Shown piece after piece: positions 1-57,817 of a stretch of 57,817 bases of DNA (position 1 is the first letter of the stretch; each line of letters begins with the position of its first letter). Below the pieces are notes generated by a model, which saw only the letters and a program-made list of their open reading frames with translations, ran no database searches and was not told where the DNA came from. The position numbers and the translations under genes are program-made. Source of the stretch: Acidimicrobiia bacterium (GTDB lineage: Bacteria > Actinomycetota > Acidimicrobiia > Acidimicrobiales > Bin134); contig VYCQ01000038.1 of the NCBI GenBank assembly GCA_009843865.1, forward strand, positions 1-57,817. The letters run 5' to 3'.

Positions 1-19
1 CCCCGCCGCGCCCCGCCGC
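1..19. repeat. Short GC-rich tandem repeat at window edge
   Basis: Bases 1-10 (CCCCGCCGCG) are repeated as 11-19, followed by an A-rich run up to the stop codon of the first gene. Read in the direction of that minus-strand gene, the U-run precedes the GC-rich part, so this is not a normal intrinsic terminator. It is cut by the window edge. Confidence 0.5.
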
Positions 20-37
20 AATAAAAAGAAAAAAAAA

Positions 38-964
38 TTAGCTACCCGTGCTTACAGACTGAGCGATCCTCTTCAAGGCCGGTGCATCGGACCTCAACCT
101 ACCGATCTTGTCACGGTAAAGCACCTCAGCAGTACCCTCGGGACACTGAGTCGCAAACGGGCACCACCCACAAAGCGGGCCAGCGGATGCTTCAAACTCC
201 TCGGAGATACAGCTTTGCATGATGTCCAGCCAGGTACTGCGCAACTCATTAACCGCCTCGGCGAGGTTCTCGTCGGTGATTTCCACTTCCACCACCTTCT
301 GACCCAAATACAGCAGCTGCGCTTTAACTGGCTTGTGGCTATGCAACTCGGTCAGTGCGGCCGAGTACAGCAGCATCTGAGTGGCGTAATTAGAAGAGAA
401 TCGCTCGGAGGGGGCTTTACCTGATTTGTAGTCGGTGATTACCAAACCCCCTTCAATCTCATCAACCCTGTCAATGACACCCCGGAACGGAACCCCATTT
501 ATTTCAACTTTGATGTCTTGCTCGGTAGCGGCCACCTTCACTTGGCTGGGGTCTTCAAGAGCCCAGAGCCCTTCAATTGCTTTCCAGCTGTTCTTACGAA
601 AATCCAAACCCCCCCGATCGTCTAGCCCAAGGCACTGATAGTCAGGCTCTTTTTCCATGCGAGGCCACAGTTCGCGAGCCAGCTTCTTAGCTCGTTCCAT
701 AGTGCGATTTTCTGCTGATTCTTGCATCAACCTTTCCAACACCATATGGGCAAATGTGCCGGTCACAGCAGCTTCGCCGGGCGGGTCGGGTAAGCGATCT
801 ACATAGCGAAACTTCCAGCGACGAGCACACTCCTTGAAAGAAAAAACACTGGATGGGGAAATATACTGAGGTACATACCTTGCCGAACTTTCTATGAGCT
901 GAGGCTTTAAGGTCTGCGCATCGGGTGTGGGAGCACCTTGGATTTTGTCAGTAGTCAAGGGCAT
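38..964 (-). CDS. RecB/Cas4-type PD-(D/E)XK nuclease with Fe-S cysteines
   Basis: This 308-residue protein is a RecB-family exonuclease of the Cas4/AddB-like group, expected to process DNA ends. The nuclease core is visible: an H in GTFAHMVLE (69-77), D165 in GVIDRVDE, D178-Y-K180 in ITDYKSGK, and the QxxxY helix (Q196/Y200). Four cysteines are placed as in Fe-S nucleases of this group: C46 near the N-terminus and C265, C268 and C274 near the C-terminus. The ATG at 962-964 lies inside the end of the upstream topoisomerase B gene (17-nt overlap), so the two are probably cotranscribed. No helicase partner is in view. Family assignment is firm; physiological role (repair or RNA/DNA end processing) is inference. 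Confidence 0.85.
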   Translation of the reverse strand: MPLTTDKIQGAPTPDAQTLKPQLIESSARYVPQYISPSSVFSFKECARRWKFRYVDRLPDPPGEAAVTGTFAHMVLERLMQESAENRTMERAKKLARELWPRMEKEPDYQCLGLDDRGGLDFRKNSWKAIEGLWALEDPSQVKVAATEQDIKVEINGVPFRGVIDRVDEIEGGLVITDYKSGKAPSERFSSNYATQMLLYSAALTELHSHKPVKAQLLYLGQKVVEVEITDENLAEAVNELRSTWLDIMQSCISEEFEASAGPLCGWCPFATQCPEGTAEVLYRDKIGRLRSDAPALKRIAQSVSTGS

Positions 965-3062
965 CTCTATCCACCAATTCGCTATGGTTTACGAGGAAAT
1001 CCTTACGGCGGCCCACATCAGACCCCATCAAGGTTTCAAACATTTCTTCGGCAGCTTTGGCATCATCCAAGGTGAGCTGACGAAGGGTGCGAGTTGCGGG
1101 ATCCAAAGCACATTCGGCTAGCTCGTTGGTGTCCATCTCGCCTAGGCCCTTAAACCTAGCCCAGCGGATGTTCTCAGCTTTACGGTTGCGGGAGGAGAAC
1201 TCGACAACAATTTGATCCCGCTCGGCATCGCTGAAGGCTCGGTAGGTTTGATCGCCCACCTTGGCGGTATAAAGCGGTGGCTGGGCGGCATACACTCGGC
1301 CCTCCTCCAACATGGGATGCATGAAGCGGTGGATGAGCGTAAGCAACAAACATCGAATATGGCTACCGTCCACATCAGCATCACACAAGATCACGATGCG
1401 TCCATAGCGCGCTTTGCTGAGGTCAAAATCATCGCCAGAGCCTGCCCCCATGGCTGTAAAAAGTGCCTGGGCTTCGGCATTGTCTAGCACTTGCTTTACC
1501 GACGATTTGGCCGCGTTCACCACCTTACCCCGCAACGGCAAAATAGCCATGTTCTCAGCGTTACGCCCCGCTTTAGCCGGGCCCGCTGCCGAATCCCCCT
1601 CCACCAAGATCAGCTCAGACTCTGACCCGTGTACTCGACAGTCAGCCAACTTGTTAGGCATGCCAGCCGAGCCCAACGATGCTGCTCGACGTTTGTTCTC
1701 TAGAGTTTGACGCGCAGTCACCCTATTCATTACCGCATCAGCGATTTTGGATTGCAGTGCATTGACATGGCTCTTGGGACCTGTGTGGAACCAACTCTCA
1801 AGACCATTCTTGAGCACGTTGTAAACGATGGATTGCACCGCGGGAGTGCCAAGTTCTTGTTTGGTTTGTCCTCTGAACTGAGGTTCGGGCACCGTGATCT
1901 TAATGGCTGCTATCAACCCTTCTTGAACATCATCGCGTATGGCTCGGTCGTTGCCTTGTTTGACTAACTTGGTCAGCTTCTTAGAGTCACTTAGTAAGCT
2001 GTCGTTCACAGCACGGGTTAAGGCTCGTTCAAAGCCTGCTACATGCGTGCCTCCGTGAGGAGTAGGGATGTTGTTCACAAACGACACAACTTGGGTTCCA
2101 TAGCCCTTCACCCAACGCAGGGCTATATCCACCTGACAACTCCGGCTGACCGTGGTCATAACACCTGCTACTGGCACCTTTTCGGCGAAGGTCTCCTCTC
2201 CGGGAATGCAAATCACCTCGGTCACCGTTTCAGCATCGCTTAGGTGGTTTAACAGGTCGGCTAATCCGCCGTGAGACACCAACTCCACTGGTTCATTGCT
2301 GCCACCGCGGCGCTTGTCTTCTAGTTGGATCCGCAAACCAGGTACCAAAAAACACGCCTGCTGTGCTCTAGTGCGGATTGCCTCAAAATCCAGGGTCGCT
2401 CCGGCTTCAAACATGTCCATGTCGGGCCAGAAACGAATACGGGTGCCGGTCTTACGAGTAGAACGCACGCGGCGCAGCTTGTGATCTGCCCTAAAGCGGT
2501 CACCGTCAAACTGCCCGGCCTTGCGTTTGAAGAACCAAAGTTGCCAGGTGGCTCCATCACGGTCTACCTCGGCGCGCACACGGACGGAAAGGGCATTGAC
2601 CACCGAAGCGCCAACGCCGTGCAGCCCTCCTGAAGCACCGTAGACTTCGCCCCCGAACTTGCCTCCCGAGTGCAGTTCGGTGAGCACCACTTCTAAAGCT
2701 GAGACCTTCTTGGTGGGATGTGGATCAACTGGAATGCCTCTGCCGTTGTCGCTCACTTCAACCGATCCGTCAACATACAAGGTTACTTGGATGCGTGTAG
2801 CAAAACCGGCCCCAGCCTCATCTACACCGTTGTCGATTAGTTCCCACAGCAGATGCATAAGCCCGTCGCTACCAGTGCCACCGATGTACATGCCCGGGCG
2901 TATGCGAACAGCTTCAAGACCTTCCAAAGTGACGATATCAGAAGCGTCGTAACTGCTATTAGCTTGGCCATTGCTCACAGCACGGCTGTTGGAGCTAGCC
3001 GGAGTATTTTTGCGGCTGATTTTGCTGCTGTCTGTTGCCGCGTCTTGCAGACGAGTCACCAT
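948..3062 (-). CDS. parE: Type II DNA topoisomerase subunit B (topoisomerase IV ParE-like)
   Basis: The 704-residue ATPase subunit of a GyrB/ParE-type topoisomerase. The GHKL ATPase is at the N-terminus (LIDNGVDEA, then SDNGRGIPVD and GGLHGVGASVVNAL). The TOPRIM part carries EGDSA, PLRGKVVNA and the metal-binding DADVDGSHI. It pairs with the A subunit just upstream: its ATG at 3062 overlaps the A-subunit TGA by 7 nt (ATGGTGA), indicating translational coupling. I favour topoisomerase IV over gyrase because the partner lacks a recognisable GyrA box and the pair is not next to dnaA/recF. A second, true gyrase pair should then exist elsewhere in the genome. The final residues overlap the nuclease start. 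Confidence 0.85.
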   Translation of the reverse strand: MVTRLQDAATDSSKISRKNTPASSNSRAVSNGQANSSYDASDIVTLEGLEAVRIRPGMYIGGTGSDGLMHLLWELIDNGVDEAGAGFATRIQVTLYVDGSVEVSDNGRGIPVDPHPTKKVSALEVVLTELHSGGKFGGEVYGASGGLHGVGASVVNALSVRVRAEVDRDGATWQLWFFKRKAGQFDGDRFRADHKLRRVRSTRKTGTRIRFWPDMDMFEAGATLDFEAIRTRAQQACFLVPGLRIQLEDKRRGGSNEPVELVSHGGLADLLNHLSDAETVTEVICIPGEETFAEKVPVAGVMTTVSRSCQVDIALRWVKGYGTQVVSFVNNIPTPHGGTHVAGFERALTRAVNDSLLSDSKKLTKLVKQGNDRAIRDDVQEGLIAAIKITVPEPQFRGQTKQELGTPAVQSIVYNVLKNGLESWFHTGPKSHVNALQSKIADAVMNRVTARQTLENKRRAASLGSAGMPNKLADCRVHGSESELILVEGDSAAGPAKAGRNAENMAILPLRGKVVNAAKSSVKQVLDNAEAQALFTAMGAGSGDDFDLSKARYGRIVILCDADVDGSHIRCLLLTLIHRFMHPMLEEGRVYAAQPPLYTAKVGDQTYRAFSDAERDQIVVEFSSRNRKAENIRWARFKGLGEMDTNELAECALDPATRTLRQLTLDDAKAAEEMFETLMGSDVGRRKDFLVNHSELVDRDALDY

Positions 3063-5476
3063 CGGGGCCTACCCAAATTCAAAACAACATTACTGTCTAC
3101 ATAACCATCTTCGAACGAGAAAAGTATTGGAGCTTTAGCAGGCTTGCCATTATCAGCTACCTCGGCCAACAGATCCGTTGGCGGTGCGATAACTGCTATG
3201 ACTAAGCGATCTGCATTGACCAACTTGGTTCCCACCCCGCCCCGTGCAGTGAGCGCAATATCGCTGGTATTAGTAAGGCTCACCGATCCTGATCTGTCTA
3301 CCGCTATTACGGCCTCATCACCATCTGAAGCCGCTGCGGCAATGATCTGATCGCCCGCACGTAGCTTCATCCCCACAACACCGAAAGCTGAGCGTCCTTG
3401 TACAGGAACCAAACCTGCTTGAGTTCTCAAAACTCGCCCCTCGGCACTAATCAGCACTACTCGTGACGTGTCGTTAGCGCAAAACGCGGCAACCACCTTG
3501 TCATTAGGCTTAAGCTTTATCACCGCTTTGGCCGTTTTTCCCTTAGCGGCATCTATCAAGTCCACTCTCTTCAAAGTGCCCGCAGCAGTCACCAGCATTA
3601 ACACTCCGCTGTCAGGATGTACCAACGTCAACACCATTTCGCTGCGAATTGTGCCGAACACCTCAGCAGCATTGGTGCCGCGACTACGGCCCGAAACCTC
3701 AGGCAATGAGGCTACAGGTGTGGCGATGATCCGCCCTGCTGAGGTGACTGCTAGCACAGCATCGCTCATGTCTGCTTTCACTGAGGATGCGAGCACATCG
3801 TGACGACCAAACTGCAAACGGCGACGCTTGCCCACATACGTTCGCCCCACCAACCCAGTGGTAGACAGCGTGAGCAGACATGGCCCTTCTGATTTGGGTG
3901 CAAGCTCTGCTATGGGAGTTGGTTCGTAAACCGGAGCATCTTGGTGGGCGATTACCTGAGTGCGCCGATCTTGGCGAAACCGATCTACCAACTCATCTAG
4001 CTCTTTGAGTACGAGAGTGCGTTGACGTTGTTCTGAACCTAAAAGCTGTTCCAAGTGTGTGATCGATATCTTCAACTCATCGCGCTCCTCAACAATCTTT
4101 TGTTTCTCCAGCGCGGTTAGGCGGCGAAGCTGCATATCTAGAATATGGGTAGCTTGAACTTCGCTTAGCCCTAAGGTCTCTTGTAGGTGTTGACGAGCGA
4201 TGTGGGCATCTGCGGCACCTCGGATAATTGCGATCACCTCATCAATGGTGTCTAGAGCACAAATCAAGCCTTCCAGAATGTGACAACGATCTCGAGCTCG
4301 ACCTAAACGGTGCTCACTGCGCCTCACAACTACGTTTTGACGATGTTCGATGTAGTGGCAACACAAGTCATAAAGGCCCACCGTAGTAGGTACGCCGTTG
4401 ACCAATACCACATTGTTCACCGCGAAGGTTTCTTCTAGAGGTGTGAGCCGAAACAGGTCGTGATAGAGCTTGTGGGGTTCAATGTGAGGCTCACACTCAA
4501 TTAAGACACGCAGCCCATGGTGGCGGTCAGACAAGTTTCGAGCATCGTGAACGCCCGGTAGCTTGTCTGCCACGATCAACTCGTTGATGCGCTTCACCAC
4601 CTTTTCGGGGCCAACCATATAGGGCAACTCGGTTACCTCGATACCCCAGCGACTGCGAGTTAGCTTCACGGGCATCATTTTGGCCTGGATGCGAAAAGTG
4701 CCTTTTCCAGTGGCATAAGCCTGCCGCAGACCCCCTTCTGCGGCATCAATTATCACACCACCCGACGGGAAATCTGGTCCAGCCACTGCTTCCATTAGTT
4801 CTTCGATGCTGGGCTTAGGCCGTCGCTTGGTCATCACCAGCTTGATGGCTGCGGCCACCTCTACAAGATTATGTGGGGCCATATTGGTAGCCATACCCAC
4901 CGCTATTCCGGTGGTACCGTTCACCAGTAAATTCGGAAGCCGTCCGGGTAAGCATTCAGGTTCGCTGCCTTCACCATCGTAAGTAGGACGATGATCAACC
5001 GTGTCTTCATCGATCTCAGAAAGCATCTCCATGGCAGCATCAGCTAGGCGGCACTCTGTGTAACGGGGGGCAGCCGGAGGATCATCTAAGGTGCCGAAGT
5101 TGCCATGCGGGTCGATGAGCGTAATAGGGCGGGAAAAATCTTGACCCAACCTCACCAAAGCATCGTAAATGGCCGCATCCCCGTGGGGGTGATATTTACC
5201 CATCGTGTCACCCACCACTCGAGCGCTCTTGCGATGGGGACCTTCGGGACGGATGCCCATATTAAGCATGGCGTAAAGGATGCGACGCTGTACGGGTTTG
5301 AGGCCGTCGCGAGCATCCGGGATGGCCCGAGAGGTTATAACCGACAAAGAGTAGGCCAAGAACGACTCGGACATTTCCTCAGCCACCGGCACCGCCACTA
5401 CTTCATGAGCGAAACCTGTTTCGGCAGTAAGGGTGGCTGAGGGATTCTTAAATAAGGATTGTGGCTGCTTTGGCAT
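3056..5476 (-). CDS. parC: Type II DNA topoisomerase subunit A (topoisomerase IV ParC-like)
   Basis: The 806-residue DNA breakage-reunion subunit. The winged-helix/tower core has RAIPDARDGLKPVQRR, KYHPHGD and the catalytic tyrosine Y139 in APRYTE. The C-terminal beta-pinwheel is present, but I see no canonical GyrA box (QRRGGKG-type); the first blade has SGRSRGTNA at the corresponding place. This argues for decatenation rather than negative supercoiling. In the quinolone region, A101 stands where E. coli GyrA has S83, and D105 where it has D87; mycobacterial GyrA also has alanine at that site. It is the first gene of the parC-parE-nuclease operon. No clear Shine-Dalgarno is seen before the ATG at 5476. 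Confidence 0.85.
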   Translation of the reverse strand: MPKQPQSLFKNPSATLTAETGFAHEVVAVPVAEEMSESFLAYSLSVITSRAIPDARDGLKPVQRRILYAMLNMGIRPEGPHRKSARVVGDTMGKYHPHGDAAIYDALVRLGQDFSRPITLIDPHGNFGTLDDPPAAPRYTECRLADAAMEMLSEIDEDTVDHRPTYDGEGSEPECLPGRLPNLLVNGTTGIAVGMATNMAPHNLVEVAAAIKLVMTKRRPKPSIEELMEAVAGPDFPSGGVIIDAAEGGLRQAYATGKGTFRIQAKMMPVKLTRSRWGIEVTELPYMVGPEKVVKRINELIVADKLPGVHDARNLSDRHHGLRVLIECEPHIEPHKLYHDLFRLTPLEETFAVNNVVLVNGVPTTVGLYDLCCHYIEHRQNVVVRRSEHRLGRARDRCHILEGLICALDTIDEVIAIIRGAADAHIARQHLQETLGLSEVQATHILDMQLRRLTALEKQKIVEERDELKISITHLEQLLGSEQRQRTLVLKELDELVDRFRQDRRTQVIAHQDAPVYEPTPIAELAPKSEGPCLLTLSTTGLVGRTYVGKRRRLQFGRHDVLASSVKADMSDAVLAVTSAGRIIATPVASLPEVSGRSRGTNAAEVFGTIRSEMVLTLVHPDSGVLMLVTAAGTLKRVDLIDAAKGKTAKAVIKLKPNDKVVAAFCANDTSRVVLISAEGRVLRTQAGLVPVQGRSAFGVVGMKLRAGDQIIAAAASDGDEAVIAVDRSGSVSLTNTSDIALTARGGVGTKLVNADRLVIAVIAPPTDLLAEVADNGKPAKAPILFSFEDGYVDSNVVLNLGRPRW

Positions 5477-5581
5477 GATCGCTTTGCAAGGTTGTGGGAT
5501 AGGAAAAACGGAACAGTTGCGTCGGGTTAGACGCTACTCGCTTACGGTGACAGTTACAGGGAATGACCGGTTTGCAAGAAC

Positions 5582-6355
5582 TCACTGATTGAGGTTGAAG
5601 GTACTGGGGACATAAACCCTGCTTAGACGGGCAACTTGAACAAACGATCTAAACGCAGTACGAACTACACGCCAACCAAGGATGGACACCACTCCAGTGG
5701 TGCGCTCGTGATGCGGTACCGGTACCTCAACCAAACGGGCCCCCGAACGCGCGAGCATCCCCGATAGTGCCACATTAGGAGCAAAGGTGTAATCGGGCAC
5801 CAAATCCAAAAGAGGGGCCAACGTTTTTGATCGCATGAGCCGATAGGGACAATTGACATCGGCTATACGACAACCAAAAACAGCTCGCACAGTTAGACGC
5901 GCTAATAGTGTGATGACCCGACGACCCAGCGATTGTCGCCTACTCATGCGGATACCGATCACAGCATCTGTGATACGGCGCAGTTCCCACAAATCACTAA
6001 AAGAGCCAGCAGGCATCTCATTGTCGGAGTCTGTTTGGAATACCCACTCAGCATTGTCAACTCCCCGTCGGTACCCCTGCAAAATGGTGGGACCGTGACC
6101 ACTATTGGGCTTTGTATCTACCACTAGACGCGGGTGTTCTGCCGCCATCTCCAGCAGTATCGCTTCGCTGGCATCGGTACCCCCATCCACGATAGCCAGC
6201 AACTCATAATTAACCTGCTGTTCGTCAAGCATCTGAAGCCAGCTACTAACAACCTGCCTGATGATTTCCTGTTCATTGTATACAGGCATCACTACGCACA
6301 GCTCAAGGCGTTTGGCAATCTGCGGATAGTGCCTATGTGGGCCAGCTGCCAACAT
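5582..6355 (-). CDS. Family 2 glycosyltransferase (DPM synthase-like)
   Basis: A GT-A fold family 2 glycosyltransferase of 257 residues from the start chosen here. It begins with VVMPVYNEQEIIRQVV, followed by a nucleotide-sugar Asp region (AIVDGGTDAS) and a DxD-like QTDSDNEM. No C-terminal membrane domain is evident, so it resembles the soluble dolichyl- or polyprenyl-phosphate sugar synthases. A longer form could start at 6397, but that overlaps the divergent AIM24-like gene. The ATG at 6353-6355 has a TAAGAT box 8 nt upstream and no Shine-Dalgarno, fitting a leaderless start. Acceptor and sugar are unknown; the GT-C membrane proteins at 9-13 kb would be natural users of a lipid-linked sugar, which is inference. 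Confidence 0.8.
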   Translation of the reverse strand: MLAAGPHRHYPQIAKRLELCVVMPVYNEQEIIRQVVSSWLQMLDEQQVNYELLAIVDGGTDASEAILLEMAAEHPRLVVDTKPNSGHGPTILQGYRRGVDNAEWVFQTDSDNEMPAGSFSDLWELRRITDAVIGIRMSRRQSLGRRVITLLARLTVRAVFGCRIADVNCPYRLMRSKTLAPLLDLVPDYTFAPNVALSGMLARSGARLVEVPVPHHERTTGVVSILGWRVVRTAFRSFVQVARLSRVYVPSTFNLNQ

Positions 6356-6363
6356 CTTTGCGT

Positions 6364-6369
6364 ATCTTA
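6364..6369 (-). promoter_or_regulatory. Putative -10 box of leaderless glycosyltransferase gene
   Basis: TAAGAT on the minus strand, 8 nt before the ATG at 6355. It matches the actinobacterial TANNNT -10 pattern; no ribosome-binding site lies between box and start. Confidence 0.35.
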
Positions 6370-6395
6370 CTGGGCAGGCAGGTAAGCTGATGGCC

Positions 6396-7079
6396 ATGCA
6401 GGTAGATATACGTCATGCCCCTAGTTTTGCTGTGGCCCGTTGTGGCCTAGGTGGGGGAGAGAAGGTCAAGGTAGAAGCTGGAGCGATGTCGGCCCACTCT
6501 TCAGGAATGTCCCTAGAGGCAAAGGTGGAAGGCGGCATGCTCAAGGGCCTTAAGCGCAGCGTGCTTGGTGGAGAGTCGCTGTTCGTATCCACCTACACGG
6601 CCCCCACAGAAGGTGGTTGGGTGGATGTGGCCGCCAAGCTGCCCGGTGATCTACATGTCATTGACCTAGACGGTTCGCTTTCCTGGGTTATTGAGCGAGG
6701 CAACTGGCTTGCCTCAGACGACGCGGTAAACATAAACACCAAGTGGAGCGGGTTCAAGTCGCTGGTAGGTGGCGAAGGCGGCTTCATGGCTCATGCTTCG
6801 GGTGTGGGCAAGGTAATTGTGTCCTCCTACGGTGCCATTGACGTGATCAAGCTCGCCCCGTCAGAGACGGTAGTAGTAGACACCAGCCACATGCTGGCAT
6901 TTCCCGACACGGTAACTTACAACCTGCGTCGTGCAGTACAAGGCCGTTCTATTCAGTCTATGAAGTCAGGCGAGGGTTTCGTGTTTGAGTTCACCGGCCC
7001 CGGCGACATTTTGACGCAAACCAGAAATCAACAGCAGCTCATCGCCTGGATCAATACTGAGATTGGCAGCAGAGAGTAG
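6396..7079 (+). CDS. AIM24/TIGR00266-family protein
   Basis: A 227-residue single-domain beta-rich protein of the AIM24 (TIGR00266) family. The family hallmark is the opening VDIRHAPSFAVARC and the run of Gly-rich beta strands (EGGMLKGLKRSVLGGESLF; GPGDILTQTRN at the end). Bacterial members are conserved, cytosolic and of unknown biochemical function. I start at the second ATG (6396) because the family begins right before the VDIRHAPSF segment and GGTAAG lies upstream; an ATG at 6390 is also possible. It is divergent from the glycosyltransferase gene and convergent with ferrochelatase, so it is probably a single-gene unit. Confidence 0.8.
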   Translation: MQVDIRHAPSFAVARCGLGGGEKVKVEAGAMSAHSSGMSLEAKVEGGMLKGLKRSVLGGESLFVSTYTAPTEGGWVDVAAKLPGDLHVIDLDGSLSWVIERGNWLASDDAVNINTKWSGFKSLVGGEGGFMAHASGVGKVIVSSYGAIDVIKLAPSETVVVDTSHMLAFPDTVTYNLRRAVQGRSIQSMKSGEGFVFEFTGPGDILTQTRNQQQLIAWINTEIGSRE

Positions 7080-7126
7080 CTGCTATCTGGCTATTGTATT
7101 CAAGTTACCGAACGTCGCCAGGCTTA

Positions 7127-8074
7127 TCAGGCTGGTTTGGGGGAATACAAGCAACAATGAGCAGGGCAAGGCGACGGGATTGACCCAATCGCTAACTGCG
7201 CAATCATCGCCACAAAAGTTGGGTGAACACCGACAGTAGGCACCCGCTGAAATCGAAGTCCCAGCGAGTCTGCACGCTTGCGGGCTTCGATGTCTAGATC
7301 GTAAACCACCTCCATATGATCGGCCACAAATCCGATAGGAACCAAGATCACAGCCTCAACCCCGGTTGCGGGCAAACGCTCTAGCTCTTCGCAAACGTCG
7401 GGTTCCAGCCAGGGCACCTGAGGAAGCCCACTACGGCTCTGGTAGGCCAACCGCCAGTTGGCGCAGTGAGCACGCTCAGCCACCGCGGAGCAAGCCTCAT
7501 AAAGCTGTGCTGCATAAGGAGCGGTTGCTGCCATTGTCTGAGGCAAACTATGGGCGGTAAACACCACCGCAGCATCAGGCTCTTGTTGCAGGGCGGCTGC
7601 CAGATGTTGACCCATCACAGCCAAGAAGCCCTCCTGGTTCCAAAACGGCGGGAGCTTATGAATTGCTGACGCACGAGGCCCGACCGCTTTGCGGGCTTGC
7701 GCTATGTCTTCTGCGTATTGTCGACATCCTGCATACGAACCAAAAGCAGAGGTTACACAGGCCACTGCCTCGGAGATGCCATCGTTGCTCATCTGAGCCA
7801 CAGCATCAACCAACATGGGTGGGGCATTGCGATTCCCCAAATAAACGGGAATTGGTACTCCCCGCTTGGCAAGCTCTGAAGACAGAGCAGCCACAAGCTG
7901 ACGATTGGCTTTGTTGAGGGGACTAATCCCATCGAACAGGTAATAGTGTTCAGCCACCTGAGCGAGACGTTCATCGCTGATATTACGCCCACGGGCGACA
8001 TTGCGCAGAAACGGCATCACCTCCTCGGGCCCCCCAGGGCCTCCGAACGACACAATCAACAGTGCTTCTGGCAA
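7127..8074 (-). CDS. hemH: Ferrochelatase (protoporphyrin/coproporphyrin ferrochelatase)
   Basis: This 315-residue enzyme inserts Fe2+ into a porphyrin at the end of haem synthesis; in actinobacteria the substrate is usually coproporphyrin III. Family landmarks are ALLIVSFGGPGGPEEVMPFL at the N-terminus, FDGISPLN, the metal-binding His in VVFTAHSLP, and the Glu-bearing VPIGFVADHMEVVYDLD near the C-terminus. The start is TTG (8072-8074), preceded by GGGAG at good spacing. Its length is slightly below the usual 320-360. It is divergent from the Rpf-like gene and not clustered with other haem genes here. Confidence 0.92.
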   Translation of the reverse strand: MPEALLIVSFGGPGGPEEVMPFLRNVARGRNISDERLAQVAEHYYLFDGISPLNKANRQLVAALSSELAKRGVPIPVYLGNRNAPPMLVDAVAQMSNDGISEAVACVTSAFGSYAGCRQYAEDIAQARKAVGPRASAIHKLPPFWNQEGFLAVMGQHLAAALQQEPDAAVVFTAHSLPQTMAATAPYAAQLYEACSAVAERAHCANWRLAYQSRSGLPQVPWLEPDVCEELERLPATGVEAVILVPIGFVADHMEVVYDLDIEARKRADSLGLRFQRVPTVGVHPTFVAMIAQLAIGSIPSPCPAHCCLYSPKPA

Positions 8075-8140
8075 AATAACTCCCTAGCTCGCATTAAGAG
8101 TTGAAAGATATTGTAAGAGCAGCCGACAAAAGGAATGTGT

Positions 8141-9043
8141 TTGCAGGATCAACAGCGCAATCGGTTGAGTGTCTTCAGCATTTTTTTGTTGGCCGTTATA
8201 CTTTGCGTGAGCAATGCCGCAACAGGGCAATCTGATGGCAGACAGCACTCAGCTGAACCAGCCGATGTGCGATCCATCTCTCCGCCGTGGCGCGACCTGA
8301 AAAGGGCTATCTACAACTTAGAAGTAGCTATGGAGATCAAAAACTCCTTAGTAAAGTCAATCAATCGCATCACACAGGAACTGCGACACGAGAAGGAGCG
8401 CAACGAACAGCTTAGTTGGGCCGAATCGGCTGCAAGATTGCTTAACCAAGAAGCTCAGCAGGTGGTGGTGATGGATTATATCGCAGGCAGTCCTTTAGAT
8501 GAGTTGGTGTTTGTTCTAGCAGGATCTAAGCCCACCGATGCCCTGTGGCGTCTAGCATTGTTGGAAGAGGTAGCTGAAATTGTAGATGAGGTGGCGGATG
8601 CGCCAAATGATGTATCTAAAGAACAAGAACGAACTCAACTGCGCATACACAGGTTAGAAAGCACATTGACCGCAATAAGGCTCCAACTGAGCGATGCCGA
8701 ACAAGCCATCGATGAAGCGAAGTGGGTGGTCTATATTGCAGAGATCAACGACATGGCCGACCGTGAGCTGGCGCAAAACGGATTTATCGAACCAACTGAA
8801 CGCCAATGGTACAATTTGCGTTTTTGCGAATCCACCAATGACTACACCGTGGCAAGCGCTAACGGCCTGTTTTTTGGAGCCTACCAATTTGAACCACGAA
8901 CCTGGCGGACTGTGGGTGGCACCGGCAACCCGGCCGCAGCCCCACCCGAAGAACAAGATGCCCGAGCCCGTTTGCTCTATGCACGGCGCGGCGATCAACC
9001 TTGGCCCCGTGCATACTGCGGCAGGTGGTTGCCCCGTAACTAG
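8141..9043 (+). CDS. Secreted Rpf-like transglycosylase with coiled-coil N-domain
   Basis: An exported cell-wall hydrolase of about 300 residues. It has a hydrophobic signal segment (VFSIFLLAVILCVSNAAT), then a long charged heptad-rich region (about residues 45-215) likely to form coiled coils, and a C-terminal transglycosylase-like/Rpf fold. In that fold the catalytic Glu is retained in FCESTNDY, followed by GLFFGAYQFEPRTW and the terminal YCGRWLP. The layout resembles actinobacterial resuscitation-promoting factors. AGGA at 8131-8134 fits the TTG at 8141 better than the ATG at 8135. It ends 12 nt before the GT-C-like gene, so the three genes from 8.1 to 12.9 kb may form one cell-envelope operon. 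Confidence 0.75.
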   Translation: MQDQQRNRLSVFSIFLLAVILCVSNAATGQSDGRQHSAEPADVRSISPPWRDLKRAIYNLEVAMEIKNSLVKSINRITQELRHEKERNEQLSWAESAARLLNQEAQQVVVMDYIAGSPLDELVFVLAGSKPTDALWRLALLEEVAEIVDEVADAPNDVSKEQERTQLRIHRLESTLTAIRLQLSDAEQAIDEAKWVVYIAEINDMADRELAQNGFIEPTERQWYNLRFCESTNDYTVASANGLFFGAYQFEPRTWRTVGGTGNPAAAPPEEQDARARLLYARRGDQPWPRAYCGRWLPRN

Positions 9044-9055
9044 CATTAGCAGCCA

Positions 9056-10978
9056 ATGAAGTTGTGGGTAGCTCTGCTACTAGCCGATTGCGTGTTTGTC
9101 GGCATCGGCCTGACCTACTTAACCGGCATCAAGTTTCGCGTAGAAGAACGCTTCGCATATGGAGCAGTGCTGGGCTTTGCAGCACTGACGTTGCTGGGGT
9201 ACACCAGCGCCTGGGCGGTGGGCAACCTTAATGGTCAGGTAATTTTAGGCGTTGCGGTCAGCGCAACAGCGCTGTCGATAGCGGGCTGGCGGGTTGGGGC
9301 AAGCCGTTTCATCGCAGAGTGCTGCGACTTCAGCCACCGGCTCAGACTACCTATTTCGCAGCCTGAAAACCCTGTCCCCTTGCTTGTGCTCACTACTCCG
9401 TCTTGGGCCATTGCTACATGGATATTGCACCGGGCCTATTTGCCTGACGGCACAGGCGGGGTACTAGCTGGCCACCTCTCGTCTTGGACCGACTGGCAAG
9501 TCCACCTCACCTACGCTTCTTCGTTTGCTCACGCTGAGAACTTTCCTCCCACCCTCCCCACTGCTATAGGCATAGAACGATTGCCATACCACTTTGGCAT
9601 TGACTTTTTTGCAGCCATGTTGGACCAAGCTGGCCTGAGCGCCTTTGGTGGCATAGAGGTGTCTTCTGGTTATCTGGCGTTTGCCTTTGTACCCGTGATG
9701 TATCTGGCAGGAACGCGGCTGTTTGATAGCCGCGCGGTAGGGGCGATGGGAGTGCTGGTGTTTGGGTTGCTAGGTGGACTGGGTTGGACAAACTTGTTTT
9801 CTGATATCGCAGATAGGGGCTGGAGTGTTATTTGGAATCTGCCCACGGATTACACCCGCCACCACACCGTTAACATTTTGCTGGAGAACGCGGTTACCGG
9901 AAACCTCTTCCCGCAACGTCCAACCTTGGCTGGCTTTTCCCTTCTGCTAATCGTGATCGTGCTTTTACATGAAGCTCATCTAAGCGGCTCACGTCATCTG
10001 TTTGCTATCGCTGGTTTCGTCGTGGGGCTGATGCCCGTTTTTCACGTTTACTCCTTCGGTGTGGCATTAGGATTAGGTCTCATCTGGGCATTGCTGGATA
10101 GACGCTGGCAGTGGCTCTTGTTTGGCTTGCCTGCCGTGGTCTTTTCATTACCTGCCGCATTGTGGATCAGGCCATTCAACACCGAGATCGTGTTTGAGCA
10201 ATGGGTAAACGGCCCATGGATGCAAGCCCCTACCTACTCGATGGATCAAGACACTCTGTTCAGCTTTTGGTGGCGCAACGCTGGGGTGTTCTTAGGCTTG
10301 ATGCTGGTGGCACAATTTTGGCGGGACACCCTGCCCCGCATCGTATTATGGGGCTCGGTGCCACTTTGGTTGTGGTTTGTGGTGCCCAACTTTGTGAGGG
10401 TGGCACCGTCGCATCCTTGGAACAACACCCACTGGTTCGTTCCTATGCTGCTATTGGGAGCGTTTTTGGTGGCCTCAGTGCTAGTACGGCTAGCAGCGGT
10501 TGGGTTGTGGGGCAAAGTGGGGTCGATAACACTGCTGCTGACGCTCACCTTGGCTGGCGCGTTGGACATCTACAAGGCAGTTGATCCAGAGGTGGATGTC
10601 TGGCCTCATCCCATTGCTTCAGCCGACGGCGTAGCTGCGGGGCTGTGGGCTCGCGACAACACTCCGGTTGACAGCGTTTTCTTGGTGGGCTTTGAGCACA
10701 CTCACCCCGTACCCGCCTTGAGCGGCCGGCAGATCGTTGTGGGCTTTGCTGGCTGGATAAACGACCTAGGCGTAATCGACTGGCATCAGCGTCAACAACA
10801 AGCCCTTATGATGCTAAGGGGATCGGCTGGCACCCCAAAACTGTTGGACGCTTTAGGGGTCAACTACGTGGTTGTAGGACCCATTGAGCAACGCGCTTTG
10901 GTTAATCGGCAGTATTGGGCTGAACGAGGAACCTTGGTGTTTAAACAGGGCGAATACTCTATTTACGAGGTGGCCTGA
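9056..10978 (+). CDS. Polytopic GT-C-like membrane protein
   Basis: A 640-residue protein with about a dozen hydrophobic segments and a soluble C-terminal domain (from about residue 520). The first large loop has acidic and aromatic residues (LSSWTDWQVHLTYASSF, then IERLPYHFGIDF) in the position where GT-C glycosyltransferases carry catalytic acids. I cannot name a family with certainty; it recalls the YYY/DUF2298-type membrane proteins seen next to Agl23-like proteins, but that is recollection. The stop overlaps the start of the next gene (TGATG), so the two are translationally coupled and probably act together in lipid-linked sugar transfer at the envelope. Confidence 0.6.
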   Translation: MKLWVALLLADCVFVGIGLTYLTGIKFRVEERFAYGAVLGFAALTLLGYTSAWAVGNLNGQVILGVAVSATALSIAGWRVGASRFIAECCDFSHRLRLPISQPENPVPLLVLTTPSWAIATWILHRAYLPDGTGGVLAGHLSSWTDWQVHLTYASSFAHAENFPPTLPTAIGIERLPYHFGIDFFAAMLDQAGLSAFGGIEVSSGYLAFAFVPVMYLAGTRLFDSRAVGAMGVLVFGLLGGLGWTNLFSDIADRGWSVIWNLPTDYTRHHTVNILLENAVTGNLFPQRPTLAGFSLLLIVIVLLHEAHLSGSRHLFAIAGFVVGLMPVFHVYSFGVALGLGLIWALLDRRWQWLLFGLPAVVFSLPAALWIRPFNTEIVFEQWVNGPWMQAPTYSMDQDTLFSFWWRNAGVFLGLMLVAQFWRDTLPRIVLWGSVPLWLWFVVPNFVRVAPSHPWNNTHWFVPMLLLGAFLVASVLVRLAAVGLWGKVGSITLLLTLTLAGALDIYKAVDPEVDVWPHPIASADGVAAGLWARDNTPVDSVFLVGFEHTHPVPALSGRQIVVGFAGWINDLGVIDWHQRQQQALMMLRGSAGTPKLLDALGVNYVVVGPIEQRALVNRQYWAERGTLVFKQGEYSIYEVA

Positions 10979-12930
10979 TGGTCCTGCAGCAAACGCTATC
11001 TGATATGAAGCGAGAGCGACAAGTACCGCTGGCTAGCTGGCACCCCGCAGAGTTCTGGCGATGCCGTCCCAACACGGCCCTGGCCATTGTCATAGGAGCC
11101 ATAGCCTTGACAGGCTTGGTTCTGCGACTACTAGAGTTGGCTGAGCGGCCCCTACATCACGATGAAAGCCTAGATGCCTGGTACTCCTGGCAGTTTCTAG
11201 AAGGCATCTATGAAGGCTACGACCCCGTCTATCACGGGCCTCTTCGCTTTTATTTAACCGCCGGGTTCTTCTGGCTATTTGGCGAGTCCCACACCACTGC
11301 TCGTTTGCTAGCGGTGCTTGCTGGCGTAGGTCTCATAATCCTGCCTTGGTTCCTACGACGATGGCTAGGTTCTGTGCCCACCGTTGTCGCATCAGCAGTT
11401 CTAGCAATCAGCCCAATCTCGTTATACATGAGCCGTTTGGGTCGAGAAGATGCGTTAATGGCCTTCATCACGTTGGCCTTAATGGTAGCTATTGCCCGCT
11501 TTGTAGAACAGCCTCATCCGCTGCTACTCGCCGTGATGGGGTTTTTATTGGCCGCAGGATTCGCGGTCAAAGAAACCATGTTCATCGTGTTGTTCATCTT
11601 TGGTGGTTTCTTTTTGGCCTTACTGGGCGAACAGGCTGCTCAAGCAAAACACCAAGGCCAACAATCTGATGCAAATAGCTTACATGTAGACAGCCGATTT
11701 GCGGGTTGGGCATGGATGCTGCCCGCTGGACTGCTACCCATGGGCATCGCCTTTGTTGTCAGTGGCTACTACAACATTGAAGTGTTCCTAACCCTGGGCA
11801 TATACGGGGTGCTCATGGTGGAAGCCATCTTGTTGTTAGCAAGCCCTCGCAGCATCTGGGATCTGCCGTTAATCAGATCAGCACGCCAGGCTGCTGGCTG
11901 GGCTTGGCTGGTAGGGGTCGTGGTGTTCTTGTTCTTCTTTGCGCTTTGGTTCACCGTGTTCTTTCAACATCCAGAGGGATTTTTGGACGGCTTTACCAAG
12001 GGCATCACCTATTGGCGTGGCGAACAAGCAACCAACAGGGGAGGCGAATCTTGGCACTACTACCTCTACACGGTGCCTCTGTACGAGTATCTACTGTGCA
12101 TTCTCGCAGCTATCGGTGTTTGGCGGGTGTTTCACAAACCCACCTTTTTGGGCAAGTTCATGGTTTGGACTACGGTAGCAAGCTGGTTTTCTTACTCTTG
12201 GGCCAGTGAACGGTTTCCCTGGTTGGCGCTTCATCTTGTGGTGCCGATGGCTTTTCTGGCTGGCTATGGCACCGAAGTGCTCTGGCAGACTGCTAGGAAG
12301 GTTTGGGGCAGCAATGCTTGGGGCACAAAGGCACAACGGCCGACATTGTGGGCATCCGTTCGTGTGCTACCTGGGGTTACCAGCGGCGTGGTCATGTTAG
12401 CGTTGCTGGCTTCCACAGTGTTTTTTTCTTGGAGGGTCAACTATCACAACCAACGTGACCCTCGTGAATTGCTTACCCAAGTACACACAACACACGAATA
12501 TCTAGACACAGTGCGACATATCGAAGCCCTTCAGCAGCACGCCTCTGCAACTAGCTCACAGCCGGTTACAGTAGCAATAGACACTGCACTATCTGTACCC
12601 AACCTTTGGTATTTTCGTAAGCATCCGACCCTTCAATGGGTTGATGCCAACTCTGTGGAGCCGCTCACCGCAGACTTTGTGTTGCACGCTCTTGAAAGCA
12701 ACTTATTAACTTCTGAAGCTGACTTGACAGCTTACGAAACAACTAGGTTGCCGCTACGAGACTGGTGGGCACCTCAGTTTGATTCCTACCATCAAGGCTG
12801 GTTCTCAGGCTGGGCTCGATGGCTACTAACCAGAGAAGTGTGGAACGAAGACACTCTGGGCAGCAGCGACTTTAACCTTTCATTAAGCCCTCGAGCGCTG
12901 CGACTAACCGCAGCGTTAGCAGCGGGCTAG
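10978..12930 (+). CDS. Agl23/TIGR03663-like GT-C membrane protein
   Basis: This 650-residue polytopic protein carries the N-terminal signature of the TIGR03663 'flippase activity-associated Agl23' family: RPLHHDESLDAWYSWQFL followed by YDPVYHGPLRFYLTAG. The HDES acidic residues in the first periplasmic loop are typical of GT-C enzymes such as Pmt/ArnT. LYMSRLGREDALMAF and the FAVKETMF helix follow. The family is best known from archaea and Chloroflexi and is linked to protein or lipid glycosylation. The C-terminal 120 residues look extracytoplasmic. It overlaps the upstream gene by one base and its 3' end overlaps the convergent mycoredoxin by 15 bp. Substrate unknown. Confidence 0.75.
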   Translation: MVLQQTLSDMKRERQVPLASWHPAEFWRCRPNTALAIVIGAIALTGLVLRLLELAERPLHHDESLDAWYSWQFLEGIYEGYDPVYHGPLRFYLTAGFFWLFGESHTTARLLAVLAGVGLIILPWFLRRWLGSVPTVVASAVLAISPISLYMSRLGREDALMAFITLALMVAIARFVEQPHPLLLAVMGFLLAAGFAVKETMFIVLFIFGGFFLALLGEQAAQAKHQGQQSDANSLHVDSRFAGWAWMLPAGLLPMGIAFVVSGYYNIEVFLTLGIYGVLMVEAILLLASPRSIWDLPLIRSARQAAGWAWLVGVVVFLFFFALWFTVFFQHPEGFLDGFTKGITYWRGEQATNRGGESWHYYLYTVPLYEYLLCILAAIGVWRVFHKPTFLGKFMVWTTVASWFSYSWASERFPWLALHLVVPMAFLAGYGTEVLWQTARKVWGSNAWGTKAQRPTLWASVRVLPGVTSGVVMLALLASTVFFSWRVNYHNQRDPRELLTQVHTTHEYLDTVRHIEALQQHASATSSQPVTVAIDTALSVPNLWYFRKHPTLQWVDANSVEPLTADFVLHALESNLLTSEADLTAYETTRLPLRDWWAPQFDSYHQGWFSGWARWLLTREVWNEDTLGSSDFNLSLSPRALRLTAALAAG

Positions 12931-13158
12931 CGCCTCAATCACCTCATCTGGCGTAGGGTTCACCAGAGAAATATCCCCTACCACCACAGTAGGCACAGTT
13001 TCGTTGCCGTTAGCCAAAGAACGAACCACAGCGGCTGCGTCAGGATCTTCCCAAATGTTATGCATCTTCAGAGGTATATCAAGCTTGTCCAAAGCTAAGC
13101 GCAGGCTGGCACAAAACTCACAGCCTGGTCGCCAATAGAAGATAACAGCGTCAATCAT
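12916..13158 (-). CDS. Mycoredoxin-like glutaredoxin
   Basis: An 80-residue thioredoxin-fold protein with the dithiol active site C13-E-F-C16 (WRPGCEFC) and the cis-Pro segment ETVPTVVVGD. This matches the actinobacterial mycoredoxin/NrdH-like glutaredoxins, which reduce mycothiol-mixed disulfides. The ATG at 13158 is preferred because the fold begins right there (MIDAVIFYW); a longer reading from 13194 would add an unlikely 12-residue tail. It stands alone, convergent with the Agl23-like gene and divergent from the ABC exporter. Confidence 0.82.
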   Translation of the reverse strand: MIDAVIFYWRPGCEFCASLRLALDKLDIPLKMHNIWEDPDAAAVVRSLANGNETVPTVVVGDISLVNPTPDEVIEALARC

Positions 13159-13295
13159 GATGAGGGCAAAATAATAAGTGCAAACGCATAGCAAATACTA
13201 AACATAAACCTCCAATATGAAACACCCTAGCGTCAAATCTGAGCCCGAAACATGGGCCCCAAGCGTTACGAATCAATTCTGTGTTAGGCGATCAA

Positions 13296-13301
13296 TACAG
13301 T
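13296..13301 (+). promoter_or_regulatory. Putative -10 box of leaderless ABC exporter operon
   Basis: TACAGT, 7 nt before the GTG at 13309, with no ribosome-binding site in between; it fits TANNNT and a leaderless transcript. Confidence 0.4.
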
Positions 13302-13308
13302 AAGCAAG

Positions 13309-14268
13309 GTGGTAGAGTCAACGCCGGTGGTCGCCGCTATTTCTGCTTGTAAGTTGCGCCGCACATACGGCGATATTGTGGCGGTAGATTCTGTTGACCT
13401 TGAGGTTGAAGCTGGCGAGGTGTACGGGTTTTTAGGGCCCAACGGAGCTGGAAAATCTACCGTGGTACGGATGCTGTGTACGTTGGCCTCGATGACCGCA
13501 GGGTCGGCTTCGGTAGCTGGCTACGACGTAGACAGCGAGGGCGACCAAGTGCGCCTCAACATAGGTGTGGCCTTGCAAGATGCTGCACTAGACGGCAAAC
13601 TAACGGGGCGCGAAACGCTTACCCTGCAAGGTCGGTACTACGGCTTGAGCAGGGGGTCGATCTCTACCCGAATCCAACAAGTTGCCCCTCTATTAGATAT
13701 GAGCGCCATCGACCGGCGGGTATCCACATATTCGGGAGGCATGAAGCGGCGTTTAGATTTAGCTGCTGCGCTAATGCATAACCCTGAGGTGTTGTTTCTA
13801 GATGAGCCCACCACCGGTTTAGATCCCATCAGCCGTTCGATGGTGTGGGAGCAACTCAAGAGCCTCAACAAAGATTTGGGAATGACCATCTTTCTCACCA
13901 CTCAGTACCTAGAAGAAGCGGATGCGCTTACCGACAGGGTGGGCATTTTAAATGAAGGTCGGCTCGCCGCTGAGGGGGCTCCCGAGGACCTCAAACGAAA
14001 TGTAGGCGCTGATGTGGTTGTAGCTCGGGTGGTTAATGATCCTGCTCGGGCGGCCGACGCAGTGTCTCAACTAGCAGGCGTGAGCAATGTAGAGGTTTAC
14101 GGCAACGAGATAAGCGCCGCCACAACCGATGGTGCCTTAATTATTAGCCCCGTCGCAGTGGCATTAGCCAACGCAGAAATAGAGGTAATCGAACTGTCGA
14201 TCCGCCCCACCACGCTGGACGATGTTTTTTTGGAACTAACCGGTGCTCGCATTGAGGTAGAAAAATGA
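13309..14268 (+). CDS. ABC-2 exporter ATP-binding protein (DrrA-like)
   Basis: This 319-residue nucleotide-binding protein drives export through the permease encoded next. Walker A is GPNGAGKST, the signature is YSGGMKRRLDLA, Walker B is VLFLDEPTTGLDP, and the C-terminal 90 residues form the extension typical of DrrA/ABCA-type ATPases (ending RPTTLDDVFLELTG). The start is GTG at 13309. The stop overlaps the permease start by 4 nt (ATGA). The substrate could be a drug, lipid or polyketide; nothing here decides it. Confidence 0.88.
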   Translation: MVESTPVVAAISACKLRRTYGDIVAVDSVDLEVEAGEVYGFLGPNGAGKSTVVRMLCTLASMTAGSASVAGYDVDSEGDQVRLNIGVALQDAALDGKLTGRETLTLQGRYYGLSRGSISTRIQQVAPLLDMSAIDRRVSTYSGGMKRRLDLAAALMHNPEVLFLDEPTTGLDPISRSMVWEQLKSLNKDLGMTIFLTTQYLEEADALTDRVGILNEGRLAAEGAPEDLKRNVGADVVVARVVNDPARAADAVSQLAGVSNVEVYGNEISAATTDGALIISPVAVALANAEIEVIELSIRPTTLDDVFLELTGARIEVEK

Positions 14269-15095
14269 GCGCAGCTGCCATTACGGAGGTTGGCGAACCA
14301 ACCTCGCCCCACATTGTCATCCGAGCTCGCCCCTCAGGGTTCTTTGGCGACATGGCCTCGGTATCTAACAGAGCTTTGCGCCTACTGCCTCGAGATCTGG
14401 AAACGATCCTGCCAGCGTTGCTCATTCCGTTGTTTTTCTTAGTAGTCACCATTGGGGCCATTCAAAATCTAGCGAGCGATGCAGTGCCTGGTTTTGACTA
14501 CAAGGCTTTTCAACTTCCGGTAGCCCTTATGACCGCAGTTACCGGCATGTCAAGGGCCAATTCTTTAGCGTTGGATATTGCCAACGGCTACTTCGACCGA
14601 TTGTTAATGACACCGATCAATCGTTACGCCCTGTTGCTAGGTCTGATGGTAGCCGACTTTGTGCTGTTCCTTGTGCTCGCCACACCAGTAATTATTTTGG
14701 GCTTTGCTATTGGCGTGAGTTTTGGTGCAACTGGCGTGCTGGGATTGTTGGTTTTTGTGTTGTTCGGGGCCTTCTGGGGGTTAGCTTACACCGGTTTTCC
14801 TTACGCTATTGCGCTTCGCACCGGCAATCCTGGCGCGGTCAACTCCAGCATACTGCTGTTCTTCCCATTCATGTTTCTAACCACTGCATGGGTAAGCCGT
14901 GAGGTGATGACCGACTGGCTTGCTGTCATAACCTGGTTTAATCCCATGACATACGCTCTAGAGGCAATGCGCTCTTTGTTCTTAAATTGGGATGGCTGGG
15001 CCTTGAGCAGGGGAATACTTGCAGTGAGCATCGTAGGTCTATTGGCCCAAACCTTGGCCTTGAGGTCGCTGAACGGCCGTGTCCGCCGCGGCTAA
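14265..15095 (+). CDS. ABC-2 type permease (DrrB-like)
   Basis: A 276-residue ABC-2 permease with six hydrophobic segments. The NGYFDRLLMTPINRYALLLG stretch is the conserved loop of DrrB/NodJ-type permeases. It is coupled to the ATPase gene by an ATGA overlap, so the two genes are one exporter. The N-terminal ~40 residues are soluble and cytoplasmic. The substrate is not identifiable. Confidence 0.85.
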   Translation: MSAAAITEVGEPTSPHIVIRARPSGFFGDMASVSNRALRLLPRDLETILPALLIPLFFLVVTIGAIQNLASDAVPGFDYKAFQLPVALMTAVTGMSRANSLALDIANGYFDRLLMTPINRYALLLGLMVADFVLFLVLATPVIILGFAIGVSFGATGVLGLLVFVLFGAFWGLAYTGFPYAIALRTGNPGAVNSSILLFFPFMFLTTAWVSREVMTDWLAVITWFNPMTYALEAMRSLFLNWDGWALSRGILAVSIVGLLAQTLALRSLNGRVRRG

Positions 15096-15176
15096 GATAT
15101 CCTCACCCTATAACTCGACAACTACGGTTCTGCGAAACTGTAGCAACAAACCGTAGTGTCAGACCATAACCTCCGA

Positions 15177-15182
15177 TAACCT
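15177..15182 (+). promoter_or_regulatory. Putative -10 box of leaderless nfuA
   Basis: TAACCT ends 6 nt before the GTG at 15189 with no Shine-Dalgarno; the same geometry is seen before tatA and the MFS gene. Confidence 0.4.
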
Positions 15183-15188
15183 AGAAGA

Positions 15189-15803
15189 GTGAGCGAAACT
15201 ATAGAAGCCCAACTGTTTGAGGTCACCGAAACTGCCATAGCCAAGGTGCTGGAAATCCGATCCAACGAGGAAAACCCGGAAGCGTTGGGCTTGCGCATTG
15301 AAATCACCGGCGTAAGCGGTGCCGATTACACCTACGACCTAGCGTTCGAAGAGGTGGCTGATCGTACCGAAGGGCATCGTCACATCGTCACTAAGGGGCT
15401 TGTGATCATGATCCCAGATGAGTCGGTGGCAAACTTGAGTGGGGCTACATTGGACTTGCCCAACAACCCCATGCAAGGTGGCCTAGTAATCCGCAACCCC
15501 AACAAACCTGATCTGTTAGCTGATGCCAACTTAGAACTTGCTGGCACTCTTCCAGAGCAACTGCAACAACTGCTAGATCAACACATCAACCCATCTTTAG
15601 CATCTCATGGGGGTTTTGCAGCGCTTAAGGGAGTAGACGGCGCTACTGCCTATATCACGATGGGAGGTGGCTGTCAGGGTTGCGCCATGAGTGCTGCCAC
15701 CTTAAGAGAGGGCATCACGGTGATGATCACAGAGGCCATCCCCGAAATCACCCAAGTGGTTGATGTGACCGACCACACCGCAGGAGACAATCCTTACTTT
15801 TAA
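15189..15803 (+). CDS. nfuA: NfuA-type Fe-S cluster carrier
   Basis: A 204-residue two-domain protein. The N-terminal half is an A-type (IscA/HesB) fold without its cysteines, as is normal for NfuA. The C-terminal half is a NifU-like domain with the cluster-binding C162-Q-G-C165 (GGGCQGCAMSAATLREG). Such proteins carry [4Fe-4S] clusters to client enzymes; DXS-pathway and other Fe-S proteins nearby could be clients, but that is only context. The start is GTG. It is convergent with dxs, 24 bp away. Confidence 0.88.
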   Translation: MSETIEAQLFEVTETAIAKVLEIRSNEENPEALGLRIEITGVSGADYTYDLAFEEVADRTEGHRHIVTKGLVIMIPDESVANLSGATLDLPNNPMQGGLVIRNPNKPDLLADANLELAGTLPEQLQQLLDQHINPSLASHGGFAALKGVDGATAYITMGGGCQGCAMSAATLREGITVMITEAIPEITQVVDVTDHTAGDNPYF

Positions 15804-15827
15804 TCGCTTCTTGACAGTGCGCAGGAA

Positions 15828-17681
15828 TTACGCGCTAAGAGCTTGACGGACAGCGGAGGCGATACCAGCAGCATCAAGGCCACAATCGGCGAGGATTTGA
15901 TCGGGTTTGCCGTGAGGAATGTATTGATTGGGTATCCCTAGCACCCTTATTACAGGCATCGGCTCGGCACCGTTTGACAGCGCTAACCGATCGGCAACCC
16001 CGCTGCCAGCACCACCTTCACGCCAACCGTCTTCTACCGTCACCACCACCTTGTGAGCTGCGGCATTAGCTAACATCTCGGCATCTAAGGGTTTTACACA
16101 ACGCACATCCCAGACCGTGCTAGATACCCCTTCAGCTTCCAACTGATCAGCAGCTTGTTGAGTGGACTCCAGCATCTTGCCCACTGACAGCAGACAGACA
16201 TCGCTGCCTTGTCGCACCTTGCGACCTGCAAGGCCACAACCCACCTGTTCTATAGACACTGTTGCAGCAGCGGTCTTGGCCCAGCGCAATGCCACAGGGC
16301 CGGTGGTTATCTCTAACGCATCATGCAGCATCTGCTGAAGTTCTTGATAAGAAGATGGTGCTAGCACCGTCATGTTGGGAACCTTGGTGAGCAGCACCAT
16401 GTCGAGCACCCCATGATGTGAAGCTCCGTCATCTCCTGTTATACCTGCACGATCCAAACAAAACACCACCGGCTGGCTATGCATCCCCACATCTAGGTTC
16501 ACTTGGTCAATGGCCCGAGTTAAGAACGTAGAGTAGATCGCAACCACGGGCCGCAGCCCACCCATAGCCATGCCCGCAGCAGCGGCTACAGCGTGCTGCT
16601 CAGCAATGCCCACGTCAAAGCAGCGCTCGGGAAACCGTTCGGCAAACGGCAACAACCCGGTGGAGTCGGGCATGGCGGCAGTTATGGCCACCAGCTCAGG
16701 TCGTGACTCGGCCTCCTTGATAAGCGCATTAGTAAAGGCCTCGGTGTAGCTTCCTGGTTTAGCGTATGAGGTGTCGTGCATGTTCTTGATGGAGTCGTTT
16801 TCGGCAGGTGCGTAGCCCCTACCCTTTTGGGTAAGCACATGCACCAAACACGGCCCGGAAAGGTTGGCTACCCGTCGCAGCACCTTTTCCAGTTTGGATA
16901 GGTCGTGACCATCAAAGGGCCCGAAATAGCTAATGCCCAGCTCGTCAAACAACGTACGAGATTCCACCATCTCCCTCACAGCAGCCTTAGTAGCTCCCAG
17001 GGTACGTCCTGCCAGATCGCCCACCCAAGGAATATTGTGCAATGCCTTGCGCAGCTGATTATCGGATCGCACATAACGAGGATCCATGCGTACTCGCAGC
17101 AAACTTTCGCTCAACCGAGAGACGGTTGGGGCATAAGAACGCCCGTTGTCGTTGAGCACTATCGTCACATCGCAACCGGAATGTCCAATGTTGTTCAACC
17201 CCTCAAAAGCCATGCCGCCGGTGAGCGATCCATCACCCACCACAGCAATAACCCGCCGTCGCTCCCCCCCCGCTGCTTGTTGTGCGGTTGCTAAGCCGTG
17301 GGCATAACTGAGCGCGGTAGATGCATGGCTGTTTTCAATCCAGTCGTGGGCTGATTCTTGCTGGCTGGGATAACCAGATAATCCCCCAGGTTGACGCAAC
17401 GTAGCAAAATGTTCGGTACGTCCGGTAAGCATCTTATGGACGTAGGTCTGATGTCCTGTGTCCCACAAAATAATGTCACGAGGCGAATCGAACACCAGAT
17501 GTAGCGCCATCGTAAGCTCTACCACGCCCAAGTTAGAGCCCAAGTGTCCACCGGTTTGATGTACGGTATTCACGATAAACTCACGGATTGCTTCAGCGAG
17601 TTCTTCTAGCTCTGCGGCATTACATCGTCGCAGATCGGCCGGGCAGGTGATTTGATGCAAGTACTTGGTGTTCATTTCCAC
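15828..17681 (-). CDS. dxs: 1-deoxy-D-xylulose-5-phosphate synthase
   Basis: This 617-residue enzyme is the first of the MEP isoprenoid pathway (pyruvate + glyceraldehyde 3-phosphate to DXP, TPP-dependent). The TPP/Mg site is VVGDGSLTGGMAFEGLN, GHQTYVHKMLTGR lies in the N-terminal domain, the catalytic Glu is in DVGIAEQHAV, and the transketolase C-terminal domain follows. Its length is normal. It follows the flippase-like gene by 30 nt on the same strand, which suggests an operon. An alternative ATG two codons in is possible. Isoprenoid supply links it functionally to UppP at 21.7 kb. Confidence 0.95.
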   Translation of the reverse strand: MEMNTKYLHQITCPADLRRCNAAELEELAEAIREFIVNTVHQTGGHLGSNLGVVELTMALHLVFDSPRDIILWDTGHQTYVHKMLTGRTEHFATLRQPGGLSGYPSQQESAHDWIENSHASTALSYAHGLATAQQAAGGERRRVIAVVGDGSLTGGMAFEGLNNIGHSGCDVTIVLNDNGRSYAPTVSRLSESLLRVRMDPRYVRSDNQLRKALHNIPWVGDLAGRTLGATKAAVREMVESRTLFDELGISYFGPFDGHDLSKLEKVLRRVANLSGPCLVHVLTQKGRGYAPAENDSIKNMHDTSYAKPGSYTEAFTNALIKEAESRPELVAITAAMPDSTGLLPFAERFPERCFDVGIAEQHAVAAAAGMAMGGLRPVVAIYSTFLTRAIDQVNLDVGMHSQPVVFCLDRAGITGDDGASHHGVLDMVLLTKVPNMTVLAPSSYQELQQMLHDALEITTGPVALRWAKTAAATVSIEQVGCGLAGRKVRQGSDVCLLSVGKMLESTQQAADQLEAEGVSSTVWDVRCVKPLDAEMLANAAAHKVVVTVEDGWREGGAGSGVADRLALSNGAEPMPVIRVLGIPNQYIPHGKPDQILADCGLDAAGIASAVRQALSA

Positions 17682-17711
17682 AACAAAGCTAAGCGATATG
17701 GACGCTACTTG

Positions 17712-18743
17712 CTATCTCGCCACTTGTGATAAGCCCATGCCGGATCGGCGCTGGACTCGTTGGTACCGGGTACCGCCGAACACCAATGCTGGCAAGCCAA
17801 CCAAGCTGGCAGCCAGGGTCAAAAAGTAGATCAGCAACCCCATAGCGATTGCTCGCTCGTCGATCACCCCTAAATCGTGTAAAAACAACACCAGCGCTCC
17901 TTCTCGCAGCCCTAGGCCGCCCAGCGCTATCGGCAGCACCTGGATCATGAGCATCGCGGGAATGAAGGCAACCAACACAGTGATACTCAGCCCATCTATC
18001 CCTACCACCTTGGCTGCACATCCCGCGGCCGCAATCAACACTGACTGATAGGCAAAAGCTGTTGCTAGCACCCGGGCGGTATCACGGGGCTTGCTCCTCA
18101 ATTCGTTAATGCCAGTGTGTAGTCCGTTAACGAAGCGCACCCAGCCTTGGCGTTTGCTGACAAGCCGACCAAAACGCTGATTGCTGACCAACATCACCAT
18201 CAACCCAAGAGCCAGCAGCGTCATGCCAGCAGTTATGGCAGCTACTCGTGATGGTACACCTAAGCTGCGCAGTTCGTGGTCAGCCAACAGGCCCACCAAA
18301 GTAAACACCGGTAGAACGATCCAGCCGGTCATCCGCTCTAACATCACCGATGCAAAACTGCCTGGACCGTCGTTATTGTCTACGGTTAAGCGCGACACCC
18401 GCAACACATCACCTCCCACCGTGGTAGGCACGAAGTTGGAGATGAATAATCCAGCCATGTAATGCGAGAACATCTTGCGCCTCTGTGTTTGCACATTCAA
18501 GGTTCGGGCCACCTCATACCAGCGAGCAGTAGCTAACACATTGGCACTCACGGTGAGGGCTAAAGCGCTCAGAAGCCACCAAGGAGTGGCCGAGTTCACC
18601 TCGGGCCAGAGTTCTTCGGCATCAAAAGATGGTGCTCGCCAAATCAATACCCAAAGCAAGGCAACGCTCATGGCCACCCGCAACAAAAAGCTGAGAGCCC
18701 GGCGCAAAGGACGATGTTCAGCCAAAGTGAGGTCCGTCGTCAA
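17712..18743 (-). CDS. Flippase-like membrane protein (LPG synthase TM / UPF0104)
   Basis: A 343-residue integral membrane protein with about eight hydrophobic segments of the TIGR00374/UPF0104 family (the membrane half of lysyl-phosphatidylglycerol synthase). Diagnostic pieces are HYMAGLFISNFVPTTVGGDVLR in the first third and GLGLREGALVLFLHDLG near the C-terminus. The family moves lipids or lipid-linked sugars across the membrane. No aminoacyl-transferase domain is attached. It probably heads an operon with dxs. Substrate unknown. Confidence 0.8.
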   Translation of the reverse strand: MTTDLTLAEHRPLRRALSFLLRVAMSVALLWVLIWRAPSFDAEELWPEVNSATPWWLLSALALTVSANVLATARWYEVARTLNVQTQRRKMFSHYMAGLFISNFVPTTVGGDVLRVSRLTVDNNDGPGSFASVMLERMTGWIVLPVFTLVGLLADHELRSLGVPSRVAAITAGMTLLALGLMVMLVSNQRFGRLVSKRQGWVRFVNGLHTGINELRSKPRDTARVLATAFAYQSVLIAAAGCAAKVVGIDGLSITVLVAFIPAMLMIQVLPIALGGLGLREGALVLFLHDLGVIDERAIAMGLLIYFLTLAASLVGLPALVFGGTRYQRVQRRSGMGLSQVAR

Positions 18744-18895
18744 CCAACCGCACCGAGATCAACCACGCGCCGGTATCGTGTATTGCTCTGAGGATCATTC
18801 TTCTAAGGCTATTACCCTAGCCAAGTACAATTGATATTGCGCATTCACTAATCACGAGGTATCGCAAGATGGACATTCCAAGGAGTGAAGCATTA

Positions 18896-20287
18896 ATGAT
18901 TGAGCAGTCACTGGTTTTGGCAACGCTTTCAGAAGCGTTGAAAACAGGCGGCGAGTTCGCCGAAGTGTTCGTGGAAGACCGACAGTCTTCCACAGCAGTG
19001 CTAGATGATGGCAAGGTTGAAGAGCTTGTCTCTGGTCGCACCCGAGGCGCTGGAGTTCGGGTGGTGGTAGGAGACACCACAGGGTTCGCTCACACCTCTA
19101 ACCTAACTGCCGAAGGGTTGACCAGAGCCGCCCGAGCTGCTGCCGCAAGTGCTAGAGGCAGCAGCGGTATAACCAAGGTGGTAGGACTAACAGAGGTGCA
19201 AGCAACGCCACCGCAGCAGGTAAAAGTGCTACCTGAAACCGTGGCCAAAGTCATGAAAGTAGAGCTGCTCAAAACCGCAGATAACGCTGCTCGTGCCACG
19301 GGAGCAGCCGTCACACAGGTCAGTGCCTGTTATGCGGACGGTCGTCGTCGCATCCTAGTAGCCAACAGCGATGGCTTATTGGCTAGTGATGACCAAGTTC
19401 GTACTCGCTTCGCAGTGTCGTGTGTGGCATTGGGTGACACCGGCATGCAAACCGGTTATGAGAGCGTGGGCCGTCCTATCGGCTTTGAACTCTTCGATGA
19501 GTACGAGGTGGACGCGTTAGCCCGCACTGCGGCAAACCGAGCACTCACCAAACTAGCCGCTCAACCAGCACCTAGTGGCTCTATGCCGGTGGTAATCGGG
19601 CCAGGCGGTGGTGGAGTGTTGTTCCACGAAGCTTGTGGTCACGGTCTTGAAGCCGACTTAGTAGCTAAGCAGGCTTCGGTGTTTCGCAATCGGGTGGGTG
19701 AGCAGGTGGCCCACCCAGAGGTCACCCTCATCGACGACGGCACTATGGCCCGTGAGTGGGGTGCCTATGCCATCGACGATGAAGGCCGACCTGCTCAACG
19801 CAACGTGCTCATCGAAAACGGCGTGCTCACCGACTACATGTGGGATTTGCTCCGAGCACGCAAGGAAGGCCGTGAAAGCTCAGGCAATGGCCGTCGCCAA
19901 AACTATCAGCATCTGCCAATGGTGCGGATGACCAACACCTACCTATCTAACGGCACTGAGAATCCCGCTGACATCATCGCCGCCACCGATCGGGGTGTGT
20001 ACGTAGCACACTTGGGCGGGGGTCAAGTAAATACAGCTACCGGCGACTTCGTTTTTGGAATGAACGAGGCCTACCTCATCGAGAACGGTCAGATTACAGC
20101 GCCGATTCGTGAGGGGAATTTAATTGGCAACGGCCCCGAGGTGCTTGCTGGCATCGAGGCACTAGGCAACGATTTCGCCATGGGATCGCCGGGCACATGC
20201 GGCAAAGACGGTCAAGGTGTCCCTGTGGGCGATGGCACTCCCACCCTACGAGTGGCATCAATGACTATTGGCGGAACCGCAGCGTGA
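18896..20287 (+). CDS. tldD: TldD metalloprotease subunit
   Basis: The TldD subunit of the TldD/TldE heterodimeric zinc protease, which cleaves unfolded peptides and matures some RiPPs. The catalytic HExxxH is H244-E245-xxx-H249 (LFHEACGHGLEAD), and the family C-terminal LGGGQVNTATGDFVFG and GSPGTCGKDGQGVPVG are present. I start at ATG 18896, preceded by AAGGAG 10 nt away; an ATG at 18869 with GAGG is the alternative and adds nine residues. tldE follows after 39 nt. No RiPP precursor or cyclodehydratase is in view. Confidence 0.9.
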   Translation: MIEQSLVLATLSEALKTGGEFAEVFVEDRQSSTAVLDDGKVEELVSGRTRGAGVRVVVGDTTGFAHTSNLTAEGLTRAARAAAASARGSSGITKVVGLTEVQATPPQQVKVLPETVAKVMKVELLKTADNAARATGAAVTQVSACYADGRRRILVANSDGLLASDDQVRTRFAVSCVALGDTGMQTGYESVGRPIGFELFDEYEVDALARTAANRALTKLAAQPAPSGSMPVVIGPGGGGVLFHEACGHGLEADLVAKQASVFRNRVGEQVAHPEVTLIDDGTMAREWGAYAIDDEGRPAQRNVLIENGVLTDYMWDLLRARKEGRESSGNGRRQNYQHLPMVRMTNTYLSNGTENPADIIAATDRGVYVAHLGGGQVNTATGDFVFGMNEAYLIENGQITAPIREGNLIGNGPEVLAGIEALGNDFAMGSPGTCGKDGQGVPVGDGTPTLRVASMTIGGTAA

Positions 20288-20326
20288 CCGCTCACTCACT
20301 GCAACCCAATACGATGGGCCTGTCAC

Positions 20327-21673
20327 ATGAATCCTGAAGAACTATTGGAGATAGCCCAGCGCATTGTGAACTGGGGCCGCGATGGCGAACAGGTTGAGGC
20401 GATCGTAGGCCATAGACAAGAGACCGAGGTGCGGGTTTATAAGGGCGAGATCGAGTCACTGTCTGTGGCTGAATCGCAAGGAGTGGGCATCAGGGTGATC
20501 ACCAACAATCGCCAAGGCTTCGCCCACGCTGGCACGCTAGATCAAAAAGTACTTGCCGAGACCTTGGCTGAAGCCCGTGACAACGTTGTGTTCGGCTCGC
20601 CCGACAAATTCTTCGGTCTAGCCGAACCCGACGGAGTCGCACCCCCCAAACTCAACCTCTACAACGAAGCTCTCTTACAGGTAAGCACCGAGGCCAAGAT
20701 TGACATGGCACTAGAGTTGGAGCGGGCAGTACTAGCTGGCGACCCTCGCATCGTGGGTATAGAATCAGCTGACTACGGCGATGCCTTAAGCGCTGATGCT
20801 ATTGCCACCACAACTGGTATTCGCAGTACGGGAAAAGACACGTCGTGCTACCTCACCGCTTATTCGCTAGCCTCCGAAGGCGACGAGATTCAAACCGGTT
20901 TCGGGTTCTCAGTGAGCCGAGAGCCTGGCACTCTTGATATAGCAACCGCAGCATCTGATGCAGTAGAGCGAGCCACAAGGATGCTAGGAGCCACTCAGCC
21001 AGCTACCGAGCGTGTCACCGTGGTGCTTGACCCATTCGTCTCCGCCCAATTTCTGGGCATCATTGGCGGCACTTTGTCAGGCGAGGCGGTGCTAAAGGGC
21101 CGGTCGCTATTCGCCAACCGCCTAGACGAGCAGGTAGCCGCCACAAGCGTCACCTTGGTGGACGATCCCACCAATCCAGACGCGTTCACCGCATCTGATG
21201 CCGATGGCGAGGGTCTCGCCACCCGACGCAATCAGCTGATTGGCGGCGGCCAACTTGAAAAGTTTTTACACAACAGTTACACCGGCCGACGCTCGGGTAG
21301 CACATCCACCGGCTCGGCTGTACGGGGTTACGCCAGCACTCCCGGCGTAGGTTGCCAAGCACTATCGTTAGTGCCCGGTGAGCGATTGCCAAGCGAACTC
21401 ATTGCCGAAATTGACAACGGGGTGCTCATTCAAGGCGTGTCGGGATTGCACTCGGGGGTAAACCCAGTGAGCGGTGACTTCTCTACCGGGGCCGAGGGGC
21501 TGCGCATTCGCAATGGTGAGTTGGCTGAGCCGGTGCGAGAAATCACCATCGCCTCTACCCTCCAACGAATGCTGCTAGATGTGACAGCGGTGGGGTCGGA
21601 TCTCACATGGCTGCCCATGAATTCGGCAGGGGTCACGATAGTGGTAGCCGAGGTCACTATGTCGGGTGCCTGA
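20327..21673 (+). CDS. tldE: TldE/PmbA protease subunit
   Basis: The 448-residue non-catalytic partner of TldD. It has the same fold (VRVYKGEIESLSVAESQGVGIRV at the start; QGVSGLHSGVNPVSGDFSTGAEG in the C-terminal half) but no HExxxH. Together they form the TldD/E peptidase. It follows tldD in the same operon and precedes uppP by 20 nt, so uppP may be cotranscribed. Confidence 0.9.
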   Translation: MNPEELLEIAQRIVNWGRDGEQVEAIVGHRQETEVRVYKGEIESLSVAESQGVGIRVITNNRQGFAHAGTLDQKVLAETLAEARDNVVFGSPDKFFGLAEPDGVAPPKLNLYNEALLQVSTEAKIDMALELERAVLAGDPRIVGIESADYGDALSADAIATTTGIRSTGKDTSCYLTAYSLASEGDEIQTGFGFSVSREPGTLDIATAASDAVERATRMLGATQPATERVTVVLDPFVSAQFLGIIGGTLSGEAVLKGRSLFANRLDEQVAATSVTLVDDPTNPDAFTASDADGEGLATRRNQLIGGGQLEKFLHNSYTGRRSGSTSTGSAVRGYASTPGVGCQALSLVPGERLPSELIAEIDNGVLIQGVSGLHSGVNPVSGDFSTGAEGLRIRNGELAEPVREITIASTLQRMLLDVTAVGSDLTWLPMNSAGVTIVVAEVTMSGA

Positions 21674-21693
21674 TGGTAGGCCACCCCTAGTCC

Positions 21694-22533
21694 ATGTCGG
21701 TTTTACACGCTATCTTGCTTGGCATAGCTCAGGGGCTAACCGAGTTTCTACCTGTATCATCTAGCGGACACCTTCAAATCATCCCCTGGTTGGCCGATTG
21801 GAACGACTTTGAGGGCAACGACGATCTTAAGAAAGCATTCGATGTAGCTCTTCATTTAGGCACATTAGTGGGATTGGTAACCTGTTTACGGCGCGAAGTG
21901 TGGATGTTGATCAAAAACGGAATTGCCGCCGTCGTTGATCGCCGAACCCCGATAACTGATGAGGGACGACTGGGGTGGCTACTGATTTTGGCCACCGTGC
22001 CAGCGGCGGTGGTGGGGGTGGGGCTGAGACCACTGATAGACGAGATCGACGACGAGATTTGGCTCACCGCGGTAATGTTGGGCGTTTTCGGGATTTTGTT
22101 GTGGTGGGCCGATCGCCATCAAGGTCAGCGGTCAGTCGAGGCCGTTGGGATTCGCGATGTTGTGTTGCTGGGGCTAGCTCAGGCGTGCTCGCTACAGCCG
22201 GGGGTATCGCGCTCAGGTGCGATTATCACCGCTGGACGGCTATTGTACTTAAACCGAGAAGCTGCGGCTCGTTTAGCCATGTTGATGAGCGTGCCGGTAA
22301 TTGCCGGAGCAGGTCTTTACACATTTGTTGATATTGGCGGCTGGAAGGGTATCCCCACCGATGCCCGCACTGCATTCGCATGGGGCATAGCCGCCTCAGC
22401 GGTCACTGGATTCATAGCGGTCAAGGGACTACTAGCTGTGGTACGTACCTATAGCCTCAGACCATTTGCGGTGTATCGAATGCTAATGGCCCTGTTAATT
22501 TTAAGCTTAATTTCAACCAACACCCTAAGCTGA
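21694..22533 (+). CDS. uppP: Undecaprenyl-diphosphate phosphatase
   Basis: This 279-residue membrane enzyme recycles the C55 lipid carrier for peptidoglycan and other wall polymers. Both hallmark regions are intact: GIAQGLTEFLPVSSSGHL at the N-terminus and QPGVSRSGAIITAG in the second half. It has about eight membrane segments and normal length. It sits 20 nt after tldE and is convergent with the SAF-domain gene. Confidence 0.93.
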   Translation: MSVLHAILLGIAQGLTEFLPVSSSGHLQIIPWLADWNDFEGNDDLKKAFDVALHLGTLVGLVTCLRREVWMLIKNGIAAVVDRRTPITDEGRLGWLLILATVPAAVVGVGLRPLIDEIDDEIWLTAVMLGVFGILLWWADRHQGQRSVEAVGIRDVVLLGLAQACSLQPGVSRSGAIITAGRLLYLNREAAARLAMLMSVPVIAGAGLYTFVDIGGWKGIPTDARTAFAWGIAASAVTGFIAVKGLLAVVRTYSLRPFAVYRMLMALLILSLISTNTLS

Positions 22534-22545
22534 AAATCTCATCAA

Positions 22546-23220
22546 CTAGCGGCGTTCTACTAGAGCGAGGGTGATAGTACCTTGAATGACTGCTGATACA
22601 ACCGGCAGCAATTCTTGATCGGTCACGGCGATGGTGATCGCGTCTACGGCTGTGTGGGTGACTATAGCGGCGGTTGCCACGATTAATGTAGCCCCATTTT
22701 GGCTACCCAATTCATCAGACACAGCCAAGGTCACCAACACATCTACCAAGTCGCCCGTTGTTAGCGAGGGCAAGGCGGTGTGAGCTGGAATAGCCACCTC
22801 GGTTCGATCGCCAATTTGTAAGCCTCCTAGACGAGCAGTGGTGACCACGTCGCCCACGTAAAGCCCTGCTGAAGCCACTTCGCCACCCCCAAGCGCTGCT
22901 ACCGAACCATCGGGCAAGCTCAAAGCTGGATACTGTCGCACCTCGGTGTTGGTCTCGTCAACACGCTCACCGGCTGCAATGGCTTGAGTAGCCACCACCA
23001 CAGAGGTGCGTTTGCCCAACGACGAACCGCTATCTGCGAGCCCTACCACTGCTGCCACTATTAATCCGGTAATTGCAGCAGCCGCAGCCACCACCATCCA
23101 ATAGCTGTGTCGACCACCCGGTATACGGGCCCATACAGACCCCTTCCAGGTAAGAGACCGCCCAGAATCGCTCACAAGTGATTCCACCTGCACATACCTT
23201 GACTCGAATGCTGAACACAT
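22546..23220 (-). CDS. SAF-domain membrane-anchored protein (CpaB/RcpC-like)
   Basis: A 224-residue protein with a cytoplasmic N-terminus, one membrane helix (MVVAAAAAITGLIVAAVVGLA, about 42-62) and an extracytoplasmic SAF domain (VVATQAIAAGERV, then GLYVGDVVTTARL). SAF domains occur in CpaB/RcpC pilus-assembly proteins and in FlgA. No other tad-pilus gene is nearby, so a pilus role is uncertain. The start could also be internal, at the Met opening the helix. It is divergent from whiB. Confidence 0.65.
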   Translation of the reverse strand: MCSAFESRYVQVESLVSDSGRSLTWKGSVWARIPGGRHSYWMVVAAAAAITGLIVAAVVGLADSGSSLGKRTSVVVATQAIAAGERVDETNTEVRQYPALSLPDGSVAALGGGEVASAGLYVGDVVTTARLGGLQIGDRTEVAIPAHTALPSLTTGDLVDVLVTLAVSDELGSQNGATLIVATAAIVTHTAVDAITIAVTDQELLPVVSAVIQGTITLALVERR

Positions 23221-23383
23221 CCGGCTCTGTTTAGGAGGAAGCAGGCTCCACGATACTGGGCTGTGGCCACACTTTCATGCTGATTGCCATAGTTCAATTT
23301 GGAAAATCTGGTATATATAAAAAATTTTTTCTTGCCTTTGGCTTTTTGACGTGGCAAAGTTACGTTATTGAAATTACAAATAT

Positions 23384-23400
23384 GTTGTTTCCTCAACAAC
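23384..23400 (+). promoter_or_regulatory. Inverted repeat in the whiB leader
   Basis: GTTGTT-TCCTC-AACAAC, a perfect 6-bp stem with a 5-nt loop, 22 nt before the whiB ATG. It could be an operator or a 5'-UTR hairpin; there is no further support. The upstream 100 nt is A+T-rich (TATATATAAAAAATTTTTT). Confidence 0.25.
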
Positions 23401-23422
23401 CACGCTACAACTGGAGAAGCCA

Positions 23423-23752
23423 ATGGGAAATGCAATGAGATTAGTGCAGAACAATACAACTGCTGAGAAGAAGTTGAAGGAGCCCAAGGGCTGGCAAACC
23501 ATGGCAAACTGCTTAGGGGTTGACCCCGATTTGTTCTTCCCAGAACGCGGAGCCTCAACGCGCGAGGCCAAAGAGGTGTGCCGGGCCTGTGTAGTACGTG
23601 AGGATTGTCTGGAGTATGCCATCATCAACGGCGAGAAGTTCGGTATCTGGGGTGGCATGAGCGAGCGAGAACGGCGGCGAGTACGCAAGGCCCGAGGTCT
23701 CACGCGAGTGCGAACCCCGCTGACCGCGGTTTCAGATGGCTCAGGAGCTTGA
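23423..23752 (+). CDS. WhiB-family transcriptional regulator
   Basis: A 109-residue WhiB-like protein, an actinobacterial Fe-S transcription factor that binds the primary sigma factor. Four cluster cysteines are present (C30, C53, C56, C62; VCRACVVREDC), followed by the GIWGG turn (74-78) and a basic C-terminal tail (ERERRRVRKARG). It starts at ATG 23423, with GGAG 7 nt upstream. The subclass (WhiB1/WhiB2-like by size) cannot be fixed by eye. It is divergent from the SAF gene; the methyltransferase cassette follows. Confidence 0.92.
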   Translation: MGNAMRLVQNNTTAEKKLKEPKGWQTMANCLGVDPDLFFPERGASTREAKEVCRACVVREDCLEYAIINGEKFGIWGGMSERERRRVRKARGLTRVRTPLTAVSDGSGA

Positions 23753-23835
23753 GCTAACGAAACATCAACGGCGAAAGATACCAGCCCACCAAAACTGGGC
23801 CCCCAGAAACTTATCCACCAACAGTTTTTGAGGAA

Positions 23836-23851
23836 TTATATATGAAGGTTG
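23836..23851 (+). repeat. Left 16-bp inverted repeat flanking the methyltransferase
   Basis: TTATATATGAAGGTTG; its exact reverse complement lies at 24911-24926, on the other side of the methyltransferase and its coupled small ORF. No target-site duplication is evident outside the repeats. Confidence 0.7.
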
Positions 23852-23918
23852 TAGGCAGCGTTTGTGACGTATTTAGTCATCCATGTCGCAGTAATATCCC
23901 ACTAAGAAAGGCGTTCTT

Positions 23919-24713
23919 GTGACTTGGAAGCCTAATGATATAGCAGTGGCAGAATGTGCTGCCTATATGCAAAACGAGATGCCCCCCGAGTGTGTTGACT
24001 TGGTAGTAACAAGCCCACCATACGATGATTTACGTGATTACACCGGCTACAGCTTTAATGCCAAGGCCGTAGCCGCAGGAATTTTGCGGGTTTTGAAGAA
24101 CGGTGGTGTGGCTGTCTGGGTAGCTGGTGACCGTATTAACGGCGGGCGAACACTCACCAGCTTCGAATACGCCATCATGTTCCGCGATCTCGGGTTCCGC
24201 GTCCACGACGTAATGATCTATCAAAAGAAGAACACGCCGTTTATGCGATCCAATACCTATACCAACGCCTACGAATTGATGTTAGTTCTAAGCAAAGGAG
24301 CACCCAAAACGTTCAATCCACTCACCTGTGCGACCAAGCGCAACGGCAAAGAAACGGCAGTTTACGGCAAAAGACCAGATGGTGACAACAGTAAACGGCG
24401 CGAGGTGATGCTCCGCAAGAGAAAGACGCGTACCAACATCTGGGAGTACGCGGTGGGGTTGGGAGGTACCACCAACGATCGATACGCCTTTACACACAAA
24501 GCCATGTTTCCCGAGAAGCTTGCCGCTGACCATATTCTTTCTTGGTCTAATCAAGGCGATTTAGTACTAGATCCTATGTGTGGAGCGGGAACTACACTAA
24601 AAATGGCCGCGTTTAACAAGCGGCAATGGTTTGGCATCGACATCTCAACCGCGTACGTAGAAATTGCCCGCTGCCGCGTAAATGAAGCCGAAGTTGCACT
24701 GTTCGTAGCCTGA
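23919..24713 (+). CDS. Site-specific DNA methyltransferase (beta-class, N4C or N6A)
   Basis: A 264-residue amino-methyltransferase with beta-class motif order. The catalytic TSPPY (31-35) comes first, and the SAM-binding DPMCGAGTT (218-226) followed by FGIDIS comes near the C-terminus. TSPPY suits N4-cytosine or N6-adenine methylation; by eye I cannot choose. The target-recognition region between the motifs is rich in Lys/Arg (KRREVMLRKRKTRTNIWEY). The start is GTG. No restriction gene is adjacent, so it is an orphan methyltransferase. The gene and the following ORF sit between perfect inverted repeats, suggesting acquisition as a unit. Confidence 0.85.
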   Translation: MTWKPNDIAVAECAAYMQNEMPPECVDLVVTSPPYDDLRDYTGYSFNAKAVAAGILRVLKNGGVAVWVAGDRINGGRTLTSFEYAIMFRDLGFRVHDVMIYQKKNTPFMRSNTYTNAYELMLVLSKGAPKTFNPLTCATKRNGKETAVYGKRPDGDNSKRREVMLRKRKTRTNIWEYAVGLGGTTNDRYAFTHKAMFPEKLAADHILSWSNQGDLVLDPMCGAGTTLKMAAFNKRQWFGIDISTAYVEIARCRVNEAEVALFVA

Positions 24714-24892
24714 CAAAATGGGTTGTCATTAAAGACACGCGGCAGCTTGCTGTAGTGGAACACCGATCCCCCAAAGGGGTGCGGGTAAAGTTTCCAAAAT
24801 CTGGTGATACCGGTGTTTACGCAATCGAGCGAGTAGAGATATTTGATCCCGCTGAGTACCCCAATCAAAACTTACAGCAATGGGAACGATAG
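24710..24892 (+). CDS. Small ORF coupled to the methyltransferase (CTG start)
   Basis: A 60-codon open frame whose only start near its 5' end is CTG, overlapping the methyltransferase stop (CTGA). The product reads LTKWVVIKDTRQLAVVEH at the start and has alternating basic and hydrophobic residues (GVRVKFPKSG, GVYAIERVEIFDP), which suggests a small beta barrel. The reading frame ends shortly before the right inverted repeat. No family is recognised. The CTGA overlap resembles the TTGA couplings seen elsewhere in the window. It could be a methyltransferase accessory protein or a decayed gene end; the non-standard start keeps confidence low. Confidence 0.4.
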   Translation: MTKWVVIKDTRQLAVVEHRSPKGVRVKFPKSGDTGVYAIERVEIFDPAEYPNQNLQQWER

Positions 24893-24910
24893 ATTGAGCT
24901 GGTGCGTCCG

Positions 24911-24926
24911 CAACCTTCATATATAA
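24911..24926 (-). repeat. Right 16-bp inverted repeat flanking the methyltransferase
   Basis: CAACCTTCATATATAA, the perfect reverse complement of 23836-23851; the repeats are about 1.06 kb apart and enclose two genes. Confidence 0.7.
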
Positions 24927-24980
24927 CTTCGTTGTTTGTATGGTGGCACGAAACATCTCGCAAGTGGGCGCGATTCAAGA

Positions 24981-24986
24981 TAGTCT
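24981..24986 (+). promoter_or_regulatory. Putative -10 box of leaderless tatA
   Basis: TAGTCT, 6 nt before the ATG at 24993. The identical box with the identical spacing precedes the MFS gene start at 34929. Confidence 0.4.
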
Positions 24987-24992
24987 TTGCCC

Positions 24993-25211
24993 ATGAGTAC
25001 CGGTGGATCAGAACTAATCATTATTCTCATCATCGTGTTGGTGTTGTTTGGCGGGGCCAAGCTTCCAAAGCTGGCACGGTCATTGGGCCAAGCTCAAAAA
25101 GAGTTCAAACAGGGCGTAGCAGATGGCGCAGCCTCTGCTCCTGACTCAGCTTCTCAGCCCAATAGCGAAAACAAAAGCGATGAACCGCCAGCAACAGGAG
25201 CAGAAAATTGA
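24993..25211 (+). CDS. tatA: Sec-independent translocase subunit TatA
   Basis: A 72-residue TatA/E-type protein. It has a single N-terminal membrane helix (SELIIILIIVLVLFGGAKLP), the FG hinge, an amphipathic helix (KLARSLGQAQKEFKQG) and a short acidic tail. It forms the pore-like complex that exports folded proteins. I choose ATG 24993 rather than an in-frame TTG at 24987 because of the -10 box placement. tatC is not in the window. The TGA overlaps the TTG start of the next gene (TTGA). Confidence 0.9.
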   Translation: MSTGGSELIIILIIVLVLFGGAKLPKLARSLGQAQKEFKQGVADGAASAPDSASQPNSENKSDEPPATGAEN

Positions 25212-25504
25212 CTGACACCGTTGATGCTCTGCCTGAACCACCAGCTGGACATGTCAAAGTAGTTTATTTAGGTCCAATCTCACCTCATTGGGGCTTTACG
25301 TCGGATTTTGGCGATACCAACCTAATTGAGCAGTTTAAAATACGAGCCGAGGCACGTCTGCTGCTACTTCCTCCTCACGATCCTCAGTTTCGACGCAATC
25401 GGGAACGTATCAATCGAGACGCAGAACGTGAGAACCTGCTACTGGACTGGGATTTAGGGTACGACGAAGAAGATGAGCGAGCGAGCGAAGTCGTAGAGAA
25501 CTAA
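25208..25504 (+). CDS. Hypothetical protein coupled to tatA
   Basis: A 98-residue soluble acidic protein of no recognised family. It starts at TTG 25208, overlapping the tatA stop, so translation is probably coupled. The middle reads YLGPISPHWGFTSDFGD and the C-terminal half is a charged helix (RRNRERINRDAERENLLLDW). It lies 18 nt before ppk1, so tatA, this gene and ppk1 may be one transcript. Function unknown. Confidence 0.6.
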   Translation: MTDTVDALPEPPAGHVKVVYLGPISPHWGFTSDFGDTNLIEQFKIRAEARLLLLPPHDPQFRRNRERINRDAERENLLLDWDLGYDEEDERASEVVEN

Positions 25505-25522
25505 TGCCGGTAACCGTCCGCC

Positions 25523-27634
25523 ATGGTCACCGCATCCGCTAACTCCCAATCTGGAGACCCCGAACCCGCAGAGCCGAGGTGTATAGACATAACATCAGCG
25601 GCGGGCCGCTTCATCAACCGCGAACTCTCTTGGTTGGCATTCAACAGCAGGGTGCTGGCCCAAGCCGAAGACCCTTCGGTGCAATTGCTCGAGCGGATCA
25701 AGTTCTGCGCCATCTGGAGTGCCAACCTAGACGAGTTCTTTCAGGTGCGTGTAGCTGGACTCAAAGATCAAATCGCCGGACAATTTATCGGTACCACCCC
25801 TGATGGTCGTACCGCATCTCAGCAACTTCAGGAAATTCGCACCGAGGTAGATCAACAAAGCGAGCGTGCTTTGTGCTGCTTACAACAACTCATCAAAGAG
25901 ATGGCTGAGGTAGGTATCGAAATCCTCAATTGGCGCGATCTAAATAATGAAGAGCAAAAATTTCTCATCGGGGAGTTTGACAACCGCATCTACCCCGTAC
26001 TTACTCCCCTAGCTGTGGATTTGGGCCACCCCTTTCCCTACATCTCCAACTTATCGCTCAGCTTAGGCGTGCTGATGATGGACCCAAGCGATAGACACAA
26101 GCGGTTTGCTCGTCTGAAAGTCCCAGCTATTTTCGGACGTTTCTTGCAACTCGGTGGTGAAGATCGTTTTGTGCCAGTCGAACAGGTGGTGGCGGCACAG
26201 TTATCCACGCTGTTTCCAGGCATGGAAATAACAGAGACAGTTGCTTTTCGAGTTACCCGCAACGCCGACATTGCTGTTGACGAAGGCGAAGCGCAAGACC
26301 TCTTAGAAGCTGTAGAAATTGAGCTTCGTCGTCGCCGATTCCGCAGCGTGGTGCGCTTAGAAGTGGAGCGCAAAGTGTCTTCTGAGATTCGTAACTTGCT
26401 CATAGAAGAGCTGGATATTCAACAAGAAGACGTTTACGAGGCCGACACCCTCCTAGAGCTTTCAAGCCTTAGAGAAATATTTGACCTTGACCGACCAGAT
26501 CTCAAGAACCAGCCTTGGAAATCTGTTAAACCACTGCCTGGAACAGGGCCTGGAGAACAAAACGTTGACCTGTTCTCTTTAATTCGTCAGGGCGACATCT
26601 TGGTACATCACCCCTATGACTCCTTTACAGCCACGGTTCAGGAGTTCATTTGGCAAGCCGCTAACGATCCACAAGTTTTGGCCATCAAGCTCACCTTGTA
26701 CCGCACATCTGGCGATAGCCCCATTGTACGGTCTTTAATTCGAGCTGCGGAAAGCGGCAAACAGGTAGCGGTAGTGGTAGAGCTGAAGGCGCGCTTTGAT
26801 GAAGAAGCCAACATCGAATGGGCGCGACGATTAGAACAAGCTGGCGTGCATGTGGCTTATGGGCTGGTGGGGCTCAAAGTGCATGCCAAAACCTGCCTAG
26901 TAGTAAGAGAGGAAGTTGAAGGAGTACAACGCTACTGCCACATTGGCACTGGCAACTACAACTCTAAAACCGCTCGAATCTACACAGACTTGGGCCTATT
27001 AACCGCTGATCCCGACATAGGCTTGGATCTCACACAGCTCTTTAACTCTTTAACCGGCTATGGGCGTCATGTGAAGTTTCGCCATCTTGTGCCTGCACCC
27101 CACATGTTGCGGTCTACTATCACCGAGCTAATCGCTCAAGAAGCCGAACAAGGCACACAAGGTCGCATCATCTTAAAGCTAAACAGCCTGGCAGATCCCG
27201 ACATGGTGGCGGCGCTTTACGATGCCTCTCAGGCTGGAGTGCAGATTGACCTCATCGTGCGAGCCATCTGTTGCTTGCGGCCTGGGGTGCCTGGTATGTC
27301 GGAAACCATCCGGGTGCGCTCGCTCATCGGGCGCTACTTAGAGCACAGCCGTATCTACTACTTCCGTAACGGTGCAAGCGTTGGTACCCCTGCCTATTTC
27401 ATCGGCTCCGCCGACTTAATGCCCCGCAACCTGAATCGCAGGGTAGAAGCTCTTGTGTCCGTTAACGATCCAACAGTACGGCAGCGTCTAGATGAAGTAT
27501 TAAACATCAACCTGAAAGATGATGTGCTGGCTTGGAATCTGCGAGCTGACGGGCGATGGTGCCGAATATCACCTATCACAGGGCTTGAGACCCATACTGC
27601 TTTAGAAAAATTGGCCCGAGCAACAGCTTCCTAG
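25523..27634 (+). CDS. ppk1: Polyphosphate kinase 1
   Basis: A 703-residue Ppk1, which reversibly polymerises the ATP gamma-phosphate into polyphosphate. The N-terminal domain opens with RFINRELSWLAFNSRVL and NLDEFFQVRV. The phospholipase-D-like catalytic domains contain the phosphorylated His, H454 in GLKVHAKTC, followed by HIGTGNYNSKTARIYTDLGL. Length and order are normal. With the Nudix gene 49 nt downstream and the pst operon beyond, it marks a phosphate-storage and uptake neighbourhood. Confidence 0.96.
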   Translation: MVTASANSQSGDPEPAEPRCIDITSAAGRFINRELSWLAFNSRVLAQAEDPSVQLLERIKFCAIWSANLDEFFQVRVAGLKDQIAGQFIGTTPDGRTASQQLQEIRTEVDQQSERALCCLQQLIKEMAEVGIEILNWRDLNNEEQKFLIGEFDNRIYPVLTPLAVDLGHPFPYISNLSLSLGVLMMDPSDRHKRFARLKVPAIFGRFLQLGGEDRFVPVEQVVAAQLSTLFPGMEITETVAFRVTRNADIAVDEGEAQDLLEAVEIELRRRRFRSVVRLEVERKVSSEIRNLLIEELDIQQEDVYEADTLLELSSLREIFDLDRPDLKNQPWKSVKPLPGTGPGEQNVDLFSLIRQGDILVHHPYDSFTATVQEFIWQAANDPQVLAIKLTLYRTSGDSPIVRSLIRAAESGKQVAVVVELKARFDEEANIEWARRLEQAGVHVAYGLVGLKVHAKTCLVVREEVEGVQRYCHIGTGNYNSKTARIYTDLGLLTADPDIGLDLTQLFNSLTGYGRHVKFRHLVPAPHMLRSTITELIAQEAEQGTQGRIILKLNSLADPDMVAALYDASQAGVQIDLIVRAICCLRPGVPGMSETIRVRSLIGRYLEHSRIYYFRNGASVGTPAYFIGSADLMPRNLNRRVEALVSVNDPTVRQRLDEVLNINLKDDVLAWNLRADGRWCRISPITGLETHTALEKLARATAS

Positions 27635-27656
27635 CTGGGGTATCCACCAAATAGAG

Positions 27657-27669
27657 ACGCGCAGCGCGT
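27657..27669. repeat. 13-bp palindrome between ppk1 and the Nudix gene
   Basis: ACGCGC-A-GCGCGT, perfect arms around a single central base, 13 nt before the GTG of the Nudix gene. The missing loop argues against a hairpin; it could be a dimeric-regulator operator. Confidence 0.3.
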
Positions 27670-27682
27670 ATGGTAATTAATC

Positions 27683-28126
27683 GTGCAGTTAGGGAAAACA
27701 GCGGTCATACTCGGTGGCGGCGGGTTTATTACTCGGCAGTTCTTCGGAGATCTAAGCAGCAACACATTAGAAGTGCTGATGGTGCATCGTCCCAAGCATC
27801 AAGACTGGTCTCTGCCAGCAGGCAAGCTGGATCGGGGAGAAGACTTAGCTGAATGCGCGCTGCGCGAAGTACACGAGGAAACCGGCTATGTGTGTGAACT
27901 AGGACGTGAACTTGGGTCAGTGGACTATCTGGATCAGCGGGGTCGGATGCACCAAGTTCACTACTGGGAGATGGATGTAGTAGACGGAAGTTTTGCTCCT
28001 AACTCAGAGGTCGATCACATCATGTGGGTACCGCTTGAAGAAGCTTCAGACTATTTCAGCAACCCGCGAGATGTGCAGATACTGAACATCTTCATGACCC
28101 TTGCGGGCAACAACGTTTTGGTCTAA
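27683..28126 (+). CDS. Nudix hydrolase (MutT-like)
   Basis: A 147-residue Nudix protein with a perfect box at 47-69 (GKLDRGEDL...REVHEETGY, matching Gx5Ex7REUxEExGU). The start is GTG 27683. In mycobacteria a MutT1 Nudix enzyme lies beside ppk, but that protein carries an extra histidine-phosphatase domain that is absent here. Likely substrates are (di)nucleoside polyphosphates or damaged nucleotides; it cannot be pinned down. The PHO box for pstS lies 25 nt after the stop. Confidence 0.85.
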   Translation: MQLGKTAVILGGGGFITRQFFGDLSSNTLEVLMVHRPKHQDWSLPAGKLDRGEDLAECALREVHEETGYVCELGRELGSVDYLDQRGRMHQVHYWEMDVVDGSFAPNSEVDHIMWVPLEEASDYFSNPRDVQILNIFMTLAGNNVLV

Positions 28127-28151
28127 GCATCTCCCCCACTCTTCTACCATT

Positions 28152-28169
28152 GTTCACCTGCCGTTCACC
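28152..28169 (+). promoter_or_regulatory. PHO box upstream of pstS
   Basis: Two direct copies of GTTCACC, starting at 28152 and 28163, exactly 11 bp apart. This is the direct-repeat-unit geometry of actinobacterial PHO boxes bound by PhoP/RegX3-type regulators. It lies about 90 bp before the pstS start, and a RegX3-like regulator is encoded at 34139. Confidence 0.75.
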
Positions 28170-28260
28170 TAAACGCGCAGAGCAGTAAACCTGCACCTTC
28201 TAGCTTAGTAGCAGTACATTGCGTCGTTCGGTGTGTTCGGCGTGTATACAAGGAGAAAAG

Positions 28261-29313
28261 GTGCGGTCAAACAAACTATTCATAACTATTTTTGGATTGC
28301 TGGCGGTATTAGCTCTCGTGACCACCGCTTGCGGCAACGACGACAATTCTGACAGCACCGTAAGCGCAAGCACATTTGAAGGGTCACGAGCTACTGCTAC
28401 AGCGGCCCTACAATCAGCTCAAGCAAAAGCCATTGCGGGTTCGGTTATCATTTCGGGTTCTTCTACTGTGGAGCCAATCTCAGTTCGGGTGGCTGAATTA
28501 TTTGAGCCAGTGCAGCCCGACATTGAAGTAACTGTAGATGGCCCCGGCACAGGTGATGGGTTCAAGCTGTTTTGCACTGATGAGACTGATATTTCAAACG
28601 CTTCTCGTCAGATCACCGATTCTGAAGCTAAAGATTGCGCTGTCAACGAAATTGAATTTGTAGAGTTGCGGGTTGGAATTGATGGCATCGCTGTGATGAC
28701 CGGTGAGAACAACCCTGTTGAGTGCGTGAGCTTCAACGACATCTACGGTTTAGTTGGGCCCGAGTCGACTGGTTTTAGGTCTTGGACTGATGCGGGATCG
28801 TTGACGGGTTTAAACACTTCTAGCTTGCCAAACGCTAACTTAGACATTTTTGGACCTGGCGAAGAATCAGGTACCTTCGACAGCTTCGTTGAAATCGTGC
28901 TGGAAGACATTGCCGATAAGAGAAGGCAAGATGCCACCACCCGTCCTGACTACAACGCCAATGCAGACGACAACGTGATCATCCAAGGCATTCAATCTAG
29001 CGATAGCAGCTTCGGCTGGGTCGGGTTTGCTTTCGCAGCTCATGCATCAGGTGTAAAGTTGTTGGAGGTGGACGGCGGCGACGGCTGCGTGGGCGCTAAC
29101 GCTGACACAATCGCATCGGGTGAGTACCCTGTGTCGCGCTCGCTGTATATCTACGTGAACAAAGCTAAGGCTGCTGACAACCCTGCTGTCGCTGCCTATG
29201 TTGATTTCTACATGAGCGACGAAGGTTTAGGCACCGCGGTTAGCGATGTGGGCTATGTAAACCTCATCGATGATGCTAAAAATGACACTCGGGACAATTG
29301 GGCCGCACGATAG
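28261..29313 (+). CDS. pstS: Phosphate-binding lipoprotein PstS
   Basis: The periplasmic-type phosphate receptor of the Pst ABC importer, about 350 residues as a precursor. It starts at GTG 28261, 5 nt after AAGGAG; an upstream in-frame TTG at 28219 lacks these features. The signal peptide FGLLAVLALVTTAC ends in a lipobox with C24, so it is a membrane-anchored lipoprotein. The binding domain shows SGSSTVEPI, DGPGTGDGFKLFC and GPGEESGTFDSF, the phosphate-ligand loops. First gene of pstSCAB, under the PHO box. Confidence 0.93.
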   Translation: MRSNKLFITIFGLLAVLALVTTACGNDDNSDSTVSASTFEGSRATATAALQSAQAKAIAGSVIISGSSTVEPISVRVAELFEPVQPDIEVTVDGPGTGDGFKLFCTDETDISNASRQITDSEAKDCAVNEIEFVELRVGIDGIAVMTGENNPVECVSFNDIYGLVGPESTGFRSWTDAGSLTGLNTSSLPNANLDIFGPGEESGTFDSFVEIVLEDIADKRRQDATTRPDYNANADDNVIIQGIQSSDSSFGWVGFAFAAHASGVKLLEVDGGDGCVGANADTIASGEYPVSRSLYIYVNKAKAADNPAVAAYVDFYMSDEGLGTAVSDVGYVNLIDDAKNDTRDNWAAR

Positions 29314-29314
29314 G

Positions 29315-29352
29315 CGCTAGAAGCCTAGTGGCAATGCCGATGGCCGCTAGCG
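29315..29352 (+). other. Stem-loop between pstS and pstC
   Basis: CGCTAG (29315-29320) pairs with CTAGCG (29347-29352). Inside, GCC (29323-25) pairs with GGC (29342-44) across a symmetric 2x2 internal loop. No U-run follows. It is suited to protect pstS mRNA or attenuate into pstC, which would raise PstS over the permease. Confidence 0.35.
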
Positions 29353-29361
29353 TGTGAGATC

Positions 29362-30306
29362 GTGGCCGATACTCAGATCAATCTAACCGGGAGGTTGACC
29401 GTCGAATCGTTGACGGCAAACCCCCGACAGGTCCGCAAAGAAAGACTGATCCGCGACTCCCTCGGGATCACCGCTCTGATATCGGTGCTCGTTTCCGGCC
29501 TCATCATCTGGTCGCTGTTCTCTGAGGCATGGACGTTCATAGTTGAGGTGGACTGGGGTGCGGTGTGGGATATTGGCTGGTTCCCTCGTCGGGGTATCTA
29601 CGACATCAAAACGTTGATCGTGGCCAGCCTCATCATCACCGGCATTGCCATGATCGTGGCTGGACCACTGGGCCTAGGTGCTGCCATCTACCTGTCGGAA
29701 TATGCCCGACCGGGTGTCCGCCGTACTCTCAAACCCATTCTAGAAGTCCTGGCTGGGATTCCAAGCGTGGTGCTTGGTTTCTTCGCTCTAGAGTGGATCG
29801 CTCCCAACGTGGTCAAAAACCTGTTCGGCGGACCGGTAGCTGGCTCGCTGCTAGCCGCTGGTATCGGGGTAGGGGTGTTAGTGATTCCGCTGGTGGCATC
29901 CATCTCTGAGGATGCCATGAAGGCCGTGCCAATGTCATTGCGGGAGGCTTCCTCCGGGTTAGGAGCGCGCAAGCTCACTACCACCGTTCGTGTGGTGCTG
30001 CCCGCCGCGATTTCAGGGTTGATGGCAGCATTCATTGTGGCCATTTCGCGGGCACTGGGCGAGACCATGGTGGTGTTCATGGCCGGGGGTGCGGCTCAAA
30101 CCGCTGTCTATACTCACGATCCACTAGACGGAAGCCTCACCATGACAGCGGGAATGACCTCGCTGGCTCGGGGCACCGACAATGTGGTGGGTGAAGGGCT
30201 TACCTTCCAGAGCCTGTTCTTCGTAGGATTGGTGTTGTTTGTCGTGACCTTTGGCTTGAATCTGCTAGCTGACCGGTTTGTCCACCGAGTGAGAGAACAG
30301 TACTAA
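29362..30306 (+). CDS. pstC: Phosphate ABC permease PstC
   Basis: A 314-residue inner-membrane permease with six membrane segments. Typical pieces are IYLSEYARPGVRRTLKPILEVLAG and IPSVVLGFFALEWIAP, and the EAA-like coupling loop (LREASSGLGARKLTTTVRVVLPAA). The start is GTG. The stop overlaps the pstA start by one base (TAATG). Confidence 0.93.
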   Translation: MADTQINLTGRLTVESLTANPRQVRKERLIRDSLGITALISVLVSGLIIWSLFSEAWTFIVEVDWGAVWDIGWFPRRGIYDIKTLIVASLIITGIAMIVAGPLGLGAAIYLSEYARPGVRRTLKPILEVLAGIPSVVLGFFALEWIAPNVVKNLFGGPVAGSLLAAGIGVGVLVIPLVASISEDAMKAVPMSLREASSGLGARKLTTTVRVVLPAAISGLMAAFIVAISRALGETMVVFMAGGAAQTAVYTHDPLDGSLTMTAGMTSLARGTDNVVGEGLTFQSLFFVGLVLFVVTFGLNLLADRFVHRVREQY

Positions 30307-31262
30307 TGGCCAAGAGCAGGCTGATCGGCAATCGCACCAACAAGATGATGGTGCAAGCCATGCAGCAACGAGCATTTGATGTGCGAGGCCGCACTTTTCA
30401 GATCACCTTGCTAGCTATGCTGCTGATCTCGCTGTTCATCCTCACCGTGTTAATCGTGGACGTGGTGATCGACTCTTGGGGCATTCTAACTGGCCGACCT
30501 GGTGGCTTCTTATCCGGCACCATGCGTTCTCTCTCCGACGATCCCAAGCAAGGTGTGCATCAAGCCCTGGTAGGCACGTTTTGGATCGCCGTCTTCGTGG
30601 TCGTGCTGTCATTTCCCATCGGCATCTGCGCCGCCATCTGGCTTGAGGAATACGCTCTTAAAAATCGGTTCACCCGATTCATCGAACTAAACATCCGCAA
30701 CTTGGCTGGCGTTCCATCTATTGTCTACGGCCTGCTCGGGTTGTTTCTGTTTGTGAAGGGCTTAGAGGGGCTTACCGGGGGTAAGTCGATTGCTTCAGCG
30801 GGAATCACCTTAGCCATCTTGGTACTTCCCATCGTTATCATCACCGCCCAAGAAGCCATCCGAGCTGTGCCACAAGAGCTGAAAGAAGGAGCTTACGGAG
30901 TGGGGGCCACCAAGTGGGCCATGGTGCGCAGCCAGGTGCTGCCCTATGCTGCTCCCGGCATCTTTACAGGAACGTTATTATCGATGTCACGAGGCATAGG
31001 TGAGGCCGCGCCGCTATTGCTAGTAGGCGCGGTCAGCGGTCGTTTGGGATCCAACTCTGGATTCTTCGACCTCAGCGGTGTAACTGCCGAGCACTTCATG
31101 GCCATGCCGGTGATAATCGTAGAGTGGGTACAGAATTCGGGCCGCGATCCAGGTTTTGCTGAAGCAGCAGCTGCGGCCATCGTGGTGCTGTTGGTTTTCG
31201 TTATCCTGATGAATGCAGCAGCCATCTTCTTGCGAAACCACTTTGAAAAAAAGAGAGGGTGA
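30306..31262 (+). CDS. pstA: Phosphate ABC permease PstA
   Basis: A 318-residue second permease of the Pst complex. IWLEEYALKNRFTRFIELNIRN and AGVPSIVYGLLGLFLFV are diagnostic. The EAA loop is ELKEGAYGVGATKWAMVRSQVLP. Its ATG overlaps the pstC stop and it ends 3 nt before pstB, so the three genes are translated as one block. Confidence 0.93.
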   Translation: MAKSRLIGNRTNKMMVQAMQQRAFDVRGRTFQITLLAMLLISLFILTVLIVDVVIDSWGILTGRPGGFLSGTMRSLSDDPKQGVHQALVGTFWIAVFVVVLSFPIGICAAIWLEEYALKNRFTRFIELNIRNLAGVPSIVYGLLGLFLFVKGLEGLTGGKSIASAGITLAILVLPIVIITAQEAIRAVPQELKEGAYGVGATKWAMVRSQVLPYAAPGIFTGTLLSMSRGIGEAAPLLLVGAVSGRLGSNSGFFDLSGVTAEHFMAMPVIIVEWVQNSGRDPGFAEAAAAAIVVLLVFVILMNAAAIFLRNHFEKKRG

Positions 31263-31265
31263 TTC

Positions 31266-32186
31266 GTGGAAACAGTCACTAAGACGATAAAAACCGATCA
31301 GATGCAGCAAACAGAACCTCAAGCTGGTCCACGCATCAACCTAGATATAGATCATACGGTGCAATCCACGATGCAGGCTGATACAACAAATGCCGCAGAA
31401 AACGCAGTGTTTGAGATAGAAGATCTAAACGTATACTACGGAGATTTTCAAGCTGTCCACAATGCCACCTTTACCGTATACAAGCACGAGATAACAGCCA
31501 TGATCGGCCCATCAGGCTGCGGTAAGACTACGGTTTTGCGCTGTTTCAACCGAATGAACGACCTCATTCCTAGCGCCCGAATAGAGGGCCGTTTAAACTT
31601 CCACAATGTACCGATTTACGACCCCCGGGTTGATCCGGTAGAGGTTCGCCGACGCATCGGCATGGTATTCCAAAAACCCAACCCGTTTCCTAAGTCGATC
31701 TACGACAACATCGCCTTCGGTCCTAGGGTTACAGGGATAGCCAAAAAGAAAAGCGATCTAGACGACATCATGGAACGATCTCTTAGGCGAGCCGCCCTTT
31801 GGGAAGAGGTTAAAGATCGACTCAAGGATTCTGCCTTAGGGTTGTCTGGTGGACAACAGCAACGATTATGTATTGCCCGGGCCATCGCTGTTGATCCTGA
31901 TGTGCTGCTGATGGACGAGCCGTGCTCAGCCCTTGATCCTATTGCCACCGCCCACATCGAAGATCTTATGCAGAAGATAAAAGATGACTACACCATCATA
32001 ATCGTTACTCACAACATGCAACAGGCTGCCCGCATCAGCAACCGCACAGCGTTCTTCACGACTCATTTCGACTCCACAACTGATCAGCGATGCGGTTTGC
32101 TAGTGGAGTACGACCGCACCGAAACCATCTTCTCCAATCCTACCGATGAACGGACTGAAAACTATGTAACAGGGCGGTTCGGCTAA
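31266..32186 (+). CDS. pstB: Phosphate ABC ATPase PstB
   Basis: A 306-residue ATPase of the Pst importer. Walker A is GPSGCGKTT (81-89), the signature is [14 protein letters not shown], Walker B is [13 protein letters not shown], and the switch His is in [12 protein letters not shown]. The first ~48 residues are a polar, Gln/Thr-rich extension that the typical 250-residue PstB lacks. An internal start near the [11 protein letters not shown] segment cannot be excluded, but GAGAGGG precedes the GTG at 31266. Confidence 0.93.
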
Positions 32187-32206
32187 ACACCTATCAGGAG
32201 GCGAAT

Positions 32207-32926
32207 GTGGGAGAACTGCGAAGGTCTTTTCATGAAGAGCTAGAGGAGATAAAAGCTGGCATCGTACAGATGGCAGCCTTAGTAACCGAGGCAGTGCCGC
32301 GGGCTACCGAGTCGCTTTTGGAATCTAATCTGGGGTTGGCCCAACAAGTAATAAATGCCGACGACGAGCTAGATGATCTGGCCGTTCATTTAGAAGAACG
32401 CTGCCACCATGTGTTGGCCCTGCAAGCACCTATGGCTAGTGATCTACGAGCCCTCAGCTCGGCCCTGAAGCTAAATGCCGAATTAGAGCGCTCAGGGGAT
32501 TTGGCTGTGAACATCGCTAAGGCCACGCGTCGCATTTACGGAACCCGCTACGATGCTATTTTACGCGGCTTGCTGGTGAGGATGAACGAAGAAGCCTGCC
32601 GTTTGGTGCGCTTGTCCATCGACGCTTATGTGGATGGCAATGCTGGATTGGCTTCTGCCCTAAGCGACATAGACGACCAGCTCGATAGCCTCAATCGCGA
32701 GTGTGTACAAGCTGTCTTTCAAGCTCACCAAGCTGACACCATTGACTTACAAGCTGCGGTACAGCTTTGCTTGATAAGCCGCTACTACGAGCGTATCGGC
32801 GATCACGCGGTGAACATCGGGGAGCGGGTTGTCTATATGGTTACGGGTTGGCTGCCGGAATACACCGGATCGGCCCGCTTGAAGATCCGCCAGAGTCAGC
32901 ACATAGACGACACACCCGAAGAGTGA
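32207..32926 (+). CDS. phoU: PhoU phosphate-signalling protein
   Basis: A 239-residue helical protein with two PhoU repeats, each with the metal-binding DDELDDL / ERSGDLAVNIA (first) and DDQLDSL / YYERIGDHAVNIGERV (second) motifs. PhoU links the Pst transporter to the SenX3/PhoR kinase and represses the Pho regulon in high phosphate. The start is GTG, with AGGAGG 5 nt upstream. Followed after 13 nt by the kinase gene. Confidence 0.93.
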   Translation: MGELRRSFHEELEEIKAGIVQMAALVTEAVPRATESLLESNLGLAQQVINADDELDDLAVHLEERCHHVLALQAPMASDLRALSSALKLNAELERSGDLAVNIAKATRRIYGTRYDAILRGLLVRMNEEACRLVRLSIDAYVDGNAGLASALSDIDDQLDSLNRECVQAVFQAHQADTIDLQAAVQLCLISRYYERIGDHAVNIGERVVYMVTGWLPEYTGSARLKIRQSQHIDDTPEE

Positions 32927-32939
32927 ATGGGATTCTGAA

Positions 32940-34142
32940 GTGAGTGCTTACTTGCTGCCGGTGGTTGTGGGAATTGGTATGTGCTTAATTGGGGCTGTTG
33001 CCTGGCGTAATCATCAGCAACATTTAACTGCCGCAGAAAAGCATCGCCTAGATGATGAAGCGCAGCGTCGGTACCAAGATGAAGCTGCTGAAACCAAAAT
33101 CCAACTACAACTATCGCTAGATGCCGTCGCTCAGGGGGTGGTTTTAGCTGACGCTGACGGGGTTGAGCTTTACCGCAATCCCTACGCTCAAACCTTCGCA
33201 GAAGCCCGTCATTCAGAAGCCTTAGTAGAGGTTGCCATCACCGAGTTGTTAGCTGAATCGGTACAAGGAAAATCGGTAAAAAGGCAGGTAGAGCTTTTCG
33301 GGCCACCGCGGCGCTGCTTTGTTGTGAACGCCAAACCGCTGCAAAATACCAACAACACCTACGGTTCGGTGGTACTAATTGATGATCTAACCGAGCCTCA
33401 GCGCCTAGATGCGATGCGGCGAGATTTTGTGTCCAACATCAGCCACGAGCTGCGGACCCCTATGGGGGCATTATCCTTGCTAGCAGAGACCCTCGTTGAA
33501 GAATCAGATCCGCAGGTTGTGTCTCGTTTGGCCGCAAGAATCCAAACAGAGGCGATTCGCCTGTCAAGCATCTTGCACGATCTTTTGCAGTTGAGCCAGA
33601 TTGAGTCAAACGATGCTGCCGAACGATCTTTAGTGGATGTGCGGCTAATAATCCAAGAGGCACTAGCGCGGGTATCGCAATCTGCTCAAGACAAACAGGT
33701 AACCGTTGAGACCTCGCTTCCCGCTTGGCCCTTAACGGTAAAGGGCGACCATCGCCAGCTCACCTCGGCGGTGTTTAACCTGATGGACAATGCCGTCAAG
33801 TACTCGGATGCTCAACACAAAGTGTGGGTGACTGCCACGATACAGCAGAACTGCCTCAAAATCGAAGTACGCGACCAAGGACACGGCATTGCCTCAAACC
33901 ATCAAGAGCGCATCTTTGAGCGCTTCTACCAGATAGATAGTTCACGAGGAGAAACTGCCGGTGGGGTGGGCTTAGGGCTTGCCATAGTGCGCCATGTGGT
34001 CACCAACCACCAAGGCGAGATTGCAGTAGAGTCCAGCTTGGGACGAGGTTCTACCTTCACGCTTATGTTACCAGCGGCTAGCGAGGTTTCTAACGAAAAC
34101 GAAGCTATCTCAGATGACGAACTGATTGGAATGGCTAGATGA
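32940..34142 (+). CDS. SenX3/PhoR-like sensor histidine kinase
   Basis: A 400-residue kinase with one N-terminal membrane helix (YLLPVVVGIGMCLIGAVAW), a PAS-like sensor (QLSLDAVAQGVVLADADG), a HisKA domain with phospho-acceptor H169 (NISHELRTPMGALS) and a HATPase domain (NLMDNAVKYSD, DQGHGIASNHQERIFERF, GGVGLGLAIV). A single membrane pass and position after phoU match SenX3, which senses phosphate through PhoU/Pst. The start is GTG; the stop overlaps the regulator gene (ATGA). Confidence 0.9.
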   Translation: MSAYLLPVVVGIGMCLIGAVAWRNHQQHLTAAEKHRLDDEAQRRYQDEAAETKIQLQLSLDAVAQGVVLADADGVELYRNPYAQTFAEARHSEALVEVAITELLAESVQGKSVKRQVELFGPPRRCFVVNAKPLQNTNNTYGSVVLIDDLTEPQRLDAMRRDFVSNISHELRTPMGALSLLAETLVEESDPQVVSRLAARIQTEAIRLSSILHDLLQLSQIESNDAAERSLVDVRLIIQEALARVSQSAQDKQVTVETSLPAWPLTVKGDHRQLTSAVFNLMDNAVKYSDAQHKVWVTATIQQNCLKIEVRDQGHGIASNHQERIFERFYQIDSSRGETAGGVGLGLAIVRHVVTNHQGEIAVESSLGRGSTFTLMLPAASEVSNENEAISDDELIGMAR

Positions 34143-34888
34143 GCGATCTGCCCCGAGTCTTGGTAGTAGAAGATGAGGAGTCGTTTGTAGATGCGTTGAC
34201 CGTAGGTCTAACCCGAGAAGGCTTCATCGTAAAAGTGGCGCGCGACGGTAAAGAAGCCCTTGACTATTTCAACGCCATCTCTCCCGACATAGTTCTGTTG
34301 GATGTGATGCTGCCATTGGTGTCAGGCATTGACGTGTGCCGACAAATCAGGGCCCGCTCTCAAGTACCCGTAATTATGGTAACCGCCAAGGGCGAAGAAA
34401 TAGATACGGTGATTGGCTTAGAAGTAGGTGCCGACGACTATGTGACCAAGCCTTACCGCTTGCGAGAACTCACATCTCGCATGCGCTCACTTTTGCGGCG
34501 ATCTCGCTGGACTACCGCAGAGGAAATATATAGCAGTGATGCCATCGTGGCGGGTGATGTCAAAGTAGATCCCGAACGTCATGAAGTTTTCGTGAGAAAC
34601 GAACTGTTAGATTTACCTCTCAAAGAGTTTGAGCTCTTAGAGATATTGGTTGCCAACGCAGGTCGTGTGCTGACCCGTGATGCATTGATAGATCAGGTAT
34701 GGGGCAACGACTACGTGGGCAACACCAAAACCTTAAATGTGCATATCAAGCGTCTTCGCTCCAAGATTGAGCTAGACCCTTCCAACCCCTGCCGCATCGT
34801 GACAATTCGAGGTTTGGGCTACAAGTTTGCAGCCTCTAAAAGCCACGACAACACCGAATCAGGTAAGAAAACACTGGTTCTCAAATAA
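34139..34888 (+). CDS. RegX3/PhoB-like response regulator
   Basis: A 249-residue OmpR-family regulator. The receiver domain has phospho-acceptor D55 (IVLLDVMLPLVSG), T in VTAKG and K in VTKPYRLREL. The winged-helix DNA-binding domain includes LPLKEFELLEILVANAGRVLTRD and TLNVHIKRLRSKIE. It is the obvious candidate to bind the PHO box before pstS. Coupled to the kinase gene by a 4-nt overlap. Confidence 0.92.
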   Translation: MSDLPRVLVVEDEESFVDALTVGLTREGFIVKVARDGKEALDYFNAISPDIVLLDVMLPLVSGIDVCRQIRARSQVPVIMVTAKGEEIDTVIGLEVGADDYVTKPYRLRELTSRMRSLLRRSRWTTAEEIYSSDAIVAGDVKVDPERHEVFVRNELLDLPLKEFELLEILVANAGRVLTRDALIDQVWGNDYVGNTKTLNVHIKRLRSKIELDPSNPCRIVTIRGLGYKFAASKSHDNTESGKKTLVLK

Positions 34889-34916
34889 GCCAGCGCCCCT
34901 GAGTCCCCAAACCCCA

Positions 34917-34922
34917 TAGTCT
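34917..34922 (+). promoter_or_regulatory. Putative -10 box of leaderless MFS gene
   Basis: TAGTCT, 6 nt before the GTG at 34929; identical in sequence and spacing to the box before tatA. Confidence 0.4.
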
Positions 34923-34928
34923 TAGATT

Positions 34929-36212
34929 GTGATCAACACCTCATTCTTGCGGTTGGTGAGGGTTCACGCCTTAGCCGCCGCAGGCGATGCCATGATCACT
35001 GTTGCGCTAGCGGGTTCCCTCTTTTTCTCTATTGATCCCAGCGCAGCTCGGGTGCGCATAGCGCTCTACCTGTTATTAACCATGGCCCCCTTTGCAGTGG
35101 TCGGTCCGTTGGTAGGACCAGCTATGGACCGCTTTAAAAGCGGACGACGCACCGTGATCTCCACCATCAACTTTGGTCGAGCAGTTGTGGCCTTCTTAAT
35201 GATCTCCAATCTGGATTCGTTGTTGCTGTTCCCTATTGCCTTTTTGATGCTGGTACTGCAAAAAAGCTACGGGGTGGCCAAAGCATCTATGGTGCCGCTG
35301 ATCTTATCTAACGAAGAACAGTTTGTGGGCGGCAACTCACGACTAGCATTAGTAGGGGGGATCTGCGGTTTTGTTGGGGCTGGTCCAGCGGTGCTCACCA
35401 ACTGGCTGGGGGGCTCATCGTGGACGGTGTCATTGGCCATGGTGCTTTATTTGCTGGCGGCTTTATCATCGCTATCACTAACCACCGCTCAACCTAAGAT
35501 TGACCAAACAATTACATCTCAAGCTCAGCTTGTGCAAAGTACCGACATTCGTCGAGCCGCAGCAGCAACGGGCACACTGCGTGGAATGGTGGGCTTTATG
35601 ACATTCTTAGCCGCGTTTGGCTTGCGGGGCGGCACCGATGACGTGGACTTATCAGGAATAGGTAAGGCTTTCGGCGCGGGCGTGCGCCACGCACTACAAG
35701 GTGATGTGGCTTCCGATGCCAGTCCTGTGTGGAAACTAGGGCTAGTAGCGATGGTGACCGTGGTGGGATTCTTGGCTGGATCTTTGCTGGCACCACAGCT
35801 TCGCTATCGAATCCGCGAAGAGAAGATCATCGCAGCAGCCTTGTTGACGCTGTTGTGTATGGGTAGCTTCACTGCATGGACTGGTGGGTTCAGCTCAATG
35901 CTGTTTTTAGCTCTGTCACTAGGGGTTGCTGCTAGCACCGCCAAGTTGTCTTTTGATTCTATTGTGCAGCGTGATGCTGAAAACGCTAACCACGGTAGGG
36001 CATTTGCAGCCTTTGAAACCCGATTTCAGATATTTTGGGTGTTAGGTGCGTTGCTTCCGGTAATCATTACCATTCCCGTGCGCTTGGGGTACTTGCTTAT
36101 CGGCGTGGTGGCTGCGGTGTCGGTAGCACTGTTTTGGCTACATCGCAGCCCTAGTCTGCTAGATCAATCCGAGCCAACCACAGACCGGGTGCCTCAACCT
36201 CAGCAGGAGTAG
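34929..36212 (+). CDS. MFS-type membrane transporter
   Basis: A 427-residue major-facilitator-like protein with about 11-12 hydrophobic segments. GPLVGPAMDRFKSGRRTVIST is the motif-A-like loop between helices 2 and 3, and VLQKSYGVAKASMVPLIL follows. A central cytoplasmic loop (about residues 190-265) is longer and more polar than usual. Substrate unknown. The 3' end overlaps the convergent zincin_2 gene by 62 bp. Confidence 0.75.
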   Translation: MINTSFLRLVRVHALAAAGDAMITVALAGSLFFSIDPSAARVRIALYLLLTMAPFAVVGPLVGPAMDRFKSGRRTVISTINFGRAVVAFLMISNLDSLLLFPIAFLMLVLQKSYGVAKASMVPLILSNEEQFVGGNSRLALVGGICGFVGAGPAVLTNWLGGSSWTVSLAMVLYLLAALSSLSLTTAQPKIDQTITSQAQLVQSTDIRRAAAATGTLRGMVGFMTFLAAFGLRGGTDDVDLSGIGKAFGAGVRHALQGDVASDASPVWKLGLVAMVTVVGFLAGSLLAPQLRYRIREEKIIAAALLTLLCMGSFTAWTGGFSSMLFLALSLGVAASTAKLSFDSIVQRDAENANHGRAFAAFETRFQIFWVLGALLPVIITIPVRLGYLLIGVVAAVSVALFWLHRSPSLLDQSEPTTDRVPQPQQE

Positions 36213-37341
36213 GTAACTCTTTAGGAGTATGCCACAAGCGTGCCAATCCTTCACCGCCAGCCCGCTCTAGCACTCCTGAGACGAACGCAGTTCCTCGGTC
36301 GTAGTGGTCTTGACTAAGTTCTAACCCGAGCATCTTTTCAATGAAACGATCGGCAGAACCAGTGCTCACCCGCCGCCGCCGCAAAGCCTCGCTTAGTTGC
36401 TGATAAGAGCCAATCAGATTGCGTCCCACGCTGTCTACTACCCAATCCACATAGCCTGCGATCACGCTCACCAGAGCAGTTATCTGAGGCAGCAACGCCC
36501 GCTGAGCTGAGGATTGAATGGCCCCCAACATCATCTCGGGATCACCCCAAAGTGACTCTAGATTGTCTAGGGAATCGCGATTGGCTAAATCCAAGTCGCT
36601 GAGCTTATGACGCAAGGCGGCGGGATCAGCCTCAAAACTAGCAACATAATCCTCAAGCAAGTCTTGCATTCTTCGCCCCACATGAGGCACCGACAACACT
36701 GTGTGGTGGGTTAGTTCGCTCAAGCACACCCAAAGCTGTAAGTCGGACAAATCCAAACTCCACTCAGAGGCAAGTTGGGCAATATTAGCTGGAATGACCA
36801 AGATTTCAGCGCTGTCACGAGGAATGGGCAAGTCGTATTGACCGAGATTACGTCGCGCCAAATTACCTACCATGCTGCCAGCGGTCATGCTCGTGAGTGC
36901 TGGTCCCAGCATTTTCATGATCTGACCAATCATTGCCTCAGCAGGATCACTCATATCATCTAGAGGGGTTTTTAAAGGATCAGATCGATGGGAAGCACCA
37001 GCAATAGGTTCTAGCAGAGGTCGATAAGCCTCCAAGGTGGCCGATACCCATGTGGTGCGGGTGCTAGCCACGATGGATGCTGCTTTACCGCTGCGCACGT
37101 TGGTGAGCCCCGTGACACTGCTCACCTGCAATTCAGCGACCCTTGCCAACTCTTCTAGGGCTATGCGTTGAGTAGGTTCTACATTGGATTCTGCACCCCC
37201 TTGAGTCGCCACCGCTATGGCAATCTGACGAGCATTATCCCAGGAAGATGAGGTCTGCTGAGCGAAGAGCTTGCCCAAATCACCAAAGATGGGCATGCCT
37301 TTAAACGGGTTGAACTCCTCTGGTGGCTCAGCCTCGCTCAC
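36151..37341 (-). CDS. Zincin_2/DUF2342-family protein with altered metal motif
   Basis: A 396-residue protein of the actinobacterial zincin_2 family (DUF2342; often annotated as zinc-dependent metalloprotease or F420-biosynthesis-associated). Family features are FGDLGKLFAQQTSSSWDNARQIA at the N-terminus and LWVCLSELTHHTVLSVPHV in the middle. Family members, as I recall, read HExxHH there; here the first His is Ser (AGC codon), giving SELTHH, so the zinc site is probably lost and the protein may be a pseudo-enzyme. The rest is well preserved. It stands alone, convergent with the MFS gene. Confidence 0.75.
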   Translation of the reverse strand: MSEAEPPEEFNPFKGMPIFGDLGKLFAQQTSSSWDNARQIAIAVATQGGAESNVEPTQRIALEELARVAELQVSSVTGLTNVRSGKAASIVASTRTTWVSATLEAYRPLLEPIAGASHRSDPLKTPLDDMSDPAEAMIGQIMKMLGPALTSMTAGSMVGNLARRNLGQYDLPIPRDSAEILVIPANIAQLASEWSLDLSDLQLWVCLSELTHHTVLSVPHVGRRMQDLLEDYVASFEADPAALRHKLSDLDLANRDSLDNLESLWGDPEMMLGAIQSSAQRALLPQITALVSVIAGYVDWVVDSVGRNLIGSYQQLSEALRRRRVSTGSADRFIEKMLGLELSQDHYDRGTAFVSGVLERAGGEGLARLWHTPKELPTPAEVEAPGLWLARIDLAD

Positions 37342-37406
37342 GTTGGGATACTATCGGCTCAACACCAGATGAAGTGGTGGGCTGAACCTAAATAATCGCT
37401 AAGATT

Positions 37407-37412
37407 TAAACT
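37407..37412 (+). promoter_or_regulatory. Putative -10 box of leaderless moaE
   Basis: TAAACT, 7 nt before the ATG at 37420, with no ribosome-binding site. Confidence 0.35.
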
Positions 37413-37419
37413 CAAACCT

Positions 37420-37920
37420 ATGCATCCCCCACAAACAGCGCAGGTATGGGCTGGCCTTAGTGCTGAGCCACTGCCATTGGAGCGTGTGCTGCGCTGGGTG
37501 GGACGTGACGATTGTGGTGGTGTTGTATTGTTCAGCGGAACCGCCCGCAACCATTCTGAAGGTCGACCTGAGGTAAGTGTTTTAGAGTACGAAGCTTATG
37601 AAGAGCAAGTGATTCCACGTTTGGAAGCTTTGGCTGCTGAGGCTCTTGCAAGATGGCCTGAGCTAGGTCGACTAGCATTGCTGCATCGCATCGGCCGTGT
37701 ACCCATAGGAGAATCGGCGGTGGTGGTAGCAACATCAGCACCTCATCGTAAAGATGCCTTTGCTGCGGCACGCTATTGCATTGATGATCTGAAAGCCACC
37801 GTGCCTATATGGAAGAAGGAAGCATGGCAAGGAGGTGAAAGTTGGGGCCTAGAAGCACAGCACATCACAGAAATAGGCAGTGGTGAAACAACAATACACC
37901 AAATTGAAAATAAATCATGA
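37420..37920 (+). CDS. moaE: Molybdopterin synthase catalytic subunit MoaE
   Basis: A 166-residue MoaE, which with thiocarboxylated MoaD converts precursor Z (cPMP) to molybdopterin. GGVVLFSGTARNHSEG, YEAYEEQVIPRL, HRIGRVPIGESAVVV and the Lys-bearing VPIWKKEAW are all present. No other moa gene is in the window. Its product is needed by the molybdenum hydroxylase encoded at 47.8-51.5 kb. The stop overlaps the mreB start (ATGA). Confidence 0.92.
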   Translation: MHPPQTAQVWAGLSAEPLPLERVLRWVGRDDCGGVVLFSGTARNHSEGRPEVSVLEYEAYEEQVIPRLEALAAEALARWPELGRLALLHRIGRVPIGESAVVVATSAPHRKDAFAAARYCIDDLKATVPIWKKEAWQGGESWGLEAQHITEIGSGETTIHQIENKS

Positions 37921-38912
37921 CGCGCGATTTAGCAATTGACTTGGGCACCGCTAACACACTGGTTTATGCCCGCGCACAAGGCATCATTCTAAACGAGCCC
38001 TCGGTGATTGCGATGAACCGTAAAACCAACGAGGTTTTGGCAATTGGGCGGGAAGCCTGGCAAATGATCGGACGCACTCCAGCTCACATCTCAGCAATAC
38101 GACCTTTGCGAAAAGGGGCCATCACCGACTTCGCAGTAACTGAACGAATGATTCGTCTGCTTCTGACCAACGCTGGCGTGAACCGATTTAATCGTCCCAA
38201 GGTGGTCATTTGCGTGCCTTCAGCCATCACTGCTGTGGAGCGACGGGCAGTGATGGAGGCATCTCGTCGTGCTGGCGCTGCTGAGACACGACTAATCGAA
38301 CAACCTCTGGCCGCTGCTATCGGAGCCAATCTGCCCATTCAAGCACCAGTGGCCAACATGATAGTAGATGTTGGTGGAGGTACCAGCGAAACGGCGCTCA
38401 TTTCTATGGGCGGGGTGATATCCCTCAAGGCCATCCGAGTGGGATCATTTGACATTGACGCTGCCATACAAGCCCACATGCGCCGTCAGTTTGGAATCGC
38501 TATAGGTGAGCGCACGGCCGAGGAAGTGAAGATAGCCATAGGTTCAGCGGCGTATACACCCGGTGAACGCGCTGCCGAGGTAAAGGGCCGCAATCTGTCA
38601 AACGGCTTGCCGGAGACCATCGTGCTTACCCCCAATGAAGTGCGAACAGCCATCTCTGAAGTGGTATCAGCCATAGTGGACTCGGTGGTGTCCTGTTTAA
38701 TTGAGGCACCGCCTGAGCTTTCCCAAGATGTAATTGCTCAAGGCATCAAGTTGGTAGGAGGTGGATCGCTGCTAACTGGTTTAGGTGAGCGATTGTCTCA
38801 GATCACTGATGTGCCCGTCAGCTTGGTAGATGCCCCATTAGAAGCAGTGGTGATGGGCGCGGGACGTTGTTTGGAATCTTTCGCTGATATCCAAGCTATT
38901 TTGACAGAGTAA
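37917..38912 (+). CDS. mreB: MreB-like bacterial actin
   Basis: A 331-residue MreB-type actin. The phosphate-1 loop is AIDLGTANTLVY, phosphate-2 is IVDVGGGTSETALI, and the adenosine region is KLVGGGSLLTGLGERL; GAITDFAVTERMI is typical of MreB. The filament organises wall synthesis in rod-shaped cells. mreC and mreD do not follow; instead it is coupled to moaE upstream and convergent (17-bp overlap) with a HEAT-repeat gene. An Mbl-type paralogue role is possible. Confidence 0.88.
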   Translation: MTRDLAIDLGTANTLVYARAQGIILNEPSVIAMNRKTNEVLAIGREAWQMIGRTPAHISAIRPLRKGAITDFAVTERMIRLLLTNAGVNRFNRPKVVICVPSAITAVERRAVMEASRRAGAAETRLIEQPLAAAIGANLPIQAPVANMIVDVGGGTSETALISMGGVISLKAIRVGSFDIDAAIQAHMRRQFGIAIGERTAEEVKIAIGSAAYTPGERAAEVKGRNLSNGLPETIVLTPNEVRTAISEVVSAIVDSVVSCLIEAPPELSQDVIAQGIKLVGGGSLLTGLGERLSQITDVPVSLVDAPLEAVVMGAGRCLESFADIQAILTE

Positions 38913-39537
38913 CTGAGGACTGGGTTAGCAATTCAGCGGCTTCCCTGGTCTGCCAATCCTTATCTGTCAGAGCCCGTTGCAATGCGACGGTAACCTCAGG
39001 CCCCTCAAAGGGCGCTAGCGCCAGCACTGCCCGACGACGCACCGCTATTCGATCGTTGGTGGCGGCCAAAATGGTGCCCAAACCATCAGGGTGTCCAATA
39101 GCTCCCAAAGCTGCTACCGCTGCCTCTCTCACAAGTGGATTAGCATGACCTTTACCCATCTCACACAACTTGGCCACAACAGCGTGGTCGGCCTCCACGC
39201 GCTCGCCATAAGCCCAAACTGCGACCTCTACCACAGTATCATCTTCATCAACTAGCAGTGCGCGTGGGGATACTTGAGGGTAATTGATGCTAAGGGATGC
39301 AGCTCTGCGACGCACGATGGCAGATGGGTCGCTAAAGGTGGATCGCAACGTGTCATCGCTCAAGCTTCCTATCCTATGCAGCGCTGCGAGAGCCGAAGCC
39401 CGCACGCGAGGGTCATCATGGCCCATGGCTTGCCGTACGACCTGCGTATCGCCAACATAGCCAGCCACAACCACAGCACGGCGCTGCGCTTGAGCATCAG
39501 CCCCTGAGCTAACCCCTGAGCTGCTTGGGGTGGTCAT
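38896..39537 (-). CDS. HEAT-repeat protein
   Basis: A 213-residue all-helical protein made of about six HEAT repeats, e.g. DDPRVRASALAALHRIG, PSAIVRRRAASLSI, NPLVREAAVAALGAIG and RIAVRRRAVLALAPF. Such PBS-lyase-type repeats act in protein-protein contacts. I start at ATG 39537, which overlaps the stop of the upstream membrane-protein gene (ATGA); a longer reading to 39660 would run through that gene. No specific role can be named. Confidence 0.75.
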   Translation of the reverse strand: MTTPSSSGVSSGADAQAQRRAVVVAGYVGDTQVVRQAMGHDDPRVRASALAALHRIGSLSDDTLRSTFSDPSAIVRRRAASLSINYPQVSPRALLVDEDDTVVEVAVWAYGERVEADHAVVAKLCEMGKGHANPLVREAAVAALGAIGHPDGLGTILAATNDRIAVRRRAVLALAPFEGPEVTVALQRALTDKDWQTREAAELLTQSSVTLSK

Positions 39538-39821
39538 ACCAACGTTTCTATAAGGATAGTCAAGCCCACAAAAAACATGCCTACCAACAAAGTCAGTCCA
39601 GCCCCCAATAAGGTCACTACAAAAAACAACCCTACTCCAGCCCGCAACCTTTCCCACCAATGTAAGTGAACTCCAGCCCCATAATCGGCTCTATAAGCAG
39701 CCAGCACATCTCGCTCAGCCCTTGCTACACGCCAAGATCGCCAACGCTCTTGAAGCCAGTTTTTTACCTTGTCTCCGGTATGGTCGGAGTAGGAAAGACG
39801 AATGCGCGACCAGTTAACCAC
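39534..39821 (-). CDS. Small membrane protein coupled to the HEAT-repeat gene
   Basis: From the GTG at 39821 this is a 95-residue protein: a basic, Trp/Arg-rich soluble half (KNWLQERWRSWRVARAERD) followed by a long hydrophobic C-terminus (LFFVVTLLGAGLTLLVGMFFVGLTILIETLV) that forms one or two membrane passes. A longer frame up to 40001 would overlap the divergent protease gene by 200 bp and is unlikely. The stop overlaps the HEAT gene start, so the pair is probably a membrane anchor with a helical-repeat partner. Function unknown. Confidence 0.55.
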   Translation of the reverse strand: MVNWSRIRLSYSDHTGDKVKNWLQERWRSWRVARAERDVLAAYRADYGAGVHLHWWERLRAGVGLFFVVTLLGAGLTLLVGMFFVGLTILIETLV

Positions 39822-40911
39822 AGAGGCTTCTAGAGTACTCTCGCTTTCACCCTCAAGCTCATCAAACCCACGCTCATCAAAATGGTGGAGTAGCAACCGA
39901 AACTGGCTAGTGCCAGTGTTGGCAGTACTGATGATCGTGGGGATACTGGCGGTAGTTTTCACCTTTTGGCGAACCGATGCAGTTGCCGTGCGGCCCGGCA
40001 CTGTTCAAAACGTGCCATCGCTGATTGCCATCACAGGTGCTGAGATTTATCCTCCCCAAAATGAAGTGTCCCTGATAACCGTGCTGATCAGCCAGCGCTT
40101 AAACATCTGGCAGCGCCTAAAGGCTGAATTTGAATCGGATATCGACATTGAGCCCGAGAGAACCTTCACCGGCAATGGCACCCGGCGCGAACTGCAACAA
40201 CAAAACCAACAGAGGATGCAGGCTTCTCATGAAATCGCATCAGCAGTAGCCTTGAAATACCTAGGCTATGAAATTCCGCTGCTTACTTCGGGGATTATCG
40301 TGGGTGACCCCATCCCCAACAGCCAAGCAGCTCAAATGCTGCGCCCTGAAGATGTGATTGTGGGAGCGGCTGGCACGCCTGTAAACGACTTAAGCGAGTT
40401 GGCAGATGTGCTTGCCTTCCATACTCCTGGCCAATCGATCACCCTGGATGTGGAACGAACAACAAAACCAGACGATACCCCTGAGAGACTCATGGTGACA
40501 TTGGAGCTCATCGAATCCCAAACAGAGCCGGGACGAGCGTTAATAGGTGTGGGCGCAACCGAACGAATAGCCGATTTTAAATTACCGGTGAACATCAACG
40601 TGGACAGCGGCAGCATCGGTGGTCCCTCGGCAGGTTTAGCCCTCACCTTGGGCATAATCGATCTTCTTAGCCCTGGCGAACTCATGGGCGAGCTAAAGGT
40701 AGCAGCTACAGGCACCATTTCATTAGACGGCTCAGTGGGCGCTATCGGCGAAGTAGACCAAAAGACCATCGCGGCGCAACGCGCTGGAGTGAGCTTGTTG
40801 TTGGTACCTGTCGATAACCTGTCCGAAGCCCTCAACCACGCCGCTGGCAACCTGCAAGTGGTGGGTGTGGCAACTTTAAAGGATGCACTAAGCGCTCTGG
40901 CAACAACTTAA
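39802..40911 (+). CDS. PDZ-Lon (S16) membrane-anchored protease
   Basis: A 369-residue YlbL-type protein. A short cytoplasmic N-terminus is followed by one membrane helix (WLVPVLAVLMIVGILAVVFTF), a mid-region, a PDZ domain (about 175-245; LRPEDVIVGAAGTPVND) and a C-terminal Lon protease domain with the Ser-Lys dyad: Ser in GSIGGPSAGLAL and Lys in VDQKTIAAQRAG. No ATPase domain, as usual for this group. The extracytoplasmic protease probably processes membrane or secreted proteins. It is followed after 29 nt by the UPF0182 gene, a common actinobacterial neighbour order. Confidence 0.88.
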   Translation: MRDQLTTEASRVLSLSPSSSSNPRSSKWWSSNRNWLVPVLAVLMIVGILAVVFTFWRTDAVAVRPGTVQNVPSLIAITGAEIYPPQNEVSLITVLISQRLNIWQRLKAEFESDIDIEPERTFTGNGTRRELQQQNQQRMQASHEIASAVALKYLGYEIPLLTSGIIVGDPIPNSQAAQMLRPEDVIVGAAGTPVNDLSELADVLAFHTPGQSITLDVERTTKPDDTPERLMVTLELIESQTEPGRALIGVGATERIADFKLPVNINVDSGSIGGPSAGLALTLGIIDLLSPGELMGELKVAATGTISLDGSVGAIGEVDQKTIAAQRAGVSLLLVPVDNLSEALNHAAGNLQVVGVATLKDALSALATT

Positions 40912-40940
40912 ACGCAACTAGAGGCTAACCTCACCTCTAT

Positions 40941-43904
40941 ATGCGTAATCCACGGGATGTGCTCAAATCACGTCAACCTTCGCGGCCCCATTTCTCGCGT
41001 CGCTCCAAAGCAATCACAGCGTTCATCGCAGTTCTATTACTAGTGGGGATATTCTCGGTGCGCGGTATCGCCGGACTGTGGACCGACTACCTGTGGTTTG
41101 ACTCTCTAGGCCAAGGCGAGGTTTGGACCGAGATACTGGCTTACAAATCTGTACTAGTGGCCATCTTCGTGACGCTGTTTTTCTTGTTAATGTTCTTCAA
41201 CTTGGCAATCGCTAATCGAATAGCTCCCCCAACACGCCCAGCAGGACCAGAAGAAGATCTGCTGCGCACTTACCATGAAGTGGTTGGTCACCGTCATCGG
41301 CTGGTAAGCGTGGTTGCGGCCTTCTTACTTGCATTGATCGTAGGCGCAAGCAGCGGCAGTGAATGGCAAAAAGCCATGTTGTTCTTCAACAACGTTGATT
41401 TCGGCAGAGAAGACCCGCAGTTTGGCTACGACATAGGTTTTTACGTTTTTCAACTTCCTTTTATCCAGTTCCTCCTGAGCTGGGTCTTCCGTGCCCTTAT
41501 CATCGTAACGATTTTCACCGCCATCGCCCACTACTTAAACGGTGGTATCCGTTTTCAGACCAGCCAACAACATGTGACCCCTCAGGTAAAGGCCCACCTG
41601 TCGGTGCTGTTGGCGATGATTGCCCTAATCAGGGTAGTGGGCTACTGGTTTGATCGCTTCAGCCTCAACTTTTCTTCTCGGGGTCCGGTAGATGGCGCTA
41701 CCTACACCGATGTCAATGCCCAGATCCCAGCACTCAATCTGTTGATGTTAATCTCGGTGCTTTCGGCTGTGTTGCTGATCATCAACATTTGGCAACGAGG
41801 CTGGGTGCTGCCGGTTACGGCTGTGGGCTTATGGATGATCGTGGCCGTTGTAATGGGGGCCATCTATCCGGCCATCATTCAGCGTTTTCGGGCTGAACCG
41901 CAAGAGTCTCAAAGAGAAGCCGTCTACATCGAACGCAACATTGAAGAAACCAGATTCGCCTTGGGCCTAGATAATGTGATTACACGGCCATTTAACCCTG
42001 ACACACAAATCAGCGCGGGCGAACTGGCCGATAGTGGCAGCGTGCGCAACATTCGCCTTCTCGACCCCGATATCGTGCCCAATGCCTTTCAGGTAGAGCA
42101 ATCCGAGCGCACTTTCTACACCTTCAACGATGAGGTGGATGTTGACCGCTATGAAATCAATGGTGAGATCACTGAAGTAGTTATCGGAGCACGCCAACTC
42201 AACGTGGCTGATATTCCCCAACAATCTTGGGAAGGACGCCATGTGCAATACACCCACGGCTATGGAGTAGCTGTAGCACCGGTCAACGAAGTAACGGTGC
42301 AAGGGTCACCCAACTTTGTGGTGGGCGATGTGCCGGTGACAGCTAACCCAGACTTTGAACTCACCCGTCCGCAGCTTTACATCGGCGAAAACCTCAACGG
42401 CTATGCCATAGTCGGAGCCACCATTCCTGAGGTGGACTATACCGAAGCTAATGAGACGGTGCCTTTCACTTATGACGGCGAAGACGGGGTAAATATCGGC
42501 GGCTTTTTGCGCCAAGTGGCCTTCGCCTTACGCTTCGGCGATATCAACCCACTGATTTCGGGCTTTGTAGATAACGATTCCCGCATCATCTTTAACCGAG
42601 ATTTACGCACCCGAGTAGAGACCTTGGCCCCGTTCTTAGAGTTTGATGCCGATCCATATCCTGTGGTGTCCAACGGCAGGGTGTATTACATCGCCGATGC
42701 CTATACAACCACCGACCGCTACCCCTACGGACAAGTTCCCGATGTGGCAGATTTGGATGATAAAAGCGGCCTGAACAAAAAGTTTAACTACGTCCGCAAT
42801 TCAGTAAAGGCTGTAGTAGATGCTTTCGACGGCACAACCACCTTCTATGTGATTGACCCTGATGATCCGATCATTCAAGCCTGGCGCAAAATGTTCCCGA
42901 GACTGTTTAAAGATTTCGAGCAAATGCCCGCCAATCTGCAAAACCATCTGCGCTACCCCGAGGATTTATTCAAGGTGCAGACCACCATGTGGGCCCGTTA
43001 CTTCATTGATGATCCCGAAACCTTCTACGCCAACTCCGTTACCTGGGCCGTGGCACAAGACCCAGGTACCCGTATCACAGCGCGAACCCTGCTAGATGAG
43101 GTTGCCGATGTTATCACCGCCGATGCAGCTACAACGATTGCCGCCACACGGCAGCTAGAACAAAGGATCAGGCCCTTCTATCAGCTTTTACAATTACCCG
43201 AAGAAGATGACCTAGATTTCGTGATCTTCAGAACCTTCGTGCCGGTATCGGGCGCAGGTGATAATGAGGACGAACGTAAAGAACTCACGGCCTTCATCGT
43301 GGCTAAAAGCGATATCGACGAGTACGGAGAGCTAGTTGTTTACACCGTGCCGGGCACGAACATTCCTGGACCTAGCATTGTGGATGCCAAGATCCAAGCA
43401 GACACAGAGATTGCCGATGCCTTCACGCAACTAAACCAGCAAGGCTCAACCGTGCTGCAAGGCAACCTGCTAATGATTCCGGTGGGCGACTCCTTACTGT
43501 TTGTGCGCCCTGTTTATGTGCAAGCGACCGGTGACACAGAATTACCACAGGTAAAGCAGGTAATTGTGGGCCTCGGCAACGAGGATGACTTCGTGTTGAG
43601 AATTCGTTCCACGCTGGAAGAGGCATTGACCGCGCTTTCAGATGCCACTGACTCGGTAGTAGCACCAGCCGAGCCTATCTTATCATCAGATGAGGATGTT
43701 ACAGATGACGCTCAGGTTGGCAGTGAAACAGAAGACCCCGATGATGGCAAACCTACAATAGATAACGACTCAGCTATAGATGCAGACACCCGAACAGCTA
43801 TTGGAGAACTCCTAGAAGAGCTGCGTTCAACTCAAGAGTCCATCGATCAAGATCGTCGTCGCCTTGACGGACTAATCGGCCAACTAGAAGACCTACTGAA
43901 ATAG
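40941..43904 (+). CDS. UPF0182 family membrane protein
   Basis: A 987-residue protein with about seven membrane helices in the first 320 residues and a large extracytoplasmic region up to about residue 900. An acidic, Gln/Glu-rich tail ends in a coiled coil (RSTQESIDQDRRRLDGLIGQLEDLL). LWTDYLWFDSLGQGEVW at the N-terminus is the UPF0182 signature. The family is widespread in actinobacteria and cyanobacteria with no assigned function. Linked to the PDZ-Lon gene, which may cleave or monitor it (inference). Confidence 0.9.
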   Translation: MRNPRDVLKSRQPSRPHFSRRSKAITAFIAVLLLVGIFSVRGIAGLWTDYLWFDSLGQGEVWTEILAYKSVLVAIFVTLFFLLMFFNLAIANRIAPPTRPAGPEEDLLRTYHEVVGHRHRLVSVVAAFLLALIVGASSGSEWQKAMLFFNNVDFGREDPQFGYDIGFYVFQLPFIQFLLSWVFRALIIVTIFTAIAHYLNGGIRFQTSQQHVTPQVKAHLSVLLAMIALIRVVGYWFDRFSLNFSSRGPVDGATYTDVNAQIPALNLLMLISVLSAVLLIINIWQRGWVLPVTAVGLWMIVAVVMGAIYPAIIQRFRAEPQESQREAVYIERNIEETRFALGLDNVITRPFNPDTQISAGELADSGSVRNIRLLDPDIVPNAFQVEQSERTFYTFNDEVDVDRYEINGEITEVVIGARQLNVADIPQQSWEGRHVQYTHGYGVAVAPVNEVTVQGSPNFVVGDVPVTANPDFELTRPQLYIGENLNGYAIVGATIPEVDYTEANETVPFTYDGEDGVNIGGFLRQVAFALRFGDINPLISGFVDNDSRIIFNRDLRTRVETLAPFLEFDADPYPVVSNGRVYYIADAYTTTDRYPYGQVPDVADLDDKSGLNKKFNYVRNSVKAVVDAFDGTTTFYVIDPDDPIIQAWRKMFPRLFKDFEQMPANLQNHLRYPEDLFKVQTTMWARYFIDDPETFYANSVTWAVAQDPGTRITARTLLDEVADVITADAATTIAATRQLEQRIRPFYQLLQLPEEDDLDFVIFRTFVPVSGAGDNEDERKELTAFIVAKSDIDEYGELVVYTVPGTNIPGPSIVDAKIQADTEIADAFTQLNQQGSTVLQGNLLMIPVGDSLLFVRPVYVQATGDTELPQVKQVIVGLGNEDDFVLRIRSTLEEALTALSDATDSVVAPAEPILSSDEDVTDDAQVGSETEDPDDGKPTIDNDSAIDADTRTAIGELLEELRSTQESIDQDRRRLDGLIGQLEDLLK

Positions 43905-43913
43905 CGCTATTTC
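43898..43913. repeat. 16-bp perfect palindrome at a convergent gene end
   Basis: GAAATAGCGCTATTTC contains the UPF0182 stop codon and lies 13 bp before the end of the convergent ABC permease gene. It could fold as a 6-bp hairpin on either strand and help end transcription from both sides; a regulator site is also possible. Confidence 0.35.
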
Positions 43914-43925
43914 TACGACACACCA

Positions 43926-44624
43926 CTAATCGATTTCAGTACGAGTGAGGTGCCATGAGGTGTAAACAACTGCTACCAAACCAATGACTACGGGTACCAC
44001 GTATGAAGCTACGACGGCACGGTCAGCTAGGCGCATCTCCACTCCTGTGGCATCTGCGAGTACGCTCATAGGATAGCTACGCACCGACAGACGCGCGAAC
44101 CAATCACCTAGCCGAGACAACAGCAGCTCCCAAATGGCGATGTAGCCCAAACCGATAAGCAACGACCGCTCAAACCGCAAACCCAGGGCCACGAATAACC
44201 CCGAATAGGCCACTACTGCCAAAGCTGTTGCTATTACTGTGGCCAGAATTAGATCATGCACTTCGGTTATAGCTGCTGCTGCCGTCATGATCGCTATCGC
44301 AAACGACCCCACCACTGAAATCACAGCAGCAACCGCAGCAGTTGCGATCGTGTAGCGAGGTACGGGTCGCAACCACACATATACCAGCGTACGATCTTCG
44401 ACTAGATCGCCAAGAGCTGCTGAGCCCAGAGATAAAGCCATAAAAGGAACCAAAACATTGATACCAAAGATGCCTGTGCTCTGTGTGGCGAACTCCACCG
44501 TGTTGTCAGCGGTTCTGGCCAGCACCCCCAACAAGATGGCAACACCGCTTAGCGCTGCCATACCCAACAGCCGCGCCGGACTCATCTGACGACGTAACAA
44601 TACCTTGTAGATATGAAAGTTCAT
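43926..44624 (-). CDS. ABC-2 type permease (second exporter)
   Basis: A 232-residue permease with six hydrophobic segments. A short N-terminal cytoplasmic stretch (MNFHIYKVLLRRQMSPARLL) leads in, and GDLVEDRTLVYVWLRPVPRY is the conserved loop. Last gene of a four-gene exporter operon; its ATG overlaps the stop of the ATPase gene at 44621. Substrate unknown. Confidence 0.8.
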   Translation of the reverse strand: MNFHIYKVLLRRQMSPARLLGMAALSGVAILLGVLARTADNTVEFATQSTGIFGINVLVPFMALSLGSAALGDLVEDRTLVYVWLRPVPRYTIATAAVAAVISVVGSFAIAIMTAAAAITEVHDLILATVIATALAVVAYSGLFVALGLRFERSLLIGLGYIAIWELLLSRLGDWFARLSVRSYPMSVLADATGVEMRLADRAVVASYVVPVVIGLVAVVYTSWHLTRTEID

Positions 44625-45574
44625 TGGCCAACCAAGTACCTAAAGACGCTCTCGAGGTCATCGTCTAGTGGGCGTATCTCCAAAAGAGAAACTTGATGGT
44701 CGCGCGCCGCTAAGGCCACGGCTCGGCGAAAAAACATAACATCAGATGTGCTCACCACCAAAGCATCGGGGTCTTGCAACTCACAACCCGAAATCACACC
44801 ACACTCCAATAAAGCTATAGCCAAGGTTCGAGGTTGATTGCTACGAATGCTGATACGCAATGGTCGGTCATCCATGAGATCGCGGATTTTGTGAAAATCA
44901 CCCTCGGCAACCAAACGTCCTTGAGCGATCACAAGCACCCGTGAGCCAAACCTCTCCACCTCATCAAGCACATGGCTCGAAACGATTACACACTTGCCAG
45001 CATCGCTCAGCCTGTGAAACAAGGCAATCATGGCACGACGCTGGCGAGGATCAAGACCGGTTAAGGGCTCATCTAGAACCACCACCAAAGGATCGTGGAC
45101 AATAGCCTGAGCCAACTTGATACGTTGGCGCATACCCTTGGAATAGGTGCTAAGGCTACGCTCGTCGTCTGCGTCTAATTCTACCATCGCTATAGCCCCA
45201 CGGGCAGCTTCAACAGGGTGACTAAGACCGTGAAGTTGAGCAGCGAGCTGCACAAACTCTAAGCCGCTAAGTTGATCCCAAAGGGTTTCTTGTTGGGGTG
45301 CCATGCCAATGCGCCCCAACACAGCCACATCCCTACGAGGATCTTTGCCCAAGATGGTAAGGGTACCCTTAGAGGGTCGTGCCAAACCGCAAATGATCCG
45401 CAGCAAGGTGGACTTTCCAGCTCCGTTAGGGCCAAGCAGTGCAGTAACCCCTGCCCCGATACCAAAACTTACGTCGCTTACTGCCACAAGATCGCCAAAC
45501 CATTTAGACACGCCAGCAGCTTGAACCATAGATGTGGGCGAGATTTCAGTGGAAGATAAAGAGATTGCGCTCAT
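44621..45574 (-). CDS. ABC exporter ATP-binding protein (second exporter)
   Basis: A 317-residue ATPase. Walker A is GPNGAGKST, the signature is YSKGMRQRIKLAQA (the usual SGG is SKG here), Walker B is VVVLDEPLTGLDP, and the switch His is in SSHVLDE. A C-terminal extension of about 80 residues follows. Coupled by ATGA overlaps to genes on both sides; partner of the permease at 43926. Confidence 0.87.
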   Translation of the reverse strand: MSAISLSSTEISPTSMVQAAGVSKWFGDLVAVSDVSFGIGAGVTALLGPNGAGKSTLLRIICGLARPSKGTLTILGKDPRRDVAVLGRIGMAPQQETLWDQLSGLEFVQLAAQLHGLSHPVEAARGAIAMVELDADDERSLSTYSKGMRQRIKLAQAIVHDPLVVVLDEPLTGLDPRQRRAMIALFHRLSDAGKCVIVSSHVLDEVERFGSRVLVIAQGRLVAEGDFHKIRDLMDDRPLRISIRSNQPRTLAIALLECGVISGCELQDPDALVVSTSDVMFFRRAVALAARDHQVSLLEIRPLDDDLESVFRYLVGQ

Positions 45575-46443
45575 CTCTCAATCTCAATTTGTTGATAGCG
45601 CCAGCAGGCAAACCAGCAAGATGCCACTATGAGCCCCGAGGTCACTGCGAAAACGAGCCAGGTATCAATGCGAACAATGGCCCCTTCAACAGGATTCACT
45701 TGACCGTAGATGCGATACACCGTTTCAACCGAAAGCGAAAACAGGTTGATGAGTTGATAAGAGTCGCTGAACTCCGTGGCTTCAGATAAACCGTCACCCA
45801 CCGCAGTGCTAACCAGCGGGATCAAGAAAATGACCACGCTGGCGCGAGTGCGACGCTCAAACAAACAAGATACCGCTATCGAGAGCGAACCCCAGAACAC
45901 AGCCATCAAAAGACCTGCGGACAAGAGTCGCCCAAGTTCAGCCAACCAGTCTACCACCCCATCAGGACCCACCCCTTCCAAGGTATAAGCGATGAGCATC
46001 AGCAGTGGCGGACCAATGGTCATAAACGCTAAGACCCCCACAATCGCTGCGAACTTTGAAACTAGATAGGTATTGCGATTCAGCGGTGATGCCATATACA
46101 GACCTAACATTCCGCTGCGTCGATCGGTACACACGGCTTCTGGGGCTACAAAGGCAGCAAACAAATACAGTGCCCCGACGATGATGACGTAATACTCACC
46201 TGATTCGCCTAATTCAAGCTCCTCGCTGCCGGGCAGCAACACAGCGAGACCCACAAACACGATGGCAGGCATGAAAGCAATTATTAGGGTGAGTGCTGGT
46301 AGCACCTTTTGCCAGTTAGAGCGTTTGAGGCCCAACACCCGCTGCACTGTGTGATAGGCCAAATTGCACATAGCTCGTGACGGAGAATGGCGTGGACCTT
46401 CATAAGCCAAATAGCCACGAGCGTGGATACGGGCTTCGCTCAC
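45571..46443 (-). CDS. ABC-2 type permease (first exporter)
   Basis: A 290-residue permease with about six membrane segments. An N-terminal cytoplasmic part is followed by VLPALTLIIAFMPAIVFVG; the loop VCTDRRSGMLGLYMASPLNRNTYLVSK is the ABC-2 coupling region. Overlaps the ATPase genes on both sides by 4 nt. Works with the ATPase at 46440. Confidence 0.8.
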   Translation of the reverse strand: MSEARIHARGYLAYEGPRHSPSRAMCNLAYHTVQRVLGLKRSNWQKVLPALTLIIAFMPAIVFVGLAVLLPGSEELELGESGEYYVIIVGALYLFAAFVAPEAVCTDRRSGMLGLYMASPLNRNTYLVSKFAAIVGVLAFMTIGPPLLMLIAYTLEGVGPDGVVDWLAELGRLLSAGLLMAVFWGSLSIAVSCLFERRTRASVVIFLIPLVSTAVGDGLSEATEFSDSYQLINLFSLSVETVYRIYGQVNPVEGAIVRIDTWLVFAVTSGLIVASCWFACWRYQQIEIER

Positions 46444-47357
46444 TTTGAGACCTCAATGAACACATCTTCTAACGTGGTCCGGTGGGGCTCTAAGCGACGC
46501 AACCCCATGCCTAGTTCGGCCACCGTGTCGCGGATAAGGTCGTTCGCTGTTGCACTGCTGCTCACGGTAAGAGAGTTATGTTGGATGCTGACCTCGGCAC
46601 CGCGAGCCTCTAAGACATCAGCTAACAGTTGAGAATCACCATCCACCTCAACTCTCATGCCAGCTTCAGGCGAATCCAGATCATCTAGTGCCCCGCTATA
46701 GCCCACAACGCCGTTGGCCAAGATCACCACTGAGTCACAAACCCGCTCAATCTCCTCCAAAAGATGTGATGACAATAAAATGTCAATTCCAAACTCGCTT
46801 CCAACCTGGCCGATAAGCGCCAGCATTGCATCTCGCTGCACCGGGTCGAGACCATCGGTAGGTTCGTCTAATAACAACAAATCGGGATCATGGGCTAGGG
46901 CCTGAGCCATCTTCACTCGCTGACGCTGACCTGTAGACATGGTACCAATGGGTCGAAAGCGTTCTTCGCCTAATCCCACCTGCCATAAGGCATTGCTGGC
47001 CCGCTCGGTAGCGATACGTTTGGGCAGACCGTGAAGCTGTGCTACGTGTTGCACCAGATCTGCTGCTTGCACATCACCCGGCAGGTTGTGATGTTCAGGC
47101 GCATACCCCAAACGCAGCCGTAGCTCAGGCCCGCTTTGATGGGGGTCTACCCCCAATACCGAAAGAACCCCACCGTGGCGAGGTCGCAATCCCAAAATCA
47201 GACCAATAAGGGTGCTCTTGCCTGCTCCGTTTGCGCCTAACAGCCCGGTTATTCCCGAACCCACCTCGCAGTCCAACCCCAACAGCACATGATTAGTGCC
47301 GTAGCTCTTGCGCACTCCCTCTGCGAAGATGACAGGAGCATCTATCAAATCAGACAC
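46440..47357 (-). CDS. ABC exporter ATP-binding protein (first exporter)
   Basis: A 305-residue ATPase. Walker A is GANGAGKST, the signature is STGQRQRVKMAQA, Walker B is LLLLDEPTDGLDP, and the switch His is in SSHLLEE. First gene of the four-gene operon. Its similarity in layout to the ATPase at 44621 points to duplication of an ATPase-permease pair. The exported substrate is unknown. Confidence 0.87.
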   Translation of the reverse strand: MSDLIDAPVIFAEGVRKSYGTNHVLLGLDCEVGSGITGLLGANGAGKSTLIGLILGLRPRHGGVLSVLGVDPHQSGPELRLRLGYAPEHHNLPGDVQAADLVQHVAQLHGLPKRIATERASNALWQVGLGEERFRPIGTMSTGQRQRVKMAQALAHDPDLLLLDEPTDGLDPVQRDAMLALIGQVGSEFGIDILLSSHLLEEIERVCDSVVILANGVVGYSGALDDLDSPEAGMRVEVDGDSQLLADVLEARGAEVSIQHNSLTVSSSATANDLIRDTVAELGMGLRRLEPHRTTLEDVFIEVSK

Positions 47358-47492
47358 AAAACCACGCTACCGTTGCTGTTGGTTAGCCGATAAGATGCAG
47401 TCAAGATTATGTCTAAGAACATGCGGCTTAAAGACATGGGTTGCAAAGAGTTTAAATGTAGATCGATTGAATTTGGATAAGGAGAATAACCA

Positions 47493-47759
47493 GTGACATT
47501 GGAAACCACCCGCAACCCAGCCGCTCTCGTTGAGATCACTGAATTGGTAGACCGCTTGCTAGATGCTATTGACGGAGAGCTGACCAGTCGCTCCAGGGTG
47601 GTAGATGGACTCTTAGACTTACGCTTAGCTGCCGCTGAGTTGCCCGAAGTGTTAATTCAAGTAGATGAGCACTTGGCCGCCCTACCTGGAAACACCACAG
47701 TGGCTAATGGCTGGTGGATGGAAGCGTTGGCCGATCTCCGCAACACTGCTGCTAACTAG
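47493..47759 (+). CDS. Hypothetical helical protein
   Basis: An 88-residue acidic, all-helical protein (ITELVDRLLDAIDGEL, VVDGLLDLRLAAAELPEVLIQVDEHLAAL) of no recognised family. The start is GTG, with AAGGAG 9 nt upstream, so expression is credible. The stop codon shares the CTAG with that of the convergent hydroxylase gene. Function unknown. Confidence 0.65.
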   Translation: MTLETTRNPAALVEITELVDRLLDAIDGELTSRSRVVDGLLDLRLAAAELPEVLIQVDEHLAALPGNTTVANGWWMEALADLRNTAAN

Positions 47760-50074
47760 TGGTCTGCTAAAGCGATGTCATAAGGGCGGATGGGGATGCG
47801 CTCTAAGCTGAGACCTGTGGCATCTCGCACCGCTGCGGCCACAGCAGCCGACGAAGAGATGGTGGGGGGTTCGCCAATCCCTTTTGCACCGTAAGGAGCA
47901 CCGGGTTCAGGTTCTTCAATGAAGGCTGCGATGGTCACCTCAGGCATATCCAAGGTGGTGGGGATCACGTAGTCGGTGAAGGAGTTGTTGCGCACCAAGC
48001 CATCGTCCAGCACGATTTCTTCCATGAGTGCAAGGCCCACGCCTTGTGCAATGCCGCCCTCTATCTGTCCTAATGCCTGAGTAGGGTTGAGAATACGACC
48101 AACATCTTGCGCTGTGGTGATGTCACGTACCCTTACTAGACCCAGGTCGGGGTCCACATCAACAATCACACGGTGTGCAGCACAAGCAAAAGACACATGG
48201 ATGTTACCTTGACCGTTTTCGTCCAGCGTCTGTGTAGGGACATGTCTGAACACAACATCGGCTTCATAATCTTGTTCAGCAGTCAGCTGAGCTAGCGAAG
48301 CTTGTCGCTGGCCATCTATGCAGACAACCATGCCATCGCGCAGCACCAAACCGTCAGGCGACACATCCCACTTAGCACCAACATCGCTCAAAATCTGTTC
48401 TCGCACCTTCCGACAAGCCGCTTGCACAGCTCCGCCTGACATCCAGGTTTGGCGACTTGCCGAAGTAGAGCCAGCCGACTTGCTGGTTACAGTTTGGGCT
48501 GGTGCCAAAATCACCTCGTCCACACTGAGCTCGGTGCGGGCAATTTGCTGAGCCAACGTTACGAAACCCTGGCCCACCTCGGCGCAAGCGCAGGTGATGG
48601 TGGCTACACCGTTAGACACACGACAAGCTGCCGAAGAGTAATCGTCGAAACCTTCCGAAAACATAAGGTTCTTAAAACCCACCGCGAAACCGGTACCTCG
48701 TACGGTGTCTTCAGCTTTGGTGGTACGTCCCGAACCTCCGGGCAGATCACGATAATCGTTAGTGGGTGGCAGCACAGGGCTTGGTGCTTGGGCGCATTGG
48801 CGAATCACTTCGGCTACTGGGAAGGCACCGGTAATCACCTGCCCAGTAATAAGGCGATCGCCCGGGGCCAAAGCATTCAGCAGCCTCAACTCCACTGGAT
48901 CCATACCCAGCGCTGCGGCCAGCTTGTCCATCTGCGCCTCATGAGCGAAACATGTCTGCACCGCGCCAAAACCACGCATAGCCCCGCAGGGGGGATTGTT
49001 AGTGCGCACTGCTAGCCCTTCCACCTCTGCGGCCAACACCTTGTAAGGGCCAGCCGCAAAACAAGAAGCATTGGCAATGACAGCCGCTGAGGAAGAGGCG
49101 TAGGCCCCACCATCAAGCACAATGCGGGCTTCAACCTTGATGAGATGGCCCTGTCGATCAGCGTGATGGCGGTAACACATTTTAGCAGGGTGACGATGTA
49201 CATGACCGAGGAAAGATTCATCGCGGCTGTAAACCATCTTCACCGGTTTTTGAGTGTGCTGAGCCAAAAGACACAGATGAACCTGCAAAGAGAGATCTTC
49301 GCGTGCACCAAAGGCTCCACCAACACCAGCCAAAGTGATGCGCACCTGCTCTTCAGCGAGCCCTAAGCAAGCAGCAATCTGGCTTCTATCCACATGCAAC
49401 CACTGAGTGGAGACAAACAACTCCACCCCGCCATCCTCTTCGGGCAGGGCCATGCCCGACTCTGGACCCATGAAAGCCTGATCTTGCATACCCACTTCAT
49501 AGCTGCCTTCTACCACCACCTCGCCAGTAAGGCTTAGATCACCATGGCGGATACCTAGGCGACGGATCACATTGCCATCGGGATGCATAGGGGGTGCTTC
49601 AGAGGCAGCTTCAGAGTCGGTAAGCGGCGCAATCACCTCATAATTCACAACAATGGCTTCTGCGGCACGGCGGGCTATGTCGGGGTGCTCGGCAGCTACC
49701 AGGGCTACTGGTTCACCCACATAACGCACTTGGTCGGCGGCCAACACCGGCTGATCTTGATGATCGAGGCCGAAGTTGAGTTGCCCTGGCACATCGCTGG
49801 CCAACAACACCGCATGAACTCCGCCAAAAGCTAGCGCTGGACCGATATCAATGTTGCTTATAAGTGCTGAAGGGTGGGGTGAACGCAAGGTGTGACCCCA
49901 TAAAAAGTTGTCAGCCCACAGGTCGGATGAGAAGGCAAAACGGCCCTGCACCTTGGGCACACCATCGGGTCGGCTGACATCTGCACCAACCCCGCGGTCT
50001 CTACTACGTTCTTTTGTATCTATGACAACGCTAGTGTGTTCAACGGCGCTAACAGCCGCTTGTAGACAGCTCAC
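47756..50074 (-). CDS. Molybdenum hydroxylase large subunit (xanthine dehydrogenase family)
   Basis: The 772-residue Mo-binding subunit of the XdhA/CoxL superfamily. The small first domain (RPDGVPKVQGRFAFSSDL) is followed by the Mo-cofactor domains: GVGGAFGAREDLS, NPPCGAMRGFGAVQTCFAHE and GEVGQGF-like EVGQGFVTLAQQ. The catalytic Glu is in AKGIGEPPTISS. The signature for CO dehydrogenase (VAYRCSFR) is absent. I start at GTG 50074, which overlaps the stop of the 2Fe-2S gene (GTGA). Substrate (purine or other N-heterocycle or aldehyde) is not decided by sequence. Confidence 0.85.
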   Translation of the reverse strand: MSCLQAAVSAVEHTSVVIDTKERSRDRGVGADVSRPDGVPKVQGRFAFSSDLWADNFLWGHTLRSPHPSALISNIDIGPALAFGGVHAVLLASDVPGQLNFGLDHQDQPVLAADQVRYVGEPVALVAAEHPDIARRAAEAIVVNYEVIAPLTDSEAASEAPPMHPDGNVIRRLGIRHGDLSLTGEVVVEGSYEVGMQDQAFMGPESGMALPEEDGGVELFVSTQWLHVDRSQIAACLGLAEEQVRITLAGVGGAFGAREDLSLQVHLCLLAQHTQKPVKMVYSRDESFLGHVHRHPAKMCYRHHADRQGHLIKVEARIVLDGGAYASSSAAVIANASCFAAGPYKVLAAEVEGLAVRTNNPPCGAMRGFGAVQTCFAHEAQMDKLAAALGMDPVELRLLNALAPGDRLITGQVITGAFPVAEVIRQCAQAPSPVLPPTNDYRDLPGGSGRTTKAEDTVRGTGFAVGFKNLMFSEGFDDYSSAACRVSNGVATITCACAEVGQGFVTLAQQIARTELSVDEVILAPAQTVTSKSAGSTSASRQTWMSGGAVQAACRKVREQILSDVGAKWDVSPDGLVLRDGMVVCIDGQRQASLAQLTAEQDYEADVVFRHVPTQTLDENGQGNIHVSFACAAHRVIVDVDPDLGLVRVRDITTAQDVGRILNPTQALGQIEGGIAQGVGLALMEEIVLDDGLVRNNSFTDYVIPTTLDMPEVTIAAFIEEPEPGAPYGAKGIGEPPTISSSAAVAAAVRDATGLSLERIPIRPYDIALADH

Positions 50075-50604
50075 AGCGGCGATCGCATTTGTTCGCAAGC
50101 CGAACGCACAGCAGCCAGAATGCGGCCATAACCAGTGCAGCGACAAAGATTACCCGACAAGGCTTCACGCACATCACCTTCGCTGGGGTTGGGATTAGCC
50201 TCTAAGAGATCGTGTACGGCCACGATCAAGCCAGGGGTGCAAAAGCCACACTGCACAGCACCCTCGTCTACAAAAGCCTGCTGTACGGGCAACAGGCCAC
50301 CACGTTCATCAAGCAGCTTCTCATCGGCCGACTCTGCAATGCCTAGACCCTCAATCGTGGTGATCTCTCTACCTACAACGGTTGCAGCCAGAACTAGACA
50401 AGAACAAGTGAGCACACCGTCTACCAACACGACACAAGAACCGCACTCGCCTTCTGTGCATGCGTTCTTAGTGCCGGTACACCCTAAACGTTCCCGCAAC
50501 ACAAAAAGTAGGCTCTCAGATACCTGTGAATCGGCTACCTCACGATTAGCGCCATTAACCCGCAGCGAATAGGGATTTATATACAGCGAGTTGGAATTAG
50601 ACAT
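50071..50604 (-). CDS. Molybdenum hydroxylase [2Fe-2S] subunit
   Basis: The 177-residue iron-sulfur subunit. The N-terminal plant-ferredoxin cluster has CTEGECGSC plus a later Cys (LTCSCLVLA); the C-terminal helical domain has the second cluster, CGFCTPG and CRCTGYGRI. It passes electrons from the Mo centre to FAD. I start at ATG 50604, which overlaps the end of the FAD-subunit gene by 8 nt. Slightly longer than the usual 155-165 residues. Confidence 0.9.
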   Translation of the reverse strand: MSNSNSLYINPYSLRVNGANREVADSQVSESLLFVLRERLGCTGTKNACTEGECGSCVVLVDGVLTCSCLVLAATVVGREITTIEGLGIAESADEKLLDERGGLLPVQQAFVDEGAVQCGFCTPGLIVAVHDLLEANPNPSEGDVREALSGNLCRCTGYGRILAAVRSACEQMRSPL

Positions 50605-51463
50605 AGCCGTTTGTGCCTTCTGAGAACACCCGCTGTAAAGCACGAGCTGCTAACACTCCAACAGCATGGCGACGATAGGCCGCTGTGGAGCGATGATCGT
50701 CGATGGGGGAAGATTCCGCAGCCATCCGTTGACCAAACTCTTGAGCCAAAACCGAATCCACTCCAGTGCCGCTATCCCAGTTGATGCGTTCACCTACCCA
50801 AGCTTCTGCCTCGCTTGCTCGTGGAATGTTTGCAGCCACCGCGCCCAAGGCGCACCGAACCTGCTTAGCCTTACGATCAACCGCCAACGCCACTCCCGCC
50901 ATCGAAATCACCATGGCATTGCGGGGGCCAATTTTGAGATATTCCTGACCTCCGCTGAGATGATCCATCTCGACAGCCTTAATTAACTCTCCGGGCGCTA
51001 AACAGGTACGCTTCACCCCCACCATGAACTCCTCTAAGCTTAAGCAGCGTTCTCCACTAGGGCCATCCAATACAATGCTGGCGTTGAGCGCCGCCAACAC
51101 CGGCAAGGTGTCACCTGCGGGAGACGCGGTTCCCAGATTGCCCCCCAGGGTGCCGGCATTGCGAATAGGCGGTGAGCCCACCGTGCGAGCTGCTTGTGCT
51201 AGGGCAGGCGCAGCCTGAGCCAGCTTGGTGTTCAACATCGTGGTGTAGGTAACCCCAGCACCGATCATGAGGCGATCTTCGCCAATACTCCAACGATGCA
51301 ACTCGGGTACTTGGGCCAGCGCTATCACGCTGTTGAGCTGGCGCAAGCCGCGGTTGATCTCCACCATAAGATCAGTGCCTCCAGCTAAAATAGTAATATC
51401 AGGTGCTTCAGACAGCGTGGCGAGGGCTTCATCAACACTACGAGCCACGATTACATTAGTCAT
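50597..51463 (-). CDS. Molybdenum hydroxylase FAD-binding subunit
   Basis: The 288-residue medium subunit. The FAD motifs are ILAGGTDLMVEI (near 27-38) and TLGGNLGTASPAGDTLPVL; the C-terminal CO-dehydrogenase flavoprotein domain follows. Gene order FAD-2Fe2S-Mo is typical of the family. The start is ATG 51463; an in-frame TTG one codon earlier is less likely. A short ORF ends 6 nt before this start. Confidence 0.9.
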   Translation of the reverse strand: MTNVIVARSVDEALATLSEAPDITILAGGTDLMVEINRGLRQLNSVIALAQVPELHRWSIGEDRLMIGAGVTYTTMLNTKLAQAAPALAQAARTVGSPPIRNAGTLGGNLGTASPAGDTLPVLAALNASIVLDGPSGERCLSLEEFMVGVKRTCLAPGELIKAVEMDHLSGGQEYLKIGPRNAMVISMAGVALAVDRKAKQVRCALGAVAANIPRASEAEAWVGERINWDSGTGVDSVLAQEFGQRMAAESSPIDDHRSTAAYRRHAVGVLAARALQRVFSEGTNGYV

Positions 51464-51469
51464 CAAAAC

Positions 51470-51541
51470 TCACCGGGGATCATAAACCCACTTCTCTTCG
51501 GTCTTTAGTTTATGCAACACCTTTGGCAACATATCCCACAT
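51470..51541 (-). CDS. Possible leaderless 23-residue leader peptide of the hydroxylase operon
   Basis: ATG at 51541 to TGA at 51470 encodes 23 residues (MWDMLPKVLHKLK...). It begins 9 nt after a TATAAC box (51551-51556, minus strand) and ends 6 nt before the FAD-subunit start. If transcription starts at the box, this ORF would be translated first. The frame stays open upstream to a GTG at 51652, but that part runs into the divergent amidohydrolase. It could be regulatory, or a chance ORF. Confidence 0.3.
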   Translation of the reverse strand: MWDMLPKVLHKLKTEEKWVYDPR

Positions 51542-51550
51542 TTGACTACT

Positions 51551-51556
51551 GTTATA
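51551..51556 (-). promoter_or_regulatory. Putative -10 box of the hydroxylase operon
   Basis: TATAAC on the minus strand in the divergent intergenic region, about 90 nt before the FAD-subunit start. The matching -35 position reads TAGATG, a weak match. Confidence 0.35.
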
Positions 51557-51599
51557 AGTACTGCCGGTATCAGCATCTACCGCGGAGCCCCATGATCCG

Positions 51600-52670
51600 G
51601 TGAGTTCAAGCACTTGGGGAGGCGAACCACCCAAATATGCCTCAGCCACCACGCCCGGATTGGTGTGCGCACATCACCATCTATACTCCGCTTTGGCTCG
51701 AGGCATGCCCGCTCCACCACGCACCCCAAACAGGTTCAGCGAAGTGTTGGAGTTGGTTTGGTGGCGCTTAGATCGTGCTTTAGATCTCGACACAATCGAG
51801 TGGTCGGCCAAATTGGGCGCTTTAGAGGCCCTAGAATCAGGATGCACCGCGATAATCGACCACCATGAATCCCCCAAAGCCATCGAAGGGTCGCTAGATG
51901 TCATAGCTAGTGCTTGCGCAGAAGTGGGGATACGGGTGAGCTGCGCTTATGGTGTGACCGATCGTCATGGAGCTGAAGGTGCCCGGCAGGGTTTAGCCGA
52001 AAACGAGCGTTTCTTACGGGCAGGAGGTCGCGGCATGGTAGGAGTCCACGCTGCCTTTACATGCACCACAGAAACCCTAGAGGCTGCCGCAGGGCTGGCT
52101 ACAGATCTTAAGGTTGGAGTGCATATTCATGTAGCTGAAGGAGATGTGGATGCGTCTTCAGCACAGCGGTTGGCATCCCTAACTACGCAAGACTGGTTGT
52201 TGATACACGGAGTGCATTTACCCGATAACCATGAGTTGGCTGGCACGGTGGTACACAATCCTCGTTCCAACATGAATAATGCCGTGGGCTACGCGCACCC
52301 CAGTCGTTTTGCTAATCCGGTGGCATTAGGCACAGATGGTATTGGGGCCGACATGCTAGAGGAGTTCCGAATGGCCTATGCCCGTCATCGCGAGCACGAC
52401 ATTACTGCCACCCCTGATACCGCTTGGGAATGGCTAACCCAAGGCTGGCAACTATTCCCCGAAGCTCTTGGCGACATGGTGAGATGGTCGTATGAACCAA
52501 TTGACCCTTGGCGGCTAGCTTTTACCCCCGCAGTACATGCCAAGCAAGTGATAGTGGACGGTGAAACTCTGCTAGCTGATGGTGCGGCCACTCGAGTTGA
52601 CCCGGATGAAATTCGGGCAAAAGCCGCTGAGGCTGCTGTCCGGCTGTTCAAAGAATTGGGGACTATCTAA
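51600..52670 (+). CDS. SsnA-like amidohydrolase, short N-terminus
   Basis: A 356-residue metal-dependent hydrolase of the SsnA/chlorohydrolase group. The metal ligands are visible: H25-H26-H27 in [19 protein letters not shown], His in [23 protein letters not shown], and Asp in [10 protein letters not shown]. Usual relatives carry 50-60 residues of beta-sandwich strands before the PGLVCAH segment; here only 19 precede it, and the frame is closed by TAA a short way upstream. Either the N-terminus was lost or the sandwich is reduced. It is divergent from the molybdenum hydroxylase and 2 nt before the LLM gene. Deamination of an N-heterocycle is the likely reaction type. Confidence 0.8.
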
Positions 52671-52672
52671 TC

Positions 52673-53674
52673 ATGAGTGCATATCCGGTAGCGCTGTACT
52701 TACAAGATGCGCACTCCATGGCCGATGCCATGGAGTATGTACGTTACGCAGAAGAACGGGGATTTAAAGCCGTGTGGCAAGCCGACTCTAGGTTAGTGCG
52801 CGAGGCCACCGTGCCTATGGCAGCCTTTGCTGCCAGCACAAAGACAATCAAAATCGGCAGTGGGGTTTTGGACATGTGGACTCGTAATCCCGCCCGCTTA
52901 GCGGCCACTTTCTCCACGCTCGATGACCTAGCCCCGGGGCGTATCTTGTGTGGGCTTGGAGCATGGTGGGAACCTTTGGCATCAAAGGTAGGGGTAAACC
53001 GGCATCGTCCTCTTAGGGCCATGCGCGAGGTGGTGACCGTGGTTCGAGCACTGTTAGCTGATAAGAACGTTACCTTCCACGGCGACTACGTCCACTTAGA
53101 TGGGGTGGAGTTGGATTATGTGCATCAGCAGCGTCAACCCAAAGACGTGCCCATTTACATTGGTGCCACCGGGATGAAGATGATGGAGCTTACCGGTGAG
53201 TTGGCCGACGGGGTGGTATTGAACTACTTGGTGTCGCCCGATTACAACCGCAGGGCTATAGCCGCGCTAGGCGAAGGCGCTGCCCGAGCAGGGCGCAGCA
53301 TAGATGACCTAGATCGTCCTCAGCTTGTGGTGTGTTCGTTAGCCGAAGATCGTAACGAGGCACTAGACGCAGCTCGCTTGCTAGTGACGCAGTACTTGGG
53401 TCAGCAGCCTCACATAATGGCCGCTTCGGGGGTGCCTGATTCGCTGTTAGAAAAAGTGAACGCGGCACTAACCTGGCCTGCCACCAAAGATCAGGTGGCC
53501 GCGGCAGCGGTGCTCGTACCCGATGAGGTGGTGCAGATGCTTTGTGCTGCGGGCACAGCCGATGAATGCCGCGCCAAAGTAGACGAGTACGTCGCTAACG
53601 GCGCTACCTGCCCAATTCTATACCCTCTAGGCCCTAACGTGCAGGCCATGATCGACGCTTTCGCCCTCAACTAA
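52673..53674 (+). CDS. LLM-class flavin-dependent oxidoreductase (F420-type)
   Basis: A 333-residue luciferase-like TIM-barrel protein. [56 protein letters not shown] and [22 protein letters not shown] match the F420-dependent methylene-H4MPT reductase-like group rather than FMN monooxygenases. Probable cofactor F420 is inferred from the group. Two nt after the amidohydrolase, so the two act in one pathway. Length is normal and complete. Confidence 0.85.
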
Positions 53675-53795
53675 CACCCCACAAAAAGCGAAGTCAAGCA
53701 ATCTGTTGCTGCTGCTTTATCGAAACAGGACAAACGAATTCGCCGCCAGCGGGCCATTGTCGATGTCACGCCACCCCAACTATTGCAGCAAGCTG
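53675..53795 (+). other. Possible gene remnant at the restriction-modification junction
   Basis: Right after the LLM stop and in the same frame, about 40 codons read like protein (KQSVAAALSKQDKRIRRQR, then AIVDVTPPQLLQQAAKKA) with no ATG, GTG or TTG at the front. The frame runs into the methyltransferase gene on the other strand. It may be the tail of a host gene left after the restriction-modification genes arrived. Not recognised. Confidence 0.3.
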
Positions 53796-54920
53796 CTAAA
53801 AAAGCCGGAGATGGACATCATCTTGTTGAGGAAACGCTCGACCTGCGTCGAGCGCTCGGAGCGCCTTCTGAATGTTGTGGCCTAGTCGTTCAGCAAATTG
53901 GATTGGGACGGCGTTGCCGATTTGAAGATGAACGTCACGTTTGTTACCACCTACAAACGCCCAAGAGTCTGGGAATGTTTGGAGACGGGCATATTCCCGA
54001 TGAGTAAGCGACCGAAGGCGGTCGGCCTGAACACGCCACAGGGTGACATCAGTGTCTGGATTCCGCACAAACTTTGCGTTGTTACTTCGATCTCTTGGCT
54101 CGCGGCGGGCAGAAACATGCCCTTGAGCGAGGCCCCATACCGTAGCGGTATCTACTGCGGGAAATGAGCGATCCCAATCCCGGATCGGATTCCCGTCGGA
54201 AGCCGTCCGAGAGAACCGTACAACGCTAATGGGCGCATCCTGGCCAAGATCCATTCCTCGATCTACATGCACATGGGACTTGAATCCCCATAAGGGATCA
54301 TGATTGGGCAACGAGATCTTGTCGTTATAAGCGAGATCCCATAGCCATGGGCGAATCGGCTCGTAGCCTGAGGGGGCTGGGAGATGCCATCTGTCGGGTG
54401 CCTCGTCTCGAAATGCCACAAACACGAACCGGCGGCGAGTCTGAGGCACGCCGTGACCATCCATCTTGAACACGTCCCAAGCAATGTCCCCATATCCAGC
54501 CTCAGCCAGCGACACAGCGATCTCCTTGATGAATGGCCGTCCGGTGTCGGGATGCAGCATTGTGCGCAAGTTCAGGACGTTCTCGATAATGACAACGCGA
54601 GGACGCACTTGTTGGGCTACACGGCACACCTCTCGGAACAGCCCGTTTCTATCGTCCGCTGCGTGGCGGTGCCCACCGAGGCTGAATCCTTGGCATGGCG
54701 GTCCGGCTACCAGCACATCCGGGGTGTCGGGCAAACCGTCAGGCGTCCAATCCCGCACATCAGCCTCGACTGGATTCCATTCGGGCCGGTTCTTGCGGAG
54801 CGTGTCGACAGCGTGCGGGTCATGATCGACAGCAGCGACGGTGGTGAATCCCGCGGCCTCGAATCCAAGGTCGAGCCCCCCCGCCCCGGAAAACATGCTG
54901 AGTACGGTCAGATCACCCAC
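53796..54920 (-). CDS. DNA (cytosine-5) methyltransferase of a type II R-M system
   Basis: A 374-residue m5C methyltransferase with motifs in canonical order: I FSGAGGLDLGF (10-20), IV GPPCQGFS with catalytic C76, VI IIENVLNL, VIII QTRRRFVFVAF, IX LTHREYARLQTFPDSW and X QIGNAVP. The target domain lies between VIII and IX. It follows the endonuclease gene by 9 nt on the same strand, giving a complete type II system. Base composition looks richer in G+C than the flanking DNA, suggesting transfer. Recognition sequence unknown. Confidence 0.93.
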   Translation of the reverse strand: MGDLTVLSMFSGAGGLDLGFEAAGFTTVAAVDHDPHAVDTLRKNRPEWNPVEADVRDWTPDGLPDTPDVLVAGPPCQGFSLGGHRHAADDRNGLFREVCRVAQQVRPRVVIIENVLNLRTMLHPDTGRPFIKEIAVSLAEAGYGDIAWDVFKMDGHGVPQTRRRFVFVAFRDEAPDRWHLPAPSGYEPIRPWLWDLAYNDKISLPNHDPLWGFKSHVHVDRGMDLGQDAPISVVRFSRTASDGNPIRDWDRSFPAVDTATVWGLAQGHVSARREPRDRSNNAKFVRNPDTDVTLWRVQADRLRSLTHREYARLQTFPDSWAFVGGNKRDVHLQIGNAVPIQFAERLGHNIQKALRALDAGRAFPQQDDVHLRLF

Positions 54921-54929
54921 AAACCCACT

Positions 54930-55700
54930 CTAGGCACTTGGAGTGACACTGTTGCTCATGGTCACCTCGGCACCCGAACCTTCAGACCGGGCAATCCGCC
55001 ATGCCCGGAAATGATGCTGCCGTCCAGCCGTTGGATTCCTGCGATATGTGGCACTCAACTGGTTTGTGACGAAATCAAACGAATAGCCGGTCATCACGTC
55101 TTCAACCTCAACCCGAGTGACCTCGCCGACTTGCACAAACCCGTCACCGGGATCCTCGCCAGCGGGGAGCAGCAAGGTGCGAGTACCCTCAACCCCTTCA
55201 AGCAGGGCTACCGGGGTCGGCATCACGTACATCTTGCGGTCGCGGAGCAAGATATCGCCATAGCTGCCGAACCCCCGAGTGCTTGTATTCTTATGCTCGT
55301 ACGCATCGTCGGCATTGAGGAAGGAGCCAGGGACAACCACAAGGTCCACAACTGGAAAGGTGTTGCCCTTCGAGGACACCGGGTACCTACCGAACGCGTA
55401 ATAGATAGTCCGCCCATTGTGCGTCGGTCGGGCTACCTGGCTATTCCCATCAAACGAAGCATCGCGCCCCGGTGTAGCCAGCCCCTTCACCTCGATGCCT
55501 TCGGGGGCGTTTACCAAGGTCAAATCCGGGTAGCTGTTCCTACCGGGATCGTCGTGATTGATGCCAGCCTCGCCGAGACGAGCCTGTACCCAACGCTGAA
55601 AGTGAAACTCCTTATCGTCGCGTCCCTCACGAACTATTAGCTCACCACGAACAATGGCAGCATCCATCGACCGAAAAGCAGCAGGGATCAGCGAAGACAC
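54930..55700 (-). CDS. Probable type II restriction endonuclease (PD-(D/E)XK)
   Basis: A 256-residue protein whose core fits PD-(D/E)XK: P58-D59 in NSYPDLTLVN and E70-V-K72 in EGIEVKGLA. Position just before the m5C methyltransferase supports the call. The C-terminal half is beta-rich with no known motif. The start used is GTG 55700, with TATAC just upstream; ATG 55667 is an alternative that keeps the core. Specificity cannot be read. The identification rests on motif and context, not on similarity to a named enzyme. Confidence 0.7.
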   Translation of the reverse strand: MSSLIPAAFRSMDAAIVRGELIVREGRDDKEFHFQRWVQARLGEAGINHDDPGRNSYPDLTLVNAPEGIEVKGLATPGRDASFDGNSQVARPTHNGRTIYYAFGRYPVSSKGNTFPVVDLVVVPGSFLNADDAYEHKNTSTRGFGSYGDILLRDRKMYVMPTPVALLEGVEGTRTLLLPAGEDPGDGFVQVGEVTRVEVEDVMTGYSFDFVTNQLSATYRRNPTAGRQHHFRAWRIARSEGSGAEVTMSNSVTPSA

Positions 55701-56039
55701 CGTATAATTTTCCCATCCCCAGCCATCAAGTATGAGGATCCCTGGCCTTCAGGCAATGGATAGGTCAGCCAAGTCATCAGAATGAGCCCCGCGAGTAAAC
55801 CATAATTCACCTAGCCTAAACCTTCGTCGCGCCACCATCACCCCCGTTCGCGATGAGAAGTTCTTTCAAAATAACTGCACAAAGTTGGTGCGTCGCCGAT
55901 CATCAGAGTCAACTTAATCTTCAGACCGACGCTGGCTTAAAGAACTCAGTTCCTCTAAATTCGTTCTCCCGATGTCCATCATTAACGACATAGGCAAACG
56001 GCCTCGCCTAACACTAACGCCACCATCCGATATAAGTCC
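55701..56039. other. Intergenic stretch without a supported gene
   Basis: About 340 bp between the endonuclease and the small membrane protein. Short open frames exist on both strands, but none has a credible start with ribosome-binding site or protein-like composition. No repeat, tRNA or terminator was recognised apart from A+T-rich patches. Confidence 0.5.
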
Positions 56040-56372
56040 CTAAGACTTAAACCAGAACCATCCACCGAATCTAAATGCCATACGTATTGGACTGATATCA
56101 CTTGACCTCGAATTCGTCCCAAAAAACATATGAGCAGCCAAACATCTACGCTTCCACCAATTGCCTTTATCTTTGGGCACAATGTGATGGGACACGATGC
56201 GTTTTTCACGGTCTTGTCCGTTGTATTGCGTCGCGTTTATGTGGACGGCACACCTTAAAAGCCAAAGCAGTATGTTGTTGAGCAACAGCATCAACATGAC
56301 TACAAGCACAATTCCAACACTTATTTTGATAGGCCACTCAAGCCACCAGAAGATGAAGTCTGACCAGTCCAT
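56040..56372 (-). CDS. Small membrane protein in the accessory region
   Basis: A 110-residue protein: a hydrophobic N-terminal half (IKISVGIVLVVMLMLLLNNILLWLL) forming one long or two short membrane passes, then a basic soluble tail (DREKRIVSHHIVPKDKGNWWKRR, ending FRFGGWFWFKS). A strong AAGGAAGG lies 5 nt before the ATG, so it is likely expressed. No family recognised. It sits between the restriction-modification pair and a dead transposase, where small membrane proteins can be toxins or defence effectors; that is context only. Confidence 0.55.
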   Translation of the reverse strand: MDWSDFIFWWLEWPIKISVGIVLVVMLMLLLNNILLWLLRCAVHINATQYNGQDREKRIVSHHIVPKDKGNWWKRRCLAAHMFFGTNSRSSDISPIRMAFRFGGWFWFKS

Positions 56373-56429
56373 ATAGCCTTCCTTTCAGTTCGATAATCGG
56401 CTGCACACTACCGGCAGTGGGTGACAATT

Positions 56430-57190
56430 TATGCTTTCCCTAGTTAGATCGTGGTGTCGCCATCTGCGATTCGTCGTCGCTTAGTTAAACACGGTTCTTG
56501 TTGAAACAAATCCTAAAAAGCATCCAAAGTCCCCTTATGCACGTTTCACCGCTAATCTGCCTAATGAATGCTGGCAGTCAGAGGTCTATTACTGGGCGTT
56601 CGGCGATGGCTCTACGGCCAATATCATCACTTGGAGTGATGGTCATTCGCGCTACGCTTTGTTGATCACCGCCCACCGACGCATTATCCAGTCCCATAAT
56701 TACCGCCATATTTGCTCAAATGTGTCTTAACTACGGTATTCCCACTTCTCTGTTGACCGATAACGCTATGGTTTACACCACCCGGTTTTTCAGCAGACAC
56801 GGCGAATACAAAATGTTAGAAACTTGTAGGTGCCGCCCAAAAACACTCCTCGCCCTGCCATCGCGCCACTTGCGGCAAAGTTGAACAGCTCCAACAAACA
56901 ACGAAAAATGGCTCAAAGCCCAAACCCCTATCAACACCTCAACCCAACTCAACGATTTCACCAACACCTACAGCTATCGCCAACCTATCAATCCCTCAAT
57001 CGCTGTACCACCTCAACAGCCTATATCAACTTGTCTAAAACTAGCCCCCTAAAACCACGAACCCCTCGCTCACCCGACGGACATTATCCAAACCGGTAAC
57101 ACTCCAAACCAAACCAAGAATAGCCACTGCACAACTACGATCAAAACAGAATTCTACTCAAATACAACGACCAAGGCCAGCATTAGTGAT
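56430..57190 (+). pseudogene. Degenerate IS481-type transposase
   Basis: Recognisable pieces of an IS481-type integrase-core transposase in different frames. In order they are PSAIRRRLVKHG, then PKKHPKSPYARFTANLPNECW (56.5 kb), SDGHSRYALLITAHRR, LLTDNAMVYTTRF, a KVEQLQQT-like segment and a final ILLKYNDQGQH. At least three frameshifts and in-frame stops separate them. The first catalytic Asp (usually in WQxDFT) reads WQSEVYY. No intact terminal repeats were found. It is non-functional, and marks past insertion in this island. Confidence 0.7.
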
Positions 57191-57297
57191 TGACTACATC
57201 TGAAGCTATGAGAATAAACTCCAACGATATCATATTCTTTTCATTATTATTTCATATTATCATGCAAGACTAGGCAGGGTGCAGGGTTGGGATTGCG

Positions 57298-57303
57298 TAT
57301 ACT
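57298..57303 (+). promoter_or_regulatory. Putative -10 box before the leader ORF
   Basis: TATACT, a near-consensus -10, 8 nt before the GTG of the 13-codon ORF at 57312. No clear -35 is seen 17 bp upstream. Confidence 0.4.
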
Positions 57304-57311
57304 TTGCCTCT

Positions 57312-57353
57312 GTGAGCGAGTGGTTCAGAGAGAGATCGTGGATGGCCCTTTGA
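57312..57353 (+). CDS. Leaderless 13-codon leader ORF
   Basis: GTG AGC GAG TGG ... CTT TGA encodes MSEWFRERSWMAL. Its TGA (57351-57353) overlaps the TTG start of the next gene (TTGA). With the TATACT box 8 nt upstream it would be the first translated codons of the transcript and could deliver ribosomes to the large gene. Confidence 0.4.
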   Translation: MSEWFRERSWMAL

Positions 57354-57817
57354 GCGAAAACTCATATGGCAGGAACGGCGGATTCGATGGCAGGGCTGAG
57401 GCCGCCCGTTTACAGGAGCGGCTTCACGAGCACTTCACCTCGTTGTCGAAGGCTCGTCTCGCTTCAGGGTTGCCTGTTTTTGCACTTGAGCACGGCCTCA
57501 GTGAAGGCGAATTTGCGCTTTTGCAAACTTCAGTTCGCTGGCTAGTCAGACGTGGCGAGACGCTTCGCCAGACACCACTACCCCTTGTGATTTACGCTGC
57601 CGAAATCGGATACCGATACGACGGAGGCGAGATCTGGCCAATCTTCTTTGACGAAACTCCGGGCTGGGTCGACAAGCCCCACGTCAGAGCAAGGATCAAG
57701 CAGTACTTCAGGGCATTCGCCAAGGAATACTCGGGCGCTGTCCCGACCGGCGCGTGGGCTCGGCAGTTCTCCATCATCTGCTGGCCCGTTGTCCACGCCG
57801 TCCTACCCAAGGTATTT
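57350..57817 (+). CDS. N-terminus of a large protein, possibly defence-associated (partial)
   Basis: At least 156 residues, cut by the window end. The frame starts at TTG 57350 by the coupling argument; in-frame GTGs at 57338 and 57320 are alternatives. It reads LPVFALEHGLSEGEFALLQ, then LPLVIYAAEIGYRYDGGEIW, FFDETPGW and FSIICWPVVHAVLP. From memory this layout resembles the N-terminus of long proteins annotated STY4851/ECs_5259 family that lie in mobile defence islands; I cannot verify that here. The next genes outside the window would settle it. Higher G+C than the flanking AT-rich DNA. Confidence 0.5.
   Translation, partial: MSENSYGRNGGFDGRAEAARLQERLHEHFTSLSKARLASGLPVFALEHGLSEGEFALLQTSVRWLVRRGETLRQTPLPLVIYAAEIGYRYDGGEIWPIFFDETPGWVDKPHVRARIKQYFRAFAKEYSGAVPTGAWARQFSIICWPVVHAVLPKVF

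Follow-up and report, generated by a model that had tools for sequence, protein, structure and literature searches.

The window, a 57,817-nt stretch of DNA from an Acidimicrobiia bacterium, carries a DNA methyltransferase (MTase) gene and a short downstream frame between the host genes whiB and tatA. A perfect 16-bp inverted repeat encloses them, with its left arm (TTATATATGAAGGTTG) at 23836–23851 on the plus strand, its exact reverse complement at 24911–24926, and 1059 nt between the arms. The repeat lies exactly where an earlier, sequence-only reading of this DNA had placed it, and the two genes described there, the MTase and a 60-codon ORF, were both found inside, together with a doubtful 26-codon leader frame. 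The features of the locus are listed here by position in the window:

23423–23752, plus strand: whiB-family gene, the left host flank (PF02467, E = 4.9e-25), found beside tatA in 18 congeners
23836–23851, plus strand: left arm of the 16-bp inverted repeat, with an RBS/ATG-like stretch inside; single genome copy in that orientation
23842–23922, plus strand: leader ORF of 26 codons, a doubtful gene, whose stop overlaps the GTG start of the MTase (GTGA)
23919–24713, plus strand: intact beta-class DNA MTase of the Hpy99I-type restriction–modification (R-M) family, predicted m4C (PF01555, E = 1.6e-35; GTG start)
24710–24892, plus strand: N-terminal remnant of the restriction endonuclease (REase) cognate to this MTase, an Hpy99I-like HNH enzyme; ATG lost, now CTG
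24911–24926, minus strand: right arm of the repeat, located at the truncation scar; native sequence matching congener G004 begins at 24937
24937–24992, plus strand: native tatA upstream/promoter region (local alignment to the G004 intergenic region, p ∼0.002 by shuffling)
24993–25211, plus strand: tatA, the right host flank (PF02416 and TIGR01411), syntenic in congeners

The enclosed unit is a lineage-specific insertion. The gap between whiB and tatA measures 43–151 bp in all 18 congeners examined, compared with ∼1.24 kb here, and none of the 18 has an MTase between the two genes. Relatives thus do not conserve the interval, which the sequence-only reading had proposed comparing among them. 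Moreover, no MTase ortholog was found in 21 congeners (best matches 27–45% over parts), and a close MTase is present in 4 of 397 genomes of the order, the host included. Relative to the nearest congener, G004, right-hand homology begins at 24937, ten bases beyond the right arm, and includes the promoter-like TAGTCT of tatA; the 83 bp after whiB gave no significant match in that genome. The right edge of the insertion maps to 24926–24937, and the left edge lies somewhere in 23753–23836.

In the MTase, motif IV (TSPPY) precedes motif I (DPMCGAGTT), and PADLOC calls the gene oMTase/MTase_II. A TSPPY motif IV fits m4C methylation. The MTase of the sister locus L033, in another member of the Acidimicrobiia, is 80% identical to that of the window, with a dN of 0.149, a pS of 0.79, and a saturated dS between the two. 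Because this divergence is strongly biased toward synonymous change, we conclude that purifying selection acts on this MTase lineage. As a complete gene with no functional cognate REase in the genome, the MTase qualifies as solitary, and the orphan status proposed earlier is borne out: a profile search of the host assembly (98% complete, 43 contigs) found only the stump described below. M.Hpy99I is a beta-class m4C enzyme acting on CGWCG (PMC3936762). By homology, the solitary enzyme of the window is likewise predicted to place N4-methylcytosine in CGWCG or a similar sequence, and this motif can be tested. Its role may be self-protection against a like nuclease or invading R-M elements, or it may set an epigenetic mark. 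The window shows no shortage of CGWCG (observed/expected 1.09), a ratio that neither supports nor refutes past restriction.

Relatives of the MTase at 55–80% identity are spread across Bacteria in many phyla and occur also in one archaeal assembly and in viral contigs, with more distant ones in phages and plasmids. In 37 of the 73 loci that contig ends leave uninterrupted, the MTase has an intact REase of ∼200 aa beside it; in 7 more, the neighboring REase is partial or split. All five of the ∼200-aa neighbors examined carry PF18275 and PF02945, and PADLOC calls the neighboring nuclease REase_II. The profile of this REase family matched Hpy99I (PDB 3fc3) with E = 3.8e-73, over nearly its whole length, and matched T4 endonuclease VII weakly. 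By homology, the pairs of MTase and ∼200-aa protein are Hpy99I-like type II R-M systems; the Hpy99I system of Helicobacter pylori (REase 3fc3/3gox) likewise combines its REase with a beta-class MTase having an SPPY motif IV.

The 60-codon frame at 24710–24892 lacks ATG, GTG, or TTG at its beginning, and its only possible start is a CTG, within a CTGA that overlaps the MTase stop. The sequence-only reading had taken this ORF for a coupled partner of the MTase. Homology instead identifies it as a truncated Hpy99I-like REase. By tblastn, it is 37–41% identical to the REase N termini at four related loci (L034, L037, L038, and L050), and its BLASTP match to REase has E = 9e-12. The alignment covers the N-terminal ∼52 residues of REases that stand at the equivalent position, directly after the MTase. 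A first profile, built on full-length REases, did not detect the small ORF; a profile of the N-terminal subfamily, built on those four REases, matched it with E = 4.5e-12, whereas the best E value among 2000 shuffles was 0.55. At the place where L037 and L038 have the REase start ATGA, the window has CTGA. The stump amounts to ∼55 N-terminal residues, both zinc/HNH parts being gone, and as a piece of an Hpy99I-like protein it differs from Hpy99I in lacking the zinc/HNH two-thirds and the ATG. The locus has no intact REase of the His-Me/HNH (Endonuclease VII-like) type bearing CxxC zinc motifs and the catalytic H/N residues, and the profile search found no other REase pieces, including the C-terminal part, elsewhere in the genome. 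Matches of the REase C terminus to the minus strand at 24760–24900 (tblastn) were dismissed as chance, being antisense, weak, and obtained with composition statistics off.

An open frame overlapping the MTase stop might also encode a functional accessory protein of the orphan MTase, such as a regulator or specificity factor. However, the frame is homologous to an REase N terminus, starts with CTG, and is missing from the sister locus L033, and we find this account hardly credible. The truncated nuclease is presumably without function; as a counterpoint, it is still one open frame, and a residual-domain function or a CTG start is possible.

Relatives of the window’s MTase record other stages of nuclease loss. 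The MTase tree pairs the window with L033 as its sister (100/96) and adds L034 next (100/99); the three are nested in a clade (97/95) that also holds L037, L038, and L050. Given this position inside an REase-bearing clade, their ancestor plausibly possessed both complete genes. L033 retains the ATGA and the residues MKDWV, its nuclease being cut to five codons; it sits at another genomic site, and its nuclease was lost with a different break point than in the window. At L034, the nuclease is in pieces. A second instance of decay, on a separate branch of the phylogeny, is found in genome G144 of the same order: its locus L064 combines an intact MTase with no more than the C-terminal half of an Hpy99I-like nuclease (6826–7116). 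The nuclease is intact in genome G071.

Based on the empty congener sites, the intact MTase, the REase-bearing relatives, and the N-terminal stump, the locus is very probably a laterally acquired Hpy99I-like type II R-M pair between whiB and tatA that has decayed, leaving an orphan MTase. Such a pair would have entered the whiB–tatA gap by lateral transfer in this Acidimicrobiia lineage, and the nuclease would have lost its start codon and catalytic half, either before or after that insertion, while the MTase stayed intact. The right arm of the repeat lies between the last nuclease-like codon (∼24871) and the first native base (24937), which is the position of the nuclease truncation scar. More tentatively, the arm may itself be the scar, marking where the nuclease gene lost its 3′ part and was joined to the tatA upstream region. 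Such a scar could have formed if the left arm served as template for an inverted copy at the break; alternatively, the match could be coincidence.

The inverted pair is unusual for its place, yet about one would be expected per two genomes of such size. In 500 shuffles of the 1,240-bp whiB–tatA interval, no inverted pair longer than 14 nt appeared. Dinucleotide shuffling of the window, repeated 60 times, gave one perfect inverted match of 16 nt or longer within 1.2 kb (mean 0.017), a rate that corresponds to ∼0.5 such pairs by chance per 1.79-Mb genome. The earlier judgment that the match is far from chance therefore holds locally but is too strong overall, because of this genome-wide expectation and because the feature was picked from a whole-genome scan by a reader that went through whole windows. 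Related MTase loci contain inverted pairs of 12–14 nt, which is chance level. These figures make it a real possibility, although one short of probable, that the repeat is pure coincidence within a decayed R-M insertion. Against it stand the failure of any shuffle of the interval to reach 16 nt and the fall of the right arm just at the truncation junction.

Mobile insertion cassettes and MITE-like elements have short perfect inverted repeats and cargo and no transposase. The window resembles them in its repeats and in cargo without a transposase, whose absence from the enclosed segment had been noted correctly by the sequence-only reading, and a minimal mobile cassette had been suggested on this account. 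In such a scenario, an insertion sequence would have mobilized the segment in trans, with the 16-bp repeats as terminal inverted repeats and the MTase and REase remnant as cargo. The segment is indeed a lineage-specific insertion, the right arm ends no more than 10 bp from the start of native homology, and excision at the arms would leave 149 bp, compared with 150 bp in G004. However, the left flank lacks significant G004 homology, so the agreement between 149 and 150 bp may be coincidence. Moreover, the host genome contains neither a further copy of the 16-mer nor an insertion sequence with these ends at up to two mismatches; the 16-mer is confined to this single locus rather than scattered. 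The 21 congeners searched yielded two unrelated sites with two mismatches only, the viral contigs searched gave single unpaired matches and no pairs, and none of the ∼74 related MTase loci searched had comparable flanking repeats. No flanking direct repeat of at least 6 nt was found outside the arms, in agreement with the earlier statement that no target duplication is evident, but a short one could be masked by the 6-nt palindrome TATATA that both arms contain. The window thus differs from known cassettes in having no related insertion sequence, other copies, or clear target duplication, and we consider such an origin unlikely; of the cassette proposal, the insertion stands and the reading of the repeats as mobile ends is unsupported. 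The repeat is locus-specific and probably represents a scar or a coincidence, not mobile-element termini, and we lean weakly toward a templated inverted copy or coincidence as explaining it more simply.

The arms had also been proposed to act as paired operators or hairpins. The right arm of the mRNA could pair with the left to damp translation, or both could bind a regulator, and the left arm does cover TTATATATG and the ATG of the leader ORF, whose stop overlaps the MTase start. A promoter scan at the arms found nothing above chance, however; the arms are conserved at no relative, and tblastn with the leader peptide at related loci gave chance-level matches only. We consider this proposal very improbable. 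In the same scan, terminator-like matches were slightly above those in shuffles, all on the minus strand.

The decayed R-M pair is, overall, an ordinary and well-resolved instance of restriction-system decay of an already known kind. Like other solitary MTases left by REase loss, it combines an intact MTase and purifying selection with no working REase, and it differs from them in the still-visible nuclease stump. The origin of an orphan MTase from an R-M pair is clearly displayed, with the nuclease remnant, its missing start codon, and the unoccupied site in congeners all visible. According to published pan-genome analysis, decay in place is a rare source of solitary MTases (PMC4176335); the small set of decayed loci in the window, L033, and L034 and, independently, in G144 is useful evidence on that question.

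MTases of the family also occur alone in other settings. The viral contigs L108 and L109 (116 and 367 kb) and L110–L112 carry family MTases of 61% identity with no nuclease nearby, which are possibly carriers or anti-restriction genes. In a Chloroflexota lineage, the family MTase is present in many genomes, mostly without any nuclease and with constant neighbors (gene clusters c2, c3, and c4), at loci L065, L068–L070, L074, L078, L084, L085, L088, L090, L092, L095, and L102; there it appears to be an orphan retained for a long time through vertical inheritance.
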